A DNA stretch of 64,000 bases, taken from NCBI RefSeq assembly GCF_004137245.1, contig NZ_SDWS01000005.1, positions 1 through 64,000 of the forward strand. Direction: 5' to 3'. The notes beneath the pieces were generated by a model. It was not told the DNA's origin. It made no database searches and saw only the letters and a list, made by a program, of their open reading frames with translations. This document shows, in pieces, positions 1 through 64,000 of this stretch; the first letter of the stretch is position 1, and each line of letters begins with the position of its first letter. The DNA is from Nocardioides glacieisoli (lineage in GTDB: Bacteria; Actinomycetota; Actinomycetes; Propionibacteriales; Nocardioidaceae). Both the position numbers and the translations under genes were made by a program.

Positions 1-2610
1 TTCGGCATGGTGCACATCCTTCCAGCGCCGACACACATCGACGCAGATCAGATGTCACCTATCCGTGCAGCGGACCCCAACGACCAACAGCCACATGCGC
101 AGCACTTGCGATCGCTTCTGTCCGACCGTGCGCTTCGCCTGGGTGGCTTCTACGCCAAGCGCCAGGACCGTGGGAGCCGGGACACCTGGTCAACCAAAAC
201 CTACCTCCGCCCCCTGGAACGCGAGAAGGCAAAGGGCGTCCCAGTCTGGGCTGCGCGCCAGGGAAACCCGTATGCCTTGGACGGCTCGGACGACATCAAC
301 GTTTTCGTGGAAGGAATGGGCGGGAACGCAGAAGGACGCACTCTGAGCAAGAAGCGTGTCGAAGGCGCTCGACGGCTCATGGACGCTGGGATGGACCGGG
401 ATGGCCGGTTCCCCTGGGCTGTCGGAAGGACGGTGCCTCCTGGGATGATGCGCTTGACGATGAAGGCGACTGGGCGCGCCGTCATTACGTTCGACTCTCC
501 TGCCGAGTATCCGTCGTCTGACGAGGTTGCGAACCTCCTCCCGGACGTGCGACACCCGGACGGCAGGCACGTCGATCAAGTCGAGAACGTACGTTGGTTC
601 TGGGAGAACCTCCCCGACCTCGGCTTGCAAGAGACCATGCGTCTACTCACCGAACGCAGGTACAGCACGCAGACACTGCGCGACCAAAAGACCCGCGGCC
701 CAAGTGCCTATTACGGGTCTGCGGACGACCCCTTCGTAGATCCCCAGCGCACCTGGGACCCCGCCGGTAGTTGGTCTCGATCGCTGATCAACAACTTCGA
801 GTTCTACTCCGAGGGCGGACTCTTGATCAGCCTCGGGCAGGGCGAGGAATCCATCCCACTCGTCGGGGTCTTCCCCCCGGACGGGCCGTGGATGACCGCG
901 AGTGTTGCGACCCGCGCCAAGGACTACCTTGACGCTCAGAGTCGAGGCGAGCGCTCAGCGCGAAGTTCATGGTCCTGGTCAGGCTTCGCGCTACAAGTCA
1001 ACGGTGGGCCCGCCACCTTGCAGCGCCCTCACGATCCTTCCGACGAAACCGTTCGCTGGCGGGTCGTCCCCGATGACGGCTGCTGGGCAGATTGGGGCTC
1101 CCTCGCCCTAGCGGACTCGCACTTGATGGGTGCCATCACCGAGGCGTTGATCGCCGCTAACGGTCAGCCGCTGCGAGCCAAAGTCGACGACGGGGAGGGA
1201 CTGGAGGTGCGGGCACTCGCGGGTGAGCGCGACCGTCTTGAGGTCACCGTGGAGCAGCGAGACAAGAACCTGACTCGACGCCGGACCGCCATCGGCGAGA
1301 CGCACCCCGACACGGGCGAGTTCGTGATGCCCGCGGGTTTCCGGACCGCCGAGATGTCCAGCTGGGAAACTGACAGCCGGGCACTCGAAGAACTCCGCAC
1401 TGAACTCGTCGCGGTCCAGCAACAGTTGGCTGCAACACGTCGCGGGGAAGGTGTCGCAGTAGCCGTCCTAGAGCGGATCGTGAACGAACTTCGAGACCCC
1501 CGCGGCTCGACGCTGAGACCGGCGCTTCGAGCGGCGGTGCAGAATGTCGAACTCACGGTCGTGCCGGCGCGCCGCAAGGCGATTAAAGGCAAGCACGTCA
1601 CCCTGCGCGGAGAACTCCGGATCACACACACGGGGGAGCCCTACTCTGTCCCGTTCAGCACCGACTTCGAGACTGGTGCAATCACGAAAGCGGACGACGG
1701 TGCCGCTGCCATGGCAACGGCGCTGCGCGCCGGCATCGTGCCAACTTTCAAAGGCAAGCGCGCACCAGCCGAGGTGGCGCTCGTCGGCTCGGCGCTCGGG
1801 GTCCCAGCACGGGGATTCGCCCTCGGACGATGCCAGGACTCCGCGCTACTGCGCCTAGGCATGGCCGCTCTCTTCCCCACACCCATCCCGGGCGAAGACC
1901 CAGCATCGGTGCCCGCGCTCACGGACCTGCTAACTGACGCTGATCTGGTCTCCGACTTCGGCGACGTGTCCGCTCTGGTCCGCAACATCGAGGAGGCATT
2001 CGGGGGAGCAGACTCTAGGTGGCTCATCAAGGACGGAGCCTCGTTCGAGACATGGGCCATCCTTTCCGGTACGGGGATCGAACTACCTCTCGATTTCGGG
2101 GTGACCGAGGAGGAAGGGGTGAGGAATCTCCGGCAACAGGCGGACCGGGGGACCCGACGCGACCGCTATGCGCGTTGGGACTTCGCGGCCGACCAGCGCC
2201 CAACGGTCACACCCTGCGGCTTCTGCGGTAGTCGACTGTGCGCCCCGATGCGCATTCGAGAAGTTCGAGGGTTGCTCTGCCTGACGTGTCGACGCGACGA
2301 AAGCGGGGTTACCTGGCCCGACCGCTTCGACGCCTACCTACCTAGTCTGGACCTCTGGACGAAGGCTGGTGTGGTCTCGGCTCTCCCCGGAGTTCTTCCA
2401 GTCGTGGCCAAGGGGTCGAAGTACCGACCGCTCCACGCTCTCGCCGCGGCCGAACTCGACCAGATCGCTTCCGAGTACGCGAGCGGGGAGGGCCTCGTCG
2501 CGGACATCGCGCACCGTCATGGCGTCAGTCTCACCACGGTCTACGCGATTCGCAGCGCTCGGGCGTTGGGCTACCGATATCCCGGGACGCAACGCCGATC
2601 AGGCGGTTAG
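1..2610 (+). CDS. Large serine recombinase-like protein, C-terminal part (5'-partial)
   Basis: The frame is open from the first base, so the gene probably begins left of the window; the ATG at 7 is only the first in-window start. No catalytic resolvase domain with its serine is visible, so what remains looks like the region after it. Residues about 90-150 resemble the stretch that follows the resolvase fold (an EGRTLSKKRVEGARR helix, then a recombinase-type domain). Residues about 400-470 are charged and helical, like the coiled coil of large serine integrases. Near residue 735-765 there are two CxxC pairs (CGFCG and CLTC), a zinc ribbon. The last 50 residues contain a helix-turn-helix (VADIAHRHGVSLTTVYAIR). 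If complete upstream, it would integrate or excise a mobile element. The family call rests on domain order, not on catalytic residues. Confidence 0.5.
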   Translation, partial: FGMVHILPAPTHIDADQMSPIRAADPNDQQPHAQHLRSLLSDRALRLGGFYAKRQDRGSRDTWSTKTYLRPLEREKAKGVPVWAARQGNPYALDGSDDINVFVEGMGGNAEGRTLSKKRVEGARRLMDAGMDRDGRFPWAVGRTVPPGMMRLTMKATGRAVITFDSPAEYPSSDEVANLLPDVRHPDGRHVDQVENVRWFWENLPDLGLQETMRLLTERRYSTQTLRDQKTRGPSAYYGSADDPFVDPQRTWDPAGSWSRSLINNFEFYSEGGLLISLGQGEESIPLVGVFPPDGPWMTASVATRAKDYLDAQSRGERSARSSWSWSGFALQVNGGPATLQRPHDPSDETVRWRVVPDDGCWADWGSLALADSHLMGAITEALIAANGQPLRAKVDDGEGLEVRALAGERDRLEVTVEQRDKNLTRRRTAIGETHPDTGEFVMPAGFRTAEMSSWETDSRALEELRTELVAVQQQLAATRRGEGVAVAVLERIVNELRDPRGSTLRPALRAAVQNVELTVVPARRKAIKGKHVTLRGELRITHTGEPYSVPFSTDFETGAITKADDGAAAMATALRAGIVPTFKGKRAPAEVALVGSALGVPARGFALGRCQDSALLRLGMAALFPTPIPGEDPASVPALTDLLTDADLVSDFGDVSALVRNIEEAFGGADSRWLIKDGASFETWAILSGTGIELPLDFGVTEEEGVRNLRQQADRGTRRDRYARWDFAADQRPTVTPCGFCGSRLCAPMRIREVRGLLCLTCRRDESGVTWPDRFDAYLPSLDLWTKAGVVSALPGVLPVVAKGSKYRPLHALAAAELDQIASEYASGEGLVADIAHRHGVSLTTVYAIRSARALGYRYPGTQRRSGG

Positions 2611-3288
2611 GGTCCGGCTCCGCGCCTTCAGCCCGAACTCTCGAGCGGTGGGGCTTTGAAGCGTCGCGCCTTCGGCACCGCGTCCGGGACTCGGGGTCCC
2701 ACACCAGGCCGCCCCGCTCGGCCAATTGCCTATGGGCGCAAGCACATCCCGGGGGGACGGTCGGACGCAAGGTCGATGGCAGATTCCGAGGGAGTCCACC
2801 GCCTCATCGGTCGCCCAGTGCTGCAGGGCCAGCACTACTGGTTGCGGGAGTGCGATCAACACAGCGACGTCCCCCTCTAACTGCCGTCAGCTACCCCCAA
2901 GACACATGGGTGGAGCGTAGTGCGCACGCCGCCGCCGGGCATCGCGCTCCTTCTTTCACTACGTGGGGGTGCGGCAAGGGGGCGATTGGCGGTCACCGCG
3001 GCTCGTGCGCGGAGTTGACCGACAAGACAAACGCCGGCCGGCTTCGACACGTACGCGCCGAGCGCGGACCGCTGCCTTGGGCCACCGTCGGCGCCTAGTC
3101 GCCCGCCGAGGTCGCCAACGGTGGCCCTGGTACCGGCTATCCGACGACCAAATGCGACACCGAAGTGACGAACGTACGTCCTGAACTCGAAGCAACCTGC
3201 CGATAGTCAGAAGGACAGTTCGCACCCGGGGCCGCCACAGGCCTCACCCCTACGGGGACAGTCCTCCCACAACCAACTAGGAGCACAC
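2611..3288. other. Intergenic stretch without a recognisable gene
   Basis: No open frame on either strand has convincing protein composition or a ribosome binding site, and no tRNA or strong hairpin was seen. The last bases before 3289 carry an AGGAG motif belonging to the next gene. Confidence 0.5.
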
Positions 3289-3831
3289 GTGACCACCTCA
3301 TCCACAAAGGCCAACATTCGCGATCTTCTGCAGCGCCAGATGACGTGGCATTGTCGGCCCGGATCCTATTCCCAGTCCGACATCGATGCCATCATCAGCG
3401 CCTGGAGGAAGCATCGGAGGCCGGTCAGTCGGCGTCTGGTATCCACAACGGGCCGGTTTCTGGCGTGGGGCTATAGCCCCGCTGAGACCGCGCAGTGGCT
3501 CTCGCTGGGCTACGACGCCCAACAGGCTGAGTACTACGGGCGAAGCCTCTTCGCGTCAGTCCAACAAGCGGCATGGGCCCGCCCGTACATTTCAGTACCG
3601 GGTCAGACGAGGACGGCCAAACCCTCACACGGCTGCTGCAGCGCCGAGGTGCCCTGGGGCCTACTGCGCCTGATCTTCGCGGCCGGCTGCCCATCGGCCG
3701 CCGACCTCAACGAACTTCTCTTTAGGTGGCACGCCGGCGAGCACATCGAACCCGAACTGAGGATGCTGGCCGCCCTACGGGGGGTGTCGATGCCTGAGTG
3801 TGATGCCCCGCCGCTGTATCCGCATGCATAG
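3289..3831 (+). CDS. Hypothetical protein, 180 aa
   Basis: It starts at GTG with an AGGAG motif seven bases upstream, which makes this start likely. The product is soluble, with no signal peptide or membrane segment, and I do not recognise a family. The first 60 residues are basic (a KHRRPVSRRLV stretch); the middle has a segment rich in aromatic residues and glutamine (SLGYDAQQAEYY). Two adjacent cysteines occur near residue 117. It stands alone between the recombinase-like gene and another unknown gene, all on the plus strand, inside the accessory region. It could be a small mobile-element cargo or regulatory gene; nothing in the sequence decides this. Confidence 0.5.
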   Translation: MTTSSTKANIRDLLQRQMTWHCRPGSYSQSDIDAIISAWRKHRRPVSRRLVSTTGRFLAWGYSPAETAQWLSLGYDAQQAEYYGRSLFASVQQAAWARPYISVPGQTRTAKPSHGCCSAEVPWGLLRLIFAAGCPSAADLNELLFRWHAGEHIEPELRMLAALRGVSMPECDAPPLYPHA

Positions 3832-4200
3832 CCAGACACTCGCCTGCAGGGCCACCTGTTGACGAGTTGCCCACTGTCGGGTCGCAGGCACACGTCCCCC
3901 ATCCGCCGGTGCGTGCCACCGGGTTTGGCGCGGAGACCGAGCGCTTGTTTCGCATCGGCACGTTGCGTACTAGGGGGCGCTGGCCGTCAGCAAATTGAGC
4001 GACCCGAGGACGGAGGAGCAGCCGGCCTCTAGCCTCGCTAGCGGACACCCAACCGCGAGCTAGCCCTGAGCGCTCCAACAATCCATCACTGGAGTTCCGT
4101 CCAATCGACCTGTCCATGTGTGCGTCCATGCTGTGTTCAGGGCAGCCGGCCCGCAATGCTCATCGAGAGCGATGCAAATTCAGCATTGGAGATGTTCAAC

Positions 4201-4575
4201 ATGCCAAGTACGACCGTCAAGCACTGGAACAGCACCTACGCCGACTGCGGCGTCCTAGTCAAGGAAATCGCGTCTCTGATCCACCTTCGGGATTTGACGG
4301 CAACCCCAGTGTTCGTTTCTAGTTCACCAGAGGTCCATCGTTCGATTGCCGAGCGGTGGATTGCGGCCATCGAACTGATGCTTGATCTGGTCGACACGGC
4401 TAAACAGCTGGGAGGGGTTGATGAAGTCCAACTGCAAGAGATGACCGCTCTGCTCTGCACCTGTCGGGAGGCGCTTGTAGCAGTGCATGCCTATGTGCTT
4501 AAGGTCTGCGAGACTGGGGAATTCGACTCGCTCCGGCGGTATATGGCTGCCGCTGTCGCTAGGGAAACGGCCTGA
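4201..4575 (+). CDS. Hypothetical helical protein, about 124 aa
   Basis: The frame is open from 4120, but ATG at 4201 has a GGAG nine to ten bases upstream and is the best start; 4120 (GTG) and 4156 (ATG) are alternatives. The product looks mostly alpha-helical, with leucine/valine-rich amphipathic stretches (ERWIAAIELMLDLVDTAK and a later CREALVAVHAYVLK segment). No family is recognised and no catalytic motif is obvious. It is followed by a gap and then the diverged IS21 element, so its 3' context may have been rearranged. Confidence 0.4.
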   Translation: MPSTTVKHWNSTYADCGVLVKEIASLIHLRDLTATPVFVSSSPEVHRSIAERWIAAIELMLDLVDTAKQLGGVDEVQLQEMTALLCTCREALVAVHAYVLKVCETGEFDSLRRYMAAAVARETA

Positions 4576-4997
4576 TAGACCTCCAGTCGTGAAACCCCAT
4601 TCGGCGCCGCAGTGACTAACGTGGTTGAGGCGCCGGACGCCGACCCCCCGGTTTGGCGTTGCCTGAAGTAATTCGCCACGCCGGGACCCGCCGCCGGACT
4701 CAGGTGCACCCGAGTCCGGCCGACGGTTGGTCAGGCCGCGCTCGGGGGCCTCCTCGAGCACCCTCGGGTGGCGCCGCTGAGTCGAGGGGATTTCGCGCGA
4801 CGAGAAGACGCGACAAGTGTGTTCCGTCCAAACGGCACCTGCAGGTCGGTGTCGTCTAGTCGCCTCGCAGGCACGGTCCCCGTCCCTGCGCCCGAGCAGC
4901 TGAGCGCGTCAGCACGCCCACTTCGCCCAGAATGACGCGGGTCTTTATGGCCAACTCGACGAACTGGTCAGGCGATTTCGATCCAACGAGGGATCGG
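4576..4997. other. Intergenic stretch before the IS21 element, no gene seen
   Basis: No gene is supported on either strand. The stretch ends where the left inverted repeat of the first IS21-like element begins. Confidence 0.45.
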
Positions 4998-5059
4998 TAT
5001 CGACGGCGCTCCAAAGCTGGTCGTTCTCGGCGCTTGAAAAGTGAGCGGTGTTGCCCAGT

Positions 5060-5888
<829 letters not shown>

Positions 5889-5889
<1 letters not shown>

Positions 5890-7106
5890 TAGCCGATCTC
5901 CTCGATGTCGCTGATCCCGAAGGCGCGGTCGTAGTCAGCCAGATCCCGGACCAGGTCGTCGCCGTCGCCCGTGCGGACGCGGGGCTGTTGGAACTGCCTG
6001 CGCAAACGGGCGGCTACTTCGACATGCGCCGGGTCGGTGATCGTCATGCCTCGTGCCCACACGCGCTGGCGTTCGGCGATCACGCGACCTTCCAGCCGGA
6101 TCCGGACACGGTCGAGGTCAGCGGCGACGTCGACCATTCGACCGATCATGTTGGGGTCCACGGAGTAGTCGTTGGTGTCGAGGCGCACGTAGTAGTCGCG
6201 ACCGAGCCGGATCTTGTTGCGCCACCCCAGGTGCAGTGGGATCGGTGGCAGCGGCAACATCGCCGCCCGATCGGCATCGATCAGATCCACTGGCGCAGCC
6301 TTGATCGTGCGGACCACCCTGGCGTTCGCCTTGCCGAGCCAGTCGGTGAACTGGTCGTTGAAGTCGGCCGGTGAGGTGAACGTTCGACCGGGCATGAACG
6401 AGGTCTCGAACCAGCCGTTGCGACGTTCGACCACACCCTTGGACTCAGGGTCCCGCGGCGGCAACAGCACCAGCTTGGTGGCCAGAGTGCCCATGAACGC
6501 GGCCACACCCTCGGCGCGACGAGTGCCACGCCCGATGCCGGGCTCGTTGTCCCAGATCAGCCGCCGCGGGACTCGGCCGAGCTGCTGGATCAGCTCCCAC
6601 GAGCCGAGCAGCAGGTCCTCGGTCTTCCGCGTCGGGATCATCCGTCCTGTCACGAACCGTGAGTGCGCCGCGGTGATCACCAGCACCGGCAACAACTTGG
6701 CGGTGCCGTCCTCGAGCAGGATCCTCCGCGGCGGGAACCACAGATCGCACTGCGCCGCGTCACCAACGGTCCAAGTGATCCGATCCGCGGGATCGACCGG
6801 CCGGTGCTCGGGACGCAGCCGACGCACGTTGTCGCTGAACCAACGGATCGAGCCAGTCCAGCCCACCCGTTCGGCCAGCACCGTGGCAGGCATGTCCGGA
6901 ACCTCGGCCAGCAACGCCCGCACGTGCGGCTCGAACTCCGTGAACGACGTCGGCCCCCGCGTCCGCACATAGCGCGGCGGCGCGTCCGAGTTCACCGCCT
7001 TGATGACCGTGGTCCTAGAGATCCCCAGCCGCTCAGCGATGCGCGACTTCGGCACGCCCTCCGCAGCCAGCCTCCTGATCAGCGCCCAGTCCTCCAAAGT
7101 GATCAC
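5889..7106 (-). CDS. istA: IS21-family transposase IstA
   Basis: A 405-residue DDE transposase. An N-terminal helix-turn-helix (residues about 5-40, including KSRIAERLGISRTTVIKAV) should bind the element ends. The integrase core follows with candidate catalytic residues D121 (QCDLWF), D186 (WDNEP) and E227 (KGVVERRN). The C-terminal beta-rich domain (RDYYVRLDTNDYSVDP) is typical of IstA. The stop overlaps the istB start by one base, the usual istA-istB order. The reading frame is intact although its partner istB is frameshifted. It differs clearly from the second IstA at 16326-17600. Confidence 0.9.
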
Positions 7107-7325
7107 ACTCCAATCGTTGAGTGCTCACTTTTCACCGCCGAAACTGTTCAGTTTTCGAGCGCCGCCGACAGGTCGGGGCCAAGTCGGACCATAAAGTGTC
7201 GGTACCTCGTGCTTGCATGGAGCGAACGACTGGTAGCCGACGTGTCCACTCCGCACAAGCCTCGACGGGCGAGCACGGCGCGGCGCTCACAACCCTTAGC
7301 AATGCTGGAAGCAGGAGAGAACATC

Positions 7326-8708
7326 ATGACACCGCCGCCGACCGAGACCGACCTCTCGGGCTCTCTCGCCCATACCGACGCACCGCCCGAGATGGGCGCG
7401 GTCTTCTGGCCGGTCGGTACCGGCGACTCCACCACCCTCGTCGTCTCCGACGAGGTAGTCGTTCAGATCGATCTGCACGACATGGCGCTCGCCGACGACG
7501 AGACGAAGCCTGAGGTTCCGGTCGTCGACCTGCTGGCGGAGACGCTCCCGCAGGTCGACGGCGAGCCGTACCTGGCCGTCTTTGCGCTGACGCACGCCGA
7601 CAAGGACCACTGCCTCGGGTTCGCCGACCTCCTCGACAAGGTGCGCATCGGTGAGCTGTGGGCCACGCCCCGGCTCTGGCGCGAGTACCAGATGGAGAAC
7701 GCGCCGGACCTGTGCGCGGACGCGAAGGTCTTCCAGGAGGAGGCCGAGCGCCGGGTCGCCGCGGTCAAGGCTGCCATCGCGAAGGGCGTGGAGCCGGCAA
7801 GCGGCGACCGCATCGTCGTCATCGGCTACGACACCAACCACGACCAGCACGCGTACGCCGAGCTGCCGGCGGAGTACAAGTCCGGTCCGGGCAAGTCGAT
7901 CACGGTCCTCGACGGACGCGATTGCAGCGACCAATTCGAGGCCTTCATCCACGCGCCCTTCGCCGACGACTGCGCGAACGCTCGCAACGACACTTCGTTG
8001 GCCATGCACATGACGCTCCTCGATGCCTCGGGTGTCGGCGGCCGAGTGCTGATGTTCGGCGACCTCGCCCACGAGACGATCATGAAGATCGTCGACTACA
8101 GCGAGAAGAAGGTTCGCGAGAAGTACCTCACCTACGACGTCCTGCTCGCCCCGCACCACTGCTCCAAGAAAGTCATGTACCTGCCGGACGCCGAGGGCAA
8201 CGACGTCCTTCAGAAGGACGTGATCGAAGCCTTCGAGCGCCATGCGGCCACCGGCGCCGTCGTGGTGTGCAGCAGTGGCCCGATCCCGGCTCAGGACAAG
8301 CCCCGGGACAACCCGCCGCATCTGAAGGCATACAACCGGTACAGCGAGGTGGTCGGCGAGGTCATCGTGACGATGTCGTGGCCCAGCGGTGACGCCGTCG
8401 CCCCTGTCGTCTTTGCCGTCGATAAGAACGGCGCCCGGATCATCCGCGAGGCAGATGTAGAGGCGGCCGCCGAAGTGATCCTGTCGAAGTCGCTCGAGCA
8501 CGCCGCGCGTTCCCTGCCGATGGGCCGCCGCCTAGCGGCCGTCGCGGCGGCGGCCACCCTCGCCTCCGTTGGTGAGAGCTCAGGCGCCGCGCTAGGTTCT
8601 GGCGGTGGGTCCGACGGTGGGCGAAGCAGTCTGGAGCGGTTGCGCGCTGCCATTACTTCGGACCGGGGCGGCGACGCTGCCCCTCCGCCGGTCGGATTCG
8701 GCGGTTGA
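7326..8708 (+). CDS. Metallo-beta-lactamase-fold protein with C-terminal Gly-Gly tail
   Basis: A 460-residue protein starting at ATG with AGGAGAG seven bases upstream. The longer open frame that begins inside the IS element is not the gene. The fold is recognised by THADKDHC (residues 89-96; H90, D92, D94, H95), the metal-binding loop of ComEC/Rec2-type metallo-beta-lactamase-fold hydrolases, then a GDLAH motif (D246, H249) and APHHCS (H277, H278). These are the residues expected to hold a binuclear metal centre, so hydrolase activity is plausible; the substrate is unknown. After about residue 395 comes an alanine/glycine/serine-rich tail that looks disordered and ends in VGFGG. It is the first gene of an operon: the E2-E1-JAB gene starts six bases after its stop. 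The context suggests that the tail is the substrate of that enzyme, which is an inference. Confidence 0.8.
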   Translation: MTPPPTETDLSGSLAHTDAPPEMGAVFWPVGTGDSTTLVVSDEVVVQIDLHDMALADDETKPEVPVVDLLAETLPQVDGEPYLAVFALTHADKDHCLGFADLLDKVRIGELWATPRLWREYQMENAPDLCADAKVFQEEAERRVAAVKAAIAKGVEPASGDRIVVIGYDTNHDQHAYAELPAEYKSGPGKSITVLDGRDCSDQFEAFIHAPFADDCANARNDTSLAMHMTLLDASGVGGRVLMFGDLAHETIMKIVDYSEKKVREKYLTYDVLLAPHHCSKKVMYLPDAEGNDVLQKDVIEAFERHAATGAVVVCSSGPIPAQDKPRDNPPHLKAYNRYSEVVGEVIVTMSWPSGDAVAPVVFAVDKNGARIIREADVEAAAEVILSKSLEHAARSLPMGRRLAAVAAAATLASVGESSGAALGSGGGSDGGRSSLERLRAAITSDRGGDAAPPPVGFGG

Positions 8709-8714
8709 TCGCTC

Positions 8715-11579
8715 GTGGCTGATCCGGTCGACCACGAGCGTGCCCACAGTTCCCGCCCCGCTGAGCCACTCGGCTCGCGTGCACCAGCACCGACCCTCGG
8801 GCCAGAACTGGCCGCTCTCCAGCTCGCGGAGCTCGCTGCGATCTCGGCCGGCGGGCTCGAGATCATCACGGAGTCGACCGAGGCGCGATCTGCGTTCGTA
8901 TTGTCGTTGGCCACCGACGGGATCGCTGCTGGCCCTGGCGTGCGACTTCGTTCTCGCGAGCGGTTCCGGGTCTACGTCGGCGACAAGTTCCCGTTCACAC
9001 CCCCCAAGGTATTTGCAGACCATCAGCGATGGGCGGGGAGCCCGCACGTGCAGTGGGGCACCTTCTTGTGCCTATACGCAGCGGAGTCGGTCGAGTGGAA
9101 CTCTGCGGACGGGATGCGGGGCTTCGTCGAGCGGCTCCTGGCCTGGCTAGAAAATGCCGCTGCCGGCACGCTCGATCCCGACGACCGCCCGCTGCATCCG
9201 CCCTCGACCGCGACCAGCCCGGCCGCCGGTCGCCTCGTAGTGCGACCGGACCTTGCCGACCGCGTTCCGTGGGCCAAGGAGTCGTCGGGGCCCGCGGGGA
9301 CTCCGAGCGCCACGCAGGCGACGGCTGAGGTCGCCTATGGATGGTGCGTCCATGACGGCAGCCGTTTCGAGATACTTGAATGGCTCACGCTCGTGGAGAC
9401 CTACGACAAGGTCCTCCAGGACGGTTTGATTCCGCTCGATGAGCGCGGTCGACGGTTCATGGTCATACCGGTCGTCATGATGGACACCCACCTCGGGTGG
9501 GAGTACCCCAAACACGCCGCCGACCTGGCTCACAAGCTCGCGGAGGCGGGTTATGCGCCCCGCGACCTGCTCGATGTCGTCGTCTTCGCAAGTCGGATGA
9601 ACCGGCTGATGCGGATGATCGAGCGCGACGCCGCGCTCGACACGGACGCTGACTCTGACGCCGGCACAGGTGGCGACACCGAGTTCGACGTCGACAGCGA
9701 CCCCTTGATCCTGGGCCTGGCGACGCCCGGCAGACGCGTCGAGTCCGATCGCCTCGCCCACATCGTGGCCTGGAGGTTCACCGGCATCGGAGTCGATGCC
9801 GTTCGGTTCCTGCGCCAGATCGGCAGGCTCAAGGAGCCGCCTCCGGAGCTGGTCGAGAAGGTCCATGCGTTCGCCCAGGATTGGATCGATACGGCCAAGG
9901 TCGCGTGGATCCGTGTGCACGAGATGAGGCCCGAAGTCACGCGCCGACGTGATGAGGGATCACCAGGCCGATGGCTCGCCGGCAAAAACGTCGTGCTCCT
10001 TGGGGCGGGGGCCATCGGTGCCGTTGTAGCGGAGCAATGCGTCCGTCTGGGATGCCAGAACCTCGTCATCGTCGACGACGGAGTCGTCGGGCCAGGGATC
10101 CTGGTCCGTCAGCCCTACTACGACCGAGACGTGGGGCATGCGAAGGCCGAAGCCCTGGCGTCCCGGCTCAATACGATCACTCACGAGGACGTGGTCACCG
10201 CGGTCACTGACGACTGTCGTGACCTGTTCATCGATGGTCACAGCGGCGGCGGGAACCCGTTCTGGCTCTCGATGGACTCGTGCGACCTCGTCATCGATGC
10301 GACTGCCGACGCCGGCACGCGAGCGGTCCTTGAGCGACTGCGCGTGTCACAGCGCTCGAGCTGGCCGCCGGTGATCACGATGCTCGTGGGGCATCAGGCA
10401 ACAAGGGGGTTGGCCATTGTCGCGGGAGCCGGCGCGTCATCGAGCAGCCACGAGCTCTTGCGGCGTGTGGCGATCAGAGGACGGGACGTGGCGCGACCGT
10501 CGTGGGGCGACATCGTTGACGACTTCTTTCCCGATCCGCCGCGAACCGAGATGTTCTTTCCGGAGCCTGGCTGTTCGGAGCCGACGTTCACGGGCTCGGC
10601 CAGCGACGTCATGGCCCTGGCTTCGACGATGTTCGGGTACGCCATAGCTGTGCTCGACGAGATCGACCAAGCGGCACGTACCCCTCATCGCGAGAGCGAC
10701 GATGAGGAACAATTGATGGTCAGTCAACCGCCGCGCATGCGTGCCGCCGGCTTCAGAATTGCTCGTCCGGGGTCTTCTCTCGCCGGGCGAGCCGCCGTCG
10801 AGGAGATGAGCTGGGACGACGACCTAGTCCAGCTGGACCCGACGAGCGGCTTGGAAGTCAGAATCAGCGCAGAAGCACTCCTTGAGATGAGGAGTGAAGT
10901 GCGACGCGGCGCGCGCACCCGCGGTCCTGGGGTCGAGACCGGCGGGCTGATGCTCGGCTTCTTCGACGAGGCCTCCCGCAGTGTCATCGTCGATGTTGCC
11001 ACCGGGCCAGCGCCCGACAGCCTGCTGTCCGAGGGCTACTTCTTCCACGGCGTGAGCGGCACGCAGGACTTCATCGACCGCGTTTCCCAGCGCACCGGCA
11101 AGCTGACCCGGTTCGTGGGCATCTGGCACTGCCACCCCTACGGGCGCGCATGGCCGAGCGCCACTGACGAAGCAGGCATCACCGTCCTGACCTCGTTCAC
11201 GACGGGTGGACGTCGTGCTTTGATGATCATTCTCGGCGGCTCCTCGCATCGGTGGGAGTCATGGCGCGACGGACCGGATCAAGGTCTGGCACTGGGCGGC
11301 CATGAAACGTTGCCTCGCTTGTTCGCCCGCGTAGTTGAGAGACCAGCCGACAACCCGAGTAGTGCCGCGCAGCCGCCCAACACATCCGAAGGTCATCTTC
11401 GTGGCGCAGCAGACGCAGACCCCTACGCTGTGCTGACGGCCTACCAACGGATGCTTCAGATGCCACCAGTTGGCGTCTACTACGCGGGCGGCTACTCCGA
11501 CGAGTCCTTCAAGGTGGACCTCGTCGGCCCCAGCACCAGCTCCGGCAGTAGCGACGAGGCTCACGACATTGAAGAATGA
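8715..11579 (+). CDS. E2-E1-JAB fusion: ubiquitin-like conjugation and deconjugation enzyme
   Basis: A 954-residue single chain with three domains. Residues about 30-155 are E2-like (UBC fold): KFPFTPPKVF, then HVQWGTFLCLY with candidate catalytic C119. Residues about 200-410 form a helical linker with an acidic insert (310-330). Residues about 415-655 are an E1/ThiF domain with nucleotide-binding GAGAIG (430-435) and a candidate E1 cysteine C620 in EPGCSEPTF. Residues about 715-840 are a JAB/JAMM peptidase: E741 plus H805, H807, S815 and D818, an exact HxHx7SxxD pattern. In type II CBASS, Cap2 is an E2-E1 enzyme that attaches the CD-NTase C-terminus to targets, and the separate JAB protease Cap3 removes it. 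Here both activities are fused. The GTG start lies six bases after the upstream stop, so translation is probably coupled. No ribosome binding site is obvious. Confidence 0.9.
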   Translation: MADPVDHERAHSSRPAEPLGSRAPAPTLGPELAALQLAELAAISAGGLEIITESTEARSAFVLSLATDGIAAGPGVRLRSRERFRVYVGDKFPFTPPKVFADHQRWAGSPHVQWGTFLCLYAAESVEWNSADGMRGFVERLLAWLENAAAGTLDPDDRPLHPPSTATSPAAGRLVVRPDLADRVPWAKESSGPAGTPSATQATAEVAYGWCVHDGSRFEILEWLTLVETYDKVLQDGLIPLDERGRRFMVIPVVMMDTHLGWEYPKHAADLAHKLAEAGYAPRDLLDVVVFASRMNRLMRMIERDAALDTDADSDAGTGGDTEFDVDSDPLILGLATPGRRVESDRLAHIVAWRFTGIGVDAVRFLRQIGRLKEPPPELVEKVHAFAQDWIDTAKVAWIRVHEMRPEVTRRRDEGSPGRWLAGKNVVLLGAGAIGAVVAEQCVRLGCQNLVIVDDGVVGPGILVRQPYYDRDVGHAKAEALASRLNTITHEDVVTAVTDDCRDLFIDGHSGGGNPFWLSMDSCDLVIDATADAGTRAVLERLRVSQRSSWPPVITMLVGHQATRGLAIVAGAGASSSSHELLRRVAIRGRDVARPSWGDIVDDFFPDPPRTEMFFPEPGCSEPTFTGSASDVMALASTMFGYAIAVLDEIDQAARTPHRESDDEEQLMVSQPPRMRAAGFRIARPGSSLAGRAAVEEMSWDDDLVQLDPTSGLEVRISAEALLEMRSEVRRGARTRGPGVETGGLMLGFFDEASRSVIVDVATGPAPDSLLSEGYFFHGVSGTQDFIDRVSQRTGKLTRFVGIWHCHPYGRAWPSATDEAGITVLTSFTTGGRRALMIILGGSSHRWESWRDGPDQGLALGGHETLPRLFARVVERPADNPSSAAQPPNTSEGHLRGAADADPYAVLTAYQRMLQMPPVGVYYAGGYSDESFKVDLVGPSTSSGSSDEAHDIEE

Positions 11580-11594
11580 CGCTCAGAGGTCGCG

Positions 11595-12689
11595 ATGAGT
11601 ACAGAGAAACCACGAATCGGGCTCGCCTTGTCCGGCGGCGGGTTCCGTGCCACCGCCTTCGGGCTCGGAAGCATGCGCGCCCTGCACGACCGTGGCCTGC
11701 TCAACGAGATCAGCGTCGTGTCCGGCATCAGCGGTGGCAGCCTCCTCGCGGCCATGTGGGCCTACGGTCCGCCGTCGTTCGAAGAGTTCGACGCGTCAGT
11801 CACGGAACTGCTGCGGTCCGGCCTGCAGATGGAGCTGGCCCGACGTGTGTTCGCTCCCAGCTCCGGGGCGAAGAAAGTCGGATCCTCGATGCGTCGTCGG
11901 CTCACGAAGAAGGGACGCTCACAAGGTCAGTTGCGCAGCCGCACCGACGCCTTGGCAGAGGCATTTGCCTCTAGACCCTTCGGTCAACGGCTTCTCGAGC
12001 AAGTAACCCATCCTGACCTGGCGACGGTGATCTCGGCTACTGACCTGACGACCACCAACGCAGTGCGGTTCGGCAGCGTCGTGAGCAGCTGCTCGCGTTA
12101 CGGCGACATCCTGAATCCGGTCCGGGTAGCAGAAGCCGTTGCTGCCTCGGCAGCCTTCCCGATTCTGCTGCCGGCCCTGGATCGCGTCTACAACTTCCGG
12201 GCACGAGACGAGTCCGTCGTTCGTGAGCGCTTGGCGCTCACCGATGGGGGCGTCTACGACAACCTCGGCCTGTCGGTGCTGCTGCCAGGACGAGTGGGGC
12301 GCTTCACCTCGCACGTGTACGACCTTGACTACGTGATCGCCATCGACGCCGGTCGAGGACGAACAAGCAAGGTGACGGGCAACACGACTCCGTTCCGCCT
12401 GGCGCGCAGCTTCGACATCACGTACGCCAAGACCCAGGACGGTGGCCGCGCCCAGTTGAATCATGCAGCTCGACATGGACAGTTGCGGGGATTTGTGCAC
12501 ACCTACTTGGCGACGCAGGACCGCAATCTGCCGCGGCCCGTGGCCGATCTGGTCGGTCGAGACGAGGTCGTGGGCTATTCGACGAATTTCGCGGCCATGC
12601 ACGTCGATGACTTACGGCGACTCACGACTCGCGGCGAGCAGCTCACTCGCAGCCTTATGAGCTACTACTGCCCAGAGTTAGGCAACTGA
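11595..12689 (+). CDS. Patatin-like phospholipase, probable effector
   Basis: A 364-residue protein starting at ATG with AGAGGT seven bases upstream, 15 bases after the E2-E1-JAB stop. It begins with the patatin oxyanion loop SGGGFRATAFGLG (residues about 13-25), followed by the nucleophile elbow GISGGS (GxSxG) near residue 47 and the catalytic DGG near residue 217 (LALTDGGVYDNLG). The serine-aspartate dyad is therefore complete. Patatin-like enzymes hydrolyse acyl chains from membrane phospholipids. In CBASS the effector CapV is of this family and kills the infected cell by degrading its membrane. No signal peptide or membrane helix is visible, so it should be cytoplasmic. Here it would be the effector of the operon; how it is activated without a visible cyclic-nucleotide synthase is unknown. 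Confidence 0.85.
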   Translation: MSTEKPRIGLALSGGGFRATAFGLGSMRALHDRGLLNEISVVSGISGGSLLAAMWAYGPPSFEEFDASVTELLRSGLQMELARRVFAPSSGAKKVGSSMRRRLTKKGRSQGQLRSRTDALAEAFASRPFGQRLLEQVTHPDLATVISATDLTTTNAVRFGSVVSSCSRYGDILNPVRVAEAVAASAAFPILLPALDRVYNFRARDESVVRERLALTDGGVYDNLGLSVLLPGRVGRFTSHVYDLDYVIAIDAGRGRTSKVTGNTTPFRLARSFDITYAKTQDGGRAQLNHAARHGQLRGFVHTYLATQDRNLPRPVADLVGRDEVVGYSTNFAAMHVDDLRRLTTRGEQLTRSLMSYYCPELGN

Positions 12690-12852
12690 TCACTACCGGG
12701 AAGTGGCTCGGGACCCTCGGACTGGGGTGCGGTTAAGCATCCGCCGGAAGGCAGAGTCAGCTTGCACCGGCTACGTCATTCCGCCGCCTGTCGGGGACGC
12801 TCGCAGGGTCCGCTCATGCGATGGGCGGGCACACAACTTCCCTTGCCGACGG

Positions 12853-14607
12853 TCACGAAGTCGGGTGCGAGATCGAGGCTGTCCCCCCAGTCTCCGACTC
12901 CTCAAGCCAGGAGAAGGCTGAGGAGACCGCTCGCTCTTCGGTGTCGAGGATGCGGAAGGCTGTGCGCACGAGTGAGTAGAACTGGTTCACCCACGCGGTC
13001 GCGAGCTGGACGTTGCCACCCAGGCTGAGCGAGAGGCTCGGTATGAGGTGTAGGCCGTGAAGGACGTTGAGGCAACGTTCCATCGCGTGGGTCTCGATAG
13101 ACCACCACTCGGAATGCGCCACGCCGCTGGCTTGTGAGTAGGCCTGTCGGTAAAAGTCCAGGAGACCTGTTTCGTCGGCCATGCTGCGAATGGACTTGCC
13201 TTGCGCGAATGTGTCTCGGGTGTCGACGATCCTGTAATCGATGATGCCGTGGTTGTGGCTGAGTCGTTCGAACTCATCCATGGCTTCTTGATATCCAGTA
13301 GTGCGTGCTTCTGCCGGCACCTCATCCGCGATGCGGGCGTAGAGCTTCGCCTTGCCTGCGCCGTACTCCTGGAACTCGCGGTAGATGGCTGGATCCTGCT
13401 GCGCCATCCAGTGCAGGTAGATCTTCGTTTCCACCAGCATGCGCACGATGTGGGCGCCGTGCTCCATGCACCACAGATCGGGCGCTGTAAGCACCGCGAT
13501 GAGATCTCGCCCGGCCCGCGACACGAGGCCTGAAACGACCTCCTGACGCTCCTTGTCGTGCAACCGGGCGGGCGCCGTCTCCAGAGCTCCGACAAAGCTG
13601 GACAACAGGTCCATGGTGAGTTGTCGTAGGTGCGCACCATCGGGCGGAACGGGGGTTGCGCCGGCGCCGACGTCGTTCGTCACCGCCGGTCGGTCGTCCC
13701 GCGCGTCCGGCTCCGAGCCGGGGTCGGGGCTTGCTTGCGGCGGTGCAGTGGTCACCGCGGCTTGGGACGCGGCCACGTGGGTCGCGTTCCACGCCGAGCC
13801 ATCACTTGCTGGCGTCGGGGTGGTCTCGCTCTCGCCGTCCCTCTTGCGAACGCACTGGGACGTCATCGAGTTAGCTCCCCAGAACACACGCGCCCACCTG
13901 ATGGACTTGTCGAAGTAGTTCGGGTCCTCGACCGTCAGCATCCCCTTGTGTGCTCCCCACTGCGAGCGAATGACCGTGTCCGCCTGGGACCTGGTACCTG
14001 CTGCGTCGGGGTAGGTCTTCAGGAGGTCGATGGTCTGCTGGTCTGATGAGAATGTGCCGGCCTGAACCGTGCTCCAGGTGCGGAAGCACTTCATCAGCGC
14101 CTCGCGGTGGCCGTCGCTGAGCGCTTCGAGAAGCGCCCGGCGCACGAGATCGATGTCGGCCTGCTCGGGCACGTGCACCTCGACATCCGCAGTCAGCCAT
14201 GGGACCGGCATGTACGGGTAGGAGGTGAGGGCACTGCGCACACCGGCAGAGAGCAGACTGTGATCATCTGCTTGCTCGGACACCACTCCTGCTGCGCTCG
14301 GAATCTTGATAGCGAGGCGCGCGAGGTTGGTCAGTCGACCGTCAAGCGACTCGGCCACGAACGCGGTCTCATCGTGCCCGGACAGTGCGTCCTGAACTGC
14401 CTTCTGCCATGCGACAAAGTTGCGGATCGCGCCGTTGCCTTGCTCGGCGAGCACGAGGGCCGGCCACAGCAAGTCGGGGAGGTCGTCCTTGAACCAGTCT
14501 CCGATGACGAGGACGCCGGTCGCCGCGAGTGGCGGCGTGAAGACCCGGCGCCGGTGAACATGTCCGGCCAGAGGCCCGTTGTGCTGGTTCGGCTGCGGCA
14601 TCTGCAT
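12853..14607 (-). CDS. DUF5677-like protein, 584 aa
   Basis: It points towards the patatin gene, so the two are convergent with about 160 bases between stops. Residues about 1-280 match nothing I recognise and contain a tryptophan-rich start (GDWFKDDLPDLLWPALVLAEQ is split over this stretch). A proline/alanine/threonine-rich low-complexity linker spans about 265-330. The C-terminal 230 residues are helical, with RMLVETKIYLHWM and a SQASGVAHSEWWS segment, like proteins annotated as DUF5677. No catalytic motif can be claimed. It sits between the conjugation operon and the second IS21 copy, so it may be a further part of the defence cassette or an independent cargo gene. The ATG at 14601 is an alternative start. 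Confidence 0.5.
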   Translation of the reverse strand: MQMPQPNQHNGPLAGHVHRRRVFTPPLAATGVLVIGDWFKDDLPDLLWPALVLAEQGNGAIRNFVAWQKAVQDALSGHDETAFVAESLDGRLTNLARLAIKIPSAAGVVSEQADDHSLLSAGVRSALTSYPYMPVPWLTADVEVHVPEQADIDLVRRALLEALSDGHREALMKCFRTWSTVQAGTFSSDQQTIDLLKTYPDAAGTRSQADTVIRSQWGAHKGMLTVEDPNYFDKSIRWARVFWGANSMTSQCVRKRDGESETTPTPASDGSAWNATHVAASQAAVTTAPPQASPDPGSEPDARDDRPAVTNDVGAGATPVPPDGAHLRQLTMDLLSSFVGALETAPARLHDKERQEVVSGLVSRAGRDLIAVLTAPDLWCMEHGAHIVRMLVETKIYLHWMAQQDPAIYREFQEYGAGKAKLYARIADEVPAEARTTGYQEAMDEFERLSHNHGIIDYRIVDTRDTFAQGKSIRSMADETGLLDFYRQAYSQASGVAHSEWWSIETHAMERCLNVLHGLHLIPSLSLSLGGNVQLATAWVNQFYSLVRTAFRILDTEERAVSSAFSWLEESETGGTASISHPTS

Positions 14608-14819
14608 GAACGCAACCTAGGAGAAGGCACCGACAATGGTGCCTGCTCTCAAGTTTGCGATGCGCTCAGTGTCGGTCCGGACCTGACGGGGCATCGTTCT
14701 GCTGAAGCGAGGCGGTTCCGGGCTCCGCCTTTGTACCTACGGTGAGGATCTAGCCGCGGAAGTCAATCTGCCGCCTGTCGGCGCGTCAACGACCGGTGCT
14801 GCCGAGGTTCGAGCGCCGC

Positions 14820-15345
14820 TCAGAGCCGTCGCGTAGAAACGACGGTGGTCCCGTGGAGGGTCACCTCTAGTTCCGTCTTTGTGAATCCGACCTTCGCGAG
14901 CACGCGGCGTGAGGGCGTGTTCCAGTCCCAGACCGTGGCCCAGAGTCGCTCGTACCCAGCCGACTTCGCCCAGTCCATCACTACGCACGCCGCCCCGGTT
15001 GCGCACCCCGTGTCCCCACGACCGGCGCAGAAACTCGAAAGTCAGTTCCGGTCGCTGCGCCCCACGTCCGCTCTTCACTAGGCCGCAATAGCCGACCGCG
15101 CGTCCAAGGCCCTTCGGCTCGACCGCGAGTAATCCTGGTGACGGCGCCCCGGCCGCACGGATCGCCTCTTCGAAGGCTGCGACGGGGCACCCGTTGGCGT
15201 CAATGCGTCGGTGCGGTGGCACTCGCGGATCGCGTTCGGCCCACATTTCAGGCTGCATAAACGCCTCTGGCACGCGCCACGGCCTGAGCAGGAAGCGATC
15301 GGTCTCGAGCAAGAGCTTGGGGCCCCGAGCCTCTCCACCTGCCAT
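14820..15345 (-). pseudogene. GNAT-family N-acetyltransferase, frameshifted
   Basis: Starting at ATG 15345 (a purine-rich GGAAGAGG upstream), the first frame gives a RimJ/RimL-type start (LLLETDRFLLRPWRV, then WAERDPRVPPHRRID and LTFEFLRRSWGHG). It then becomes nonsense. Removing one G from the GGGG run near 15006-15009 continues a normal acetyltransferase end: GCATGAACVV, ERLWATVWDWN and RRVLAKVGFTKTE, ending at the stop 14820-14822. Both halves are typical of a GNAT enzyme that moves an acetyl group from acetyl-CoA to an N-terminal or side-chain amine. The substrate cannot be told. The homopolymer position fits either a recent mutation or a sequencing error. Confidence 0.8.
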
Positions 15346-15450
15346 GAGGGCCCTCTTCCACGAGCGACCGCCTTCATCCTGTCGAGATCCGCGTGCACGC
15401 GGCCCGAGTCTCTGCGCCACGGACGTGCTATCGCCGTTGGACGGACCATG

Positions 15451-15455
15451 TCAGC
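15451..15455. repeat. Left target-site duplication TCAGC of IS21 copy 2
   Basis: The five bases directly left of the element are TCAGC and recur directly right of it at 17695-17699, as expected from IS21 transposition. Confidence 0.8.
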
Positions 15456-15513
15456 TGTCAACGGCGGCTGAAAACTGACCCCCTAGCGGCAAGTGAAAAC
15501 TGACCCCCTGGTT

Positions 15514-16326
15514 CTAGTTCTCTTCGTTGACGGCCGCGGGGACGCGGCCGAGTTCTCGGTTCTTCAGCCGGTAGGAGGCGCCCTTCAATGCGATGACTTC
15601 GGCGTGGTGGACGAGCCGGTCGATCATCGCGGCGGCGACGGTGTCGTCGCCGAAGACCTCGCCCCAGCGGGCGAAGTTCTTGTTGGACGTGACGATCAGG
15701 CTGGCGCGTTCGTAGCGCGATGAGACGAGCTGGAAGAACAGGTTGGCGGCCTCGGGCTCGAAGGGGATGTAGCCGACCTCGTCGATGACCAACACGGGAT
15801 AGCGGACGAGTCGGCGGAGCTCGTCTTGCAGCCTGCCGGCGTGGTGGGCTTCGGCGAGCCGGTCGACCCACTGGCTGGCGGTGGCGAACTGGACCCGGTG
15901 CCCGGCCTGGCAGGCCCGGATCGCCAGCCCGGTGGCCAGGTGGGTCTTGCCGGTGCCGGGCGGGCCGAGCAGGACGACGTTCTCCTTGGCGGCGACGAAG
16001 TCCAGCGTGCCCAGGTGCGCGATCGTCTCCCGTTTCAGGCCCCGGGCGTGGTCGTAGTCGAAGTCCTCGAGGGACTTGCGGGCCGGGAACCGCGCGGCGC
16101 GGATCCGGCCCTCGCCACCGTGGGACTCGCGGGCGGCGACCTCGCGTTGCAGGCAGGCGGCGAGGAACTCCTCGTGGGTCCAGGACTCCTCGCGGGCCCG
16201 TTCGGCCAGCCGGGCGACCGACTCGCGCAGGGTAGGTGCCTTCAACGCCCGGGTCAGGAACTCCAGCTCGCTGGTGACATCACGACCGGTGCTCCCGGCT
16301 GTCTTCGCGGTGGTGCGGGTGGCCAT
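15514..16326 (-). CDS. istB: IstB, IS21 helper ATPase
   Basis: About 270 residues, the normal length for the family. An N-terminal helical domain (residues about 20-75) precedes the AAA+ domain with Walker [10 protein letters not shown] near 122-130, Walker B-like VLVIDEVGYIPFE, and the [19 protein letters not shown] sensor region. It assembles on DNA and activates the IstA transposase. The ATG at 16326 overlaps the TGA of istA by one base; a GTG three bases upstream (16329) is an alternative start, also within the overlap. The intact frame serves as reference for the broken copy at 5060-5889. Confidence 0.93.
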   Translation of the reverse strand: MATRTTAKTAGSTGRDVTSELEFLTRALKAPTLRESVARLAERAREESWTHEEFLAACLQREVAARESHGGEGRIRAARFPARKSLEDFDYDHARGLKRETIAHLGTLDFVAAKENVVLLGPPGTGKTHLATGLAIRACQAGHRVQFATASQWVDRLAEAHHAGRLQDELRRLVRYPVLVIDEVGYIPFEPEAANLFFQLVSSRYERASLIVTSNKNFARWGEVFGDDTVAAAMIDRLVHHAEVIALKGASYRLKNRELGRVPAAVNEEN

Positions 16327-17600
16327 CACGACACCTCCTCATCAACGAGCTCGGCGACCAGCTCGTCGACTAGGCCGAGGACCTGGTCGTAGGTGGTCAG
16401 CGACCGGATCTCGACCTCCTCACCGGTCACGACGTCGGCGACCGGCCGCAGCAGGTCGGCACGACCGTGACGCAGCTGCTTGGCGGCGACGGTGTGCTCG
16501 AAGTCGGTGATCGTTTGGTGCTGTGCCCAGACCCGGGCGTGGTCGGCGACGATCGCGCCCTCACAGGTCACCCAGACCCGGTCCAGGTCGGCGTGGACCT
16601 CGATCCGCCGTCCGACCACGGCCGGGTGGACTGAGTAGTCGTTCGAGTCGACGCGGACGTAGTGGTCGCGCGGCAGCCGCAGGCTCTTGCGCCAGCCGAC
16701 CTCGGGCGCGACCGGCGGCAACGGCATCATGGCGGCCTTGTCCGCTGCGATCCGGTCCGCCGGTGAACAGCCCAGCACCCGCATCCGGCGCGTGTTGGCC
16801 TTGGCCACCCACTCGCCCAGCTGGGTGTTGAAGTCCTCGGGTGAGGTGAATGTCCGTCCGGGCAGGAAGGACCGCTCGAGGTAGTCGTGGAACCGCTCCA
16901 GCATTCCCTTTGCCTCGGGGTCAGCCGGCTTGCAGATGTACACGCTGGTACCCAGCACGCCGCGGAACGCCTGGCACTCGGCGGTCAGCTCGGGTCGTCG
17001 GGCGCGCCAGCGGCCGACCGCGCCCTCACCGTCCCACACCAGCGTGCGCGGCACCGCGCCGAGCTGTTGGATCAGATGCCACCAACCCGCGAAGAGGTCC
17101 TCGGACTCGCGACGAGGAATCAGCACCGCGCCCGTCCACCGGGAGTAGCCCGAGCACATCGTCATCACCGGCAGCCGCTTCGCGGTCCTGATCTGGCCGT
17201 AGCCGACCGGCAGCTCGATGGGCGGGAACCAGAAGTCGAACTGGGCCAGCTCGCCTGCCTCATAGGTCGTGCGCGACGCCGGGTCCGGTGGCAAGTACAC
17301 CGGCCGCAGCTCGCTCACCCGCGAACGCAGCGTCCGGATCGAGTGCTCCCAGCCGATCCGCTCGGCGACAACCGTGGCCGGCATCGTGGGCGTGACCCGC
17401 AACAACTCGCGAATCCGCGGCTCGACCTCGTCGACCAACGACCCTCGCGTCGGCCGCTCGTAGCGCGGCGGCCCCTCATCCCGCAGCGCCTTGCGCACCG
17501 TGTTCTTCGAGATCCCCATCGACCTGGCGATCACCTTGATCGGCACTCCCTCCGCACGGTGCAACCGGCGGATCTCAGCCCAGTCCTCCACTGACAACAC
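16326..17600 (-). CDS. istA: IS21-family transposase IstA
   Basis: A 424-residue DDE transposase with an N-terminal helix-turn-helix (residues about 10-40, KVIARSMGISKNTVRKAL) and a DDE core with candidates D122 (QFDFWF), D190 (VWDGEG) and E235 (KGMLERFHDY). The C-terminal domain contains RDHYVRVDSNDYSVHP. It precedes and overlaps istB. Only about 90 bases separate its start from the right end of the element, where the terminal repeats probably also hold the promoter. Confidence 0.93.
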   Translation of the reverse strand: MLSVEDWAEIRRLHRAEGVPIKVIARSMGISKNTVRKALRDEGPPRYERPTRGSLVDEVEPRIRELLRVTPTMPATVVAERIGWEHSIRTLRSRVSELRPVYLPPDPASRTTYEAGELAQFDFWFPPIELPVGYGQIRTAKRLPVMTMCSGYSRWTGAVLIPRRESEDLFAGWWHLIQQLGAVPRTLVWDGEGAVGRWRARRPELTAECQAFRGVLGTSVYICKPADPEAKGMLERFHDYLERSFLPGRTFTSPEDFNTQLGEWVAKANTRRMRVLGCSPADRIAADKAAMMPLPPVAPEVGWRKSLRLPRDHYVRVDSNDYSVHPAVVGRRIEVHADLDRVWVTCEGAIVADHARVWAQHQTITDFEHTVAAKQLRHGRADLLRPVADVVTGEEVEIRSLTTYDQVLGLVDELVAELVDEEVS

Positions 17601-17694
17601 TCCGTATCCCCCTGCCTCGAGGTTCGAGGACAGGGTCTCGGAGGGGGTCAGTTTTCAGTTGCCGTCCGGGGGTCAGTTTTCACGTGCCGTCGAC

Positions 17695-17699
17695 ATCAG
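17695..17699. repeat. Right target-site duplication TCAGC of IS21 copy 2
   Basis: Direct repeat of 15451-15455, immediately outside the right inverted repeat. Confidence 0.8.
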
Positions 17700-17730
17700 C
17701 CAGGGAGGGCAGTCCTCGCGATCGCGGCAC

Positions 17731-17871
17731 TTAACTCGCCATAGGGGAGCGGTCGCCGGCGATCCGCGCGAGGGTTGCGAGCCCCATCTGGCGGGTTGTG
17801 CGCTCTTCCACTGTTGTTCGGCTCGCGACGTAGAACTTCCATTGTGAGGTGTTCAACGTGTTAGAGACGTC
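17731..17871 (-). pseudogene. Possible C-terminal gene remnant
   Basis: The minus-strand frame ending at 17731 encodes a short stretch (SQWKFYVASRTTVEERT and then RQMGLATLARIAGD) that reads like the end of a real protein, while upstream sequence in the same frame does not. It lies just beyond the second IS21 copy and may be what is left of a gene lost during island rearrangement. The family is not identified. The rest of the gap 17700-18104 shows no gene. Confidence 0.2.
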
Positions 17872-18104
17872 GTGTGCTGTGGGGTGTAAAGGCTGAATGC
17901 ATAGACGTTCGCGTTGAAGCCTTGTGACTGGGTCCAAGTGCCAGTAGACGGATCCCAGCCGATACGCGGGGGCGACTCGAAAGGTCGGGGCGTTCAGTGC
18001 ACTCTCAGAGTCGAGGTTCGCCCGCAGCGAGGGGGCAAACCGATTAGGCTCCGGGTCTGTTAGCACCCTCCTTCGGTGCCTGCTGATCGACAAGTGGGGA
18101 CGTG

Positions 18105-19886
18105 ATGAACCAGCCGGACATCGAGGCTGTGTTCGTTGACGCCCTCCAGAACATTGCCGAAGGTGTGACTGATCTGGTGGGGTTTGAGGTCGCGGCGATC
18201 AGCATCGCCCGTGATGATCACACCTTGGAGATGATTGCGGTCGCGGGCAGTGCCGAGGCGCGTGATCAGCTGCTGGGTCGTCGCACCCCGATCTCAGATA
18301 TCGAGCAGGAGCTGCGCGACGCAGAGGCGTGGGGCGATCTGCGGTTCGTGCCGCACGAGCGGATGACTATCGAGGCCGACAAACTGGGTTGGGTTCCCGA
18401 TTTGGAACCGTCTGATGACCCGGAGCGATGGCACCCACTCGACCTGCTGCTGGCGCCCATCTACGACGAGCACGGAAAGCTCCGAGGTCTGCTTTCGGTC
18501 GACGTCCCACACGATCGTCGGCGTCCAGGCCTGGTGATGCGCGAACAGCTGCAACGCTATGCCCACCAGACCCGACGCAGCGTCCTCACGGCGTTGGAGC
18601 GCGCTCAGCTTGCTGAGCAGGTGCAACTCGCGGACACAGCACGGCGGATTGTTCGTGAAGTGAGTTCAGAGCTGTCGATCGATCGGATAATTGAGATTTG
18701 CCAACCCGCTGTGGCGACCGGACTCGGCGCTGTAGGGATGTGGCTGCAGACGTTCGACCAGGACGACAGCAGCGCCGACGCGGTGTACGGCGCTACCGAG
18801 GGTGAGATTCTGGTGCCTGAGGAGTTCAAGGTGCTCGGGCGGGGCGCCGCCGAGCTGCTGTGGGCTACCCAAGAGGTTGCCGTGGTCACCGAGGAACAGA
18901 TTCCGGTCATCGGCGGACTGGTCATGGACGTGGACCAGGCACAGCGGTTGCGCGACTTCATGGACACCACGCTCGAGGCGTCCACGATGCTCTTCGTTCC
19001 GATCGGTGCCGGACAGAAGTGCCTGGGAAACCTGGCGCTGACTCGGCGCGGGCCGAAGGCCGAATGGACCGTCGTTGAACAAAACGCAGCGCTCGAGATC
19101 GGCCGCGATCTCGGCCGTGCCATGCTGAACGCTCGTACCTTCGAGCGCGAACACGTCCTGCTTGCAGAAGTGCGGGTTCTGCTCGAGGAAGTGCAAGAAC
19201 TGGCCCGTTACAAGAGTCGGCTCATCGCCACGATCGCGCACGAGCTGAAGAATCCCCTGACTGCGATCTTGGGGCACGTGGAGATGGCCCAGGCCGAGCC
19301 CACCGCAACCGCGGCCTCGACAAGGCCGATGTCTGCCATCCAGCGTGCAGCGGTGCGGATGCGCAGCACCATCGACGACCTGCTGGTGCTGGCCGAGGTT
19401 GCTGATCCGGACACGGTGCTCAACCCCGCCGCAGTCGACTTGGTCAAGGTCATTGTCGACGTGCTCGACCTGCTGCGGGTGAACATCGACGAACAGGGAC
19501 TCGACGTCGTGCTCGACCTGCCCACCAAGGCGGTGTACGCGTGGGGCGAGGCGGGTGGGCTCTTCCGGTTGTGCGTCAACCTGGTCAGCAACGCCGTCAA
19601 GTACACCCCCCGTGGCGGCGTGATCACGATCTCGCTGTCCCACACCGCGCAAGGTGCCCAGCTGACCGTCACTGATACCGGGATGGGAATCTCAGCCGAA
19701 GACCAAGAGCGGTTGTTCGAGGAGTTCTTCCGTTCCACCAACCGCGAAGCGGTCGCCATTCCAGGTACTGGACTGGGCCTGGCCATCGTCCACCGCATCG
19801 TCGAGCGGCACCGCGGCCACATCCGAGCCGAGTCAAACCTCGGCTCCGGTTCCACGTTCGCGGTCACCCTCCCGTCCGCGCCTTGA
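18105..19886 (+). CDS. GAF-domain sensor histidine kinase
   Basis: A 593-residue cytoplasmic histidine kinase; ATG at 18105 with GGGGA upstream is preferred over GTG at 18102. Residues about 1-165 and 175-345 look like two GAF-type sensor domains. A coiled linker follows, then the H-box with phospho-acceptor H379 (IATIAHELKNPLTAILG). The ATPase domain has the N box (NLVSNAVKY), DTGMGIS and GTGLGLAIV, all intact. No membrane segment is present, so it should sense a soluble or redox signal. No response regulator is directly adjacent; a single-domain regulator lies 2.4 kb downstream on the same strand and is the best partner candidate. Confidence 0.9.
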   Translation: MNQPDIEAVFVDALQNIAEGVTDLVGFEVAAISIARDDHTLEMIAVAGSAEARDQLLGRRTPISDIEQELRDAEAWGDLRFVPHERMTIEADKLGWVPDLEPSDDPERWHPLDLLLAPIYDEHGKLRGLLSVDVPHDRRRPGLVMREQLQRYAHQTRRSVLTALERAQLAEQVQLADTARRIVREVSSELSIDRIIEICQPAVATGLGAVGMWLQTFDQDDSSADAVYGATEGEILVPEEFKVLGRGAAELLWATQEVAVVTEEQIPVIGGLVMDVDQAQRLRDFMDTTLEASTMLFVPIGAGQKCLGNLALTRRGPKAEWTVVEQNAALEIGRDLGRAMLNARTFEREHVLLAEVRVLLEEVQELARYKSRLIATIAHELKNPLTAILGHVEMAQAEPTATAASTRPMSAIQRAAVRMRSTIDDLLVLAEVADPDTVLNPAAVDLVKVIVDVLDLLRVNIDEQGLDVVLDLPTKAVYAWGEAGGLFRLCVNLVSNAVKYTPRGGVITISLSHTAQGAQLTVTDTGMGISAEDQERLFEEFFRSTNREAVAIPGTGLGLAIVHRIVERHRGHIRAESNLGSGSTFAVTLPSAP

Positions 19887-20129
19887 CGTACCTCCAGGCG
19901 CTCGCAGTCCTGCCGTCGCAGATCGGCCCCGCTGTGCCAGTCCGGACTCATCCCCGTCGCGGGCGAAGCGAGAGGTGGCGGCGCGTGTGCTGTGCATCAG
20001 GAACGTGTGGACGACGACCCGCGTCTGTCGATCCAGAATCTGAGCAGTGCCGGCGCCTCCACACGTGCGCGGCGATATGGTCGCGCGGTGGACACCGCGC
20101 CTAGATCAACCACGGTCGACGAATCCCCG

Positions 20130-20480
20130 ATGACCGTCGCAGCACGAATGCTCGAGGTCGCTGGGCTCACCGCAGAACGGCTGGTCTCCGACGCGGAAGC
20201 ACAAGCGAAGTCGTTGATAGTCTCCGCGCAAGCTGAGGCCGATGCGATACAGCAGGCCAGCCGCACTGAAGCCAGCCAGGTCGCCACCGACATGGCCCGC
20301 GCCAAGGAGCAGCAAGCCGACGACCTGCGTCGTGCACGGGATGCAGCACTCACTGATCTGAACGCCGAGAAGGCCGCCCTAGATACGCGGATCAGCGAAT
20401 TGCGCCAGGTTGAGAGCCGCTTCCGAGAGCACCTGCGACTCCACCTCAGCGAGCAACTGTCCATGCTCGACAACCCTTGA
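20130..20480 (+). CDS. DivIVA/Wag31-like coiled-coil protein
   Basis: From ATG 20130 the product is 116 residues; GTG at 20088 or a start near 19992 would lengthen it with unconvincing sequence. Nearly the whole chain is an alanine/glutamate-rich coiled coil (AARMLEVAGLTAERLV, then SDAEAQAKSLIVSAQAEAD), like the C-terminal half of actinobacterial DivIVA/Wag31 proteins. It ends with a helix FREHLRLHLSEQLSMLD. The N-terminal DivIVA membrane-targeting domain is absent. It may be a scaffold or a truncated paralogue; its link to the preceding kinase is only proximity. Confidence 0.5.
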   Translation: MTVAARMLEVAGLTAERLVSDAEAQAKSLIVSAQAEADAIQQASRTEASQVATDMARAKEQQADDLRRARDAALTDLNAEKAALDTRISELRQVESRFREHLRLHLSEQLSMLDNP

Positions 20481-20624
20481 GCGGGACGGGACCGCTGGCT
20501 GACTAAGTCGGAAACGTGCTCGATGGGGCAGATGCGACAGGATGCGCAACGCCTGGAAACCGCGACTCCAGAGTGACCTGTCATCAGTTTGGGCACGATG
20601 GCGTTTTGGGCACTGTCGAGTTGG

Positions 20625-20662
20625 CAGAACCGCCCACGGTCTCGGGTCCGTAGGCGGTTCTG
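20625..20662. repeat. Inverted repeat, first of two related hairpins
   Basis: Arms CAGAACCGCCCACGG (20625-20639) and CCGTAGGCGGTTCTG (20648-20662) pair over 15 bases with one mismatch and an 8-base loop. No T-run follows, so it may act as a terminator-like or protein-binding structure. It lies 145 bases after the coiled-coil gene. Confidence 0.55.
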
Positions 20663-20865
20663 TGCCTGACCCTACGAGCACCAAGCGGCCTCTGTCCGCG
20701 AGTTGGCCGAATCCGCCAGACCGCACTAGACCAGCGTCGGTGCGGGTTCGAGCATTCGCCACCGCGAACCTTCCCGGCCCTCTAGCCTTCCGTGACCGCT
20801 CGGCCCCATACCGAGTGGTCAACCGTCGGCGACGGTCTCCCCCTTTGGGATGTGTGCCACCGACG

Positions 20866-20899
20866 AGAACCGCCCGCGACAAGTGTTGCGGGCGGTTCT
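20866..20899. repeat. Inverted repeat, second of two related hairpins
   Basis: Arms AGAACCGCCCGC (20866-20877) and GCGGGCGGTTCT (20888-20899) pair perfectly over 12 bases around a 10-base loop. The outer nine bases of the arms match those of the hairpin at 20625. Confidence 0.55.
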
Positions 20900-21423
20900 G
20901 CGGCGTCAGCGGCTCGGGGCCAGGACCAACCTCCAATCAAAGATTGGCGGTCTGTCTGCCGGACTTATGGTTCAAGTGGGCGCCTGGCGCGCATGGGCCC
21001 TTCCTGGTGGGCCCCTCGTCAGGCACCACGGGTCCCAGGGTCACGTCCCCGACGCCGCTAAGCGTCTTCGAAACCATGGACGATTGCGGCAGGCACGTGT
21101 AAACCCGTTCATGGAAGCGGAGCCATCACCGACCGAAATAGTGCAGTTGGACGACCTCCTTCGACAGGTTACGCCCCGGGACGTTGTCGCGTGAGATGGC
21201 CCCGAACAGGTCAATGGGGAATGCCTCCGGTTGTGAAGTGGAGCTGTTCAGAAACCGCGTCCCTGACCAGGAGGCCTAGTGCCAGCTGCATCGCGTGCCG
21301 CCCGCTCTTGCACCACTGCCCGTCAATCAGGATCTGGATGTCGGCGTCGCTCGTCAGAGCGATAGGTGCGGTGCGGACTGCGGCCATGGAGCGGACGGTA
21401 GCTGCCGGTTGGACAAGGCGCTC

Positions 21424-21678
21424 TTATGGCTGGCTGGCAGTGCGTCCCGCGTGTGGTCCCGATACCTGGACGGTGTCTACCTGGACATCAGTGAGCACCA
21501 CCAACGGTGTGTTCATGATCATTCGCAGGTCTGTCGTGTTGAACTCGAGGACCCCGCCGGCCTGGGTGAGAACCCAAGAGTCCTCGCTGATGATCGAGGC
21601 ATGCTGCGCGCGGATCTCATCTCTCAACTGGCGCACGCACGTTGCGTCGCCAGTGAAGATCAGCCGGTGCACCGTCAT
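21424..21678 (-). CDS. Hypothetical small protein, 84 aa
   Basis: The ATG at 21678 has no strong ribosome binding site. The product has protein-like composition with alternating hydrophobic strands (MTVHRLIFTGDATCVRQL, and later LVVLTDVQVDTVQV). No family is recognised and no membrane segment is seen. It is the only believable frame in a 1.8 kb gap, and its support is composition alone. Confidence 0.3.
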   Translation of the reverse strand: MTVHRLIFTGDATCVRQLRDEIRAQHASIISEDSWVLTQAGGVLEFNTTDLRMIMNTPLVVLTDVQVDTVQVSGPHAGRTASQP

Positions 21679-22334
21679 TCAGTGAGGGTTGCAGGCAGGA
21701 CGCTGCACCTGGGGCTTTGCTGTTGCCACGTCTCGGCCACAGTGCCCACGATGGGACCCAAATCCCGATAACTGGGCGGTAACCCAGGCGGGCCGGTGAC
21801 GCCGGTCACTTACCGACTGGTAGCAGTCTCCGCGTATCTAACGTGCCGTCTGATGCACGAGCAGATAACTACTGCCGCATCCGGGCTGCACTCACTCCTT
21901 CCAGGGCAGTCAGTCTGGCGCCCAGCCCACCACCCCTCGGGCTGGGCCGCACCCGCTCCAGTCCAGTCGACACCTCCGGTTGAAAGGGCCGCCATGAAAA
22001 CCGAAGAGGTCACTGTCAAACCCGGCCGGCCACTGGACTGGTCACCCGCAGGAGCCTGGCCATTGGGCCATCCTCGCCATCAGTTCGACCAAGGCGAAGC
22101 CCGTACGTATCTGCACTCTCAGGACGACGACCTAGCCGCTCACATTAGATGACTATCGAGTACGCCATACCGTTCGAGCGCCGCTAGAGATGCGGGATCC
22201 GAAGCGGCACCTGTTGTATACGCGGATCTCGAAGTCCCTCAAACGTGAGGTCCCGTGATGTTCGAGCCGCCCATCCGCACATGTTCACCGGTGCGTCCTT
22301 CAGGTGCGACCGCTTGCTTACGGACGTTTCCGTG
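21679..22334. other. Intergenic stretch upstream of the response regulator, no gene seen
   Basis: No frame on either strand has convincing composition. It should contain the promoter of the response regulator, but no clear -35/-10 pair could be singled out. Confidence 0.4.
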
Positions 22335-22715
22335 GTGAGGCAATTGCGCTTCTTGGTCGTTGACGATACGGCGGAGATCCGCGACTTGATGGTTCGTATG
22401 GTTGAAAGGGCAGGACACGTCGCTGAGGAGGCCGCAGACGGGGTGGAGGCCACGGAGTCGCTCTCTGCGCATCGGTACGACGTGATGTTGCTGGATCTCT
22501 CGATGCCGCGGATGGATGGTGAGGACGTCGTGCGCTGGCTCCACGCTCATCCAGACCGCGCCGAGGGCCTTCGCACCGTGGTTGTCACTGCTTGGGCCGG
22601 TGACAGACGTGGACGTCTGCAAGAGCTAGGCGTCACCACCGTTCTGCCCAAACCATTTCGACGGCAACACTTGACCGACCTCATCGCTGGCGTTGCCATC
22701 GATACCGAGAACTGA
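22335..22715 (+). CDS. Single-domain response regulator (CheY-like)
   Basis: From GTG 22335 (or the GTG three bases earlier) the product is about 126 residues and consists only of a receiver domain. It has the acidic pocket VVDDTAE, the phospho-acceptor aspartate in LLDLSMPRMDG, the conserved threonine in VVVTAWAG and the lysine in PKPF. There is no DNA-binding output domain, so it should act by protein-protein contact or as a phosphate shuttle. The GAF histidine kinase at 18105 is the only kinase nearby. A perfect hairpin 11 bases after its stop probably ends the transcript. Confidence 0.85.
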   Translation: MRQLRFLVVDDTAEIRDLMVRMVERAGHVAEEAADGVEATESLSAHRYDVMLLDLSMPRMDGEDVVRWLHAHPDRAEGLRTVVVTAWAGDRRGRLQELGVTTVLPKPFRRQHLTDLIAGVAIDTEN

Positions 22716-22726
22716 ACAAGAAGCCA

Positions 22727-22746
22727 AGCCCCGCGAGAGCGGGGCT
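22727..22746 (+). terminator. Hairpin terminator after the response regulator
   Basis: AGCCCCGC and GCGGGGCT form a perfect 8-bp stem with a GAGA loop, starting 11 bases after the stop codon. It lacks a strong T-run. Confidence 0.6.
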
Positions 22747-23053
22747 AGATTGACGGCGCAATTCGGCACCAGCATCGGCATGCGCCTACGAGCTCGAGTC
22801 AGACTCGGTGCGCTCCGTTGTTGTTGGATGGCTGAATTGGGCACCTGCGCTGGAATCCGCTGCCTTCGCCGGGCGTGCGACATTGCGGTTGACAGTTTGG
22901 CCGGCCTGATCGTTTCAGCCTGGGCTTCCGGTCCGACACTTGCGATGGTCAGACACTCAGAACGACTGGCGCCTTGCAGGCGTTCGCGCGTCCGCGTGCC
23001 CCATTCCGCCGCGTGTCGACCACGAACGGCCAGTGCGCCCGCCGAGCCACCAA

Positions 23054-24628
23054 CTACAAACGGCTGACGAGCATGGCGGCGTCTCGCCAGGCCTCGGTCG
23101 CCTTGCCAGGGGTGAGGCCGCGGTCGGCCTGAAAGCGGTCGCGTGTGACGCCGGCATCACGCGCGCGGCGCGCTTCACCAGCGAGCGCGAAGCGCGACGG
23201 GTCGGCTTCGGGGTTCTCGTAGAACTTCGCGTCGCGCAGCAGCGACTTGACCGTTTCCGGCCCGACGCCGAGTGCGACTGCGATGTCGGCCCGGGTCGAA
23301 CCGGCGCGCTGCATTGCAAGGGCCTCCTTGCCTCGTTCTCCGCGTGCCTGCATCGAAGTCGTCGACGTAGCGTCACTGGCAAGGTGCAGCGGTGCGGCGA
23401 GTTTGGGTGTGGGGGTGGGGTGGAGGTCGCTGAAGTAGCCGGCGAGGCTCAAGTCGGATGCTGCGGACCGGAGCTGCCGTATCTCGGTCGGCGTCAGGAC
23501 GTCGTCGTCCAGGGCGGCGCTCTTGAGCCCTTCCAGGAATCGCTGGTTAAGCGCAAGCACCTCGCTCCCACCCATGCCTGCGGAGCCGGCAAGGTCAGCG
23601 AGGAGGTGAGCTTCCTCGCGCGTGATGCGACCGTCGGAAAGCACTTCAGCCAACGCATCGAGGTAGGCCTCGGCTGCTGCGTCCGCCGGCTCGAGACCCG
23701 TCCCGGGAAGTCGGGCCATCAGCGAGGGCATCCATCCGTCCGTGCCCTTGCGCAGGGAGACAGCCCGGGTGACGAGCGGGATGCGAGCGTCGGACGCGTC
23801 CGCCGCGGTCCAGTCCAGTGGCGAGCCAGTGTAGAGAAGCGGCGCGCCAAGCTTGCTAGCCATCTGAGGAAGGAGCGCGCTCACCGCCCTCACGTCTCCG
23901 AGGGCGGCATGCTTGTCGACGAGGGTGACCCCGCCGGCTCGAGCGAGCGTGCCGAGTTTGTAGTTGGGTGTGGAGAAGGTCTGTCGCCCGAGCCACAGTG
24001 TGCATAGAGCGGGAAGTGGACGCACCTCGATGCCGGCTCGCTTCAGTTCGGCAGCGAGGAAGGCCTCTTCGAACGTCGCGTTGTGGGCGACGACCACCGC
24101 GCCGCTCATTCGGGCGAGCAGATCCGGCGCGATCTCGGCGAACGTTGGCGCACGCTTCACCTGGGCGTTGGTGATGCCGTGAATGAAGGTGGGGCCGACG
24201 TCCCTGCCTTCCGGGTTGATCAGTGTGGCGAACTCGTCTTCGATCTTGCCGCTCGCATGGACTCGAGCGACGGCTACTTCAACTACGCGATCGCGTCGCG
24301 GCGACAAGCCGGTGGTCTCGAAATCTATGACGGCGAAAGGGCCGCCGTGCTCGGAGCCGCCGCGCACAGAAGTGCCGCCGTACTGGAAGAGCGGGCCCTT
24401 CAGCCCGGGCTCAGCGAACGGAATTTCGCGCCCTTCGGACCTCCAGTTTTCCGATGGCCTAGAAGGGCCGCGCTCGCGGGTGTACGTGGGCGGACGACTC
24501 GTAGAGCGCGCCCGGCTGGAGCCCGGTTTCGCTTGCGACGCAGAGCGGGACTTTGCGGCTTGGTCACCGCTGCGGGCCACCAGGTAGAAGACCACGACGA
24601 TGATCGCGACGAAGATCACCCAACCCAT
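23054..24628 (-). CDS. Membrane-anchored DnaQ-like 3'-5' exonuclease
   Basis: A 524-residue protein. Residues 1-18 are a single membrane helix (GWVIFVAIIVVVFYLV) followed by a basic, serine-rich linker. Residues about 98-260 are an exonuclease domain of the DEDDh type: FAVIDFETTGLSP, then a HGITNAQVKRAPTF region, then VVVAHNATFEEAFL, and HAALGDVRA with the expected H-x4-D. In the third motif the usual F-D is F-E, a conservative change in a metal ligand. The C-terminal half (about 290-524) is helical and of unknown role. Tethering of such an enzyme to the membrane is unusual and could serve degradation of incoming DNA. The gene is monocistronic. Confidence 0.75.
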   Translation of the reverse strand: MGWVIFVAIIVVVFYLVARSGDQAAKSRSASQAKPGSSRARSTSRPPTYTRERGPSRPSENWRSEGREIPFAEPGLKGPLFQYGGTSVRGGSEHGGPFAVIDFETTGLSPRRDRVVEVAVARVHASGKIEDEFATLINPEGRDVGPTFIHGITNAQVKRAPTFAEIAPDLLARMSGAVVVAHNATFEEAFLAAELKRAGIEVRPLPALCTLWLGRQTFSTPNYKLGTLARAGGVTLVDKHAALGDVRAVSALLPQMASKLGAPLLYTGSPLDWTAADASDARIPLVTRAVSLRKGTDGWMPSLMARLPGTGLEPADAAAEAYLDALAEVLSDGRITREEAHLLADLAGSAGMGGSEVLALNQRFLEGLKSAALDDDVLTPTEIRQLRSAASDLSLAGYFSDLHPTPTPKLAAPLHLASDATSTTSMQARGERGKEALAMQRAGSTRADIAVALGVGPETVKSLLRDAKFYENPEADPSRFALAGEARRARDAGVTRDRFQADRGLTPGKATEAWRDAAMLVSRL

Positions 24629-24774
24629 GTGGGCGAACGTAGCCGCGGCGGGCGACTCACCTTGGTGGAATGGCGCAATCCAATGAGCTATTGGCCGGCG
24701 CGGCAGAATGATCTGCTCCCGCGTGTCGGCGCCCGAAGCGCGTCATACCGCCGCGAGTGGCAGCGGGGCGGTCG

Positions 24775-25285
24775 CTAGGGAGATGCGACTGTCCTGCCGG
24801 CTTGCGGTTGGCGAAAGGGCGGCCCCCAGTCTGCGACGAATTCGCTGATGAGCCCTGACTCCACGTCATCGGGATCGGCATCGGGCGTTTCCCGCCAGGC
24901 CACCAACAGGCTTGCGCTGTCGGCGAGTTGCCAGATGAATCTGCCGCCCCAGTGGCCCACGGGTTGGGCGGCGCCGCGCCTCCGGAATTCGTCGAGCCGC
25001 TTGGCGATGCCGCGGCGACCGCTTGTGCCCACTGCGGCCTTACCTATGTAGAGAACGTGGGGTCCGTCAACCCAGGAGCTTTGGGAGAGTTGGCATGCCA
25101 ACGGACGGGTCCTTCCCCTTGAACCATCCCGCAGGGCTCTGGTAGAGGAAGGTTGGCGGCTCCGTTCCGTCGCGCAGGATTGCGTAGACGCCCTGCCCTC
25201 GGGGGACCGGGGATGTGGGCAGGTCCCGGGAGGGAATGAACCCATTGAACCCAGCCTCAACCAGGCCCTCCCGCGTCCACTTCAC
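24775..25285 (-). pseudogene. GIY-YIG-like protein, frameshifted
   Basis: The first frame, from GTG 25285, gives [18 protein letters not shown] and later [12 protein letters not shown] and [11 protein letters not shown], then stops early. Shifting by one base in the AAGCTCCTGG region near 25075 continues [23 protein letters not shown] and [10 protein letters not shown]. The two halves join into one protein of about 165 residues whose GVYAIL and VLYIG motifs are those of the GIY-YIG nuclease superfamily. One extra base at this point explains the break. The start overlaps the stop of the PD-(D/E)XK-like gene by four bases (GTGA), so the two were translated together. Whether the family member cuts DNA is unknown. 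Confidence 0.7.
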
Positions 25286-26721
25286 GTTGGTTCCCCACTC
25301 GCGCCGGGAACGGCAGGCGACGTAGTCGACACCTCGCCCGAGGGCTCGATACCCACCTCTGGGCTGTCCGAGGTTTCTTCAGCGCCATCCTGGGAGGAGT
25401 AGTCGGTGGACACCAGCGCGGCAGGCACGGTGTCATCCAGGTCTTCCGGCTCGACGCTGACAGGGCGAAGCCTCGGCGGGGCCGCCGACCACGCTCGCAG
25501 GTTGCCCAGCACGTCCAAGTAGAAGCTGTCGACGGTGGTTAGGACGGAGTCGATGAACGATCCTCGTCCCCGACCGCGCTTCGAGCCCAGGTTTCCGGAG
25601 ACGGCAAGCCGAAACGATCGCAGTTCCTTCGCCGGATCGAGCACCAGGCTGTTCGGGTTCTCCCGCACGGTGGACAGCAGTTCGGCCGCTTGCGACCCGC
25701 GTGCGTGTGCGACGAACGCCTCGACCCGCGTGCCGTCCGGCGCGTTCTTCAGTTGGCGCACCAACCAGTTCACTCGAGTCGTGGCTCGGCCCTCTCGTGG
25801 GGAATCGACGTCGACGTGACAGGTGACCTTTCCTGCCCGGAGGTCTGCAGTGACGACGAGCTGGCCGACGGTGTCCGGGATGCGAATGGCGCCGGACATC
25901 TGGCCCGTGGTGCAGAGCGACTCCGCCAGAGTTTGGGCGCGAACGAGGGGGTCCGCGGCCTCTTTGCGGGACAGCACCGGGACGACCTCGGTGCCGAGCT
26001 GGCGACCCAGTTGGAGGCTGGCGAACCTCAGGAGTGCGTCGAAGCGGGCGACCACCTCGGCGATGCCCTTGTCGGTGCTGCGAAGGGTGCCGGCGGTGAC
26101 TTGGTCGCGCACGCCGACCCACGCCTCGCCCATGTCCTCGAATTCCAGCGCACCGGACTTGCTGTGTTCGAGGTAGCGGATGAGCTCTCCCAGGATCCAT
26201 GCCTGGTCCGGGTCGGCGACGCCGCGGAACTCCTTTTGCATCACAGCCTCCGCGAGGACTTGCGACCACGAGATGTGGTGCAGGTCGACCTTCTTCAGCT
26301 TTCGCTTGTCGACCTTCGTCGGGTGTTGGCCGGCGATCGCGGGGATCTCGTTCGAGATGGTGATGACGGCGTCGAAATTGTTGTCTCGGGCGATGTCGAG
26401 GTAGTTCTCCAGTTGCTCGCTCGCGAGTTGGTTGGGGCCGGTCTTCACCTCGACGAGGGCCGTCCAGCTCGTGGAGCCGCGAGTGACGCGAATCAGTCCA
26501 TCGGGGTAAAGGCGCTTCTCAGCCAACATGAATGGCACCTCGATGTAGCAGTCGAGCGTGCCAGCAGGGGCGCCAAACGGCTTGACGAATCCGCGACCGA
26601 ACTCCTTGACCGCCGTTAACACCGCAAGGAGCGCGGAGGTCGCGCGTCGCTCTTGTTCCTCAGCGCCGTTGATCCCCGAAGTAGGGATGAGGCGCGCTTC
26701 GTGCCATGACTCTTCGGCCAT
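25282..26721 (-). CDS. PD-(D/E)XK nuclease-like protein
   Basis: From ATG 26721, with GGGGA six bases upstream, the product is 479 residues. Residues about 60-115 contain YPDGLIRV and, about 13 residues later, ALVEVKTG, which fit the D...ExK core of the PD-(D/E)XK fold. The flanking GPNQLASEQLENYLDIA helix is also typical of restriction-endonuclease-like proteins. The middle and C-terminal parts are unrecognised, and the last 50 residues are serine/proline/glutamate-rich and probably disordered. It precedes and overlaps a GIY-YIG-like gene, so two nuclease-type folds were produced from one transcript. A role in DNA damage or in defence is possible; the sequence does not decide. Confidence 0.6.
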   Translation of the reverse strand: MAEESWHEARLIPTSGINGAEEQERRATSALLAVLTAVKEFGRGFVKPFGAPAGTLDCYIEVPFMLAEKRLYPDGLIRVTRGSTSWTALVEVKTGPNQLASEQLENYLDIARDNNFDAVITISNEIPAIAGQHPTKVDKRKLKKVDLHHISWSQVLAEAVMQKEFRGVADPDQAWILGELIRYLEHSKSGALEFEDMGEAWVGVRDQVTAGTLRSTDKGIAEVVARFDALLRFASLQLGRQLGTEVVPVLSRKEAADPLVRAQTLAESLCTTGQMSGAIRIPDTVGQLVVTADLRAGKVTCHVDVDSPREGRATTRVNWLVRQLKNAPDGTRVEAFVAHARGSQAAELLSTVRENPNSLVLDPAKELRSFRLAVSGNLGSKRGRGRGSFIDSVLTTVDSFYLDVLGNLRAWSAAPPRLRPVSVEPEDLDDTVPAALVSTDYSSQDGAEETSDSPEVGIEPSGEVSTTSPAVPGASGEPT

Positions 26722-26933
26722 CAAATTTCCCCATATCAACTAGTCGAAGAAGTGCCACCCGCACTCCGGCGCGGCTACAGCCTTCAGCGGGACGCTAGCG
26801 AACCTCACCCCCACTCCGCGCCGAATCCGCCAAGTGTCGCAACGGTGCGCCCAATCGCTCTGCTTTCGAGAGAACGCCTGCAACCACGGCCTGGCTCGGC
26901 TTGGATCTACGGACTGACTCTTCAGGAGCCTTC

Positions 26934-27722
26934 ATGTCCAAGCATCACCCGTATTCGCGCCTCGAGTTCCGTCGACGGTTGGTCATTTGGCTCCGGCGCA
27001 ACCTCAAATTGGTAACGGGACTGACGATCGGCTTGGTGGTCGTCCTCGTGGCGATCACCGGGATCTTCCTCGCTACCGGGATCCACTCGAGCTTCACGTG
27101 GTGGCTGGTCGGAGTTCTGCAGACGGGCATTGTGGCGGCGTACCTCCACATGCTTCACACCGCGTTCTTGGCCCACGACGCAGAAGCGATCCGACACGTT
27201 CGTGGCGCATGGGGCGAGGACAACACGCGTAGCGAGTTGCAGCGCGCCAAACGGAAGAGGCTCGTGTGGGGCTGGGTCGACAGCCTCGGGCTCGAGCACG
27301 GTGACATCGACCACCTCGTGGTGACACGAAACGGTGGCCTGGTAGCCGTCGACTCTAAGTGGCGTAGCCAAGCCAGCGACACGACCGACATGGCACGCGC
27401 CGCCACGAGAGTTCGCCACCGTGCCGAAGGCGTGACGCGCGACCTCCTCAAGGGAACAACCCGCGGTACTCGACGTGCGAAGGTGAATCCGCTTAGCGTC
27501 ACCGCCGTCGTCGTCCTGTGGGGACCAGCCCAGCACGGGGTGCCCGACGGCGCCACCGTAGACGGGATCGAATTTGTCGCTGGCCGAAAGTTCGTCGAGT
27601 GGCTGGGCCGACTCGACGGTCAACCCGTCCACCGAGCCGCAGCTACAGACATCGTACGCAGCCTCGAAGTCCGCCGCTCTGTCACGGAGAAGGCACAAGC
27701 TGGGCGTTCAGCGACTCGATAG
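26934..27722 (+). CDS. Membrane protein with NERD (nuclease-related) domain
   Basis: ATG at 26934 has AGGAG five bases upstream and is preferred over an in-frame start 33 bases earlier. Two hydrophobic segments near residues 27-50 and 60-85 anchor the protein. The cytoplasmic part (about 95-185) shows the NERD signature: GAWGEDNTRSEL, then DIDHLVV and VAVDSKWR, where D, D and K are the nuclease-like core. NERD domains are related to restriction-type nucleases and often occur in plasmid or defence genes. It is divergent from the PD-(D/E)XK-like gene with 212 bases between starts. Confidence 0.75.
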   Translation: MSKHHPYSRLEFRRRLVIWLRRNLKLVTGLTIGLVVVLVAITGIFLATGIHSSFTWWLVGVLQTGIVAAYLHMLHTAFLAHDAEAIRHVRGAWGEDNTRSELQRAKRKRLVWGWVDSLGLEHGDIDHLVVTRNGGLVAVDSKWRSQASDTTDMARAATRVRHRAEGVTRDLLKGTTRGTRRAKVNPLSVTAVVVLWGPAQHGVPDGATVDGIEFVAGRKFVEWLGRLDGQPVHRAAATDIVRSLEVRRSVTEKAQAGRSATR

Positions 27723-27851
27723 CTACTGCGTCATACCGCCGCTTGAGGAGCGTCGAAGCTTCGCCGCCGCGCGCGCCCGGAAGTCCGCTCGAGGGGGTTG
27801 GCTTGGACTGAACTTGGCCGACCCCCAGTCGAACGGGCGCGTCGGACGCCC

Positions 27852-28086
27852 TTATTCCGGTGTGTGACTGGTCCCGGCTGCCTCGGACGCCTTGAAGCGA
27901 GCGCGGGCGCGGGCCAGACACAGCCCTTCGGTGGCGTGGTGGTGGTCCTCGCCCGAGAGGGACTGGAGGTGTTTAAGGACGTCTTCAAGTCCCGAGATGC
28001 AGTCCTCAAGACAGAGACGCGTCGACTGATGGTTCGAGTGCCCGCAGGAATGACTCGTTCAAGAAGAAGGAGTAGCCGGTCGTCAT
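27852..28086 (-). pseudogene. Short unknown gene split by one base
   Basis: Starting at ATG 28086, one frame reads MTTGYSFFLNESFLRALEP and stops after SVDASLS. Dropping one T at that point continues EDCISGLEDVLKHLQSLSG, then HHHATEGLCLARARARFKA, ending at TAA 27852. Both parts have coding-like, amphipathic composition and the total length fits one inserted base. No family is recognised. The neighbouring sequence 27723-27851 and 28087-28238 shows nothing further. Confidence 0.35.
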
Positions 28087-28238
28087 GTAGGTCGCCCCGG
28101 GGCGGGCGCCGCAGGGGGTTCGCGGTGCTGCTGATGCCGCGTGAGGAGCTGGCGTACCACCAGTAGAGGAACTGTTGACAACGCTATTAGAGCGCCGTCG
28201 GCGCGGCTTACCTCAACCTGGAGGCGCGGGGAGTCCGG

Positions 28239-28607
28239 TCAGTTCGCTTTGCTTGCAGGGTTGTTGAGGTAGTCGTCGATCAGGTCGATTCCGGCGCTGA
28301 TGTCGTCGTTGAGAACGGCCAACAGGACGGCGGACGCGACTACATGCGCGGGCATGGGTGCGGGCAGGTCGGGGTCGAGGTGGCGGGCGATGGCGCGCAG
28401 CACAGGGTCATGATCAACGTTGACCGGTGGGTTGCCGTCTCTAGCGTATTCGTCAGTGTAGAAGGTCAGGATGTGGCCGGTGAACTCATCCACACAGTTG
28501 AGGCATCGGATGTTGAACTCTGCGTCATAAGTGTCAGGCGCGTAGTAGTCCTCGCCAGTGAGGGCCACTTCGTGCCCGACAAGTTCCCAGTAGATGTTTC
28601 CTGACAC
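28239..28607 (-). CDS. Hypothetical acidic protein, 122 aa
   Basis: The GTG at 28607 has AAAGGA eight bases upstream and is preferred over an in-frame start at 28640. The product is acidic and soluble, with a CxxC pair in IRCLNCVDEF that could bind metal, and a hydrophobic helix region (HVVASAVLLAVLNDD) near the C-terminus. It matches nothing I recognise. It has no close co-directional neighbour. Confidence 0.5.
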   Translation of the reverse strand: MSGNIYWELVGHEVALTGEDYYAPDTYDAEFNIRCLNCVDEFTGHILTFYTDEYARDGNPPVNVDHDPVLRAIARHLDPDLPAPMPAHVVASAVLLAVLNDDISAGIDLIDDYLNNPASKAN

Positions 28608-28879
28608 AGCTTGTTCCTTTCGTCCTTCGGTTGGAGTCATAGCAGTCGCTGGGAATTACGAATGCGACCGTAGTTTGACAGTTTGTGGTGTACCCGCGAA
28701 CGAGAGTCCTCGATCGATTCGTAGCTCAGCGGCGTTTCGATTTTTTGGGTGTCGCCCGATTGGCGCGGTCGCCGGCGGGCCTCTAGCGGGTACTCGGATC
28801 GTCTTCTGCTTGCTGCCAACTGCGCAGCATGGAGGAGTAGGCAGAGAAGCGGCTGCGGCCGCCCCGCTCGCACGCCTGG

Positions 28880-29989
28880 TCACGACGGGTCGTTGAACGC
28901 GGCAGCAAGTGCCGCCTTTAGCGTCGTATGTTCGGTGAGTGCGGCGACATCGGCGGCCCGGACACGGAGGACGCAATTGTGCTGCTGACGAGCGGCGTCG
29001 GCGGGTGGAGCCATCAGGAACGCCCACCATTCGTCGCTCGCGTCCGTGTAGGGGATTAGTACTGACGCTTGGACGGCCGGGGGGAGTCCAGTCGCGGCCG
29101 TTGCCTGGTAGCGAAGTGCGTACCAGCGTGGGGTTGCCGGAGGCGGTGTCGGTGCGCTGGCGATGCCCATGGGAAGTCCGTCCAGGAGGATCTCGCGGCG
29201 GTCCGCGCTCCAGGACAGTTCTGCCGCACGCTTCCGCTGAAGCATCGTCAGACCGCGCGTTGCCGGGCAGGTCTGCGCTGGCGGGAAGTTGAGGTACGCG
29301 TCAACCGTGAGGGCGTGGTGCTCCCAGAAGGTGAATTGCCAGTCCTGGCCGAGACAACAGTTGCAGCGGTGACAAAGTAAACCGCGAATCAGGCCAGTGG
29401 CGTCGTCGTGATCCACGTGCACGAAACGTGGACGTGTCGCGACAGGTAGCCCGGTGGAGCAGATCGCGCAGCGCCCGCGCTGCCACAGGAACAGCGAATG
29501 CATCACGCTGTTGCTGTATGACCACGTCTCGGGTGCAGGAATCTCGGTGGGCGCGAGCCCAGAATTGAACCGTCGGGGTCGGCTCTGGTGACCGAGCCCT
29601 GCTGTCGTGGGGCATCGTTGCCCGGGCGGGTCGGAAAGGAATGCGGCGAGCCGGGCCGCCGTGGCGTCGTCGGGCGTCTTCTTCAGCGTCTTGTAGCGGC
29701 GCGCGCATAGAGCGCAGACGAGTCCCAGCAACAGGTCGTCGTCGACCCACTGACGCAACGAGCAGGCGGCGACGCTGTCCACTTCGTCCCCTGCTTCGTC
29801 GTTCCATCGCGCTTTCGTGCAACAGACCGCGCATTGTCCGTCCTGGAACTCCAGCAGCCCGTGGAGTGGTCCGTCGTAGTGAGGCCATGTCGTTGGCACG
29901 GGCATGCTGTACCGCGGCGGCGGGGGTGAGGCGGGAGTGCGCGGGGCGTCATCGCGGTCGTCGCTACTAAAGACGGGCATTGAGGGCAT
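28880..29989 (-). CDS. Endonuclease VII-like protein with duplicated zinc domain
   Basis: A 369-residue protein; ATG 29989 has AGGAA upstream. The second half contains a clear recombination endonuclease VII signature: RCAICSTG, then VDHDDATGLIRGLLCHRCNCCLG (split here by spaces in description as DHDDATG and RGLLCHRCN), with four zinc-binding cysteines and the catalytic DH. The first half repeats this architecture about 115 residues earlier (QCAVCCTK, then GLVCALCARRY) but has lost the DH-TG catalytic segment. This is a tandem duplication with one active-looking and one structural copy. Phage T4 enzyme of this family cuts branched DNA. The extra N-terminal copy may help DNA binding or dimerisation. 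Confidence 0.75.
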   Translation of the reverse strand: MPSMPVFSSDDRDDAPRTPASPPPPRYSMPVPTTWPHYDGPLHGLLEFQDGQCAVCCTKARWNDEAGDEVDSVAACSLRQWVDDDLLLGLVCALCARRYKTLKKTPDDATAARLAAFLSDPPGQRCPTTAGLGHQSRPRRFNSGLAPTEIPAPETWSYSNSVMHSLFLWQRGRCAICSTGLPVATRPRFVHVDHDDATGLIRGLLCHRCNCCLGQDWQFTFWEHHALTVDAYLNFPPAQTCPATRGLTMLQRKRAAELSWSADRREILLDGLPMGIASAPTPPPATPRWYALRYQATAATGLPPAVQASVLIPYTDASDEWWAFLMAPPADAARQQHNCVLRVRAADVAALTEHTTLKAALAAAFNDPS

Positions 29990-30349
29990 CGTCGGTTCCT
30001 AACTGCGGCTTTGGCCGCAAAGAACAGGGCGCTCTTAGCGCGCCCCGTCGTTGATCAAAGGTTCTGCGTGGCGGGAACGTTGGTGCACCCGCCTAAGAGC
30101 AAATTAGCATCTATAAATTGCTTTACGAGTCCACCTGTCTACCTTGGACGGCTGGGCATTTCCTGGCTGAGCCCGCGCAACCGAGCGGCGAGGTGCCGAT
30201 TCCGTACGCGCGGCTGAGGGACATCCCGGCAAGGGGGCCGAATCGCCGTACGCGTATGAATTGAGGATCGGCACGCCGTCTGGCCACCTATGTCGACGCA
30301 GATCGGCGCCCGGGGGCTATTCCAACTCGGCTGGCCGCATACTGACCGG
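29990..30349. other. Intergenic stretch with two small hairpins
   Basis: No gene is seen. TGCGGC/GCCGCA pair at 30004-30019 with a TTTG loop, and GGGCGC/GCGCCC pair at 30027-30045. They lie just upstream of the endonuclease VII-like gene and could be part of its control region or an end of a neighbouring transcript. Confidence 0.4.
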
Positions 30350-30607
30350 ATGAAAGATGCGGTCGCTGTGGGCGAGACTGCGAAGCTCCTCGCCACCAAC
30401 CTTCGCACTCTGCGTGCAGCTCAAGGCGAAACCCAATTGGCCGTCGCTGCAGCAGCTGGACTGACGCCTCAGCACTACCGGCTTCTCGAGAAGGCCGTCT
30501 CTCCATCTGGGGGTCCCGCCAACCCGCGGTTGAGCACCCTCCTTGCTCTGGCGCAGGTCCATGGCATCTCGGTTGCAGAGTTGCTGATCGCCCGGCCGCA
30601 CGCCTGA
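30350..30607 (+). CDS. XRE-family helix-turn-helix regulator
   Basis: About 85 residues from ATG 30350; an earlier ATG at 30290 is in frame, and neither has a clear ribosome binding site. Nearly the whole protein is a Cro/C1-type helix-turn-helix: LATNLRTLRAAQGETQLAVAA, then TPQHYRLLEKA, and a last helix LSTLLALAQVHGISVAELL. It should bind DNA as a dimer. No adjacent gene is obviously paired with it, so it may be an orphan regulator of the island. Confidence 0.75.
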   Translation: MKDAVAVGETAKLLATNLRTLRAAQGETQLAVAAAAGLTPQHYRLLEKAVSPSGGPANPRLSTLLALAQVHGISVAELLIARPHA

Positions 30608-30888
30608 CGTTTGAGCACGAGCGCTACACCGCCGCCCGTTTCGGCAGGCGAAGTCACGCGACGCACTTGATGGCAGGAACGAGGACCACGGGGCGGGGCC
30701 GGGGGCGAGACTCTCGTTGCAAGGTCAGCGACCGGCGCGCGAACGGCCACGGCCGGTCACGGCCGGTCACCCCGACCGACGCCATCACTGTCGCTTGCGG
30801 CGGTGCCAAGTCGGCGTCAACGATGAACGCACAGGAGCCACCCGGCCATCGAGCGTTGGTGCGGCGCCACTCTTACGGCCGAGCGCCG

Positions 30889-31839
30889 TCAGAAAGGAGG
30901 CTCATCGCGCCAAAGGTCGGTTGACAAATGAGGCGCGGTGAGCGCCAAGAGCATTCGAGCGGCCTCTGCGAGGCCGCGCACGCCGTCGACGCCCGGTTCG
31001 GCGCGTTCCCGTAGGCGATCGGGCTCGAAACGGGCGCGAAGAATGTCGCGTAGGTCCGAGTCATCCACATCGAATTCCGAGAGAACTCTCTCCCAGGCCA
31101 CGGCCGATTCCCCAGATACGCCGTTGCGAAAATAGAAGGCCGCCCGCTGAACGGGGAATCCGGACGTGACAGCCTCGCGCGTAAGGCCAAGACGCAGCAC
31201 CCAGTGAAGGTCGCCGTCGGGAATCTCGTGCCGCGCTGCAACTCCCTCCCACGCGATGGCTTCCTCGACGGTGCAGTGGTCGACATACCGTTCCCCACGC
31301 TCGAAGGGGAGACCGGCAAAGAGCCACGGCAGGATGTCGAACTCGTCTTGATACCACTTCTGGCTTTCCGACATCTCTGCATACGCCCGAACGTCATGGG
31401 GAGTGCATCCCGCTGCATGGACTTGGCCCGCTTGCACCGGATCCAAGAACGCGAACATCGCGCAGGCAGTCAGAGCCGGCACGCCAGCGTTCGTGTAGGA
31501 GTCGAGAGTCGACAAGGCGGTTTCAGCGACGTTGCGGTAGTCCCGGTCTGGGATAAGCCTCGTCTCTTTGTCCCAAGCGGCGATCACGTCGGCCGTATGG
31601 CCGGCGTTTCGTAGAGCGTCGATCACCGCTTCGGCCAGCGGTTGCGCGTAGAACACTTGGCGCATCAACTCCGCTGCAGCGTCGGCCATGTCCGGCGACC
31701 GGGAGGAGAGACCTGGGTACTGGGGAGTCGTGGCCTCGAAGTACTCGAGGTTCCACGGATCGAGCACCGCGTCTCCGTTAGCATTTCGAACGTGATCAAT
31801 TGAAACTGTCAGGGGGGTAGGAACAGACGTGTAATCCAT
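30889..31839 (-). CDS. Hypothetical protein, 316 aa
   Basis: ATG at 31839 has AGGAG six bases upstream, so the start is well supported. The product is acidic and soluble, with regular helical segments (AAAELMRQVFYAQPLAEAVIDAL is one such region, residues about 53-75). It also has a repeated style of motif GLTREAVTSGFP and CTPHDVRAYAEM, which resembles short helical repeats that count positions along a chain. No family is recognised. It lies alone between the XRE regulator and the integrase, a typical cargo position. Confidence 0.6.
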   Translation of the reverse strand: MDYTSVPTPLTVSIDHVRNANGDAVLDPWNLEYFEATTPQYPGLSSRSPDMADAAAELMRQVFYAQPLAEAVIDALRNAGHTADVIAAWDKETRLIPDRDYRNVAETALSTLDSYTNAGVPALTACAMFAFLDPVQAGQVHAAGCTPHDVRAYAEMSESQKWYQDEFDILPWLFAGLPFERGERYVDHCTVEEAIAWEGVAARHEIPDGDLHWVLRLGLTREAVTSGFPVQRAAFYFRNGVSGESAVAWERVLSEFDVDDSDLRDILRARFEPDRLRERAEPGVDGVRGLAEAARMLLALTAPHLSTDLWRDEPPF

Positions 31840-32360
31840 GAAGCACTCCTAGATCAGGTTGCGGTCGTGTCGGTCACGACCGCCTCACTGAGTGGTATCG
31901 GCACGATCGGCGACGGACAGGCTGCAAATGAGTCGGGAACTTTTGGCCGTTGCGCGGTGGGCCTAAGAACGCGTGATGTGCACCCATGAGAGGCGTACAG
32001 AACGGTGATGTCGTCGACCGGCATCCGGTTCACTGCTGCCTTGACCCGCAACACGGCTGTTCGCCCGGTACAGCAAGGGGGCACCGCACAGCTCGGGCAG
32101 GCGATGTCGCACCAGCGTTTGCGCCCGCTGCCCGGAGGCGCATTGAGATGTGCGGTGCACATTCTCAATGCGCAGTGGAGGACGTGGGTCACCGGCCCCC
32201 TGCGGGTGCTGCGCAACGGGCGCGGTAACTCTCGCGGAGGTCAGGATCATGCGGCGCGGGAAAGACGACGTCGCTGTGCCTTCTCGTTACCGAGCAGGCA
32301 TCGGTCCCCGATATGATCTGCGAGTTGGGCGCGCCTCACAAGGCGGAGCCCCGGCTGGGC
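31840..32360. other. Intergenic stretch downstream of the integrase, no gene seen
   Basis: Several frames are open on both strands, but all have arginine/alanine composition typical of shadow frames in GC-rich DNA. No RNA gene or strong hairpin was found. Confidence 0.4.
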
Positions 32361-33809
32361 TCATCGGCTTGACGCCCGGCCACTCAGCAGCATGTCGGCC
32401 TCGGCTGCCCACGTCGTAGAGGAACGACTCGCGTAGTAGATCTGCATAACTTCTTCGGTGTGACCAGCCCACTCGGCCGCGACGGCGGGGCTAACACCTC
32501 GCTCTAACCACCACGTGATCGCCGCCTTGCGTAGGACCTTTGGTGAGGCGTTTACGAGCGCTGCCTTGCTGGTCCCTCCGAAGACCTTCTCGAGTGCGGG
32601 GCGCCAGTACGTGTCCGTGAGGTTGCCCCAGTCGAGGTGCCCCCGGCCCGTCGGGCTGAGCCAAGTGCGCTGGCCGTTGCAGTAGCCGCGCTCAACGTGA
32701 AGTAGGAGAACCTCGGCGACCTCAGGTAAGACAGGTACGTCCCGATGCTCTCCCTCCGCGCGGTGCTTCAACGGCCTGTCCCGCCTCCCGGTGGACCCCT
32801 CCTTCGTGTCGTACACCGCAGCCTCCGTCTCTTGGAACCGCACCAGCGAAGGTCCGGCGCAGTACAGCCACTCTGGTTGATGCGCCACGAGTTCCCCTGG
32901 GCGCGGACCCAGAGACCCGGCGGCCAAGATCAGGCTCCGGAAGCGCTCGCCGGTCGGCCGCCCGTCCTTCATCCGAGATCCGAGTATGGCAATCGCGTCA
33001 GCCAGATCGAAGACCTCTTCGATAGTAGGAACGAGCCGAGCGCTCAGACGCTGCGGGCGGGGCTTTGGCGCCAGGGCCATAACTCCTGCCATGGGGTCTC
33101 CAGCTACCTGTTGACTCGCGGCCGCGGCCTTCACGATCATGCCGAGCGTGGTTGCGAAGGCCCGCACTGTCGCGGGGGACGCGAACTCAGGTAGTGACAC
33201 GACGTCGACGACGTCTCCGGCAGTAGACAGGGCTGCCGTTAGCCGGCGCTGATTAACGGCAGCTGTACGTCCGTTAATGCCACGACGCTCGACGACCGCT
33301 GACTTGAGATCGTCGGCTACCAGGTGGTGCAGAGCGATGGAGTCGCCAGCATTGTGGGTCGATCCAACGCGTGGGTCCCCAGGGGGATAGCGGACTAGTT
33401 CCACGGCAACTTCTGCGTTGCGACGGTGGCCAAGACGGTTCTTGTCTTCGAGGGTCTGGGTGAGGGTCGGCCACCACACGTCCCATACGTACGACTCGAA
33501 GGAGTGACCGCTTTTAGAAGCCGCATCTAGCGTGTCCGCGGTGGGGTGGACCGCCGCGGCGGAACCCGACACTGGACGGCCGGGATCGACCGGCCAGCCG
33601 CGCTCGTCGGCCGCCCAGGCGTAGCGCTTCGCCTCCATCAACTCACCGTGGAACGTCTGGGCGTGCCCCTTCTGCCGGAAGGTGCGACGACGTGCGGCCC
33701 CGTCGACACGCCACCTGACGAACCATGCCTTCGCGGCCCGGTTGCTGGCAGCTGTGTGTGAACCGTCGGCCAGTCGCCCTTGAACGCTGTAGACACCCCA
33801 GACGCTCAT
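32361..33809 (-). CDS. int: Tyrosine-type site-specific integrase
   Basis: About 482 residues from ATG 33809; the upstream in-frame extension overlaps the excisionase gene and is not coding. The N-terminal region has an arm-binding-like WFVRWRVDGAARRRTFRQKG stretch (residues about 30-50). The catalytic domain shows the first arginine in LGPRPGELVAH, a second arginine in SPKVLRKAA (where the usual H is K), the GH of WAGHTEEV and the tyrosine in QIYYAS. It should catalyse insertion and excision of the island at the adjacent tRNA-Arg. Its start overlaps the stop of the excisionase-like gene by four bases (ATGA), so they are co-expressed. Confidence 0.88.
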   Translation of the reverse strand: MSVWGVYSVQGRLADGSHTAASNRAAKAWFVRWRVDGAARRRTFRQKGHAQTFHGELMEAKRYAWAADERGWPVDPGRPVSGSAAAVHPTADTLDAASKSGHSFESYVWDVWWPTLTQTLEDKNRLGHRRNAEVAVELVRYPPGDPRVGSTHNAGDSIALHHLVADDLKSAVVERRGINGRTAAVNQRRLTAALSTAGDVVDVVSLPEFASPATVRAFATTLGMIVKAAAASQQVAGDPMAGVMALAPKPRPQRLSARLVPTIEEVFDLADAIAILGSRMKDGRPTGERFRSLILAAGSLGPRPGELVAHQPEWLYCAGPSLVRFQETEAAVYDTKEGSTGRRDRPLKHRAEGEHRDVPVLPEVAEVLLLHVERGYCNGQRTWLSPTGRGHLDWGNLTDTYWRPALEKVFGGTSKAALVNASPKVLRKAAITWWLERGVSPAVAAEWAGHTEEVMQIYYASRSSTTWAAEADMLLSGRASSR

Positions 33810-34027
33810 CCGATTGCCTTGCTCTCGATCCAAACGCGGACCTCTGCGGGCCGGAACCGGACCTGGCCGTTGATTCGATACATGCGGGGAACGCGGCCGG
33901 CGGCGGGGCCGGCCTGGACCCACTTCTTCACAGCGTGGTCAGAGACGCCTAGCCACGCCGCGAGGCCCGCGATGCTGATCATCGGCTCGTCCGCCTCTAC
34001 CCCGGCGCCCGTCCTGTTGCTCTCCAT
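33806..34027 (-). CDS. Excisionase-like helix-turn-helix protein
   Basis: From ATG 34027 the product is 73 residues; a later ATG 15 codons downstream is possible. The protein is a MerR-type winged helix (ISIAGLAAWLGVSDHAVKKW, then VRFRPAEVRVWIESKAIG) as found in excisionases encoded next to integrases. It overlaps the integrase start by four bases. It likely bends DNA at the attachment site and directs excision, and may also control integrase level. The position between integrase and tRNA supports this. Confidence 0.75.
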   Translation of the reverse strand: MESNRTGAGVEADEPMISIAGLAAWLGVSDHAVKKWVQAGPAAGRVPRMYRINGQVRFRPAEVRVWIESKAIG

Positions 34028-34200
34028 GTGTGGGTCTATCGGCACAAAATCCGGGAGGAGTACCGGGTAGACAGAAAAAATTTTGAGAACGGGCAACCGC
34101 CCATTACTGGACCTGTGTGTCCACCATGTGTCCAAGCGCCTTGACCCAGCGCGCACCGGGGTCCGCCGGCGGTCGGCCGGATCGAGCGACGAGTGCAAGA

Positions 34201-34231
34201 AGCCGCAGGTCAGAGGCGCTGACCTACGGCT
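34201..34231 (-). terminator. Hairpin downstream of tRNA-Arg
   Basis: AGCCGCAGGTCAG and CTGACCTACGGCT pair over 13 bases with one wobble and a 5-base loop, starting 10 bases beyond the tRNA 3' end. It could end the tRNA transcript, or be a recombination site element because it lies in the presumed attachment region. Confidence 0.5.
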
Positions 34232-34241
34232 TCGAGTGTTG

Positions 34242-34314
34242 TGCGCCTGTAGGGATTCGAACCCCAAACCTTCTGATCCGTAGTCAGATGCTCTATCCGT
34301 TGAGCTACAGGCGC
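34242..34314 (-). tRNA. tRNA-Arg (anticodon ACG)
   Basis: Read on the minus strand, GCGCCTG at the 5' end pairs with CAGGCGC at the 3' end, with discriminator A. The D arm contains AGCTCAACGGATAGAGC, the anticodon loop is CTACGGA (anticodon ACG, read as inosine, codons CGU/CGC/CGA), and the T loop is GTTCGAATC. CCA is not encoded. The integrase and excisionase genes lie just beyond the 3' end, so this tRNA is the likely attachment site of the island. Confidence 0.95.
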
Positions 34315-34491
34315 TCGTCGCCCGCACTGCGCAAGCACCGCGAGGACTGGTTGAGGATAGCCGACCGGTTCGGGGCGGACGAAATCAGGACCACCCCGAA
34401 GCCGGGTCCCACCCGCCGAGAGGGTGCCCTAGGGTGCCTAGCACCCGCACACGTGAGGGTCACGGCCCTCGCACGATGAGAGGTAGCGCCG

Positions 34492-36324
34492 ATGGCAGAT
34501 CTCGAGGCAGCGCTGGACGACGCCGGACTGACCAACCCGCAGGTCCGCGAGTTCGTGAAGGAGTACGCCGAGCTCACCGGCGCCGAGCGCATCGAGGTCG
34601 TCAACGCCTCCGATGACCGCCGTCTCCTCGAGGAGGCCGTCGCGGCCGGCGAGCTGGAGAAGGCCGGCGAGGGGCGCTACTACTCCCGCAGCTATCACAA
34701 GGACACCGCCCGCTCGGAGGAGCGCACCATCGTCGCGACGAGCGACGAGAAGGACAGGGGCGTCTACAACAACTGGCGCCACTCCTCGGAGATGAAGCCC
34801 AAGCTCACCGACCTGATGCGCGGCGCCAGCGCCGGCAAGACGATGTACGTCGTCCCCTACCTGATGGCTCCCGCCGGCAACGCGCTCGCGCCGTGGGCCG
34901 CCGGCGTCGAGATCACCGACACCCGCACGGTCGTGCTCCACATGATCCGGATGGCGCGCGTGGGCGTGCAGTTCGTCAACGACCTCGAGGACCCTGGCCA
35001 CTTCGTCCGCGCGGTCCACGTCACCGGCGACCTGGAGAACCTCGGCCAGGGCACCGACGGCGACAAGCGCTACTTCGTCACCGTCGCCGACGAGCGCACG
35101 ATCCTGCACTTCGGCTCGTCCTACGGCGGCAACGCACTGCTCGGCAAGATCGCGCACGGCCTGCGGCAGGGGGCGTACGACGGCTGGGCGAGCAGGAAGT
35201 TCCTCGCTGAGCAGTACATGCTCATCGGCATTTACGACAAGGAGACCGGGAAGGACTACCACATCTGCGGTGGCTTCCCGAGCGCCTCCGGCAAGACCAA
35301 CCTGGCCATGATGGCGGCTCCCGACGCGCTGGGCGAGCGCTACCACGTGTCGTTCTACGGCGACGACATCGCCTGGCTGTGGGTCGAGGAGGGGTCGGGC
35401 CGGCTCTACGGGATGAACCCGGAGTACGGCGTCTTCGGCGTCGCCAAGGACACCAACGAGACCACCAACCCCAACGCCCTCGCGTCCGTCGGCCACGGCA
35501 CCGACTGCATCTTCACCAACGTCGCCTACAACCCGACCACCGGCGAGGTGTGGTGGGAGGGCCGCACCAAGGAGAAGCCGCCCCGCAAGGGCTGGCTCGA
35601 CTGGATGGGCTCGCCGATCGCGGACCGCAAGGACGACGACCCCGCTCCGTGGGCGCACCCCAACAGCCGCTTCACCACGACCCTCGCCAACGTCCCCAAC
35701 ATCGCGCAGGACTACGACGCCCCGATGGGCGTGCCGATCGACGCGATCATCTTCGGTGGCCGCACCCGCGACCGCGAGCCGCTGATCCGCGCGATCACCG
35801 ACCTCGCCGAGGGGGTGTACGACGGCCTCACGCTGGGTGCGGAGGCCACGTCGGCCGCCGAGGGAAAGGAGGGCATCCTCCGCTACGACCCGATGTCCAA
35901 CCGGCCGTTCATGGCCTACGGCGAGGGCGACTACGCACGCCACTACCTCGACATCGTCGGGGCGGCGAAGGACCAGCCGATCTTCGCGCACGTCAACTGG
36001 TTCCAGCGTGACGCCGAGGACGGCCACTTCCTGTGGCCGGGCTACCGCGACAACCTGCGGCCGCTGCTCTGGCTGCTCCAGCTCAAGAACGGCGAGGTCG
36101 AGGGACGGCGTACGGCCGTGGGCATCATCCCGACCAAGGAGGAGCTCGACCTCGAGGGCGTCGACATCACGCCCGAGGACCTCGACCGGATCCTGTCGAT
36201 CGACAAGGAGCGCTGGCAGCAGGAGATGGGCTTCCGCGAGGAGCACCTCTCCCAGTTCGACCGGATGCCCGAGGAGATCTGGGAGGCCCACCGCCGCGTG
36301 TCAGAAGATCTCGCTCAGGAATAG
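34492..36324 (+). CDS. Divergent GTP-type PEP carboxykinase paralogue
   Basis: A 610-residue protein with AGAGG upstream of ATG 34492, of normal length for GTP-dependent PEP carboxykinase, which converts oxaloacetate to PEP. It keeps the P-loop region GGFPSASGKTNLAM, the DDIAWLW motif and the GVFGVAKDTNETTNPNA nucleotide region. Compared with the canonical copy at 40463, three important residues differ. The lysine pair in LLGKKC is LLGKIA, the histidine of AEHMLI is replaced by Q/Y in AEQYMLI, and the reactive P-loop cysteine (SACGKT) is serine (SASGKT). The first two correspond to Mn ligands in the animal enzyme. It may use a different metal or substrate, or be regulatory. Confidence 0.8.
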   Translation: MADLEAALDDAGLTNPQVREFVKEYAELTGAERIEVVNASDDRRLLEEAVAAGELEKAGEGRYYSRSYHKDTARSEERTIVATSDEKDRGVYNNWRHSSEMKPKLTDLMRGASAGKTMYVVPYLMAPAGNALAPWAAGVEITDTRTVVLHMIRMARVGVQFVNDLEDPGHFVRAVHVTGDLENLGQGTDGDKRYFVTVADERTILHFGSSYGGNALLGKIAHGLRQGAYDGWASRKFLAEQYMLIGIYDKETGKDYHICGGFPSASGKTNLAMMAAPDALGERYHVSFYGDDIAWLWVEEGSGRLYGMNPEYGVFGVAKDTNETTNPNALASVGHGTDCIFTNVAYNPTTGEVWWEGRTKEKPPRKGWLDWMGSPIADRKDDDPAPWAHPNSRFTTTLANVPNIAQDYDAPMGVPIDAIIFGGRTRDREPLIRAITDLAEGVYDGLTLGAEATSAAEGKEGILRYDPMSNRPFMAYGEGDYARHYLDIVGAAKDQPIFAHVNWFQRDAEDGHFLWPGYRDNLRPLLWLLQLKNGEVEGRRTAVGIIPTKEELDLEGVDITPEDLDRILSIDKERWQQEMGFREEHLSQFDRMPEEIWEAHRRVSEDLAQE

Positions 36325-36365
36325 TTAACAAAACTGCCACAGAACGTCAACTGCTCGCCTAACTT

Positions 36366-38627
36366 GTGTGGGTGAGACGACGCACTGCGAGGACTGACGC
36401 GCAGGTCCCGAGTGCTGGCCGGGGCCTGCGCCGAGGCACGCCCGCCCTGGCCATCCCCTTCGCGGTGGTGGCCCTCATCGGCCTGGTCACGGTGCTCCTC
36501 CCGCCCTACGAGCGGCCGTGGTGGGTCACGGGGCTCGCGGCGCTGAGCCTCGTGCCGGTGGTGGTGGCGTACCTCGCCAGCCAGCGTCGGAGCGAGCGTT
36601 CGTGGCTCGACCCGATGGCCGCCTACCTCCTCTTCCCCTTCTCGGCGCTGCTGCACGACGCGGCCGGTGCCGGTGCCGGTGGTTCCTCCTCGGGCATGAC
36701 CGTCCTGCTCCTGCTGCCCATCCTGTGGCTGGCGATCACCGGCACGCTCGGCCAGCTGTGGGTGGCGAGCGGCCTCGCCGTCCTCACGTTCGTGATCCCG
36801 ATCGTGGCGATCGGGCCGCCGGGGTATGCCGTCGGGGACTGGCGGCGGGCCGTCGTCTGGGCAGCCGTCACCCTCGTGATCGCGCCCGTCCTCCAGCGCA
36901 TCGTCCGCGACCTCGAGCGCCAGACCCGCCGCGCCCGGACGGCCAACGAGCGGGTGGAGCGGCTCTTCGACGACGCCCCGCACGGGGTCGCGCTCCTCGA
37001 CACGGACGGCAAGATCATCCGGGTCAACCTCGCCATGGCCGTCATGGTCGGCCTCGACCCGCCGGAGATGGTCGGCCACTCGCTGGGCGCCTTCGAGACG
37101 CCCGGCGAGGACCGGATCGAGGACCACGTCGGTCGACTGATGTCCAGCCGGGGGGAGACCCTCGTCGCCGAGTGCTCCGTGCGGGACTCGGGCGGCAACG
37201 ACCTCAGCGTCTCGCTGAGCAGCACGGTCGTCGGCGACCGGGGCATGGGGGAGATCCTCATGGTCAACGTCGTCGACATCTCTGACCGTCGTCGCTACCT
37301 CGACCGCCTGACCCACCTCGCCGACCACGACGTGCTGACGGGCCTGGCGAACCGCCGGCGCTTCGACAACGAGCTGCAGCGGCACCTCGACCGGTGCCGT
37401 CGGGACGGGCCGAAGGGGGCACTGCTGCTGCTGGACCTCGACAACTTCAAGCAGGTGAACGACAGCCTCGGGCACAACGTGGGCGACCAGCTGTTGGTGA
37501 CCATCGCCGGACTGCTCCGACGTTCGATCCGGAGCACGGACGTGGTGGCCAGGCTCGGGGGTGACGAGTTCGCCATCCTCCTCCCCGATGCCGACCAGGA
37601 CGCAGCCCAGAGGGTTGCCGAGCTCGTCGTCGAGCGCGTACGCACGCACGCGACGACGCTGGACGGCGTGGGCCGCCGGGTGTCGGCGAGCGTCGGCGCA
37701 GTGACGTTCCTGGCTGCCTCGGAGCACGCAGCGGACGTGCTCGCGTTGGCGGACATGACGATGTACGACGCCAAGGAGGCCGGCCGCAACCAGGTCGCGC
37801 TGCTCCCCGAGGGGGACTCCCGCGGGCCGCGCACGGCTGCGCGCCTGATGTGGCAGAGCCGGATCGAGGCCGCGCTCGAGCACGATCGCTTCGAGCTCCA
37901 CCTCCAGCCGATCATGAACCTCTCCAACGACCGGATCACCTCGGCAGAGGTCCTGCTCCGCCTCCGCGAGGACGACGAGCTGGTCCCGCCGACGCGCTTC
38001 GTCTACATCGCGGAACGCGTGGGCCTGATGCCGCAGGTGGACGCATGGGTGGTCGAGCACAGCGTCGCCATGCTGGCGCAGCTCCGCCGCCTCGACCCGG
38101 AGTTCGAGCTGGAGGTGAACCTCTCCGGCCACTCGATCGGTCGCCCCGACGTCGAGCAGAGCATCCGGGACGCCCTCGCCGTGCACGACGTCGACCCCTC
38201 CGCGTTGATCCTGGAGATCACCGAGACCGCCGCGGTCGGCGACGTCGCCCTGGCGCGAGCCTTCGCCGAGCGGGTGACCGAGCTCGGGTGCTCGTTCGCC
38301 CTGGACGACTTCGGCGCGGGTTTCGGGTCGTTCTACTACCTCAAGCACCTTCTCTTCGACTACGTGAAGATCGACGGCGAGTTCGTCGCGCAGGTGCACG
38401 AGTCGTCCGTCGACCGCACGATCCTGCGCTCCATCGTCGGCATCGCCAAGGACCTCGGCAAGCAGACGGTGGCCGAGTTCGTGTCCCACCCGAGGATCCT
38501 CGAGGTCTGCCGCGAGGAGGGCGTCGACTTCGCCCAGGGCTTCCTCATCGGCAAGCCCGTCCCCTATGACGAGTTCGTGTCGTCGTTCCTCCCGTCCGGG
38601 CTGACCACCCCCGAGCCGGTGCACTGA
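36366..38627 (+). CDS. Membrane GGDEF-EAL protein (c-di-GMP turnover)
   Basis: A 753-residue protein; GTG 36366 or 36372 are possible starts. Residues about 20-180 contain several hydrophobic segments, i.e. a membrane sensor domain. A PAS-like domain spans about 195-310. The GGDEF domain (about 315-480) has an intact RLGGDEFAILL, so diguanylate cyclase activity is plausible. The EAL domain (about 490-740) reads EVLLR instead of EALLR but keeps the glutamate, NLSGH, EITET, LDDFGAG and the lysine in VKIDGEF, so phosphodiesterase activity is plausible too. The glycosyltransferase gene starts two bases after the stop; the pair suggests that this protein controls polysaccharide synthesis through c-di-GMP. 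Confidence 0.9.
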   Translation: MWVRRRTARTDAQVPSAGRGLRRGTPALAIPFAVVALIGLVTVLLPPYERPWWVTGLAALSLVPVVVAYLASQRRSERSWLDPMAAYLLFPFSALLHDAAGAGAGGSSSGMTVLLLLPILWLAITGTLGQLWVASGLAVLTFVIPIVAIGPPGYAVGDWRRAVVWAAVTLVIAPVLQRIVRDLERQTRRARTANERVERLFDDAPHGVALLDTDGKIIRVNLAMAVMVGLDPPEMVGHSLGAFETPGEDRIEDHVGRLMSSRGETLVAECSVRDSGGNDLSVSLSSTVVGDRGMGEILMVNVVDISDRRRYLDRLTHLADHDVLTGLANRRRFDNELQRHLDRCRRDGPKGALLLLDLDNFKQVNDSLGHNVGDQLLVTIAGLLRRSIRSTDVVARLGGDEFAILLPDADQDAAQRVAELVVERVRTHATTLDGVGRRVSASVGAVTFLAASEHAADVLALADMTMYDAKEAGRNQVALLPEGDSRGPRTAARLMWQSRIEAALEHDRFELHLQPIMNLSNDRITSAEVLLRLREDDELVPPTRFVYIAERVGLMPQVDAWVVEHSVAMLAQLRRLDPEFELEVNLSGHSIGRPDVEQSIRDALAVHDVDPSALILEITETAAVGDVALARAFAERVTELGCSFALDDFGAGFGSFYYLKHLLFDYVKIDGEFVAQVHESSVDRTILRSIVGIAKDLGKQTVAEFVSHPRILEVCREEGVDFAQGFLIGKPVPYDEFVSSFLPSGLTTPEPVH

Positions 38628-38629
38628 CC

Positions 38630-40060
38630 ATGCAGTGGCTCCAACGTTCGGTCGGCCTCGCCATCATCGGGTGCGCGTCCGCGGGCGCGCTCCTCCTGTG
38701 GCTCGCCGTGGCTGCCGGTGGTCCCCGCGCCGGCCGCAGCCCGGAGGAGGGGCTGCTCTTCGGTGCCTGGCAGGTCTTCTACGACACGGAGGTGCCGTCG
38801 CCACGGGTCGTGATGGCTGCCGCGGGCCTGGCGTTGCTCCTGGCGGCCGGCGTGGCGTCGCTCGAGCGGTGGATCGCCACTCGCGCCCGCCGCAGCCAGG
38901 ACCCCGACCGGTTGCCCCTCGCGCCCAAGCTGGTGATGGCGCAGACGCGCGGCCGCTACGCGGGGCCGGTCACCATCACCGTCCTGGTGCCCGCGCACAA
39001 CGAGGAGGGGTGCATCACCGAGACCCTGGCCTCCTTGCGGTCCCAGTCCCATCCGCCCGCGCGCATCATCGTCGTGGCGGACAACTGCACCGACGCGACC
39101 GTACGGCTCGCGCGCGAGGCCGGTGTCGAGGTGTTCGAGACGGTCGACAACGACAAGAAGAAGGCCGGCGGGCTCAACCAGGCCATTGCCCGCGTCCTCC
39201 CCGGCATGGGGGAGAACGACTGCGTGATGGTCATGGACGCCGACACGTCGCTCGACCAGGGTTTCCTCGAGGCAGCCGCACGGCGCCTGGGCGACGACCG
39301 AGCCCTGATGGCCGTCGGCGGGCTCTTCTACGGCGAGGAGGGCGGCGGGCTGATCGGCCTGTTCCAGCGCAACGAGTACACCCGCTACCAGCGAGACCTC
39401 AAGCGACGACGTGGCCGGGTCTTCGTGCTGACCGGCACCGCGTCCGTCTTCCGCTCGCGTGCCCTCCGGGCGGTGGCAGAGGAGCGCGGCCGCAACCTGC
39501 CCGGCATCCCGGGTGACGTCTACGACACGGTCGCCCTGACGGAGGACAACGAGCTGACGATCGCCCTCAAGTCACTCGGCGCCCTGATGGTCTCGCCGCC
39601 CGACTGCACGGTCGTCACCGAGGTGATGCCGACGTGGCGGGGACTCTGGGCACAGCGACTGCGCTGGCAGCGCGGCGCCCTCGAGAACCTGGGGGCCTAC
39701 GGCCTGCGCCCGGCCACCTTCCGCTACTGGGCGCAGCAGCTGGGGATCGGGTACGGCGTGATCGCGCTGGCCACCTACCTCGGGCTGATCGTGCTCATGG
39801 TCGTCGCGACCGACACCTGGGTGTGGTTCCCGTTCTGGATCGGCGTCGGTCTCGTCTTCACCCTCGAGCGGCTCGTCACCGTGTGGCGCGGCGGCTGGAA
39901 GGCGCGACTTCTCGCGCTGACGCTCTTCCCCGAGCTCTTCTACGCGATGTTCCTCAATGTCGTGTACGTGAAGGGGGTCTGGGACCTGTCCCTGGCCAAG
40001 CAGGCCGCCTGGAAGCACGTGGTCCAGCCGAGCCACGCTCTGCGCGTGGAGGAGACCTGA
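38630..40060 (+). CDS. Membrane family 2 glycosyltransferase (beta-glycan synthase type)
   Basis: A 476-residue processive glycosyltransferase. Two membrane helices lie near residues 7-30 and 60-80. The catalytic domain (about 120-340) has VLVPAHNEEG, the metal-binding MDADT, the TEDNEL base motif and the acceptor-site QRLRWQRG, the D, D, D, QxxRW set of cellulose, hyaluronan and poly-N-acetylglucosamine synthases. Three or more C-terminal helices (about 375-445) would form the export channel. No PilZ domain is fused. It is co-transcribed with the GGDEF-EAL gene and overlaps the following small membrane gene by one base. It probably makes an exopolysaccharide; the sugar is unknown. Confidence 0.88.
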   Translation: MQWLQRSVGLAIIGCASAGALLLWLAVAAGGPRAGRSPEEGLLFGAWQVFYDTEVPSPRVVMAAAGLALLLAAGVASLERWIATRARRSQDPDRLPLAPKLVMAQTRGRYAGPVTITVLVPAHNEEGCITETLASLRSQSHPPARIIVVADNCTDATVRLAREAGVEVFETVDNDKKKAGGLNQAIARVLPGMGENDCVMVMDADTSLDQGFLEAAARRLGDDRALMAVGGLFYGEEGGGLIGLFQRNEYTRYQRDLKRRRGRVFVLTGTASVFRSRALRAVAEERGRNLPGIPGDVYDTVALTEDNELTIALKSLGALMVSPPDCTVVTEVMPTWRGLWAQRLRWQRGALENLGAYGLRPATFRYWAQQLGIGYGVIALATYLGLIVLMVVATDTWVWFPFWIGVGLVFTLERLVTVWRGGWKARLLALTLFPELFYAMFLNVVYVKGVWDLSLAKQAAWKHVVQPSHALRVEET

Positions 40061-40266
40061 TGCACGTGTGGGGGATCCTGCTGCCCGAGAGCGCGCTGCG
40101 CGAGGAGTTCGTCGCGGTGCTGGCCGCCTTCGTCGCCATCAACACCATCCTCTACGTGACCCTCTCGGTCGCGAAGATCCTGCCCAAGGTCTACGTCCAG
40201 GACTGGATCAGCACACGCAACCGCCGTTCCGAGACCCGCAGCATCGACCCCGACGCCCCGGTGTGA
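40060..40266 (+). CDS. Small single-pass membrane protein, 68 aa
   Basis: The ATG shares one base with the TGA of the glycosyltransferase (TGATG), so translation is coupled. The product begins MHVWGILLPES, has one membrane helix (FVAVLAAFVAINTILYVTLS, residues about 18-37) and a basic C-terminal tail (STRNRRSETRS). Small membrane partners are common next to exopolysaccharide synthases, for example as subunits or regulators. No family name can be given. It is the last gene of the operon. Confidence 0.7.
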   Translation: MHVWGILLPESALREEFVAVLAAFVAINTILYVTLSVAKILPKVYVQDWISTRNRRSETRSIDPDAPV

Positions 40267-40462
40267 ACGCGTGACGGCGCCCCGCGTCGGGCTCGGTGCC
40301 GTGGCCAGTTCCGTCGAAGAACGGCGGAAGTGGGCTACGAGATCCAGGTCACAACCCTTGGCACGATCCAATTCGTGCACCGATTCACAAGCGTTAGCGT
40401 CCCCGGAAAGTCGCCGACAACGAGGCCGCGCGAACCGCGACGAACGCTGAAGGAATCCTTAG

Positions 40463-42298
40463 ATGTCCGCAACGACCGAGACCACGACCTCCGCCCCGAC
40501 GACTCACCCCGGCATCGTCGCCTGGGTCACCGAGGTCGCCGAGCTGACCCAGCCCGACCGCATCCACTGGTGCACCGGCTCCGACGAGGAGTGGGCCGAG
40601 CTGACCGCCTCGCTCGAGGCCACCGGCACCTTCACGCGCCTCAACCCCGACGTCATGCCGAACTCCTTCCACGCGGCGTCCGACCCGACCGACGTGGCGC
40701 GCGTCGAGGACCGCACCTACATCTGCTCCGTCGCCGAGCGCGACGCCGGGCCCACGAACAACTGGATGGACCCCGAGCAGATGAAGGAGCTCATGCGCGG
40801 GCTCTACGCCGGCTGCATGCGCGGCCGCACGATGTACGTCATCCCGTTCGTGATGGGCCACCTCGAGGCCGACAAGCCGATGTTCGGCATCGAGGTCACC
40901 GACTCGGCCTACGTCACCGTCTCCATGCGCGTGATGGCTCGCATGGGCACCGACGTGCTGCGCCGCATCGAGGAGCTCGAGGCCGCCGGCGAGTCGCCCG
41001 CCTGGGTGCCCGCCCTCCACTCGGTCGGCATGCCGCTCGAGCCCGGCCAGGCCGACGTGGCATGGCCGTGCAACGACACCAAGTACATCGTCCAGTTCCC
41101 CGAGGAGCGGATGATCTGGAGTTTCGGCTCGGGCTACGGCGGCAACGCCCTGCTCGGCAAGAAGTGCTACGCGCTGCGCATCGCCTCCGTCATGGCGCGC
41201 GACGAGGGCTGGCTCGCCGAGCACATGCTCATCCTCAAGCTCACCTCGCCCCAGGGCGTCACCAAGTACGTCGCCGCGGCCTTCCCGAGCGCGTGCGGCA
41301 AGACCAACCTGGCGATGCTCAAGCCGACCATCCCCGGCTGGAACGTCGAGGCGATCGGCGACGACATCGCGTGGATGCGGATCGGCGAGGACGGCCGCCT
41401 GTGGGCGGTCAACCCGGAGTTCGGCTTCTTCGGCGTCGCGCCCGGCACCAACGAGCACACCAACCCGCACGCGATGGAGACCATCCGCAAGGGCAACTCG
41501 GTCTTCACCAACGTCGCCCTCACCCCCGACGGCAACGTGTGGTGGGAGGGCCTGGAGAACACCCCGGCCCAGGCGACCAGCTGGAAGGGCGAGCCATGGA
41601 CGCCCGAGTCCACCGAGCTCTCGGCCCACGCGAACAGCCGCTACTGCACCCCGATCAAGCAGTGCTCGATCCTCGCCGACGAGTACGACGACCCGCGCGG
41701 CGTGCCGATCGACGCGATCCTCTTCGGTGGTCGCCGCAAGACGACGATCCCGCTCGTGACCGAGGCCCGCGACTGGAACCACGGCACCTTCATGGGCGCC
41801 ACGCTCTCCTCGGAGACCACCGCGGCCGCCGTCGGCGCCGTGGGCGTCGTACGCCGTGACCCGATGGCGATGCTGCCCTTCATCGGCTACAACGCCGGCG
41901 ACTACTTCAGCCACTGGGTCGGCATCGGCAAGGACAACGACGCGGCCAAGCTGCCGAGGATGTTCTACGTCAACTGGTTCCGCCGCGGTGACGACGGTGA
42001 CTTCCTGTGGCCCGGCTTCGGCGAGAACAGCCGCGTCCTGAAGTGGGTCATCGAGCGCCTCGACGGCCAGGCCGCCGCGGTCGAGACCCCCATCGGCCAC
42101 GTGCCGGCGCCGGGCTCGCTCGACGTCGACGGCCTCGACCTCACGGACGAGCAGCTCGCCCAGGCCCTCGCCGTCGACGCGGAGGAGTGGAAGGCCGAGA
42201 TCCCGCAGATCGAGGAGTGGTTCGAGAAGTTCGGCGACGACCTCCCGGCCGTCCTCTGGAGCGAGCTCGACACCCTGAAGGCCCGCCTCGAAGCCTGA
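40463..42298 (+). CDS. pckG: PEP carboxykinase (GTP)
   Basis: A 611-residue enzyme with AAGGA eight bases before ATG 40463. All signature elements are present: [22 protein letters not shown], the cysteine-containing P-loop [20 protein letters not shown] and [14 protein letters not shown]. It converts oxaloacetate and GTP to PEP, CO2 and GDP, the first committed step of gluconeogenesis, or runs in reverse to refill the TCA cycle. It is monocistronic, with 200 bases upstream free of genes and a strong hairpin 30 bases after the stop. It is the housekeeping copy; the paralogue at 34492 is divergent. Confidence 0.97.
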
Positions 42299-42328
42299 TC
42301 CGGCACCCGATCCGCGGCGCACAGCGCA

Positions 42329-42367
42329 CGTCGACCCGTCTTCCTCGGCCAGGAAGGCGGGTCGACG
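42329..42367 (+). terminator. Hairpin terminator after pckG
   Basis: CGTCGACCCGTCTTCCT and AGGAAGGCGGGTCGACG pair over 17 bases with one wobble and a 5-base loop, 30 bases after the stop. A short run of pyrimidines follows. Confidence 0.75.
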
Positions 42368-42443
42368 CGCTTTCCTGACACTCGCTGGGACCCGTGTGGC
42401 ACCATCCTCACACTGGGTCTCGTGGGAACGTGGGAGGTGAGTC

Positions 42444-43451
42444 ATGCCCTTCGGGCAGCACGAACGCGCCGTGTTCGAGGAGCAGTCCACCCCGCTCTAC
42501 GAGGAGATCGTCACCTCGGGCGGCATCAGCGCCGCCGACGCCCGGATCGCCGAGCGCAGTGAGCTCCACGAGGCCTTCCACCTGCTCGTCGAGGTCGGCC
42601 TGGTCAACAAGAGCGACGACGGCGTGCACTGGCGGGCCGTCGACCCGGCGGCGGTGCAGGCGCAGGTCGTCGCGCCGCTCGGCCAGCAGGGCGCGGAGCT
42701 GATCGCCGAGTCGGCCCACTGGGCCCAGGCCTTCAGCACCCTGTCGCACGCCTGGCGTCGCTCCCCGAGCGCCGTGGGCGGGCCGTTCGCGGAGATCCGC
42801 GGGCTCGACACGATCGGCAACTTCCTCGGCTCGCTCGTCAGCGACGCCGAGATCGAGCTCCTGACGGCCCAGCCGCAGGACCTGCGAGGCGTCAAGCAGC
42901 TCGGGGCCGAGGTCGGCGCCCGCGACATCGCCGCGCTCAAGCGCGGCGTCAAGATGCGCACGCTCTACCAGCACGCCGCGCGCCGCGGTGCCGACACCCG
43001 CAAGTACGTCGCCGCGGTGACCGCCGCCGGCGCCGAGGTGCGCACCCTGGACGAGTTCTTCAACCGCCTCATCGTGGTGGACCGACGGGTCGCGATCATC
43101 CCCAGCCACGAAGGCGTCCACACGGCCATGGTGATCAGCGACCGGTCGATGGTCGGCTACCTCGTCGACATGTTCGAGCGCCACTGGGAGCGCGCCCGCC
43201 CGTTCACCAGCAGTGAGACCTCACTGATGCGCGACATCGCGACCGAGCAGCGAGCGATGACGATCCGGATGCTGCTCGAGGGCCGCGCCGACCCCGCCGG
43301 GGCGAAGCGCCTGGGCGTCAGCCCCCGGACCTACGCAGGCTACGTGGCGGACCTGAAGAGCGAGTTCGAGGTGGAGACCCGGTTCCAGCTCGGCTACGAG
43401 ATGGGCAAGCGCGGGATCTCCGGTCGCGAGACCGACGAGCCGGCGCGCTGA
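42444..43451 (+). CDS. Helix-turn-helix transcriptional regulator (TrmB/LuxR-like)
   Basis: A 335-residue protein starting at ATG with GGGAGGTGAG upstream. The N-terminal 80 residues form a winged helix of TrmB type (FEEQSTPLYEEIVTSGGIS, then FHLLVEVGLVNKSDDGVHW). The middle (about 130-250) resembles the phospholipase-D-like ligand domain common in this actinobacterial family (LYQHAARRGADTRKY and FNRLIVVDRRVAIIP). The C-terminus has a LuxR-like helix-turn-helix (AKRLGVSPRTYAGYVADL). Such proteins usually act as single-gene regulators; the target is unknown. A perfect 14-bp hairpin follows the stop. Confidence 0.75.
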   Translation: MPFGQHERAVFEEQSTPLYEEIVTSGGISAADARIAERSELHEAFHLLVEVGLVNKSDDGVHWRAVDPAAVQAQVVAPLGQQGAELIAESAHWAQAFSTLSHAWRRSPSAVGGPFAEIRGLDTIGNFLGSLVSDAEIELLTAQPQDLRGVKQLGAEVGARDIAALKRGVKMRTLYQHAARRGADTRKYVAAVTAAGAEVRTLDEFFNRLIVVDRRVAIIPSHEGVHTAMVISDRSMVGYLVDMFERHWERARPFTSSETSLMRDIATEQRAMTIRMLLEGRADPAGAKRLGVSPRTYAGYVADLKSEFEVETRFQLGYEMGKRGISGRETDEPAR

Positions 43452-43496
43452 CCCACCGGGACACCGGGCTGCTGCGACCTGCCGGGAAATAGAGGC

Positions 43497-43527
43497 GAGG
43501 GCAGCAGCTCGATGAGCTGCTGCCCTC
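43497..43527 (+). terminator. Hairpin terminator after the regulator gene
   Basis: GAGGGCAGCAGCTC and GAGCTGCTGCCCTC form a perfect 14-bp stem with a 3-base loop, 45 bases after the stop. Confidence 0.75.
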
Positions 43528-43633
43528 GTGCCGGGACGGGCCTGTGGGGGAGGCCAGCGGACCAGAACTCGTGGGGGGTTGAGGGGTCCGTGTCCCGGCT
43601 TCTTCTTACGTGCACATCATGGCACGAGTCGAA

Positions 43634-43768
43634 TCAGCGGCCGGCCTTGATCTTGCCGCCCCAAGAGGTGTCGATGCCGGCGTTGGCCGGGGCGGCGCCG
43701 AGACCGACGGCTCCGAATCCAAGCGCGGCCACGAGGGCGGCGGCGGCGATGCGGCGTACTGGGGTCAT
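43634..43768 (-). CDS. Small secreted peptide, 44 aa
   Basis: ATG 43768 is preceded by AGGTG at good spacing. The product starts MTPVRRIAAAALVAALGFG, a typical signal peptide with two arginines and a hydrophobic core. It continues to an AANA-like cleavage region (APANAG) and ends with the short mature part IDTSWGGKIKAGR. The mature peptide would be only about a dozen residues. Small exported peptides with a DTSW-type start occur in actinobacteria, but I cannot name a function. It stands alone between the regulator and tRNA-Ser. Confidence 0.6.
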   Translation of the reverse strand: MTPVRRIAAAALVAALGFGAVGLGAAPANAGIDTSWGGKIKAGR

Positions 43769-43941
43769 AGTGGTTTCACCTCTAGTTGTCACGATGTCAC
43801 AGGGGATGACACATCAATTGTCTCGCACGCTCCCCGGCAGCGTCAGTGCGATGCCGGTGCAGGTCTGTGCATTGCAGGATCTTGCAAAAGGGCGCACGCT
43901 GCCGATGACCGGCCCCCTCACCCGAATGGGGGGCCGGTCTG

Positions 43942-44035
43942 TGGCGGAGGCGGAGGGATTTGAACCCTCGATGGGGTTTTAGCCCCAAACCCGCTTAGCA
44001 GGCGGGCGCCATAGACCGGACTAGGCGACGCCTCC
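43942..44035 (-). tRNA. tRNA-Ser (anticodon GCT)
   Basis: Read on the minus strand it starts GGAGGCG, has a long variable arm (GTTTGGGGCTAAAACCCC region), anticodon GCT within CTGCTAAG, T loop GGTTCAAATCC and acceptor end CGCCTCC-G followed by an encoded CCA. The long variable arm marks a class II tRNA. It reads AGU/AGC codons. Confidence 0.93.
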
Positions 44036-44126
44036 ATGCCCGGCTGTTGGCCGGGCGGACAGAAGGTTACAAGGCTCAGCGCGGGTGCGCCGAATCAGGT
44101 CGCTCGGCAGGTTGCTCGGGTGGCGC

Positions 44127-44588
44127 TCAGAGCGGTCGCAGGCCCTGCCCGCGCCGGAGGTGCCGCTGCAGGTCGCGGACGAGCTCCTCGCGGTCGGTGG
44201 CGATCACCTCGACCGGGATGGTGGTCGTACGTCCGTCGCGCAGGCGCAGCACGACGACGGGTGCGTCGGCGATGGTCGTCGTGACGGCGTCCTCGACGTC
44301 CTTCCACCGACCCGATGCCGTGCCGACACCGCGCACCCACTGGACGCGGTAGCCCTCGTCGGTGAACCGGGCGACCCAGCCCTTGTCGCGCCACACCCAC
44401 CAGCTCGCTGCCAGGACGGCGACGGTGATCGCGACGGGCACCAGGAGGAAGACGGTGTGCAGGTCCACGACGGCGATCGCGACGGTGCTGGCCAGGATCA
44501 GGAGGGCGACCGCGCACAGCACCAGTCCCAGCAGGCGCGCCGCCACGGCGGGTGCGAGGCGGTGCACGGTGACGGTCTCGGTGCTCAC
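44127..44588 (-). CDS. Membrane protein with cytoplasmic PH-like domain
   Basis: From GTG 44588 the product is 153 residues; an upstream in-frame ATG at 44642 would lengthen it through the tRNA-proximal region and is unlikely. Two membrane helices lie near residues 14-36 and 40-62 (LLGLVLCAVALLILAST and FLLVPVAITVAVLAASW). They are followed by a soluble beta-rich domain (TDEGYRVQWVRGVG, then VVVLRLRDGRTTTIPV) that resembles the bacterial PH-type domain of many actinobacterial membrane proteins. Function unknown. It stands between two tRNA-Ser genes. Confidence 0.6.
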   Translation of the reverse strand: MSTETVTVHRLAPAVAARLLGLVLCAVALLILASTVAIAVVDLHTVFLLVPVAITVAVLAASWWVWRDKGWVARFTDEGYRVQWVRGVGTASGRWKDVEDAVTTTIADAPVVVLRLRDGRTTTIPVEVIATDREELVRDLQRHLRRGQGLRPL

Positions 44589-44644
44589 CCGGTGATTTTC
44601 CCACGGTAGAGTCGCGCGGTGTGCGGCGCCTCTGCGCTGCACGA

Positions 44645-44729
44645 GGAGAGGTGCCGGAGCGGCCGATCGGAACCGCCTTGAAAGCGGTCGTAGGGAGACC
44701 TACCGCGGGTTCGAATCCCGCCCTCTCTG
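44645..44729 (+). tRNA. tRNA-Ser (anticodon TGA)
   Basis: Starts GGAGAGGTGCCGGAG, with anticodon stem-loop CCGCCTTGAAAGCGG (anticodon TGA), a long variable arm (GTAGGGAGACCTACC), T loop GGTTCGAATCC and acceptor end CCTCTCT-G. CCA is not encoded. The first base pair is G-U. It reads UCA and related codons. Confidence 0.93.
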
Positions 44730-44742
44730 CTGAGGCCTCGTC

Positions 44743-44773
44743 GCTGCGCCCTCCGCGGAGCGGAGGGCGCAGC
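44743..44773 (+). terminator. Strong hairpin after tRNA-Ser(TGA)
   Basis: GCTGCGCCCTCCG and CGGAGGGCGCAGC form a perfect 13-bp stem with a 5-base loop, 13 bases after the tRNA. It probably ends the tRNA transcript. Confidence 0.75.
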
Positions 44774-44861
44774 GCGACGTCTTGAACGGAAGAGCGTGAG
44801 CGCCAGCGAGCGCACGCGCCAGCAGCCCCCTCGCCTGGGAGCACGGCCGCCACCCCGTTAC

Positions 44862-45749
44862 ATGGCCACTAGGCTCGCGACCGTGACGACCTGGTTCGAC
44901 TCCGCCGACGACGCGACCGCGCGGCTGCGCGCGGCCGGCTACCTCACCGACGACGCGACCGCGCTGACGGCGTACCTCGCCGGAGCGCTGGAGAAGCCGC
45001 TGCTGGTCGAGGGTCCGGCCGGTGTCGGCAAGACCGAGCTGGCCAAGGCGGTGGCGCGCGCGGCGGGCGCCGAGCTGGTCCGGCTGCAGTGCTACGAGGG
45101 CCTCGACGAGGCGCGCGCGCTCTACGAGTGGAACTACAAGAAGCAGCTGCTCCGGATCCAGGCCAGCGGCGGCGGGGACTCGTGGAGCGAGACCCACGAC
45201 GACATCTTCACCGAGGAGTTCCTGCTCACCCGTCCGCTGCTGAGCGCGATCCGCCGAGACGAGCCGACCGTGCTGCTGATCGACGAGGTCGACAAGACCG
45301 ACGTCGAGGTCGAGGGCCTGCTGCTCGAGGTGCTGAGCGACTTCCAGGTCACCATCCCCGAGCTAGGGACGATCAGCGCGATCTGCCGACCGTTCGTCGT
45401 GCTGACCTCCAACGCCAGCCGCGAGCTGTCGGAGGCGGTCAAGCGACGCTGCCTGTTCCTGCACCTCGACTATCCCGACGCCGAGCGCGAGAAGGCGATC
45501 GTCACCAGCCAGGTGCCCGGCCTCGACGACAAGGTGGCCGCCCAGCTGGTCGACGTCGTCGTACGACTGCGCGAGCTCGAGCTCCAGAAGGCGCCGTCGA
45601 TCGCGGAGTCGGTCGACTGGGCGCGCACGCTGATCGCCCTCCAGATCGGCGACCTCGACGAGGCCACCGTCGCCCGCACCCTCGGCGTCGTGCTCAAGCA
45701 CGCCTCCGACCAGCAGCGGGCGATCAAGGAGCTGCAGCTCCCTCGATGA
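44862..45749 (+). CDS. MoxR-family AAA+ ATPase
   Basis: About 295 residues from ATG 44862; GTG 44883 is an alternative, and an earlier ATG at 44796 is less likely because of its poor sequence. It has Walker A EGPAGVGKTEL, Walker B VLLIDEVDK and the sensor region VVLTSNASRELSEAVKRRCLF. MoxR ATPases work as chaperones with a VWA-domain partner to insert metals or assemble enzyme complexes. The next gene, overlapping by four bases (ATGA), encodes exactly such a partner of the CoxE type. The client of this pair is not visible in the window. Confidence 0.88.
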   Translation: MATRLATVTTWFDSADDATARLRAAGYLTDDATALTAYLAGALEKPLLVEGPAGVGKTELAKAVARAAGAELVRLQCYEGLDEARALYEWNYKKQLLRIQASGGGDSWSETHDDIFTEEFLLTRPLLSAIRRDEPTVLLIDEVDKTDVEVEGLLLEVLSDFQVTIPELGTISAICRPFVVLTSNASRELSEAVKRRCLFLHLDYPDAEREKAIVTSQVPGLDDKVAAQLVDVVVRLRELELQKAPSIAESVDWARTLIALQIGDLDEATVARTLGVVLKHASDQQRAIKELQLPR

Positions 45750-47113
45750 GCCTTCTCGACACCCACATCGGCTTCGTCGAGGCGCTGCGCTCGGCGGGCC
45801 TGTCGGTGTCTCTTGCCGAGGGGCTCGACGCGATCAGCGCGCTCGAGAAGGTGACGTGGCACGACCGCGAGACCGTGCGGGCGGCGTACGCAGCGACGCT
45901 GGTGAAGCGGCAGCCGCAGCGGGTGACCTTCGACGCGGTCTTCGACATCTACTACCCGCGCCTCATCGGCGGCGGGGTCGCCGGTGAGGAGGCGGAGCCG
46001 GCGTCGGACGGACCGCCCGACACCGGACCCGAGCTGGCCAGGTTTCGCGAGGCGCTGGCGGAGGCGCTGGCTGCCGGCGACCAGCAGGCGTTGCAGGACC
46101 TTGCAGTCGAGGCGGTGGCGCGCTTCGGCGCGATGCCCGGCCGAGGACCGGGGCTGTCGAGCTGGTCGGCGTACACCTCCCTCCAGCGGGTCTCGCCCGC
46201 GGAGCTGATGGACCGTCTCGTGCAGGGGCTGCTCGCCTCGGGCCTCGACGACGAGCGGGCGCAGCGGACGGCCGGTCGACGCATCGGCGACTTCACCCGG
46301 CTGGTCGAGGGCGACGCCCGCCGGCGCATCGCCGAGGAGAAGGGGCCCGAGCACGTCGTCGACGTGACCGTGCGGCCGACCATCGACCGCCTTGACTTCA
46401 CCGCCGCGCGGCGCAGCGACCTCGAGGAGATGCGTCGCGAGATCTACCCGCTGGCGCGCCGGCTCGCCGCTCGGCTGACCAAGGAGCAGCACGCGCAGCG
46501 TCGCGGCCCGCTCGACGTACGCCGCACGGTGCGCGCATCCATCGCCACGGGCGGGGTGCCGCTGACCACCCACCACCGGCCGCGACGCCCGCACCGCACC
46601 GACCTCGTCGTGCTCTGCGACGTGAGCGGGTCAGTGGCCAACTTCGCGCAGTTCACCCTGATGCTGGTGTACGCCCTGCGCGAGGCGTTCAGCGGCGTGC
46701 GCGCGTTCACCTTCGTCGACGACGTCGTCGAGGTGAGCGACACGTTCCGGCCGGGCGCCGACGTGGTCGAGGTGATGGAGTCGCTGTCGGCGAGCATCTC
46801 GCAGGCCGCGCTGTGGGGACGCACCAACTACGGCCGGGCGCTCACCCGCTTCGCCGAGGAGCACGCCGACGCGATCGGCCCGCGGTCGTCGCTGCTGGTG
46901 CTGGGTGACGGGCGCTCGAACTACAGCGACCTCGCGCTGCCCGTGCTCGCCGACCTCGCCGGCCGGGCCCGCCACTCGTGGTGGCTCAACCCGGAGCACC
47001 CGCGCCACTGGGGCACCGGCGACAGCGCTGCCGACCAGTACGGCCAGGTCGTGCCGATGGTCGAGTGCCGCAACCTCGCCCAGCTCGGGGAGTTCGTGCA
47101 CCAGATCGCCTAG
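45746..47113 (+). CDS. VWA-domain protein (CoxE-like)
   Basis: A 455-residue protein. The N-terminal part (about 1-250) is helical with a conserved RVTFDAVFDIYYPRL stretch. The C-terminal VWA domain has a complete MIDAS: CDVSGSV, a threonine in GRTNYGRAL and LVLGDGRSN, so it can bind a metal ion and a protein ligand. The start overlaps the MoxR stop by four bases. MoxR/CoxE pairs help mature metalloenzymes such as carbon monoxide dehydrogenase, but no such enzyme is seen nearby. Its stop codon overlaps the stop of the convergent gene by three bases. Confidence 0.85.
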   Translation: MSLLDTHIGFVEALRSAGLSVSLAEGLDAISALEKVTWHDRETVRAAYAATLVKRQPQRVTFDAVFDIYYPRLIGGGVAGEEAEPASDGPPDTGPELARFREALAEALAAGDQQALQDLAVEAVARFGAMPGRGPGLSSWSAYTSLQRVSPAELMDRLVQGLLASGLDDERAQRTAGRRIGDFTRLVEGDARRRIAEEKGPEHVVDVTVRPTIDRLDFTAARRSDLEEMRREIYPLARRLAARLTKEQHAQRRGPLDVRRTVRASIATGGVPLTTHHRPRRPHRTDLVVLCDVSGSVANFAQFTLMLVYALREAFSGVRAFTFVDDVVEVSDTFRPGADVVEVMESLSASISQAALWGRTNYGRALTRFAEEHADAIGPRSSLLVLGDGRSNYSDLALPVLADLAGRARHSWWLNPEHPRHWGTGDSAADQYGQVVPMVECRNLAQLGEFVHQIA

Positions 47114-48435
47114 CCCGCGAGGTAGCCGAGCTCCTGCATCCGGGCGATCTCGGCCCGCAGCTCGGGGTGCTCGGCGGTGTCGGCCGCCTTGGCGCCGGCG
47201 ACGTAGAGCTCCGAGCCCGCGGACGCACCGCCGTCGAACACGACCGTGAGCCGGTTGGGCGTCGCGGCGTTGATCAGCGAGCCGAGGAGCGCGACCGGGT
47301 CGGAGCGGTCCTCCAGCGACAGGACGCGGGTGGCCTCGGGGATCCGGGGCACCTGCGAGGACGGTGCGCCGGCCGTGACGACCTGGTCGACGACGAAGCG
47401 GGGCGAGCTCGCCGCGGCGGCGATCTCCGCGGCGACCGTGCCGCCGGCCGCGGAGCCCACCAGCATCACGCGGGCGTCGTCCTCGGTCACGACCTTCTCG
47501 ATCGCGCGGATCACCTGGGCGACCGAGGTGCTCGGGTCGGCGCCGACGAGGCGCAGGCGACCGGTCCCGACGCCCAGGGAGCCCGGGAGGTAGGCGATGT
47601 AGCGGCCGGTCCCGACCCGCTGGACCGAGATCTTGGCGTCCTCGGCGAGCAGGGTGGCCAGCAGCTCCTCGAGCGAGCGCGGTGCCTGGCCCGAGCTCGC
47701 CTCGGCCTCGGCCTCGGGCTCCTCGGCCTCCACGAAGGATCCTGCCGAGTCGCGGAACGCGGACACCGCGTCGGTCGGGAACGGCTCGACCCCGATCGCC
47801 CGTAGGCCGCCGCGCGCAGCGTGGGCGCCCTGGTCGGAGGCCAGCACGCCGGCGGTGAGCAGGGAGCGCATGTGGAGGCCGTCGAGCAGGCCGCCACCAC
47901 CGGAGAGGTGCTCCATGAGCTCGGGGTTGTTGTCGGCGAGCTCGCTCAGGTAGGCCGCGACGCCGTCGCGGTCCAGCGCGTCGGTCTCGATCAGGCCGGC
48001 GCTGACGATGGCACCACCGAGCGCGACCTCGGGGGCGAGGTAGCCGATGGCCCGGCCAGCGATGGAGCCGAGCGTCTTGTAGGCCGCCTGCTGGAGCTCG
48101 TCGATCCAGCGGTAGGTCAGCACCGTCGCACGTACGACGAGCGCGTCGGCGTCGAGCTCGACCGAACGGGTCAGCAGCCCGTGCTTGCCCGTCAGCGCGG
48201 CCCGGATGTCCTCCTCGGCCTGGCCCCACGTGGCCTTCGACAGCGCACCCGAGTCGACGACGTCGTCGTCGCCGAGGATCTCGGTGCCGAGGCGGGCGCG
48301 GGTGCGCATCTCGTTGCCGGAGGAGTCGAACAGGTCGGCCAGCGCCAGCATCTGGTCGTACTTGTCGGCCGCGACGGACGCGGACGAGTCGGCGGCGGGC
48401 GCGGTGTCGTCGCCGGACGTGCGGGGGATGTCCAT
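47110..48435 (-). CDS. Type VII-associated protein with alpha/beta-hydrolase-like C-terminus
   Basis: About 441 residues from ATG 48435 with AGGTG upstream; GTG 48444 is an alternative that would overlap the preceding tiny frame by four bases. Residues about 20-200 are helical. Residues about 260-430 look like an alpha/beta-hydrolase fold of the PE-PPE/lipase kind (ISVQRVGTGRYIAYLPG, a VVTAGAPSSQVPRIPE loop, VLSLEDRSDPVALLG and LTVVFDGG). At the nucleophile elbow the sequence is LVGSAAGG, so the serine of GxSxG is not in its usual place. Hydrolytic activity is therefore doubtful. It is the last gene of a WXG100/EspG-like operon next to the ESX locus, so a role in type VII secretion is likely. 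Confidence 0.55.
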   Translation of the reverse strand: MDIPRTSGDDTAPAADSSASVAADKYDQMLALADLFDSSGNEMRTRARLGTEILGDDDVVDSGALSKATWGQAEEDIRAALTGKHGLLTRSVELDADALVVRATVLTYRWIDELQQAAYKTLGSIAGRAIGYLAPEVALGGAIVSAGLIETDALDRDGVAAYLSELADNNPELMEHLSGGGGLLDGLHMRSLLTAGVLASDQGAHAARGGLRAIGVEPFPTDAVSAFRDSAGSFVEAEEPEAEAEASSGQAPRSLEELLATLLAEDAKISVQRVGTGRYIAYLPGSLGVGTGRLRLVGADPSTSVAQVIRAIEKVVTEDDARVMLVGSAAGGTVAAEIAAAASSPRFVVDQVVTAGAPSSQVPRIPEATRVLSLEDRSDPVALLGSLINAATPNRLTVVFDGGASAGSELYVAGAKAADTAEHPELRAEIARMQELGYLAG

Positions 48436-48440
48436 GGCGT

Positions 48441-48518
48441 TCACCTCGGGGTCCCTGCGGCGTTGTTGAGTGGGGGAGCGGAGCGGAGGAGCGAGAGAAC
48501 GTCGGAGGGTGAGTTCAT
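48441..48518 (-). CDS. Tiny frame of 25 codons between operon genes
   Basis: It starts with ATG overlapping the EspG-like stop (ATGA) and ends with TGA that lies in GTGA at a possible start of the next gene. It encodes MNSPSDVLSLLRSAPPLNN plus six residues. The nested overlaps suggest translational coupling, either of a real micropeptide or of a leader that hands ribosomes to the downstream gene. No function is known. Confidence 0.3.
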   Translation of the reverse strand: MNSPSDVLSLLRSAPPLNNAAGTPR

Positions 48519-49465
48519 CGGGCGACATCCTCTCGGGTCGAGACCTGGGCGAGCACGGGGGCGAGCTCGGTCGCGAGGTCGTCGGGCTCGACGATCGCGA
48601 CGGAGACGCGGGCGACGTCGTCGTGGCGCGGGGTGAGCGAGTGCCAGCCATCGTTGAGCAGCACCCACGAGACCACCCCGACCGACGAGGTGGCGCCCTC
48701 GGCGACCTCGGCGGCGAGGATGCGGAGCCGGCCGCGGCTCTCGGCGTGGACCGCGGACACGGCGGCGGTGGCCTCGGCCTCGGTGAGGACCTCGCCGTCC
48801 GCTCGGACCTCGCCCACGGCCTGGGACATGAGGATCGGAACGAGGTCGGAGCGGTGGGAGCGGACGGCCTCGCCGACCGAGTCGGCGAGGGCATAGGGCA
48901 CGTCGAGCAGGGCCGGGACGCGCGAGGTGGTGAGTGGGAGGTCCTCCGGGACGGTCGTGACCCGAGCGAGCTCGACGGTCCACTGGTCGACCGGGAACCA
49001 CGCGATCTCGAAGACGATGCCGTCGCAGGTCGACAGGCTGGCGACGGCGCCACCGGACTGGCGGTGCCACGCCTTCACCTGGGTCGCGCCGGCCGCGACG
49101 TCGAGGTCGAGCGCGAGGCGGGGCGTGGCCAGCAGGCCGACGGCACCCAGGAGGCCCGGGTCGGCGCCGTCGTCGGTGATGAGCCCCCGGCGCCGCATCG
49201 TCTCCTCGGGGTCGTGGAGGGTGCCGAGCGCGTCGGTGTAGGCCGAGTCCTCGGTCGAGCCCCTGCTCGCACCCAGGCGACCGGACAGGCCGCCCGCGCC
49301 ACCGGCCGCGTGCTCGGTGGGCTGGAGGTCGAAGGGGAGCGGTGCCCCGCCGGCGAGGTCGGCGACGAGGCGCAGCTCGGGGAGGGTCAGCGCGAGGCGC
49401 CGCGCCATGCCGTCGAGGAAGGTCGCCGGCGGGGCCGGCGGGGTGGTCAGGTCGATGGTCACCAT
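48515..49465 (-). CDS. EspG-like ESX secretion-associated protein
   Basis: A 316-residue soluble protein. The start MVTIDLTTPP and a LTLPELRLVADLAGG segment, the alternating strands (GIVFEIAWFPVDQWTVELARV) and the overall length fit the EspG family. EspG proteins are cytosolic chaperones of type VII substrates in mycobacteria. No single decisive motif is available, so this remains a family resemblance. It begins two bases after the stop of the WXG100-like gene and is followed by the hydrolase-like gene, all in one operon beside the ESX core genes. Confidence 0.5.
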   Translation of the reverse strand: MVTIDLTTPPAPPATFLDGMARRLALTLPELRLVADLAGGAPLPFDLQPTEHAAGGAGGLSGRLGASRGSTEDSAYTDALGTLHDPEETMRRRGLITDDGADPGLLGAVGLLATPRLALDLDVAAGATQVKAWHRQSGGAVASLSTCDGIVFEIAWFPVDQWTVELARVTTVPEDLPLTTSRVPALLDVPYALADSVGEAVRSHRSDLVPILMSQAVGEVRADGEVLTEAEATAAVSAVHAESRGRLRILAAEVAEGATSSVGVVSWVLLNDGWHSLTPRHDDVARVSVAIVEPDDLATELAPVLAQVSTREDVAR

Positions 49466-49467
49466 GG

Positions 49468-49878
49468 TCAGAGTCCCGGGAGCTCGACGGTCAGCCAGTC
49501 GCGGTGACCGGTGGGGGGAGGGTCGAAGGAGACGAGGACCGCGTCGTCGTCGGCCGCTGCGCCCTCGCTCGCGCGGGTGCGGGCGTCCTCGACGAGCGTC
49601 GTGGCCTTGCGGGAGCGCAGGTCGATGGCCTCCTTGAGCCGGTCGACCTCGGACACGTGGGCGGACAGCGACTCGGCGGCGGTGTCGTGCTGGGCGGCGG
49701 CGGCACGGAGGTGGCCGGCGCGCTCGCGGATGCGCTCACGCATCGCCTCCGCGGCCTTGCCGTGCCACGGCACGGCCTCGGCCTGCGAGACGAGGCGGGC
49801 AGCGAGGCCACGGACGTCCCCGGCCTGCTCGCGCAGCTGGGCCACGCGCTTGCGGCCGGCAGCGGTGTCGCCGTACAT
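49468..49878 (-). CDS. WXG100-like protein with C-terminal extension
   Basis: A 136-residue protein. The first 100 residues are a helical hairpin with a central W-H-G turn (VPWHGKAAEAMRERI), the WxG pattern of type VII substrates. The helices are rich in alanine, arginine and glutamate. An extra acidic/proline tail (VSFDPPPTGHRDW) follows. It heads the operon with the EspG-like gene and is a candidate secreted substrate or a structural partner. The esxA/esxB-like pair at 60 kb is the more typical one. Confidence 0.65.
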   Translation of the reverse strand: MYGDTAAGRKRVAQLREQAGDVRGLAARLVSQAEAVPWHGKAAEAMRERIRERAGHLRAAAAQHDTAAESLSAHVSEVDRLKEAIDLRSRKATTLVEDARTRASEGAAADDDAVLVSFDPPPTGHRDWLTVELPGL

Positions 49879-50053
49879 CGATCACACCCTTTCGTCGGAG
49901 GACGCCTACCCCGTCCGGACCTCGTCCAAACGTCGTCGCTGCGGACCATCGTGCCCCGGACAACGGCCGGGACACCGCTCGGCCACCGATAGGATCGGAG
50001 CCTCTGGCCGCCCCCGTCCGCCCCGGATCTCCGCCCGATCGCACGAGGTGTGC

Positions 50054-51571
50054 ATGACATTCGACGTCCACCAGCTCGACGTGTTCGTGCTGGTCGGCGC
50101 GGTCGTGACGCTGGCGGCGATCCTCGCGGTGCGGGTCTCGGCGGGCGCGGGGCTCCCGTCGCTGCTGATCTACCTCCTGATCGGCGTGCTGCTCGGGGAG
50201 GGCGGGCCCTTCCAGATCCCCTTCGACGACGCCCAGCTGGCGCACGCGCTCGGCTTCGGTGCCCTCGCGATCATCCTCGCCGAGGGTGGTCTCACCACGG
50301 AGTGGCGGGAGATGCGCCCGAGCATCCGGCTGGGGTTGTCGCTCGCCACCGTCGGCGTCGCGGTCTCGGTCGCGGTCGTGGCGGTCGGCACGCACTACCT
50401 CCTGGGGCTGCCGTGGGAGCTCGCCATCCTGCTGGGCGCCATCTGCTCGCCCACCGATGCGGCCGCGGTGTTCTCCGTGCTGCGTGCCCTCCCGCTGCCG
50501 AAGCGGCTCACCGGCGCCCTCGAGGCCGAGTCGGGGCTCAACGACGCCCCGACCGTCGTCCTCGTCGGCATCATCTCGACCGGTGCCGCGGCCGAGTCCG
50601 GGCTCCTCGAGGTCGCCGGCATCATCGTGTTCGAGCTGCTCGCCGGAGCCCTGATCGGGGCGGTGTGCGGCCTGGCCGGCGCGTGGGTGATGCGCCGCGC
50701 GGCGCTGCCCTCCTCCGGCCTCTACCCGCTGGCGGTCCTGTGCCTGGCGTTCACGGCGTACGGCGCCGCGTCGGCCGTGCACGCCTCCGGGTTCGCTGCG
50801 ATCTACGTCGCCGCGCTGATCCTCGGCAACAGCGAGCTGCCGCACCGGGTGGCGACCCGGTCGTTCGCCGAGGGGGTCGCGTGGCTCGCTCAGATCGGCC
50901 TCTTCGTGATGCTCGGACTGCTCCTGTCGCCCGGGCGGATCGACGCCCAGACCGTGGTGCAGGCGCTGGTGACCGGGCTCGTGCTGACGGTGGTCGCGAG
51001 ACCGCTGTCCGTGCTCGCCAGCAGCATCGCCCAGCCGATGCCGCTGCGCGACCTCGGCTTCATCTCGTGGGCCGGGCTGCGCGGTGCGGTGCCGATCGTC
51101 CTGGCCACGATCCCGCTCTCGGAGGGGGTCGACGGCGCCGACGACCTGTTCGACATCGTCTTCGTGATGGTCGTGGTCTACACGCTCCTCACCGGGCCGA
51201 CGCTGCCCTGGGCGGCCGAACGGCTGCGGGTCGCGCGCCGCAACGAGCCCCGCGGCCTCGACGTCGAGGCCGCGCCCCTCGACCGGGTCGCCGCCGACCT
51301 GCTCCAGGTGACGATCGCGCCGACGTCGAAGATGCACGGCGTCGAGGTGGGCGAGCTGCGCCTGCCGCAGGGCGCCTCCGTCTCGCTGGTGATCCGCAGC
51401 GGCAGCTCGCTGGTGCCGGAGCGTCGTACGGTCCTGCGCTCGGGCGACGACCTCCTCGTCGTCACTCCCCGCAAGCTGCGTGAGGCGACCGAGGACCGGC
51501 TGCGCCAGGTGTCGCAGAACGGCCGGCTCGCGCAGTGGCTCGGCGACCCGCGCCGCCACGACAGGGACTAG
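50054..51571 (+). CDS. Potassium/proton antiporter, NhaP2/CvrA type
   Basis: About 505 residues; ATG 50054 has AGGTG four bases upstream, and the long upstream extension of the frame is not coding. Eleven to twelve membrane helices fill residues about 10-400, with the CPA1-family signature ESGLNDAPTVV containing the transport Asn-Asp pair and the AICSPTDAAAV helix. The last 90 residues (from about 415, TIAPTSKMHGVEVGEL) form a TrkA-C/RCK_C-type regulatory domain. It exchanges K+ or Na+ for protons across the cytoplasmic membrane. It faces a LytR_C gene, and their stops are eight bases apart. Confidence 0.88.
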   Translation: MTFDVHQLDVFVLVGAVVTLAAILAVRVSAGAGLPSLLIYLLIGVLLGEGGPFQIPFDDAQLAHALGFGALAIILAEGGLTTEWREMRPSIRLGLSLATVGVAVSVAVVAVGTHYLLGLPWELAILLGAICSPTDAAAVFSVLRALPLPKRLTGALEAESGLNDAPTVVLVGIISTGAAAESGLLEVAGIIVFELLAGALIGAVCGLAGAWVMRRAALPSSGLYPLAVLCLAFTAYGAASAVHASGFAAIYVAALILGNSELPHRVATRSFAEGVAWLAQIGLFVMLGLLLSPGRIDAQTVVQALVTGLVLTVVARPLSVLASSIAQPMPLRDLGFISWAGLRGAVPIVLATIPLSEGVDGADDLFDIVFVMVVVYTLLTGPTLPWAAERLRVARRNEPRGLDVEAAPLDRVAADLLQVTIAPTSKMHGVEVGELRLPQGASVSLVIRSGSSLVPERRTVLRSGDDLLVVTPRKLREATEDRLRQVSQNGRLAQWLGDPRRHDRD

Positions 51572-51579
51572 CTCCGGGT

Positions 51580-52083
51580 CTATTCCGAGCCGGTCGCCCG
51601 GCAGTAGGTCGCGTCGGCCTCGGCGAGCACCGACTCGACCTGCTTCCCCTTGAGGGCCTTGAACTTCTCGCCGACTACCACGACGATGCCGTCGCCGATC
51701 GGGTCGCCCGGGACGATCTTGGCCTTCTTGAACTGCTTCTGCACCAGGAGCACGGCCGGGTTCGTCGGCTCCGAGGACCAGATCTGCGTGGTGGCCGTAG
51801 GCAGCGGTGCGTCGCCGACGTCACCCTCGACGAACCCGCGCTCGGCGAGCTCGGCCATCGTCGAGCCGGCGAGGCCGGAGCGCTTGCTGCCGTTGAAGAC
51901 GCTGACCACGACCTGGTCGCGGCGCACCTCGCCACCGGCGGCGACGTCGGTGGGCTCGCAGATCGCGACCGGCTCGTCCTCCGGCAGGGGCTCGGTGAGC
52001 GCCCCCCATCCCCAGACCGCCGCGACGAGCACGAGCGCGGCCAGCACGGCGAGGGTCAGCGCCGACTTGAGCGCGCCCGTCAT
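51580..52083 (-). CDS. LytR C-terminal domain protein
   Basis: A 167-residue protein with one N-terminal membrane helix (LTLAVLAALVLVAAVWGW) and an extracytoplasmic LytR_C domain (VVVSVFNGSKRSGLAGST, AELAERGFVEGDVGDAP, then VLLVQKQFKKAKIV). LytR_C domains accompany enzymes that attach glycopolymers to the cell wall, but the catalytic LytR-CpsA-Psr domain is absent here. Its start overlaps the stop of the upstream gene by four bases. Confidence 0.8.
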   Translation of the reverse strand: MTGALKSALTLAVLAALVLVAAVWGWGALTEPLPEDEPVAICEPTDVAAGGEVRRDQVVVSVFNGSKRSGLAGSTMAELAERGFVEGDVGDAPLPTATTQIWSSEPTNPAVLLVQKQFKKAKIVPGDPIGDGIVVVVGEKFKALKGKQVESVLAEADATYCRATGSE

Positions 52084-52388
52084 CCGTCGGCCTTGTGGAC
52101 CCGGGCGTGGAGGACGCTGCGCTGCTGGAGCGCGGCCCGGAGGGCACGGTGGAGACCGTCCTCGAGGTAGAGGTCGCCCTTCCACTGCACGACGTGGGCG
52201 AAGAGGTCGCCGTAGAAGGTGGAGTCCTCGTCGAGCAGGGTGTCGAGCTGGAGGGTGTCCTTGGTGGTCACCAGCTCGTCGAGCCGCACCTGGCGCGGGG
52301 GCAGGTCGGCCCAGGTGCGCGAGGTCAGCCCGTGGTCGGGGTAGGGCCGGCCGAGGCCCACCCGCTTGAAGATCACGCCGGTGATCAT
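52080..52388 (-). CDS. Conserved actinobacterial protein, 102 aa
   Basis: Starts MITGVIFKRVGLGRPYPDHG, followed by PPRQVRLDELVTTKDTL, YGDLFAHVVQWKG and LYLEDGLHRALRAALQQR. This order of motifs is conserved in a family of short actinobacterial proteins found beside LytR_C genes. The DELVTTK and EDGLHR parts remind me of ParB/sulfiredoxin-like folds, but that is a guess. It is co-transcribed with the LytR_C gene (ATGA overlap) and divergent from the HerA-like gene. Confidence 0.6.
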   Translation of the reverse strand: MITGVIFKRVGLGRPYPDHGLTSRTWADLPPRQVRLDELVTTKDTLQLDTLLDEDSTFYGDLFAHVVQWKGDLYLEDGLHRALRAALQQRSVLHARVHKADG

Positions 52389-52445
52389 AACGACGGCACC
52401 ACACGACCCTCGTCGTCGTCTGCCGCCGTGACTAGGCTCGCTCGC

Positions 52446-54158
52446 ATGAGCGAGACCCCGGGGACGACGCCAGTGCCAGAGCAGACGCCGACGGAGGCCC
52501 CCGGCGCGGAGGCCGCACCCGCTGCGCCGGCGCCCGCCGACGCCGCCGCAGGCGAGGCGGTGACCGAGCCGGCCGCTCCGCCGGAGGCGCCGGCCCCGAC
52601 CGACCCGATCTCCGAGGCCGTCGCGCCGGGCTACCGGTTCGAGGGGCCCGCGCTCGAGCTCGGTGGGCTGATGCTGAACGCCGACGAGCTCAGCGACGTG
52701 CACATCCGGATCCCGCTCGGGATGCTCAACCGCCACGGCCTGGTCGCGGGCGCCACCGGCACCGGCAAGACCAAGACCCTCCAGCTGCTGGCCGAGCAGC
52801 TCAGCGCCAACGGCGTACCGGTGTTCGCGGCCGACATCAAGGGCGACCTGTCCGGTCTCAGCGTCCCGGGCGAGCCCAGCGACAAGCTCACGGCCCGCAC
52901 CTCGAGCGTCGGCCAGACGTGGACGGCGACCGGCTTCCCGACGGAGTTCTACGCGATCGGTGGCCAGGGGATCGGCGTACCGGTGCGGGTGACGATGACC
53001 GCCTTCGGGCCGACCCTGCTCGCCAAGGTGCTCGACCTCAACGAGACGCAGGAGTCCTCGCTGGGCCTGGTCTTCTACTACTGCGACAAGAACGGGCTGC
53101 CGCTGCTGGACCTCGCCGACCTGCGCGCGGTGCTGCAGTACCTCACCGGTGACGAGGCCGGGAAGGCCGAGCTCAAGACGATCGGTGGGCTCTCGCCGCA
53201 GACCGCGGGCGTCATCCTGCGCGAGCTGGTGTCGTTCGAGGCCCAGGGTGCGGACGTGTTCTTCGGCGAGCCGGAGTTCGAGACCAAGGACTTCCTCCGG
53301 CTGACCGACGACGGCCGCGGCGTGATCAGCCTGCTCGAGCTGCCCAACCTCCAGGACCGCCCGGCGCTCTTCTCGACCTTCCTGATGTGGCTGCTCGCGG
53401 ACCTCTTCCACGACCTCCCGGAGGAGGGCGACCTCGACAAGCCCAAGCTGGTGTTCTTCTTCGACGAGGCGCACCTGCTGTTCAACGACGCGAGCGACGC
53501 GTTCCTCGACCAGATCGCCCAGACGGTGCGGCTGATCCGCTCCAAGGGCGTTGGCGTCTTCTTCGTCACGCAGTCGCCCACCGACGTGCCCGACGAGGTG
53601 CTCGCCCAGCTCGGCTCCCGCGTCCAGCACCAGCTCCGCGCGCACACGCCCAACGACGCCAAGGCGCTGAAGGCGACCGTGAACACCTATCCCAACAGTG
53701 CGTACGACGACCTCGGCGAGGTCATCATGTCGCTCGGGATCGGCGAGGCCGTGGTCACCGTCATGAACGAGCGCGGCGCCCCGACCCCGGTGGCCTGGAC
53801 CCGCCTCCGGGCGCCCGAGTCGCTCATGGACGCCGCGCCCACCGACGGCATGGAGGCGGCGGTCAAGGCCTCCCCGCTCACCGCCAAGTACGCCGAGGGC
53901 ATCGATCGCGAGTCCGCCCGCGAGCTGCTGGCCAAGAAGCTCGAGGAGGGCGCTCGCAAGGCCGCCGAGGACGCGCGCGTCAAGGAGATGGCCCGCGAGC
54001 AGAAGAACGAGCGGGTCACGAAGAAGTCCTCGGAGAAGGCGGCCGAGGAGGACGACGGCATCGTGATGGACGTCGTGAAGTCGACCGCGTTCAAGGACTT
54101 CATGCGCACGGCCGCCCGCGAGATCGCGCGGGGGATGTTCGGCTCCGGTCGCCGCTGA
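52446..54158 (+). CDS. HerA-like ATPase (DUF853 type)
   Basis: A 570-residue protein. The first 55 residues are alanine/proline-rich and probably disordered. The ATPase has Walker A GATGTGKTKTLQ (about 103-114) and Walker B KLVFFFDEAHLLF, and FFVTQSPTDVP, all typical of the HerA/FtsK group known as DUF853. A lysine/glutamate-rich helix and the tail AREIARGMFGSGRR end the protein. Bacterial members are hexameric DNA-translocase-like ATPases of unknown exact role. It converges with eccC across a pair of hairpin repeats. Confidence 0.85.
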   Translation: MSETPGTTPVPEQTPTEAPGAEAAPAAPAPADAAAGEAVTEPAAPPEAPAPTDPISEAVAPGYRFEGPALELGGLMLNADELSDVHIRIPLGMLNRHGLVAGATGTGKTKTLQLLAEQLSANGVPVFAADIKGDLSGLSVPGEPSDKLTARTSSVGQTWTATGFPTEFYAIGGQGIGVPVRVTMTAFGPTLLAKVLDLNETQESSLGLVFYYCDKNGLPLLDLADLRAVLQYLTGDEAGKAELKTIGGLSPQTAGVILRELVSFEAQGADVFFGEPEFETKDFLRLTDDGRGVISLLELPNLQDRPALFSTFLMWLLADLFHDLPEEGDLDKPKLVFFFDEAHLLFNDASDAFLDQIAQTVRLIRSKGVGVFFVTQSPTDVPDEVLAQLGSRVQHQLRAHTPNDAKALKATVNTYPNSAYDDLGEVIMSLGIGEAVVTVMNERGAPTPVAWTRLRAPESLMDAAPTDGMEAAVKASPLTAKYAEGIDRESARELLAKKLEEGARKAAEDARVKEMAREQKNERVTKKSSEKAAEEDDGIVMDVVKSTAFKDFMRTAAREIARGMFGSGRR

Positions 54159-54168
54159 CCTCTCGTCC

Positions 54169-54222
54169 GGGCGGTGGTCCACCCACATTTCTTGAGCCGA
54201 GAAGGTGGCTCCACCACCGCTC
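54169..54222. repeat. 54-bp hairpin repeat, copy 1
   Basis: Begins GGGCGGTGGTCCACCCACAT and ends GGTGGCTCCACCACCGCTC. The ends are largely complementary, so it can fold on itself. It matches copy 2 at 54252-54305 at about 43 of 54 positions. Confidence 0.7.
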
Positions 54223-54251
54223 GAGCGCGTGTCGACGTACGACGCGCCCGT

Positions 54252-54305
54252 GAGCGGTGATCCACCCACATTCGATCGCTCGAGAATGTGGCTCCGCCAC
54301 CGCTC
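54252..54305. repeat. 54-bp hairpin repeat, copy 2
   Basis: Begins GAGCGGTGATCCACCCACAT and ends TGTGGCTCCGCCACCGCTC, with outer arms GAGCGGTG and CACCGCTC pairing and an inner CACATTC/GAATGTG pairing. Lies 29 bases after copy 1, in the gap between the convergent HerA-like and eccC genes. Confidence 0.7.
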
Positions 54306-54311
54306 GGTTGG

Positions 54312-57300
54312 TCACATCGTCGGGTCGAGCCAGGCCAGCTGGGCGGTCTGGGTGCCGCCGTCGCGGGTGACGACGCGGGCGCGGCCCGCCGGCGCGGGCT
54401 GGGGGCGCAGGTTGCCGATGAGGATGCCCTCGTCGCGCGGACCCGACAGCATCACGCCCGGCATCGCGAGGTCGCGCAGCGACTGGATGACCGGCTCGTA
54501 GAGCGCGCGGGAGGCGCCGCCCGTACGACGTGCCACGACCACGTGCAGCCCGACGTCGCGGGCCTGCGCCATCAGCGGCTGCAGCGACGAGACCGGCGAG
54601 GACTGGGCGGTGGCGACGAGGTCGTAGTCGTCGACCACGACGTAGACCTCCGCGCCGGTCCACCACGACCGGTTGCGCAGCTGGTCGGGCGTGACGTCGG
54701 GGCCGGGGATCCGACCCTCGAGGTAGGTCGCGATGTCCTTGAGCGTCGGTGTCGCCTGGGTGGCGGAGGTGAGGTAGTTGAGGAGGTACTCGTCCGGCAC
54801 CTCGCCGAGCAGCGAGCGGCGGTAGTCGACCAGCACGATCTGGGCTTCCTTGGCCGTGCGGGTGCGCATGATCTCGTGGACGTACGCCCGCAGCAGCGCG
54901 CTCTTGCCCGACTGCCCGTCTCCGAAGACCAGCATGTGGGGCTCGGCGTCGACGTCGAGCCCGATCGGCGCGAGCTCCTTCTCGTTGATGCCGAGGAGGA
55001 CGTGGCGCTCGGGGACCGTGCGGCGCACGGCGTCCTCGCGGACCGCCTCGAGGGTGACCCTGCCCGGGAGCAGTCGGAGCTTGGGGCCCTCGGGTCCGTG
55101 CCAGGAGGCGACCATCGTGTCGATCAGGTGGTCGACCCCGTCGCCGAGGGTGTCGGCGCTCCCGTCGCCGTCGATGCGCGGCAGGGCGCCGAGGAAGTGC
55201 AGCTTCGACGGCACCAGGCCGCGACCGGGGCGGCCGACCGGCACGAGGGCGGCGACCTTGCGGTCGACCTCGGAGTCGAGCGGGTCGCCGAGGCGCAGCT
55301 CGAGCTTGGAGCCGAACACGTCGCGCATCGCCGCGCGGTAGTCGGCCCACCGCGTCGACGAGGTGACGATGTGGAGGCCGAAGGTGAGGCCGCGAGCAGC
55401 GAGCTGCTGGATCTCGATCTCGAGGTCGTCGAACTCGGCGCGCAGCGTGCTCCAGCCGTCGATGACGAGGAAGACGTCGCCCCAGCCGTCGTCCGCGCGA
55501 CCCTGCGCGCGGCGTGAGCGGTAGGTCTCGATCGAGTCGATGCCGTTGTCGCGGAAGTAGGCCTCGCGCCGGTCGACGATGCCCTCGACCTCCGCCATCA
55601 CCCGGCGTACGACGTCGGGCTCGGAGCGCGTCGCGACGCCCGAGACGTGCGGGAGCCGGGTCATCGGCGCGAATGCGCCGCCACCGAAGTCGAGCACGAA
55701 GAACTGCGACTCCAGCGGCGTCGTCACCAGCGCCATGCTGGTCACGATGCTGCGCAGGAGCGTGCTCTTGCCGGACCGCGGACCACCGACGACGGCGACG
55801 TGGCCGGCCGCTCCGGTCAGGTTGAGCGTCATGGTGTCGCGGCGCTGCTCGCGCGGCCGGTCGACGGTGCCGAGCGGGATCACCAGGCCGGGGACGTTGC
55901 GCCACTGCAGGGAGGTCAGGCCGTGCTCGGGGTGCGCGGCGAGGTCGGGCATCAGGTCGTCGAGGGTGTCGGGGACGTCGAGCGGCGGCAGCCAGACCTG
56001 GTGCGCCTCGGGGCCCTTGCCGATCATCCGGGTGACGGCGACGTCGAGCAGCGACGGCTGCTCGCCCTGTCCCTGCCGCTCCGGCTGCGGCGCGACGACC
56101 TCGGCGCCGTCGTCGGGCGTCGGCTCGAGGGCCTGCACCTCGGAGATCGTGAAGGGCAGGATGCCGCGGATGCCGCCGCCCTCGTCGCGCGTGACCCGTG
56201 CGCGGCTCGACGGCGGCCCGGAGACGTACGCCGCCTTGAACCGCAGCAGCGTGGACTGGTCGGGCTTGAGGTAGCCGAGGCCCGGGACGGCGGGCAGCTC
56301 GTAGGCGTCCGGCACGCCGAGGACCGCCCGGGACTCACCTGCGGAGAAGGTGCGGAGGCCGACGCGGTAGGAGAGGTGGGACTCCAGGCCGCGGAGCCGG
56401 CCCTCCTCGAGCCGCTGCGAGGCGAGCAGCAGGTGGAGGCCGAGCGAGCGGCCGAGCCGGCCGATGGCGACGAACAGGTCGATGAACTCCGGCTTGGCCG
56501 ACAGCATCTCGGAGAACTCGTCGACGACGATGAAGAGCGACGGCATCGGCTCGAGCGGCTCGCCGTTGGCACGGGCCTTCTCGTAGTCGCGGACCGAGGC
56601 GTAGTTGCCCGCGTCGCGCAGCAGCTCCTGGCGACGGGTCATCTCGCCGGACAGGGCGTCCTGCATGCGGTCGACGAGGGTGAGCTCGTTGGCGAGGTTG
56701 GTGATGACGGCCGAGACGTGCGGCATGTCGGCCATGCCGGCGAAGGTCGCGCCACCCTTGAAGTCGACGAGCACGAGGTTGAGCTGCTCCGAGGAGTGCG
56801 TCATCACCATGCCGAGCACGAGCGTGCGGAGGAACTCCGACTTCCCGGACCCGGTCGCGCCGATCACCAGGCCGTGGGGGCCCATGCCCTGCTGGGCGGA
56901 CTCCTTGATGTCGAGGTGGATCAGGCCGCCGGAGTCGCCGATGCCGATCGGCACGCGGAGCCGGTCGCGGACCGGTCGTGGCCGCCAGGCGGTGTCCGGG
57001 TCGTAGGCGAAGATGTCGCCGAGGCCGAGCAGGTCCATGTGGTCGGGCGTCGTCGAGGTGATGTCGACGGCGCCGCCGGCCGAGGACGACTCGGCGCTCG
57101 CGGTCTTCAGCGGCGCGATGCGTCGGGCGAAGGCCTCCGCGGTCGCGAGGTCGCACTGGTCGGCGAGCGCCTTGACCGGCTCGCCCCGCAGCCGCAGCGC
57201 GCGCACCGGCCGCTTGCCGAGCTCGTCGGGCCCGCCGGTGAACTCGAGGCGCAGCCGCGTCGAGTCCTCGAGCTCGTCCCACCGCGCCGGCAGGTCCAGG

Positions 57301-58322
57301 AGGGTGACGCCGTGCAGGCCGTCGGGCGGCACGATGTGGTTGCCGGGCGGCAGGTGGCCGCCGTCGATCACGAGCAGGATGTGCGGGGTCGCCGCGCGCT
57401 CGTCAGCGCCGAAGCGCGGTCGGTCGCTCAGGTCGGGCGGCAGCAGGTTGCCGAGGTCGTCGAGCGAGGTCGAGACCAGTCGCATCGGACCGACGGCATC
57501 CGCCTCGCGCGTGCTCTGCGCGTGCGGGAGCCACTTCACCCAGTCCCAGTGCGTGAGGTTCTGCTCCGAGCTCAGCACCGCGACGATCAGCTGGTCGGGG
57601 TTCTGGAAGGCGGTGGCCGAGCAGATCATCGCCCGGGCGGTCGAGCGGGCTTCGTCGGCCTCGCCGCACAGCTCGATGCGGTCGAAGGCGCGCAGGTCGA
57701 TCGACGCCGGCAGGTGGGGCTGGAGCCGGTGCACGACGAGCAGCCGGTGAAGCGCCGACGCGGCAGCCGGGTCGACCTGGTCGACGGGTGCGCTCTCCGG
57801 CGGCACCAGCTCGAGCGACAGCGGCTGCGAGCACAGGCCGTAGCGCACGTGCAGGAAGTTGTCGTCGGTGCTGGTGTGCTCCCACAGCCGGGTGCGGTCC
57901 TCGGCCAGGGACGGCAGGGCGGACGGCTCGGGATGGTGCCAGTTGAGGGCGCGGCGCTGCTGGTCGGCGGCCTCGCGCGCCACCTTGCGGATGTTGCTGA
58001 GGTAGCGGAGGTACTCCGTGCGCGAGCCCGTCACCTGCTGCGCGCGCTGCTTCCGCTGCCGGTCGATCTGGACGACGATGAAGCCGAGGGTGGCGAAGAG
58101 GAACATCCCCGCTGCAAGGAAGCTGCGCCCGCGGTTGCCGCTGCCGCTCATCGTCGCGACGAGCACGATCGAGCCGAGGCTGCCGAGCATCGGGATGGCG
58201 TTCATCAGCACGCCGCTGGCGCCCTCGCCCTCCTGCAGCTCCGGCGGCGGCTGCAGGACGATCTGCCCGCTCGGCATCTCCGGCTCGTCGAGCCGCTGCC
58301 CGCCTCGCAGTGTCGTGCTCAC
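54312..58322 (-). CDS. eccC: EccC, type VII secretion ATPase (fused EccCa-EccCb)
   Basis: A 1336-residue FtsK/SpoIIIE-type motor of the ESX system, starting at GTG with GGGGAC upstream. Two membrane helices lie near residues 40-85. Three ATPase domains follow, with Walker A motifs GATGSGKSE (about 490), GGPRSGKST (about 847) and GDGQSGKSA (about 1137). The first has Walker B FIVVDEFSEML, the second FLVIDGWS and the third YVVVDDYDLV. The Ca and Cb parts are one chain, as in many non-mycobacterial actinobacteria. It powers export of WXG100 dimers. It is divergent from the first eccD-like gene with about 130 bases between starts. Confidence 0.97.
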   Translation of the reverse strand: MSTTLRGGQRLDEPEMPSGQIVLQPPPELQEGEGASGVLMNAIPMLGSLGSIVLVATMSGSGNRGRSFLAAGMFLFATLGFIVVQIDRQRKQRAQQVTGSRTEYLRYLSNIRKVAREAADQQRRALNWHHPEPSALPSLAEDRTRLWEHTSTDDNFLHVRYGLCSQPLSLELVPPESAPVDQVDPAAASALHRLLVVHRLQPHLPASIDLRAFDRIELCGEADEARSTARAMICSATAFQNPDQLIVAVLSSEQNLTHWDWVKWLPHAQSTREADAVGPMRLVSTSLDDLGNLLPPDLSDRPRFGADERAATPHILLVIDGGHLPPGNHIVPPDGLHGVTLLDLPARWDELEDSTRLRLEFTGGPDELGKRPVRALRLRGEPVKALADQCDLATAEAFARRIAPLKTASAESSSAGGAVDITSTTPDHMDLLGLGDIFAYDPDTAWRPRPVRDRLRVPIGIGDSGGLIHLDIKESAQQGMGPHGLVIGATGSGKSEFLRTLVLGMVMTHSSEQLNLVLVDFKGGATFAGMADMPHVSAVITNLANELTLVDRMQDALSGEMTRRQELLRDAGNYASVRDYEKARANGEPLEPMPSLFIVVDEFSEMLSAKPEFIDLFVAIGRLGRSLGLHLLLASQRLEEGRLRGLESHLSYRVGLRTFSAGESRAVLGVPDAYELPAVPGLGYLKPDQSTLLRFKAAYVSGPPSSRARVTRDEGGGIRGILPFTISEVQALEPTPDDGAEVVAPQPERQGQGEQPSLLDVAVTRMIGKGPEAHQVWLPPLDVPDTLDDLMPDLAAHPEHGLTSLQWRNVPGLVIPLGTVDRPREQRRDTMTLNLTGAAGHVAVVGGPRSGKSTLLRSIVTSMALVTTPLESQFFVLDFGGGAFAPMTRLPHVSGVATRSEPDVVRRVMAEVEGIVDRREAYFRDNGIDSIETYRSRRAQGRADDGWGDVFLVIDGWSTLRAEFDDLEIEIQQLAARGLTFGLHIVTSSTRWADYRAAMRDVFGSKLELRLGDPLDSEVDRKVAALVPVGRPGRGLVPSKLHFLGALPRIDGDGSADTLGDGVDHLIDTMVASWHGPEGPKLRLLPGRVTLEAVREDAVRRTVPERHVLLGINEKELAPIGLDVDAEPHMLVFGDGQSGKSALLRAYVHEIMRTRTAKEAQIVLVDYRRSLLGEVPDEYLLNYLTSATQATPTLKDIATYLEGRIPGPDVTPDQLRNRSWWTGAEVYVVVDDYDLVATAQSSPVSSLQPLMAQARDVGLHVVVARRTGGASRALYEPVIQSLRDLAMPGVMLSGPRDEGILIGNLRPQPAPAGRARVVTRDGGTQTAQLAWLDPTM

Positions 58323-58449
58323 ACGTCCCCCGTTGCCTCACCCGATGAAGTCGCGTCGATGATAGGCGTCGCGGCTGCGACTACCCTCCTGCGCAGAGGT
58401 GCTCGATCTCTCCAGCGGAGAGGTGCTCGATGCGTGCGAAGGGGGAATC

Positions 58450-59841
58450 GTGTCGGACGTCGTGGTGCCGGGCCCCGCGCACGCGACCATCGCTGTCAGC
58501 ATCCACGGCCCCGCCGGGGTGCTCGACCTCGTCGTGCCTGCCGGCGCCACCGCGGTCGACGTGGCCCGCGAGTACGCCACGCAGGCCCGGGAGTCGGGTG
58601 CGGGCGCCGGCTCCGTGCCGGGCATCCCGCTGCTGCAGACCGCGCTCGGCACGCGGCTCAACGCGGCCGTCCCGCTCAGCGAGGCCGGCGTACAGCCCGG
58701 CGACGTGCTCGTCGCCACGAGCGGGGTGCACCGCCCGAGGAGGACGACGCTGCTCGACGCGGCCAAGAACGCGCCCGAGAGCCCGGCGCTGGCCTCCATG
58801 ATCGCGGCGGTCGCGTCCGCGGCCGCCGTGCTTGCTGCGTGGTACGCCGGTCGCGCGGGCGAGGAGACCTTCCGCACCGTGACGGTCGGGATGCTGCTCG
58901 CCTGTGCGCTGGTCGGGGTGCTCCCGGTCGGCCGCCACCAGCGTCAGCGTGCCGCCGCGGCCCCCGCCTTCGCGGCGGCCGCCGCCTTCGCCGCCCTCTA
59001 CGAGCCGGGCGTCCACCTGCTGCCGGCCATCCTCGGTGCTGCGGGGATCGCCGCAGCGGTCGTCGCCGGCATCGGCCGCGCGCTCGCCGCCCACAGCGAC
59101 GAGACCAGCATCGTGTGGATCGCCAGCGGCCTCGTGGTGTTCGTCTGCTGCGCCCTCACGGCCCTGCTCGGCTGGGACGCCCGCGTCGCGTGGACCCTCC
59201 TCGTGTTCCTCGCGATGATGGCCGCGCGGTTCGCGCCGTCGCTCGCCATCGACGTGCCCGACGAGGCGCTCCTCGACCTCGAACGGCTCGCCGTCACCGC
59301 CTGGTCGGCCCGCGACTCCCAGCCCACCGGGCGCCGCGGCCGCGTCGTGGTGAGTGCCGACGCGATGGAGCGGCTGGTCCACCGCGCCTCGCGCATCGTC
59401 ACCGGGGCGAGCGTCGCGATCATGGTCGTCACGGTGACCGCGAGCCCGCTGCTGCTGCACAGCGCCACCGTCGACCTCGACCGCATCGGCGCGCGCTGCC
59501 TCGTGCTCTTCGCCGGCCTGTCGCTGCTGCTCGCCGCCCGCTCCTACCGGCACGCTGCCGCCCGCGCGTTCCTCCGGCTGGCCGGGCTCGGCGCCCTCGC
59601 CGCGCTGGCCGAGCACCTCGTGACCGGTCCCGGGGCCGGTCACCTCGACACCTTCTCCTACGTCGTCGTCGGGCTCGGCGCGATCGCGGTCGCGGCCGCC
59701 GTCGCCACCGGCCGCGGCTGGCGCTCGGTCTGGTGGTCGCGCCGCGCGGAGGTGGCGGAGGCCCTGTGCGGCAGCTTCGCCTTCGCTGCGGCGGTCGTCG
59801 CGGCCGGGATCTTCCGGCGGCTGTGGGAAATCACGTCCTAG
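58450..59841 (+). CDS. eccD: EccD-like type VII secretion membrane protein, first copy
   Basis: 463 residues from GTG 58450 (GGGGGAA upstream). Residues about 1-85 form a ubiquitin-like domain (ATIAVSIHGPAGVLDLVV, GATAVDVAREYA, then PLSEAGVQPGDVLVATS). About eleven membrane helices fill the rest. EccD forms the membrane channel of ESX systems. A second EccD-like gene lies at 60960, on the other side of the esx pair. Just upstream, AGAGGTGCTCGAT is repeated at 58395-58407 and 58419-58431; the meaning is unknown. It is divergent from eccC, so one control region may serve both. Confidence 0.8.
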   Translation: MSDVVVPGPAHATIAVSIHGPAGVLDLVVPAGATAVDVAREYATQARESGAGAGSVPGIPLLQTALGTRLNAAVPLSEAGVQPGDVLVATSGVHRPRRTTLLDAAKNAPESPALASMIAAVASAAAVLAAWYAGRAGEETFRTVTVGMLLACALVGVLPVGRHQRQRAAAAPAFAAAAAFAALYEPGVHLLPAILGAAGIAAAVVAGIGRALAAHSDETSIVWIASGLVVFVCCALTALLGWDARVAWTLLVFLAMMAARFAPSLAIDVPDEALLDLERLAVTAWSARDSQPTGRRGRVVVSADAMERLVHRASRIVTGASVAIMVVTVTASPLLLHSATVDLDRIGARCLVLFAGLSLLLAARSYRHAAARAFLRLAGLGALAALAEHLVTGPGAGHLDTFSYVVVGLGAIAVAAAVATGRGWRSVWWSRRAEVAEALCGSFAFAAAVVAAGIFRRLWEITS

Positions 59842-60017
59842 GCACTCGTCCACCGTTCGGTGGATCGATGTTTAGGCCCGATTCGGTCGGGTAGATGCCA
59901 CGTCAGCACAGGGGGTCGGGACGTCTCCCTGAGTAGCAGCTCACGACCAAGACGGTGGTCCGCCACCACATCCACGACACTCGGCCGGTCAGACCGCCGG
60001 GGGAGAAGGAAACTTCC

Positions 60018-60329
60018 ATGAGCGACATGTACGGCCAGACAGAGAAGGCCCTCTCCAAGGGCGCCGACTACGTCGATCAGGCCCGCGGTGACGTCAAGAA
60101 CAAGTGTGGCGTCCTCTCCGGCAACATCCAGACCCTGATGGCCGGCTGGGGTGGCCAGGGCGCGACCGCGTTCAACAACCTGATGATCTCGTGGGACCAG
60201 AAGCAGGAGACCATCCTCAAGGCCCTCGACCAGCTCTCCGCGTCGATGAAGGAGACGGAGCGCGACAACGTCTCGACCGACGAGAACCAGTCCGCCACCC
60301 ACACCAACCTCCAGGGCCGTCTCGGCTGA
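60018..60329 (+). CDS. WXG100 protein, EsxA-like
   Basis: A 103-residue protein with GGGAGAAGGA upstream of the ATG. It folds as a helical hairpin with the W-G-G turn (MAGWGGQGATAFNNLM) near residue 43. No signal peptide is present. It should pair with the next gene product and be exported by EccC. The pair lies between the two eccD-like genes, 34 bases apart, and is probably strongly translated given its good ribosome binding site. Confidence 0.9.
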   Translation: MSDMYGQTEKALSKGADYVDQARGDVKNKCGVLSGNIQTLMAGWGGQGATAFNNLMISWDQKQETILKALDQLSASMKETERDNVSTDENQSATHTNLQGRLG

Positions 60330-60362
60330 CGCCGGGCCCTGACAAGACTGAGGAGATCGATG

Positions 60363-60653
60363 ATGAGCTTCGACGGAATCAAGGTCCAGCACGGCCACCT
60401 CGACGCCGGTGCCGCCGACGTCATGAAGGCGGCCAAGGACATCGAGGCCCGCCTCGACCAGCTCGAGAGCGAGCTCAACCCGCTGCGGTCGGACTGGAAC
60501 GGTAACGCCAAGATGGCCTACGACCAGGCCAAGGCCAAGTGGGACCAGGCCATGCAGGAGATGACCCTCCTGCTGCAGCAGGCCAGCCAGGGCGTGGACT
60601 CGTCCAACGCCGAGTACAAGGCGGCCGACGCGCGCGGCGCCAACCGCTTCTGA
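60363..60653 (+). CDS. WXG100 protein, EsxB-like
   Basis: 96 residues; ATG 60363 has AGGAG seven bases upstream and is preferred over ATG 60360. It has the W-N-G turn (LRSDWNGNAKMAYDQ) and, after the second helix, the motif YKAAD, which fits the YxxxD/E export signal recognised by EccC. It forms a heterodimer with the EsxA-like protein. A strong hairpin follows the stop. Confidence 0.9.
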   Translation: MSFDGIKVQHGHLDAGAADVMKAAKDIEARLDQLESELNPLRSDWNGNAKMAYDQAKAKWDQAMQEMTLLLQQASQGVDSSNAEYKAADARGANRF

Positions 60654-60669
60654 GCGCACTCCGCTCGGC

Positions 60670-60705
60670 CGAGGCCGGTCGTCCCTCCGGGGATGATCGG
60701 CCTCG
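60670..60705 (+). terminator. Hairpin terminator after the esx pair
   Basis: CGAGGCCGGTCGTCC and GGATGATCGGCCTCG pair over 15 bases with two wobbles, 17 bases after the EsxB-like stop. It may reduce read-through into the second eccD-like gene. Confidence 0.65.
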
Positions 60706-60959
60706 ACCCATTTCCGGTGAGCAGTCGCCTCGGGCCACCTCCTTCGGTCCTCGACCTGCTGCGCGACGCCCGGTGCGCGCGCTGGCTGCGTTGTCGTCGG
60801 TCGCCATGGCTCCGCCATGTCTCCCTCCTCCGCCTTGCCAGCACCCACACCAGGCGCCGCTCGCGACGGCCGATGCCCGAATGAGATGGCCTAGGCTGCT
60901 CCCCGTTCGGTGCCCCGGCCCCCGGTCGGGACGATCACGTTCAGCAGGGGGAAGGCCAT

Positions 60960-62342
60960 ATGAGTCAGGGGTCCTCGGTCGCCTCGGGCCTGGTCCGGGT
61001 GACCATCGCGTCAGGTTCGCGTCGCGTCGACCTGGTGCTCCCGGGCTCGATCCCGGTGGCCGAGCTGGTGCCCGAGCTGGCCCGCTCGGTCGGCCTGCTC
61101 GACGCCTCCACCGTCTACGGCGGCTACCGCCTGGTGACGCAGGAGGGACGCCAGCTCGCCGCCAACGCCGGCCTGACGATGCAGGGCATCGAGGACGGTG
61201 GCCTGCTGACCGTCACCGCCGGCGTCGACGACAAGGCGCCCCGCGTCTACGACGACGTGGTCGAGGCGATGGCCGACGTCGTGGAGAACGAGCTGAAGCC
61301 GTGGGAGCCGGCAGCCGGACGGCGTACGGCACTCGGCGCGGGAAGCGTCCTGCTCGGCCTCGGCGCCCTGGCCCTCCTGCTGCAGGGCGAGAGCCTGCTC
61401 GGTGGCGTCGCCGCGGCCGTGATCGCCGCGCTCCTCGTCGTCGGCGGGGTCGTCCTGGCGCGCGCCCAGCACGAGCCCGAGGCGGGCGTCGCCGTGTCCC
61501 TGCTCGCTTCGGTGTACGCCGGTGTGGCGGGCCTGCTGCTCGCGCCCGGCGAGCTGCCGGGCTGGAGCTGGCCCCTCGACGACGCCTTCTTCACCGACCC
61601 GCTGCTCTGTGCCGGCCTCGGTGTCCTCGCCGTCGGGCTGGTCGCGGTCGTCGGCCTGCAGGACGGCCGCCCGCTGGTGATCCCGGCCATCGTCGTCGGT
61701 GCCGTGCTGGTCGCCAGCTCGGTGCTGATCCGGGTCGCCTCGCTGGAGCCCGGCCCGGTCTTCACCGTGCTGATGACGCTGGTGGTGCTGGCCGGCAGCA
61801 TCTTCCCGTGGTTCGCCCTCGGGGTCACCGGCACGAGCGTCGACCAGCTCTACTCGCTGCACGACATCACCGCCGACCCCGACGAGATCGACCCCGACGA
61901 GGTGGCCGAGGACGCCCGCGTGGGTCACGAGATCCTGTTCGCGGTGTCCGCCACCGTCGGCACGCTGCTCGTGCTGTTCGCGCCCTTCGCCGTGGACCGC
62001 GGCGTCTACGGCACGATCCTGGCCGCGGTCTGCTGCCTCGCCGTCATGTTCCGCACCCGGCAGTACCGCACGGGCGCCGAGGTGCTGGCCGGCCTGACCT
62101 CCGGCATCCTCGGACTGGTGTCGGTCGCGGTCTCGATGCTGCTCATCCACGAGGAGTGGCGGGCGGGTGCCGCGATCGGGCTCGCCGGCATCGGCGCGGT
62201 GCTGCTCGCGCTGACGCTCGTGCCGGCGTCCGCCTCCGTGCGCCGGGGACGGATGGGCGACGTCGTCGAGACGATGACCCTGATCGCGCTGCTCCCGCTC
62301 ATGGTGCTCGCCGCCGGCTTCGTGTCCGCGGTGGCGGGCTGA
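60960..62342 (+). CDS. eccD: EccD, type VII secretion membrane protein, second copy
   Basis: A 460-residue protein with GGGGGAAGG before ATG 60960. Residues about 10-90 are the ubiquitin-like domain (VRVTIASGSRRVDLVLPG, then MQGIEDGGLLTVT). About eleven membrane helices follow (from 125). EccD dimers line the ESX pore. Its short cytoplasmic insert (DPDEIDPDEVAEDARVG, about 302-318) separates the two helix groups. It is followed after 11 bases by eccB, so it is the eccD of the core operon. The copy at 58450 is additional. Confidence 0.9.
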   Translation: MSQGSSVASGLVRVTIASGSRRVDLVLPGSIPVAELVPELARSVGLLDASTVYGGYRLVTQEGRQLAANAGLTMQGIEDGGLLTVTAGVDDKAPRVYDDVVEAMADVVENELKPWEPAAGRRTALGAGSVLLGLGALALLLQGESLLGGVAAAVIAALLVVGGVVLARAQHEPEAGVAVSLLASVYAGVAGLLLAPGELPGWSWPLDDAFFTDPLLCAGLGVLAVGLVAVVGLQDGRPLVIPAIVVGAVLVASSVLIRVASLEPGPVFTVLMTLVVLAGSIFPWFALGVTGTSVDQLYSLHDITADPDEIDPDEVAEDARVGHEILFAVSATVGTLLVLFAPFAVDRGVYGTILAAVCCLAVMFRTRQYRTGAEVLAGLTSGILGLVSVAVSMLLIHEEWRAGAAIGLAGIGAVLLALTLVPASASVRRGRMGDVVETMTLIALLPLMVLAAGFVSAVAG

Positions 62343-62353
62343 GGAGCTGACGG

Positions 62354-63781
62354 GTGGCGACCAAGAAGGACCTCGTCGAGGCCCACGCGTTCAGCCGTCG
62401 ACGGCTGGTGACGGCGTTCGTGTCCGGCGCTCCCGGCGGTCGCGAGGTCGAGCCCGTGCGTCCCGGCCGGGTGCTGATCGGTGGCGTCGCCCTCTCGGTG
62501 CTGCTGCTCGCGGGCGCCGCGATCGCCGGCTTCCTGCTGGGACGCCCGCCGGCGCAGTGGCTCGAGCAGGGCAGCTTCATCATCTCCAAGGACACCGGCG
62601 AGCAGTACGTCGTGATGGTCGGCGGTGACAACCCGCTCCTGCAGCGGGTGCCCAACTACGTCTCCGCCCAGCTGCTGCTGGCCGACGCCGAGCTGACCCC
62701 CTTCACCGTGCGCGACAAGTACATCCGCACCGTCAGCCTCGGCGAGGACCTCGGCATCGAGGGCGCCCCCGCCGGCCTCCCGGCAGCGAGTGAGCTCGTC
62801 GACGACGGCTGGACCGCCTGCACCGGCGACGGGCTCGGCATCAAGGTCGCCGTGCAGGAGACCCCGTCGGTCGAGGACCTGACGGGATCGGCGTTCCTCG
62901 TCTCCAGCGAGGGCGAGCAGTGGCTCATCGCCACCGCTCCACCCGTGGGTGACCAGGAGGGCCGGGCCTGGCGCTTCGCGATGCCCGACGACGAGATCTC
63001 CGCCTCCACCGTCGGCAACCGGCTGCAGTTCGGCGCGACGCCGGTCGAGGTCGACGAGGACTGGCTCAACCTCTTCCCGACCGCGTCCGGCACCGACCTG
63101 GAGGAGGAGTCCTTCGGGGTCACCCGCACCGGCGAGCCGGTGGGCTACGGCGACACCCGCACCGATCTCTCGGAGTTCGCGATCGGCGACCTCCTGGTCT
63201 CCGCGTCCTCGGGTCGCTACTACCTCCTCGGCGACGACGCTCCCCAGCAGCTCTCGCCCTTCGCCGCCATGGTCTACACCGTCGTCGGCCGACCGGCCGT
63301 CGAGGTCCCCGACGACGTCAACGCCAGGTTCGACGACACCACGGTCCCGGACGAGTGGCCCACGAGCCTGCCGACCGCGGTCACCTCCGGGGCGATGTGC
63401 GCGGAGCTGCACCCCGGACCGGCGACCGCCGCGCGCGTCAGCCTGGCCACCAACCCGACCGGCGCCGCGGACCCCGCCGGGGAGGACCCGATCAGCCCCG
63501 GGCGCCACGACGTCGACGTCGAGCCCAGCCTCGGGGCCTACGTGCTGTCCGGCTCCGACGACGCGGCCACCGGCGGCACCCCCTACGTCGTCGACACCAA
63601 GGGCGAGAAGTACCTGCTGGGACCGCTGGTGCCGACCTACATCGGTTACGAGGACGTCGTACCTCCGCTGGTGCCGAGCACCTGGATGCGGTTCTTCGAC
63701 ACGGGCGTGCCCCTGACGACCAACAGTGCGCGCCGGGTGCCGGAGGACGCGCCACCGCCCGACTCGGACGAGGACGGCTAG
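62354..63781 (+). CDS. eccB: EccB, type VII secretion periplasmic subunit
   Basis: A 475-residue protein starting at GTG. It has the family start MATKKDLVEAHAFSRRRLVT and one membrane helix (VLIGGVALSVLLLAGAAIAG, about 38-58). The large external domain holds the expected repeats and two cysteines (ACTGDG and AMCAEL) that can form the core disulfide. It is a structural part of the ESX complex. Its stop shares one base with the mycP start, so the genes are translated together. Confidence 0.95.
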   Translation: MATKKDLVEAHAFSRRRLVTAFVSGAPGGREVEPVRPGRVLIGGVALSVLLLAGAAIAGFLLGRPPAQWLEQGSFIISKDTGEQYVVMVGGDNPLLQRVPNYVSAQLLLADAELTPFTVRDKYIRTVSLGEDLGIEGAPAGLPAASELVDDGWTACTGDGLGIKVAVQETPSVEDLTGSAFLVSSEGEQWLIATAPPVGDQEGRAWRFAMPDDEISASTVGNRLQFGATPVEVDEDWLNLFPTASGTDLEEESFGVTRTGEPVGYGDTRTDLSEFAIGDLLVSASSGRYYLLGDDAPQQLSPFAAMVYTVVGRPAVEVPDDVNARFDDTTVPDEWPTSLPTAVTSGAMCAELHPGPATAARVSLATNPTGAADPAGEDPISPGRHDVDVEPSLGAYVLSGSDDAATGGTPYVVDTKGEKYLLGPLVPTYIGYEDVVPPLVPSTWMRFFDTGVPLTTNSARRVPEDAPPPDSDEDG

Positions 63782-64000
63782 TGCACCGCGTCCGTACGAC
63801 GCTCGCGGCCGGGATCGTCGCGACCGCGATCGTGCCGGCGTGGGCGATGCCGGCGCACGCCGACCACGAGGCCCCCTGCTCGATCAGCGAGGTGCCGGGC
63901 TCGGAGCGCCTGGCCGACACGCACGAGGAGGACAACGCTGCCTTCGACCGGATGCACGTGGAGCGGGCCCAGGAGCTCGCCTCGGGCAAGAAGGTCAAGG
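63781..64000 (+). CDS. mycP: Mycosin protease MycP, N-terminal part (cut by window end)
   Basis: Starts at GTG sharing a base with the eccB stop. The visible 73 residues include a signal peptide (VRTTLAAGIVATAIVPAWA) and an N-terminal extension with a cysteine (EAPCSISEV). A DRMHVERAQELASG stretch follows, which precedes the subtilisin domain in mycosins. The catalytic residues lie beyond the window. Mycosins are membrane-anchored subtilisin-like proteases that stabilise ESX complexes. Confidence 0.85.
   Translation, partial: MHRVRTTLAAGIVATAIVPAWAMPAHADHEAPCSISEVPGSERLADTHEEDNAAFDRMHVERAQELASGKKVK

What the first reader, a model, noticed from the sequence alone, without database searches (positions are those of the whole stretch)
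8520..8708. MBL-fold protein ends in a flexible tail with terminal Gly-Gly
The last 65 residues after the folded domain are rich in Ala, Gly and Ser and end in VGFGG. A terminal Gly-Gly on a flexible tail is how ubiquitin-like proteins and the C-terminus of Cap2 substrates present themselves to E1 enzymes. The gene is directly upstream of an E1-containing protein. I propose that the whole MBL protein is activated at its C-terminus and attached to a target, replacing the CD-NTase of CBASS.
Basis: partly seen in the sequence, partly recalled or inferred. Interest (0 to 1): 0.8.

Follow-up and report, generated by a model that had tools for sequence, protein, structure and literature searches.

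The report
Defence enzyme with ubiquitin-like C-terminal tail
A bacterial metallo-hydrolase encoded beside a ubiquitin-type enzyme keeps a glycine at the end of a floppy tail, so the whole hydrolase is probably attached to other molecules as ubiquitin is, within an anti-phage system that is already catalogued.

Summary
The tail is real: window 7326-8708 (+) encodes a 460-residue MBL protein whose fold ends near residue 373 and whose flexible tail ends VGFGG. The terminal Gly-Gly is incidental (2 of 101 distinct homologues). What is conserved is one glycine just before the stop, here Gly459 of Val-Gly-Phe-Gly, followed by 0-4 variable residues (one case of 6 in a second sample). 100 of 101 homologues have it. 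On a tree the extension length changes at least 26 times and the glycine is lost once. Thirteen related MBLs without E2/E1 downstream lack the motif. An E1 follows in 99 of 101; the other two contigs end. The operon is Iyer's type 6a and NCBIfam's 'anti-phage 6A-MBL system', so it is known. Best reading: the E2-E1-JAB protein activates the MBL protein at this glycine and conjugates it, as Cap2 does with cGAS in type II CBASS; its JAB domain probably trims the extension first. Substrate status is well supported by comparison (about 0.88); trimming, target and MBL chemistry are inferred. I found no paper on this tail, but the work behind the name 6A-MBL was not available.

The parts
7326..8708 (+). 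6A-MBL enzyme: MBL-fold hydrolase (ComEC-like), 460 aa, proposed ubiquitin-like modifier
   Evidence: NCBIfam NF058524.1 269.5 bits, cut-off 220; fold nearest ComEC MBL domain 9ic4, Z 24.0, rmsd 3.0, 255 residues
8499..8708 (+). flexible C-terminal tail (about residues 392-460)
   Evidence: segments 392-407, 411-433, 458-460 under pLDDT 50; weakly predicted helix 435-446
8694..8702 (+). conserved Gly457-Phe458-Gly459, proposed E1 recognition and conjugation end
   Evidence: tail classes in 101 distinct homologues; Gly459 at least 90% in A5
8703..8705 (+). Gly460, the variable trailing residue (0-4 residues in the main set, up to 6 in a second sample)
8715..11579 (+). E2-E1-JAB fusion (cap2_3), 954 aa; invariant Cys119, Cys620, GxGxxG 430-435, Asp454, Arg465, Lys477, Glu741, His805, His807, Ser815, Asp818
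   Evidence: Pfam Prok-E2_A, ThiF, Prok-JAB; these residues in 90 of 90 aligned rows, 86 of them with distinct MBLs; NF058523.1 295.3 bits, cut-off 320
11595..12689 (+). patatin-like phospholipase, proposed effector (GGGFR, GISGG, DGG motifs)
   Evidence: Pfam PF01734 1.4e-20; motifs

Best explanation
The MBL protein is the substrate, that is the 'modifier', of the E2-E1-JAB protein encoded next to it. Proposed steps: (1) the JAB domain trims the few residues after the conserved glycine when they are present (inferred); (2) the E1 domain adenylates the freed glycine carboxylate (Gly459 here, possibly Gly460 directly) and passes it to its cysteine (Cys620) and then the E2 cysteine (Cys119), as Cap2 does with the CD-NTase C-terminus (inferred by homology); (3) the folded MBL enzyme is conjugated through its flexible tail to a target, protein or lipid, which activates or places it, and JAB can reverse this (inferred); (4) the patatin phospholipase, or in deep relatives perhaps a small membrane protein, carries out the cell-damaging response (inferred from the operon). 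Shown here: the conserved displaced glycine, its absence from E1-less relatives, the intact catalytic residues, the operon structure and Cap2 as the nearest solved relative.
For: 100 of 101 distinct MBLs keep a glycine within 5 residues of the stop: 73 GFG, 2 GYG, 2 GHG, 8 [TD]YG, 6 other HG, 7 RAG, 1 RFG, 1 QG. On a tree of 97 built from the fold alone, extension length changes at least 26 times, extension sequence 60 times, presence of the glycine once. 14 of 100 end exactly at the glycine, so the extension is dispensable. Second sample: all 7 members over the NCBIfam cut-off in 398 genomes of one phylum have [FYHA]G near the stop, 6 of 7 within 4 residues and L139 within 6, with E1 downstream in 7 of 7 (one of the seven is the genome of L060). 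Control: 0 of 13 Avs1a-like MBLs without E2/E1 downstream have [FYHAQ]G within 4 or 6 residues of the stop. E2, E1 and JAB catalytic residues are invariant in 90 of 90 rows. Nearest solved relatives: Cap2-CdnD02, and Cap2 bound to the CdnD02 C-terminus. Precedent: CD-NTase C-terminal Gly/Ala is conserved only in operons with Cap2 and Cap3 and is required for conjugation (PMC10097602 passages). JAB enzymes process BilA (PMC11354881 passages) and an archaeal ubiquitin precursor (PMC6043591, start of abstract in a listing). No MBL among the 101 is fused to the next gene although 55 of 99 overlap it by 4 nt, whereas patatin is fused to E2-E1-JAB in 26, as expected if the MBL needs a free C-terminus.
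Against: No biochemistry. 84 of 101 lack a terminal glycine, so activation requires a trimming step that is not shown here; in CBASS the glycine is the last residue. L093 (tail PYARR, JAB on a separate ORF) lacks the glycine; L067 has RFG+QWR. L090 keeps GFG plus 2 residues although no JAB is found in the 6.9 kb that follow; its partner gene looks truncated. The residue before the glycine varies among deep clades (F, Y, H, A, Q). The broad pattern [FYHA]G plus 0-4 is loose: 98 of 890 ORF ends and 22% of shuffled tails match it by chance, so the deep HG and RAG clades rest on recurrence. In the control set only L144 is over the Avs1a cut-off, and L145 and L129 do have some glycine within 5 residues of the stop, without F/Y/H/A/Q before it. 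The Foldseek match to Cap2 is at domain level (whole-chain TM 0.28, rmsd 29.6 for 7to3; E1 domain TM by target 0.78-0.81 for 7tsq). No complex of tail and E1 could be modelled.
Confidence: 0.74

Rival explanations
1. The tail is a docking peptide only: the RG-P-VGFG motif binds the E2-E1-JAB or patatin protein non-covalently to hold the complex together, and the true E1 substrate is another protein.
For: The conserved stretch reaches back about 13 residues (R-13, G-12, P-7, V-3 in 53, 69, 67 and 59 of 77), more than conjugation strictly needs; most members carry trailing residues (86 of 100).
Against: No other candidate substrate gene in the window operon: 6 nt and 15 nt separate the three genes. 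The one residue kept in every clade is the glycine nearest the stop, and 14 members end there. Cap2 holds its substrate by the same kind of tail (PDB titles; PMC12355090 passages).
Confidence: 0.1
2. The E1 acts on whatever residue ends the tail; the extension is part of the mature modifier and JAB only removes conjugates.
For: In CBASS the glycine is already the last residue and Cap3 is known as an isopeptidase (PMC10097602 passages). In the window Gly460 itself could be used. L090 keeps its extension without a detectable JAB.
Against: The trailing residues take many identities (Arg, Ala, Lys, Glu, Cys, Trp and others) and change at least 60 times on the tree, whereas in CBASS changing the terminal Gly to Ser, Val, Arg or Trp abolished conjugation.
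Confidence: 0.15
3. The glycines are a by-product of the DNA: the MBL 3' end overlaps the ribosome-binding site and start of the next gene.
For: 58 of 103 loci overlap by 4 nt.
Against: All four Gly codons and both Phe codons are used; Shine-Dalgarno-like 4-mers lie at -16 to -4 in only 2 of 76; the distance from the motif to the next start varies, mostly between 1 and 12 nt.
Confidence: 0.01

Closest known systems
6A-MBL anti-phage system (NCBIfam NF058524.1, NF058523.1; operon type 6a of Iyer et al. 2006, PMC1779556; [quoted passage not shown]
   Same: MBL enzyme plus E2-E1-JAB triple-domain protein; 73 of 73 MBLs and 47 of 47 partner proteins scanned match the two models at E <= 0.01
   Different: The model and the passages I could see do not describe the tail: the NCBIfam match ends at residue 369. 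The window partner protein scores 25 bits below its curated cut-off.
Type II CBASS (Cap2, Cap3, CD-NTase, CapV)
   Same: E2-E1 enzyme, JAB peptidase, phospholipase effector, C-terminal glycine tail of a protein without the ubiquitin fold
   Different: No CD-NTase; an MBL hydrolase takes its place; JAB fused to E2-E1, patatin sometimes fused as well; glycine mostly followed by a short extension
Bil and Bub systems
   Same: E1, E2 and JAB; BilA is processed by BilC to expose its glycine (PMC11354881 passages)
   Different: Bil uses a ubiquitin-like protein, BilA (same passages); that Bub does too is recalled. Here Pfam found no ubiquitin-like domain in the three operon proteins.
Avs1a MBL of AVAST type 1; ComEC MBL domain; Pce phosphorylcholine esterase
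   Same: Same MBL branch by profile and fold
   Different: 13 Avs1a-like proteins examined, 1 of them over the Avs1a cut-off, have no E2/E1 downstream and no [FYHAQ]G tail end

Membership tests
6A-MBL system | MBL enzyme over the curated NF058524.1 cut-off | tested here: met
   269.5 bits against 220
6A-MBL system | cap2_3 protein over the curated NF058523.1 cut-off | tested here: inconclusive
   295.3 bits against 320, E 9.7e-88 over model positions 4-665 of 665: whole-length match but below the cut-off
6A-MBL system | E2, E1 and JAB in one protein next to the MBL gene (Iyer 2006 row 6a) | tested here: met
   Pfam PF14457, PF00899, PF14464 in that order
6A-MBL system | protects against phage | not testable with these tools
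   called anti-phage by NCBIfam only
Type II CBASS | CD-NTase gene in the operon | tested here: not met
   MBL, E2-E1-JAB and patatin only
Type II CBASS | Cap2-type E2-E1 and Cap3-type JAB | tested here: met
   Cap2 is the best solved relative; 43 of 47 match the Cap3 model NF050170 at E <= 0.01
Ubiquitin-like proteins | beta-grasp fold | tested here: not met
   MBL fold, ComEC domain 9ic4 Z 24.0, rmsd 3.0 over 255 residues
Ubiquitin-like modifiers (works like) | glycine at or near the C-terminus on a flexible tail | tested here: met
Ubiquitin-like modifiers (works like) | extension removed by a peptidase and glycine joined to a target | not testable with these tools
   needs biochemistry
MBL hydrolases (ComEC type) | metal site HxDxDH, Asp, His | tested here: met
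   H90, D92, D94, H95, D246, H277 invariant in 73 rows; ligand roles recalled from the family

The most novel reading that the evidence does not exclude
A folded metallo-hydrolase, neither of the ubiquitin fold nor a cGAS-like cyclase, serves as the protein modifier of a bacterial immune system. It is made as a precursor whose short C-terminal extension is cut by the JAB domain of the same protein that then activates it. It would be a second, independent class of modifier without the ubiquitin fold, with a tail code that differs by clade.
Probability: 0.55. Interest if true: 0.75.

Novelty: new member of a known kind. Interest (0 to 1): 0.55.

Why it matters
A 2025 review says Cap2 was then the only known ubiquitin-type transferase system that activates a protein without the beta-grasp fold (PMC12355090 passages). 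If the MBL tail is a substrate, a tail-borne glycine rather than a fold defines what such enzymes accept, and other enzymes could be recruited as modifiers. The tail rule also tells experimenters which residue to mutate and which remnant to look for in mass spectrometry, and E1-less Avs1a-type MBLs are natural controls.

Tried and rejected
Terminal Gly-Gly as the signal: rejected, 2 of 101. Ribosome-binding site or gene overlap as the cause of the glycines: rejected. Selection of near copies only: answered by a second sample and a tree. A search for 6A-MBL proteins without an E1 as controls failed: 99 of 101 have E1 downstream and the other two (L084, L091) are cut by the contig end, so Avs1a relatives were used. 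Weak hits in the window's phylum (L099-L102) were too partial to serve.

Loss of JAB against loss of the extension could not be tested: JAB is found in 95 of 101; five others are cut by contig ends and L090 (partner truncated) is a single case, which keeps its extension. No record of the phage collection matched; 2 viral contigs did. Literature: ten full-text searches found no description of the MBL tail; '6A-MBL' gave no paper; three papers on Bil, Bub and bacterial ubiquitin-like proteins were not held. The absence is limited to these searches, of which I read listings and passages, not whole papers.

Rows dropped before counts: L089 (MBL frameshifted) and L107 (MBL cut by IS5) excluded; L022, L034, L039 dropped as identical over the last 300 residues, leaving 101 of 106. 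L108, whose MBL is annotated as two ORFs, was kept for its tail. The tree uses 97 of 101 (L041, L048, L066 and L108 left out as short or incomplete). Codon test on 77 proteins (76 with a next start); there L050 and L064 were read at their GHG, not GFG. Catalytic residues were counted in 90 of 103 partner proteins, near copies included (86 with distinct MBLs); the other 13 were cut by contig ends, split or broken. One search counted L050 and L064 as GHG plus 2; one search reads them as GFG plus 4 and its numbers are used. One search's counts of changes are superseded. In one search the loci L105-L119 were not in the patatin search; one search adds L105, L107 and L117, and one search confirms 77 of 101 in all.

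Full report
Observation. The ORF 7326-8708 (+) encodes a 460-residue protein that ends VGFGG; residues 399-460 hold 14 Gly, 13 Ala and 8 Ser. AlphaFold2 with 51 rows gives a confident fold to about residue 373, a helix to 392 and a mostly disordered tail (mean pLDDT 84.1). Gene order is MBL, E2-E1-JAB (8715-11579), patatin (11595-12689), with gaps of 6 and 15 nt.

What it is. Pfam gives nothing for the window MBL at E <= 0.01 but NCBIfam names it 6A-MBL_enzyme of an anti-phage 6A-MBL system (269.5 bits, cut-off 220); the partner matches 6A-MBL_cap2_3 over its whole length but scores 295.3 against a cut-off of 320. All 73 MBLs of alignment A5 and all 47 partner proteins of A6 match these models at E <= 0.01. 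Iyer et al. 2006 had described the operon as row 6a, with 'Pnap' in its list, which I take to be Polaromonas naphthalenivorans, the species of L011 (PMC1779556 passages). [quoted passage not shown] So the operon is known.

Relatives. A genome scan found 283 relatives of which the best 80 were kept; 2 viral contigs and 23 annotated plasmid loci were added, and with the window these make 106 loci. Of the 101 distinct, usable MBLs, E2 is found downstream in 100, E1 in 99 and JAB in 95; the misses are at contig ends except JAB of L090. Of 103 loci with a partner ORF, it starts between 20 nt before and 34 nt after the MBL stop in 101, with a 4-nt overlap in 58. In L107 the two genes are separated by an IS5 insertion. 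Patatin is found in 77 of 101: a separate downstream gene in 51, fused to the C-terminus of E2-E1-JAB in 26; of the other 24, 7 are limited by contig ends. Among nine third genes examined in deep relatives, seven encode proteins with 2-4 hydrophobic, membrane-like segments (one of them DUF6338) and two match MBL families.

The tail. 100 of the 101 have a glycine within five residues of the stop, preceded by Phe, Tyr, His, Ala or Gln: 73 GFG, 2 GYG, 2 GHG, 8 [TD]YG, 6 other HG, 7 RAG, 1 RFG, 1 QG; the exception is L093. It is followed by 0, 1, 2, 3 or 4 residues in 14, 23, 39, 8 and 16 cases. Only 2 end in GG. In the 77 with G[FYH]G, R-13, G-12, P-7 and V-3 are also common (53, 69, 67, 59 of 77); over the tree set the distance from the fold to the glycine runs from 19 to 86 residues. 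On a tree of 97 built from the fold alone, the extension length needs at least 26 changes, its sequence 60, and presence of the glycine one. That is the pattern expected of a mature end followed by a disposable extension.

Controls. G[FYH]G within four residues of the stop: 77 of 101 MBLs, 0 of 95 partner proteins, 5 of 890 other mechanical ORFs, 0.9% of shuffled tails; the looser [FYHA]G pattern: 99 of 101, 4 of 95, 98 of 890 and 22%. Codon use is mixed and Shine-Dalgarno-like words are rare at the site (2 of 76), so the next gene's start signal does not explain it. A fresh draw of 398 genomes of another phylum gave 8 matches, 7 of them over the curated cut-off and complete; all 7 have [FYHA]G near the stop, 6 within 4 residues and L139 with 6 after it, and E1 follows in all 7 (E2 seen in 6; one is L060 again). 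Thirteen related Avs1a-like MBLs without E2 or E1 in the sequence downstream have no such end (0 of 13); two of them, L145 and L129, do have a glycine within five residues of the stop in another setting. Only L144 is over the Avs1a cut-off; twelve had 0.8-1.5 kb downstream to look at and L147 only 78 bp.

Machinery. In 90 of 90 aligned partner rows (86 with distinct MBLs) the putative E2 Cys119, E1 Cys620, GxGxxG, Asp454, Arg465, Lys477 and JAB Glu741, His805, His807, Ser815, Asp818 are invariant; their roles are recalled from the families. By sequence profile and by fold the nearest solved relative is Cap2 with its CD-NTase substrate (7to3; also 7tsq and 7tsx, Cap2 with the CdnD02 C-terminus). 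The fold match is good for single domains only, and the model has mean pLDDT 77.1. The MBL fold is nearest to the ComEC domain (9ic4, Z 24.0, rmsd 3.0, 255 residues) and the Pce phosphorylcholine esterase (1wra, Z 20.9, rmsd 4.0, 271 residues), with HxDxDH, D246 and H277 invariant in 73 rows. A phosphodiesterase-type activity is therefore likely but untested.

Mechanism. In type II CBASS the CD-NTase C-terminal Gly or Ala is conserved only in operons with Cap2 and Cap3, and replacing the Gly by Ser, Val, Arg or Trp abolishes conjugation (PMC10097602 passages). By analogy the MBL glycine is the conjugating end. Because most members carry extra residues that such an E1 should not accept, trimming by the fused JAB domain is the simplest completion; JAB enzymes do this for BilA (PMC11354881 passages). 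L090, without a detectable JAB, keeps its extension; it may be a recently broken operon, but it does not help the trimming idea. Inferred, not shown: trimming, thioester transfer, target, effect on MBL activity, and the link to patatin.

Context. WYL genes lie upstream on the opposite strand in L012, L013, L105, L106, L108, L113 and L119, and HTH plus ImmA/IrrE genes in L112 and L118 (9 of 23 annotated plasmid loci). These resemble CapW and CapH+CapP, regulators of immune operons (PMC13373217 passages; PMC9122588 passages) by annotation and position only. The family is rare: in 396 genomes of the window's phylum 7 matched the alignment at E <= 1e-5, 3 of them strongly, the window's own genome included.

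Verdict. The system is catalogued; the displaced-glycine rule and the E1-less control are what this work adds, within the limits of the papers I could search.

Noticed in passing
window 5060-7106 (-) and 15514-17600 (-): The operon is bracketed by two IS21-type istB/istA pairs in the same orientation, 73% and 64% identical in DNA over two aligned parts, as in a composite element (the second pair was identified by similarity to the first, not by a family search).
   Followed up: partly
window 12853-14607 (-): DUF5677 protein with a PADLOC DitA match (E 2.9e-17), another defence-type gene beside the operon.
   Followed up: no
L044, L045, L059, L094 and 22 more: Patatin fused to the C-terminus of E2-E1-JAB, a four-domain protein, while no MBL of the set is fused to it.
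   Followed up: partly
L108, L110, L112, L114, L115, L116, L118 downstream gene: In these deep relatives the third gene encodes a small protein with 2-4 hydrophobic membrane-like segments instead of patatin, as if the effector had been exchanged.
   Followed up: partly
L012 (Klebsiella plasmid), L119 (E. coli plasmid): The MBL is intact with a PRAG+4 tail while the partner gene is interrupted by IS3; MBL matches occur in 246 plasmid records, E2-E1-JAB matches in 31 at the same E-value limit, though divergence may explain part of it.
   Followed up: partly
L090: Partner gene truncated with no JAB in the following 6.9 kb, MBL tail still GFG plus 2.
   Followed up: partly
L093: Most divergent MBL (branch length 2), tail without the glycine, JAB on a separate ORF: possibly a decaying operon.
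   Followed up: partly
L038, L039: Two MBL copies identical over the last 300 residues near both ends of the linear Streptomyces scabiei chromosome.
   Followed up: no
L003 (own genome, contig C2): A second ThiF-family match in a 631-residue open frame elsewhere in the genome; function not examined.
   Followed up: no
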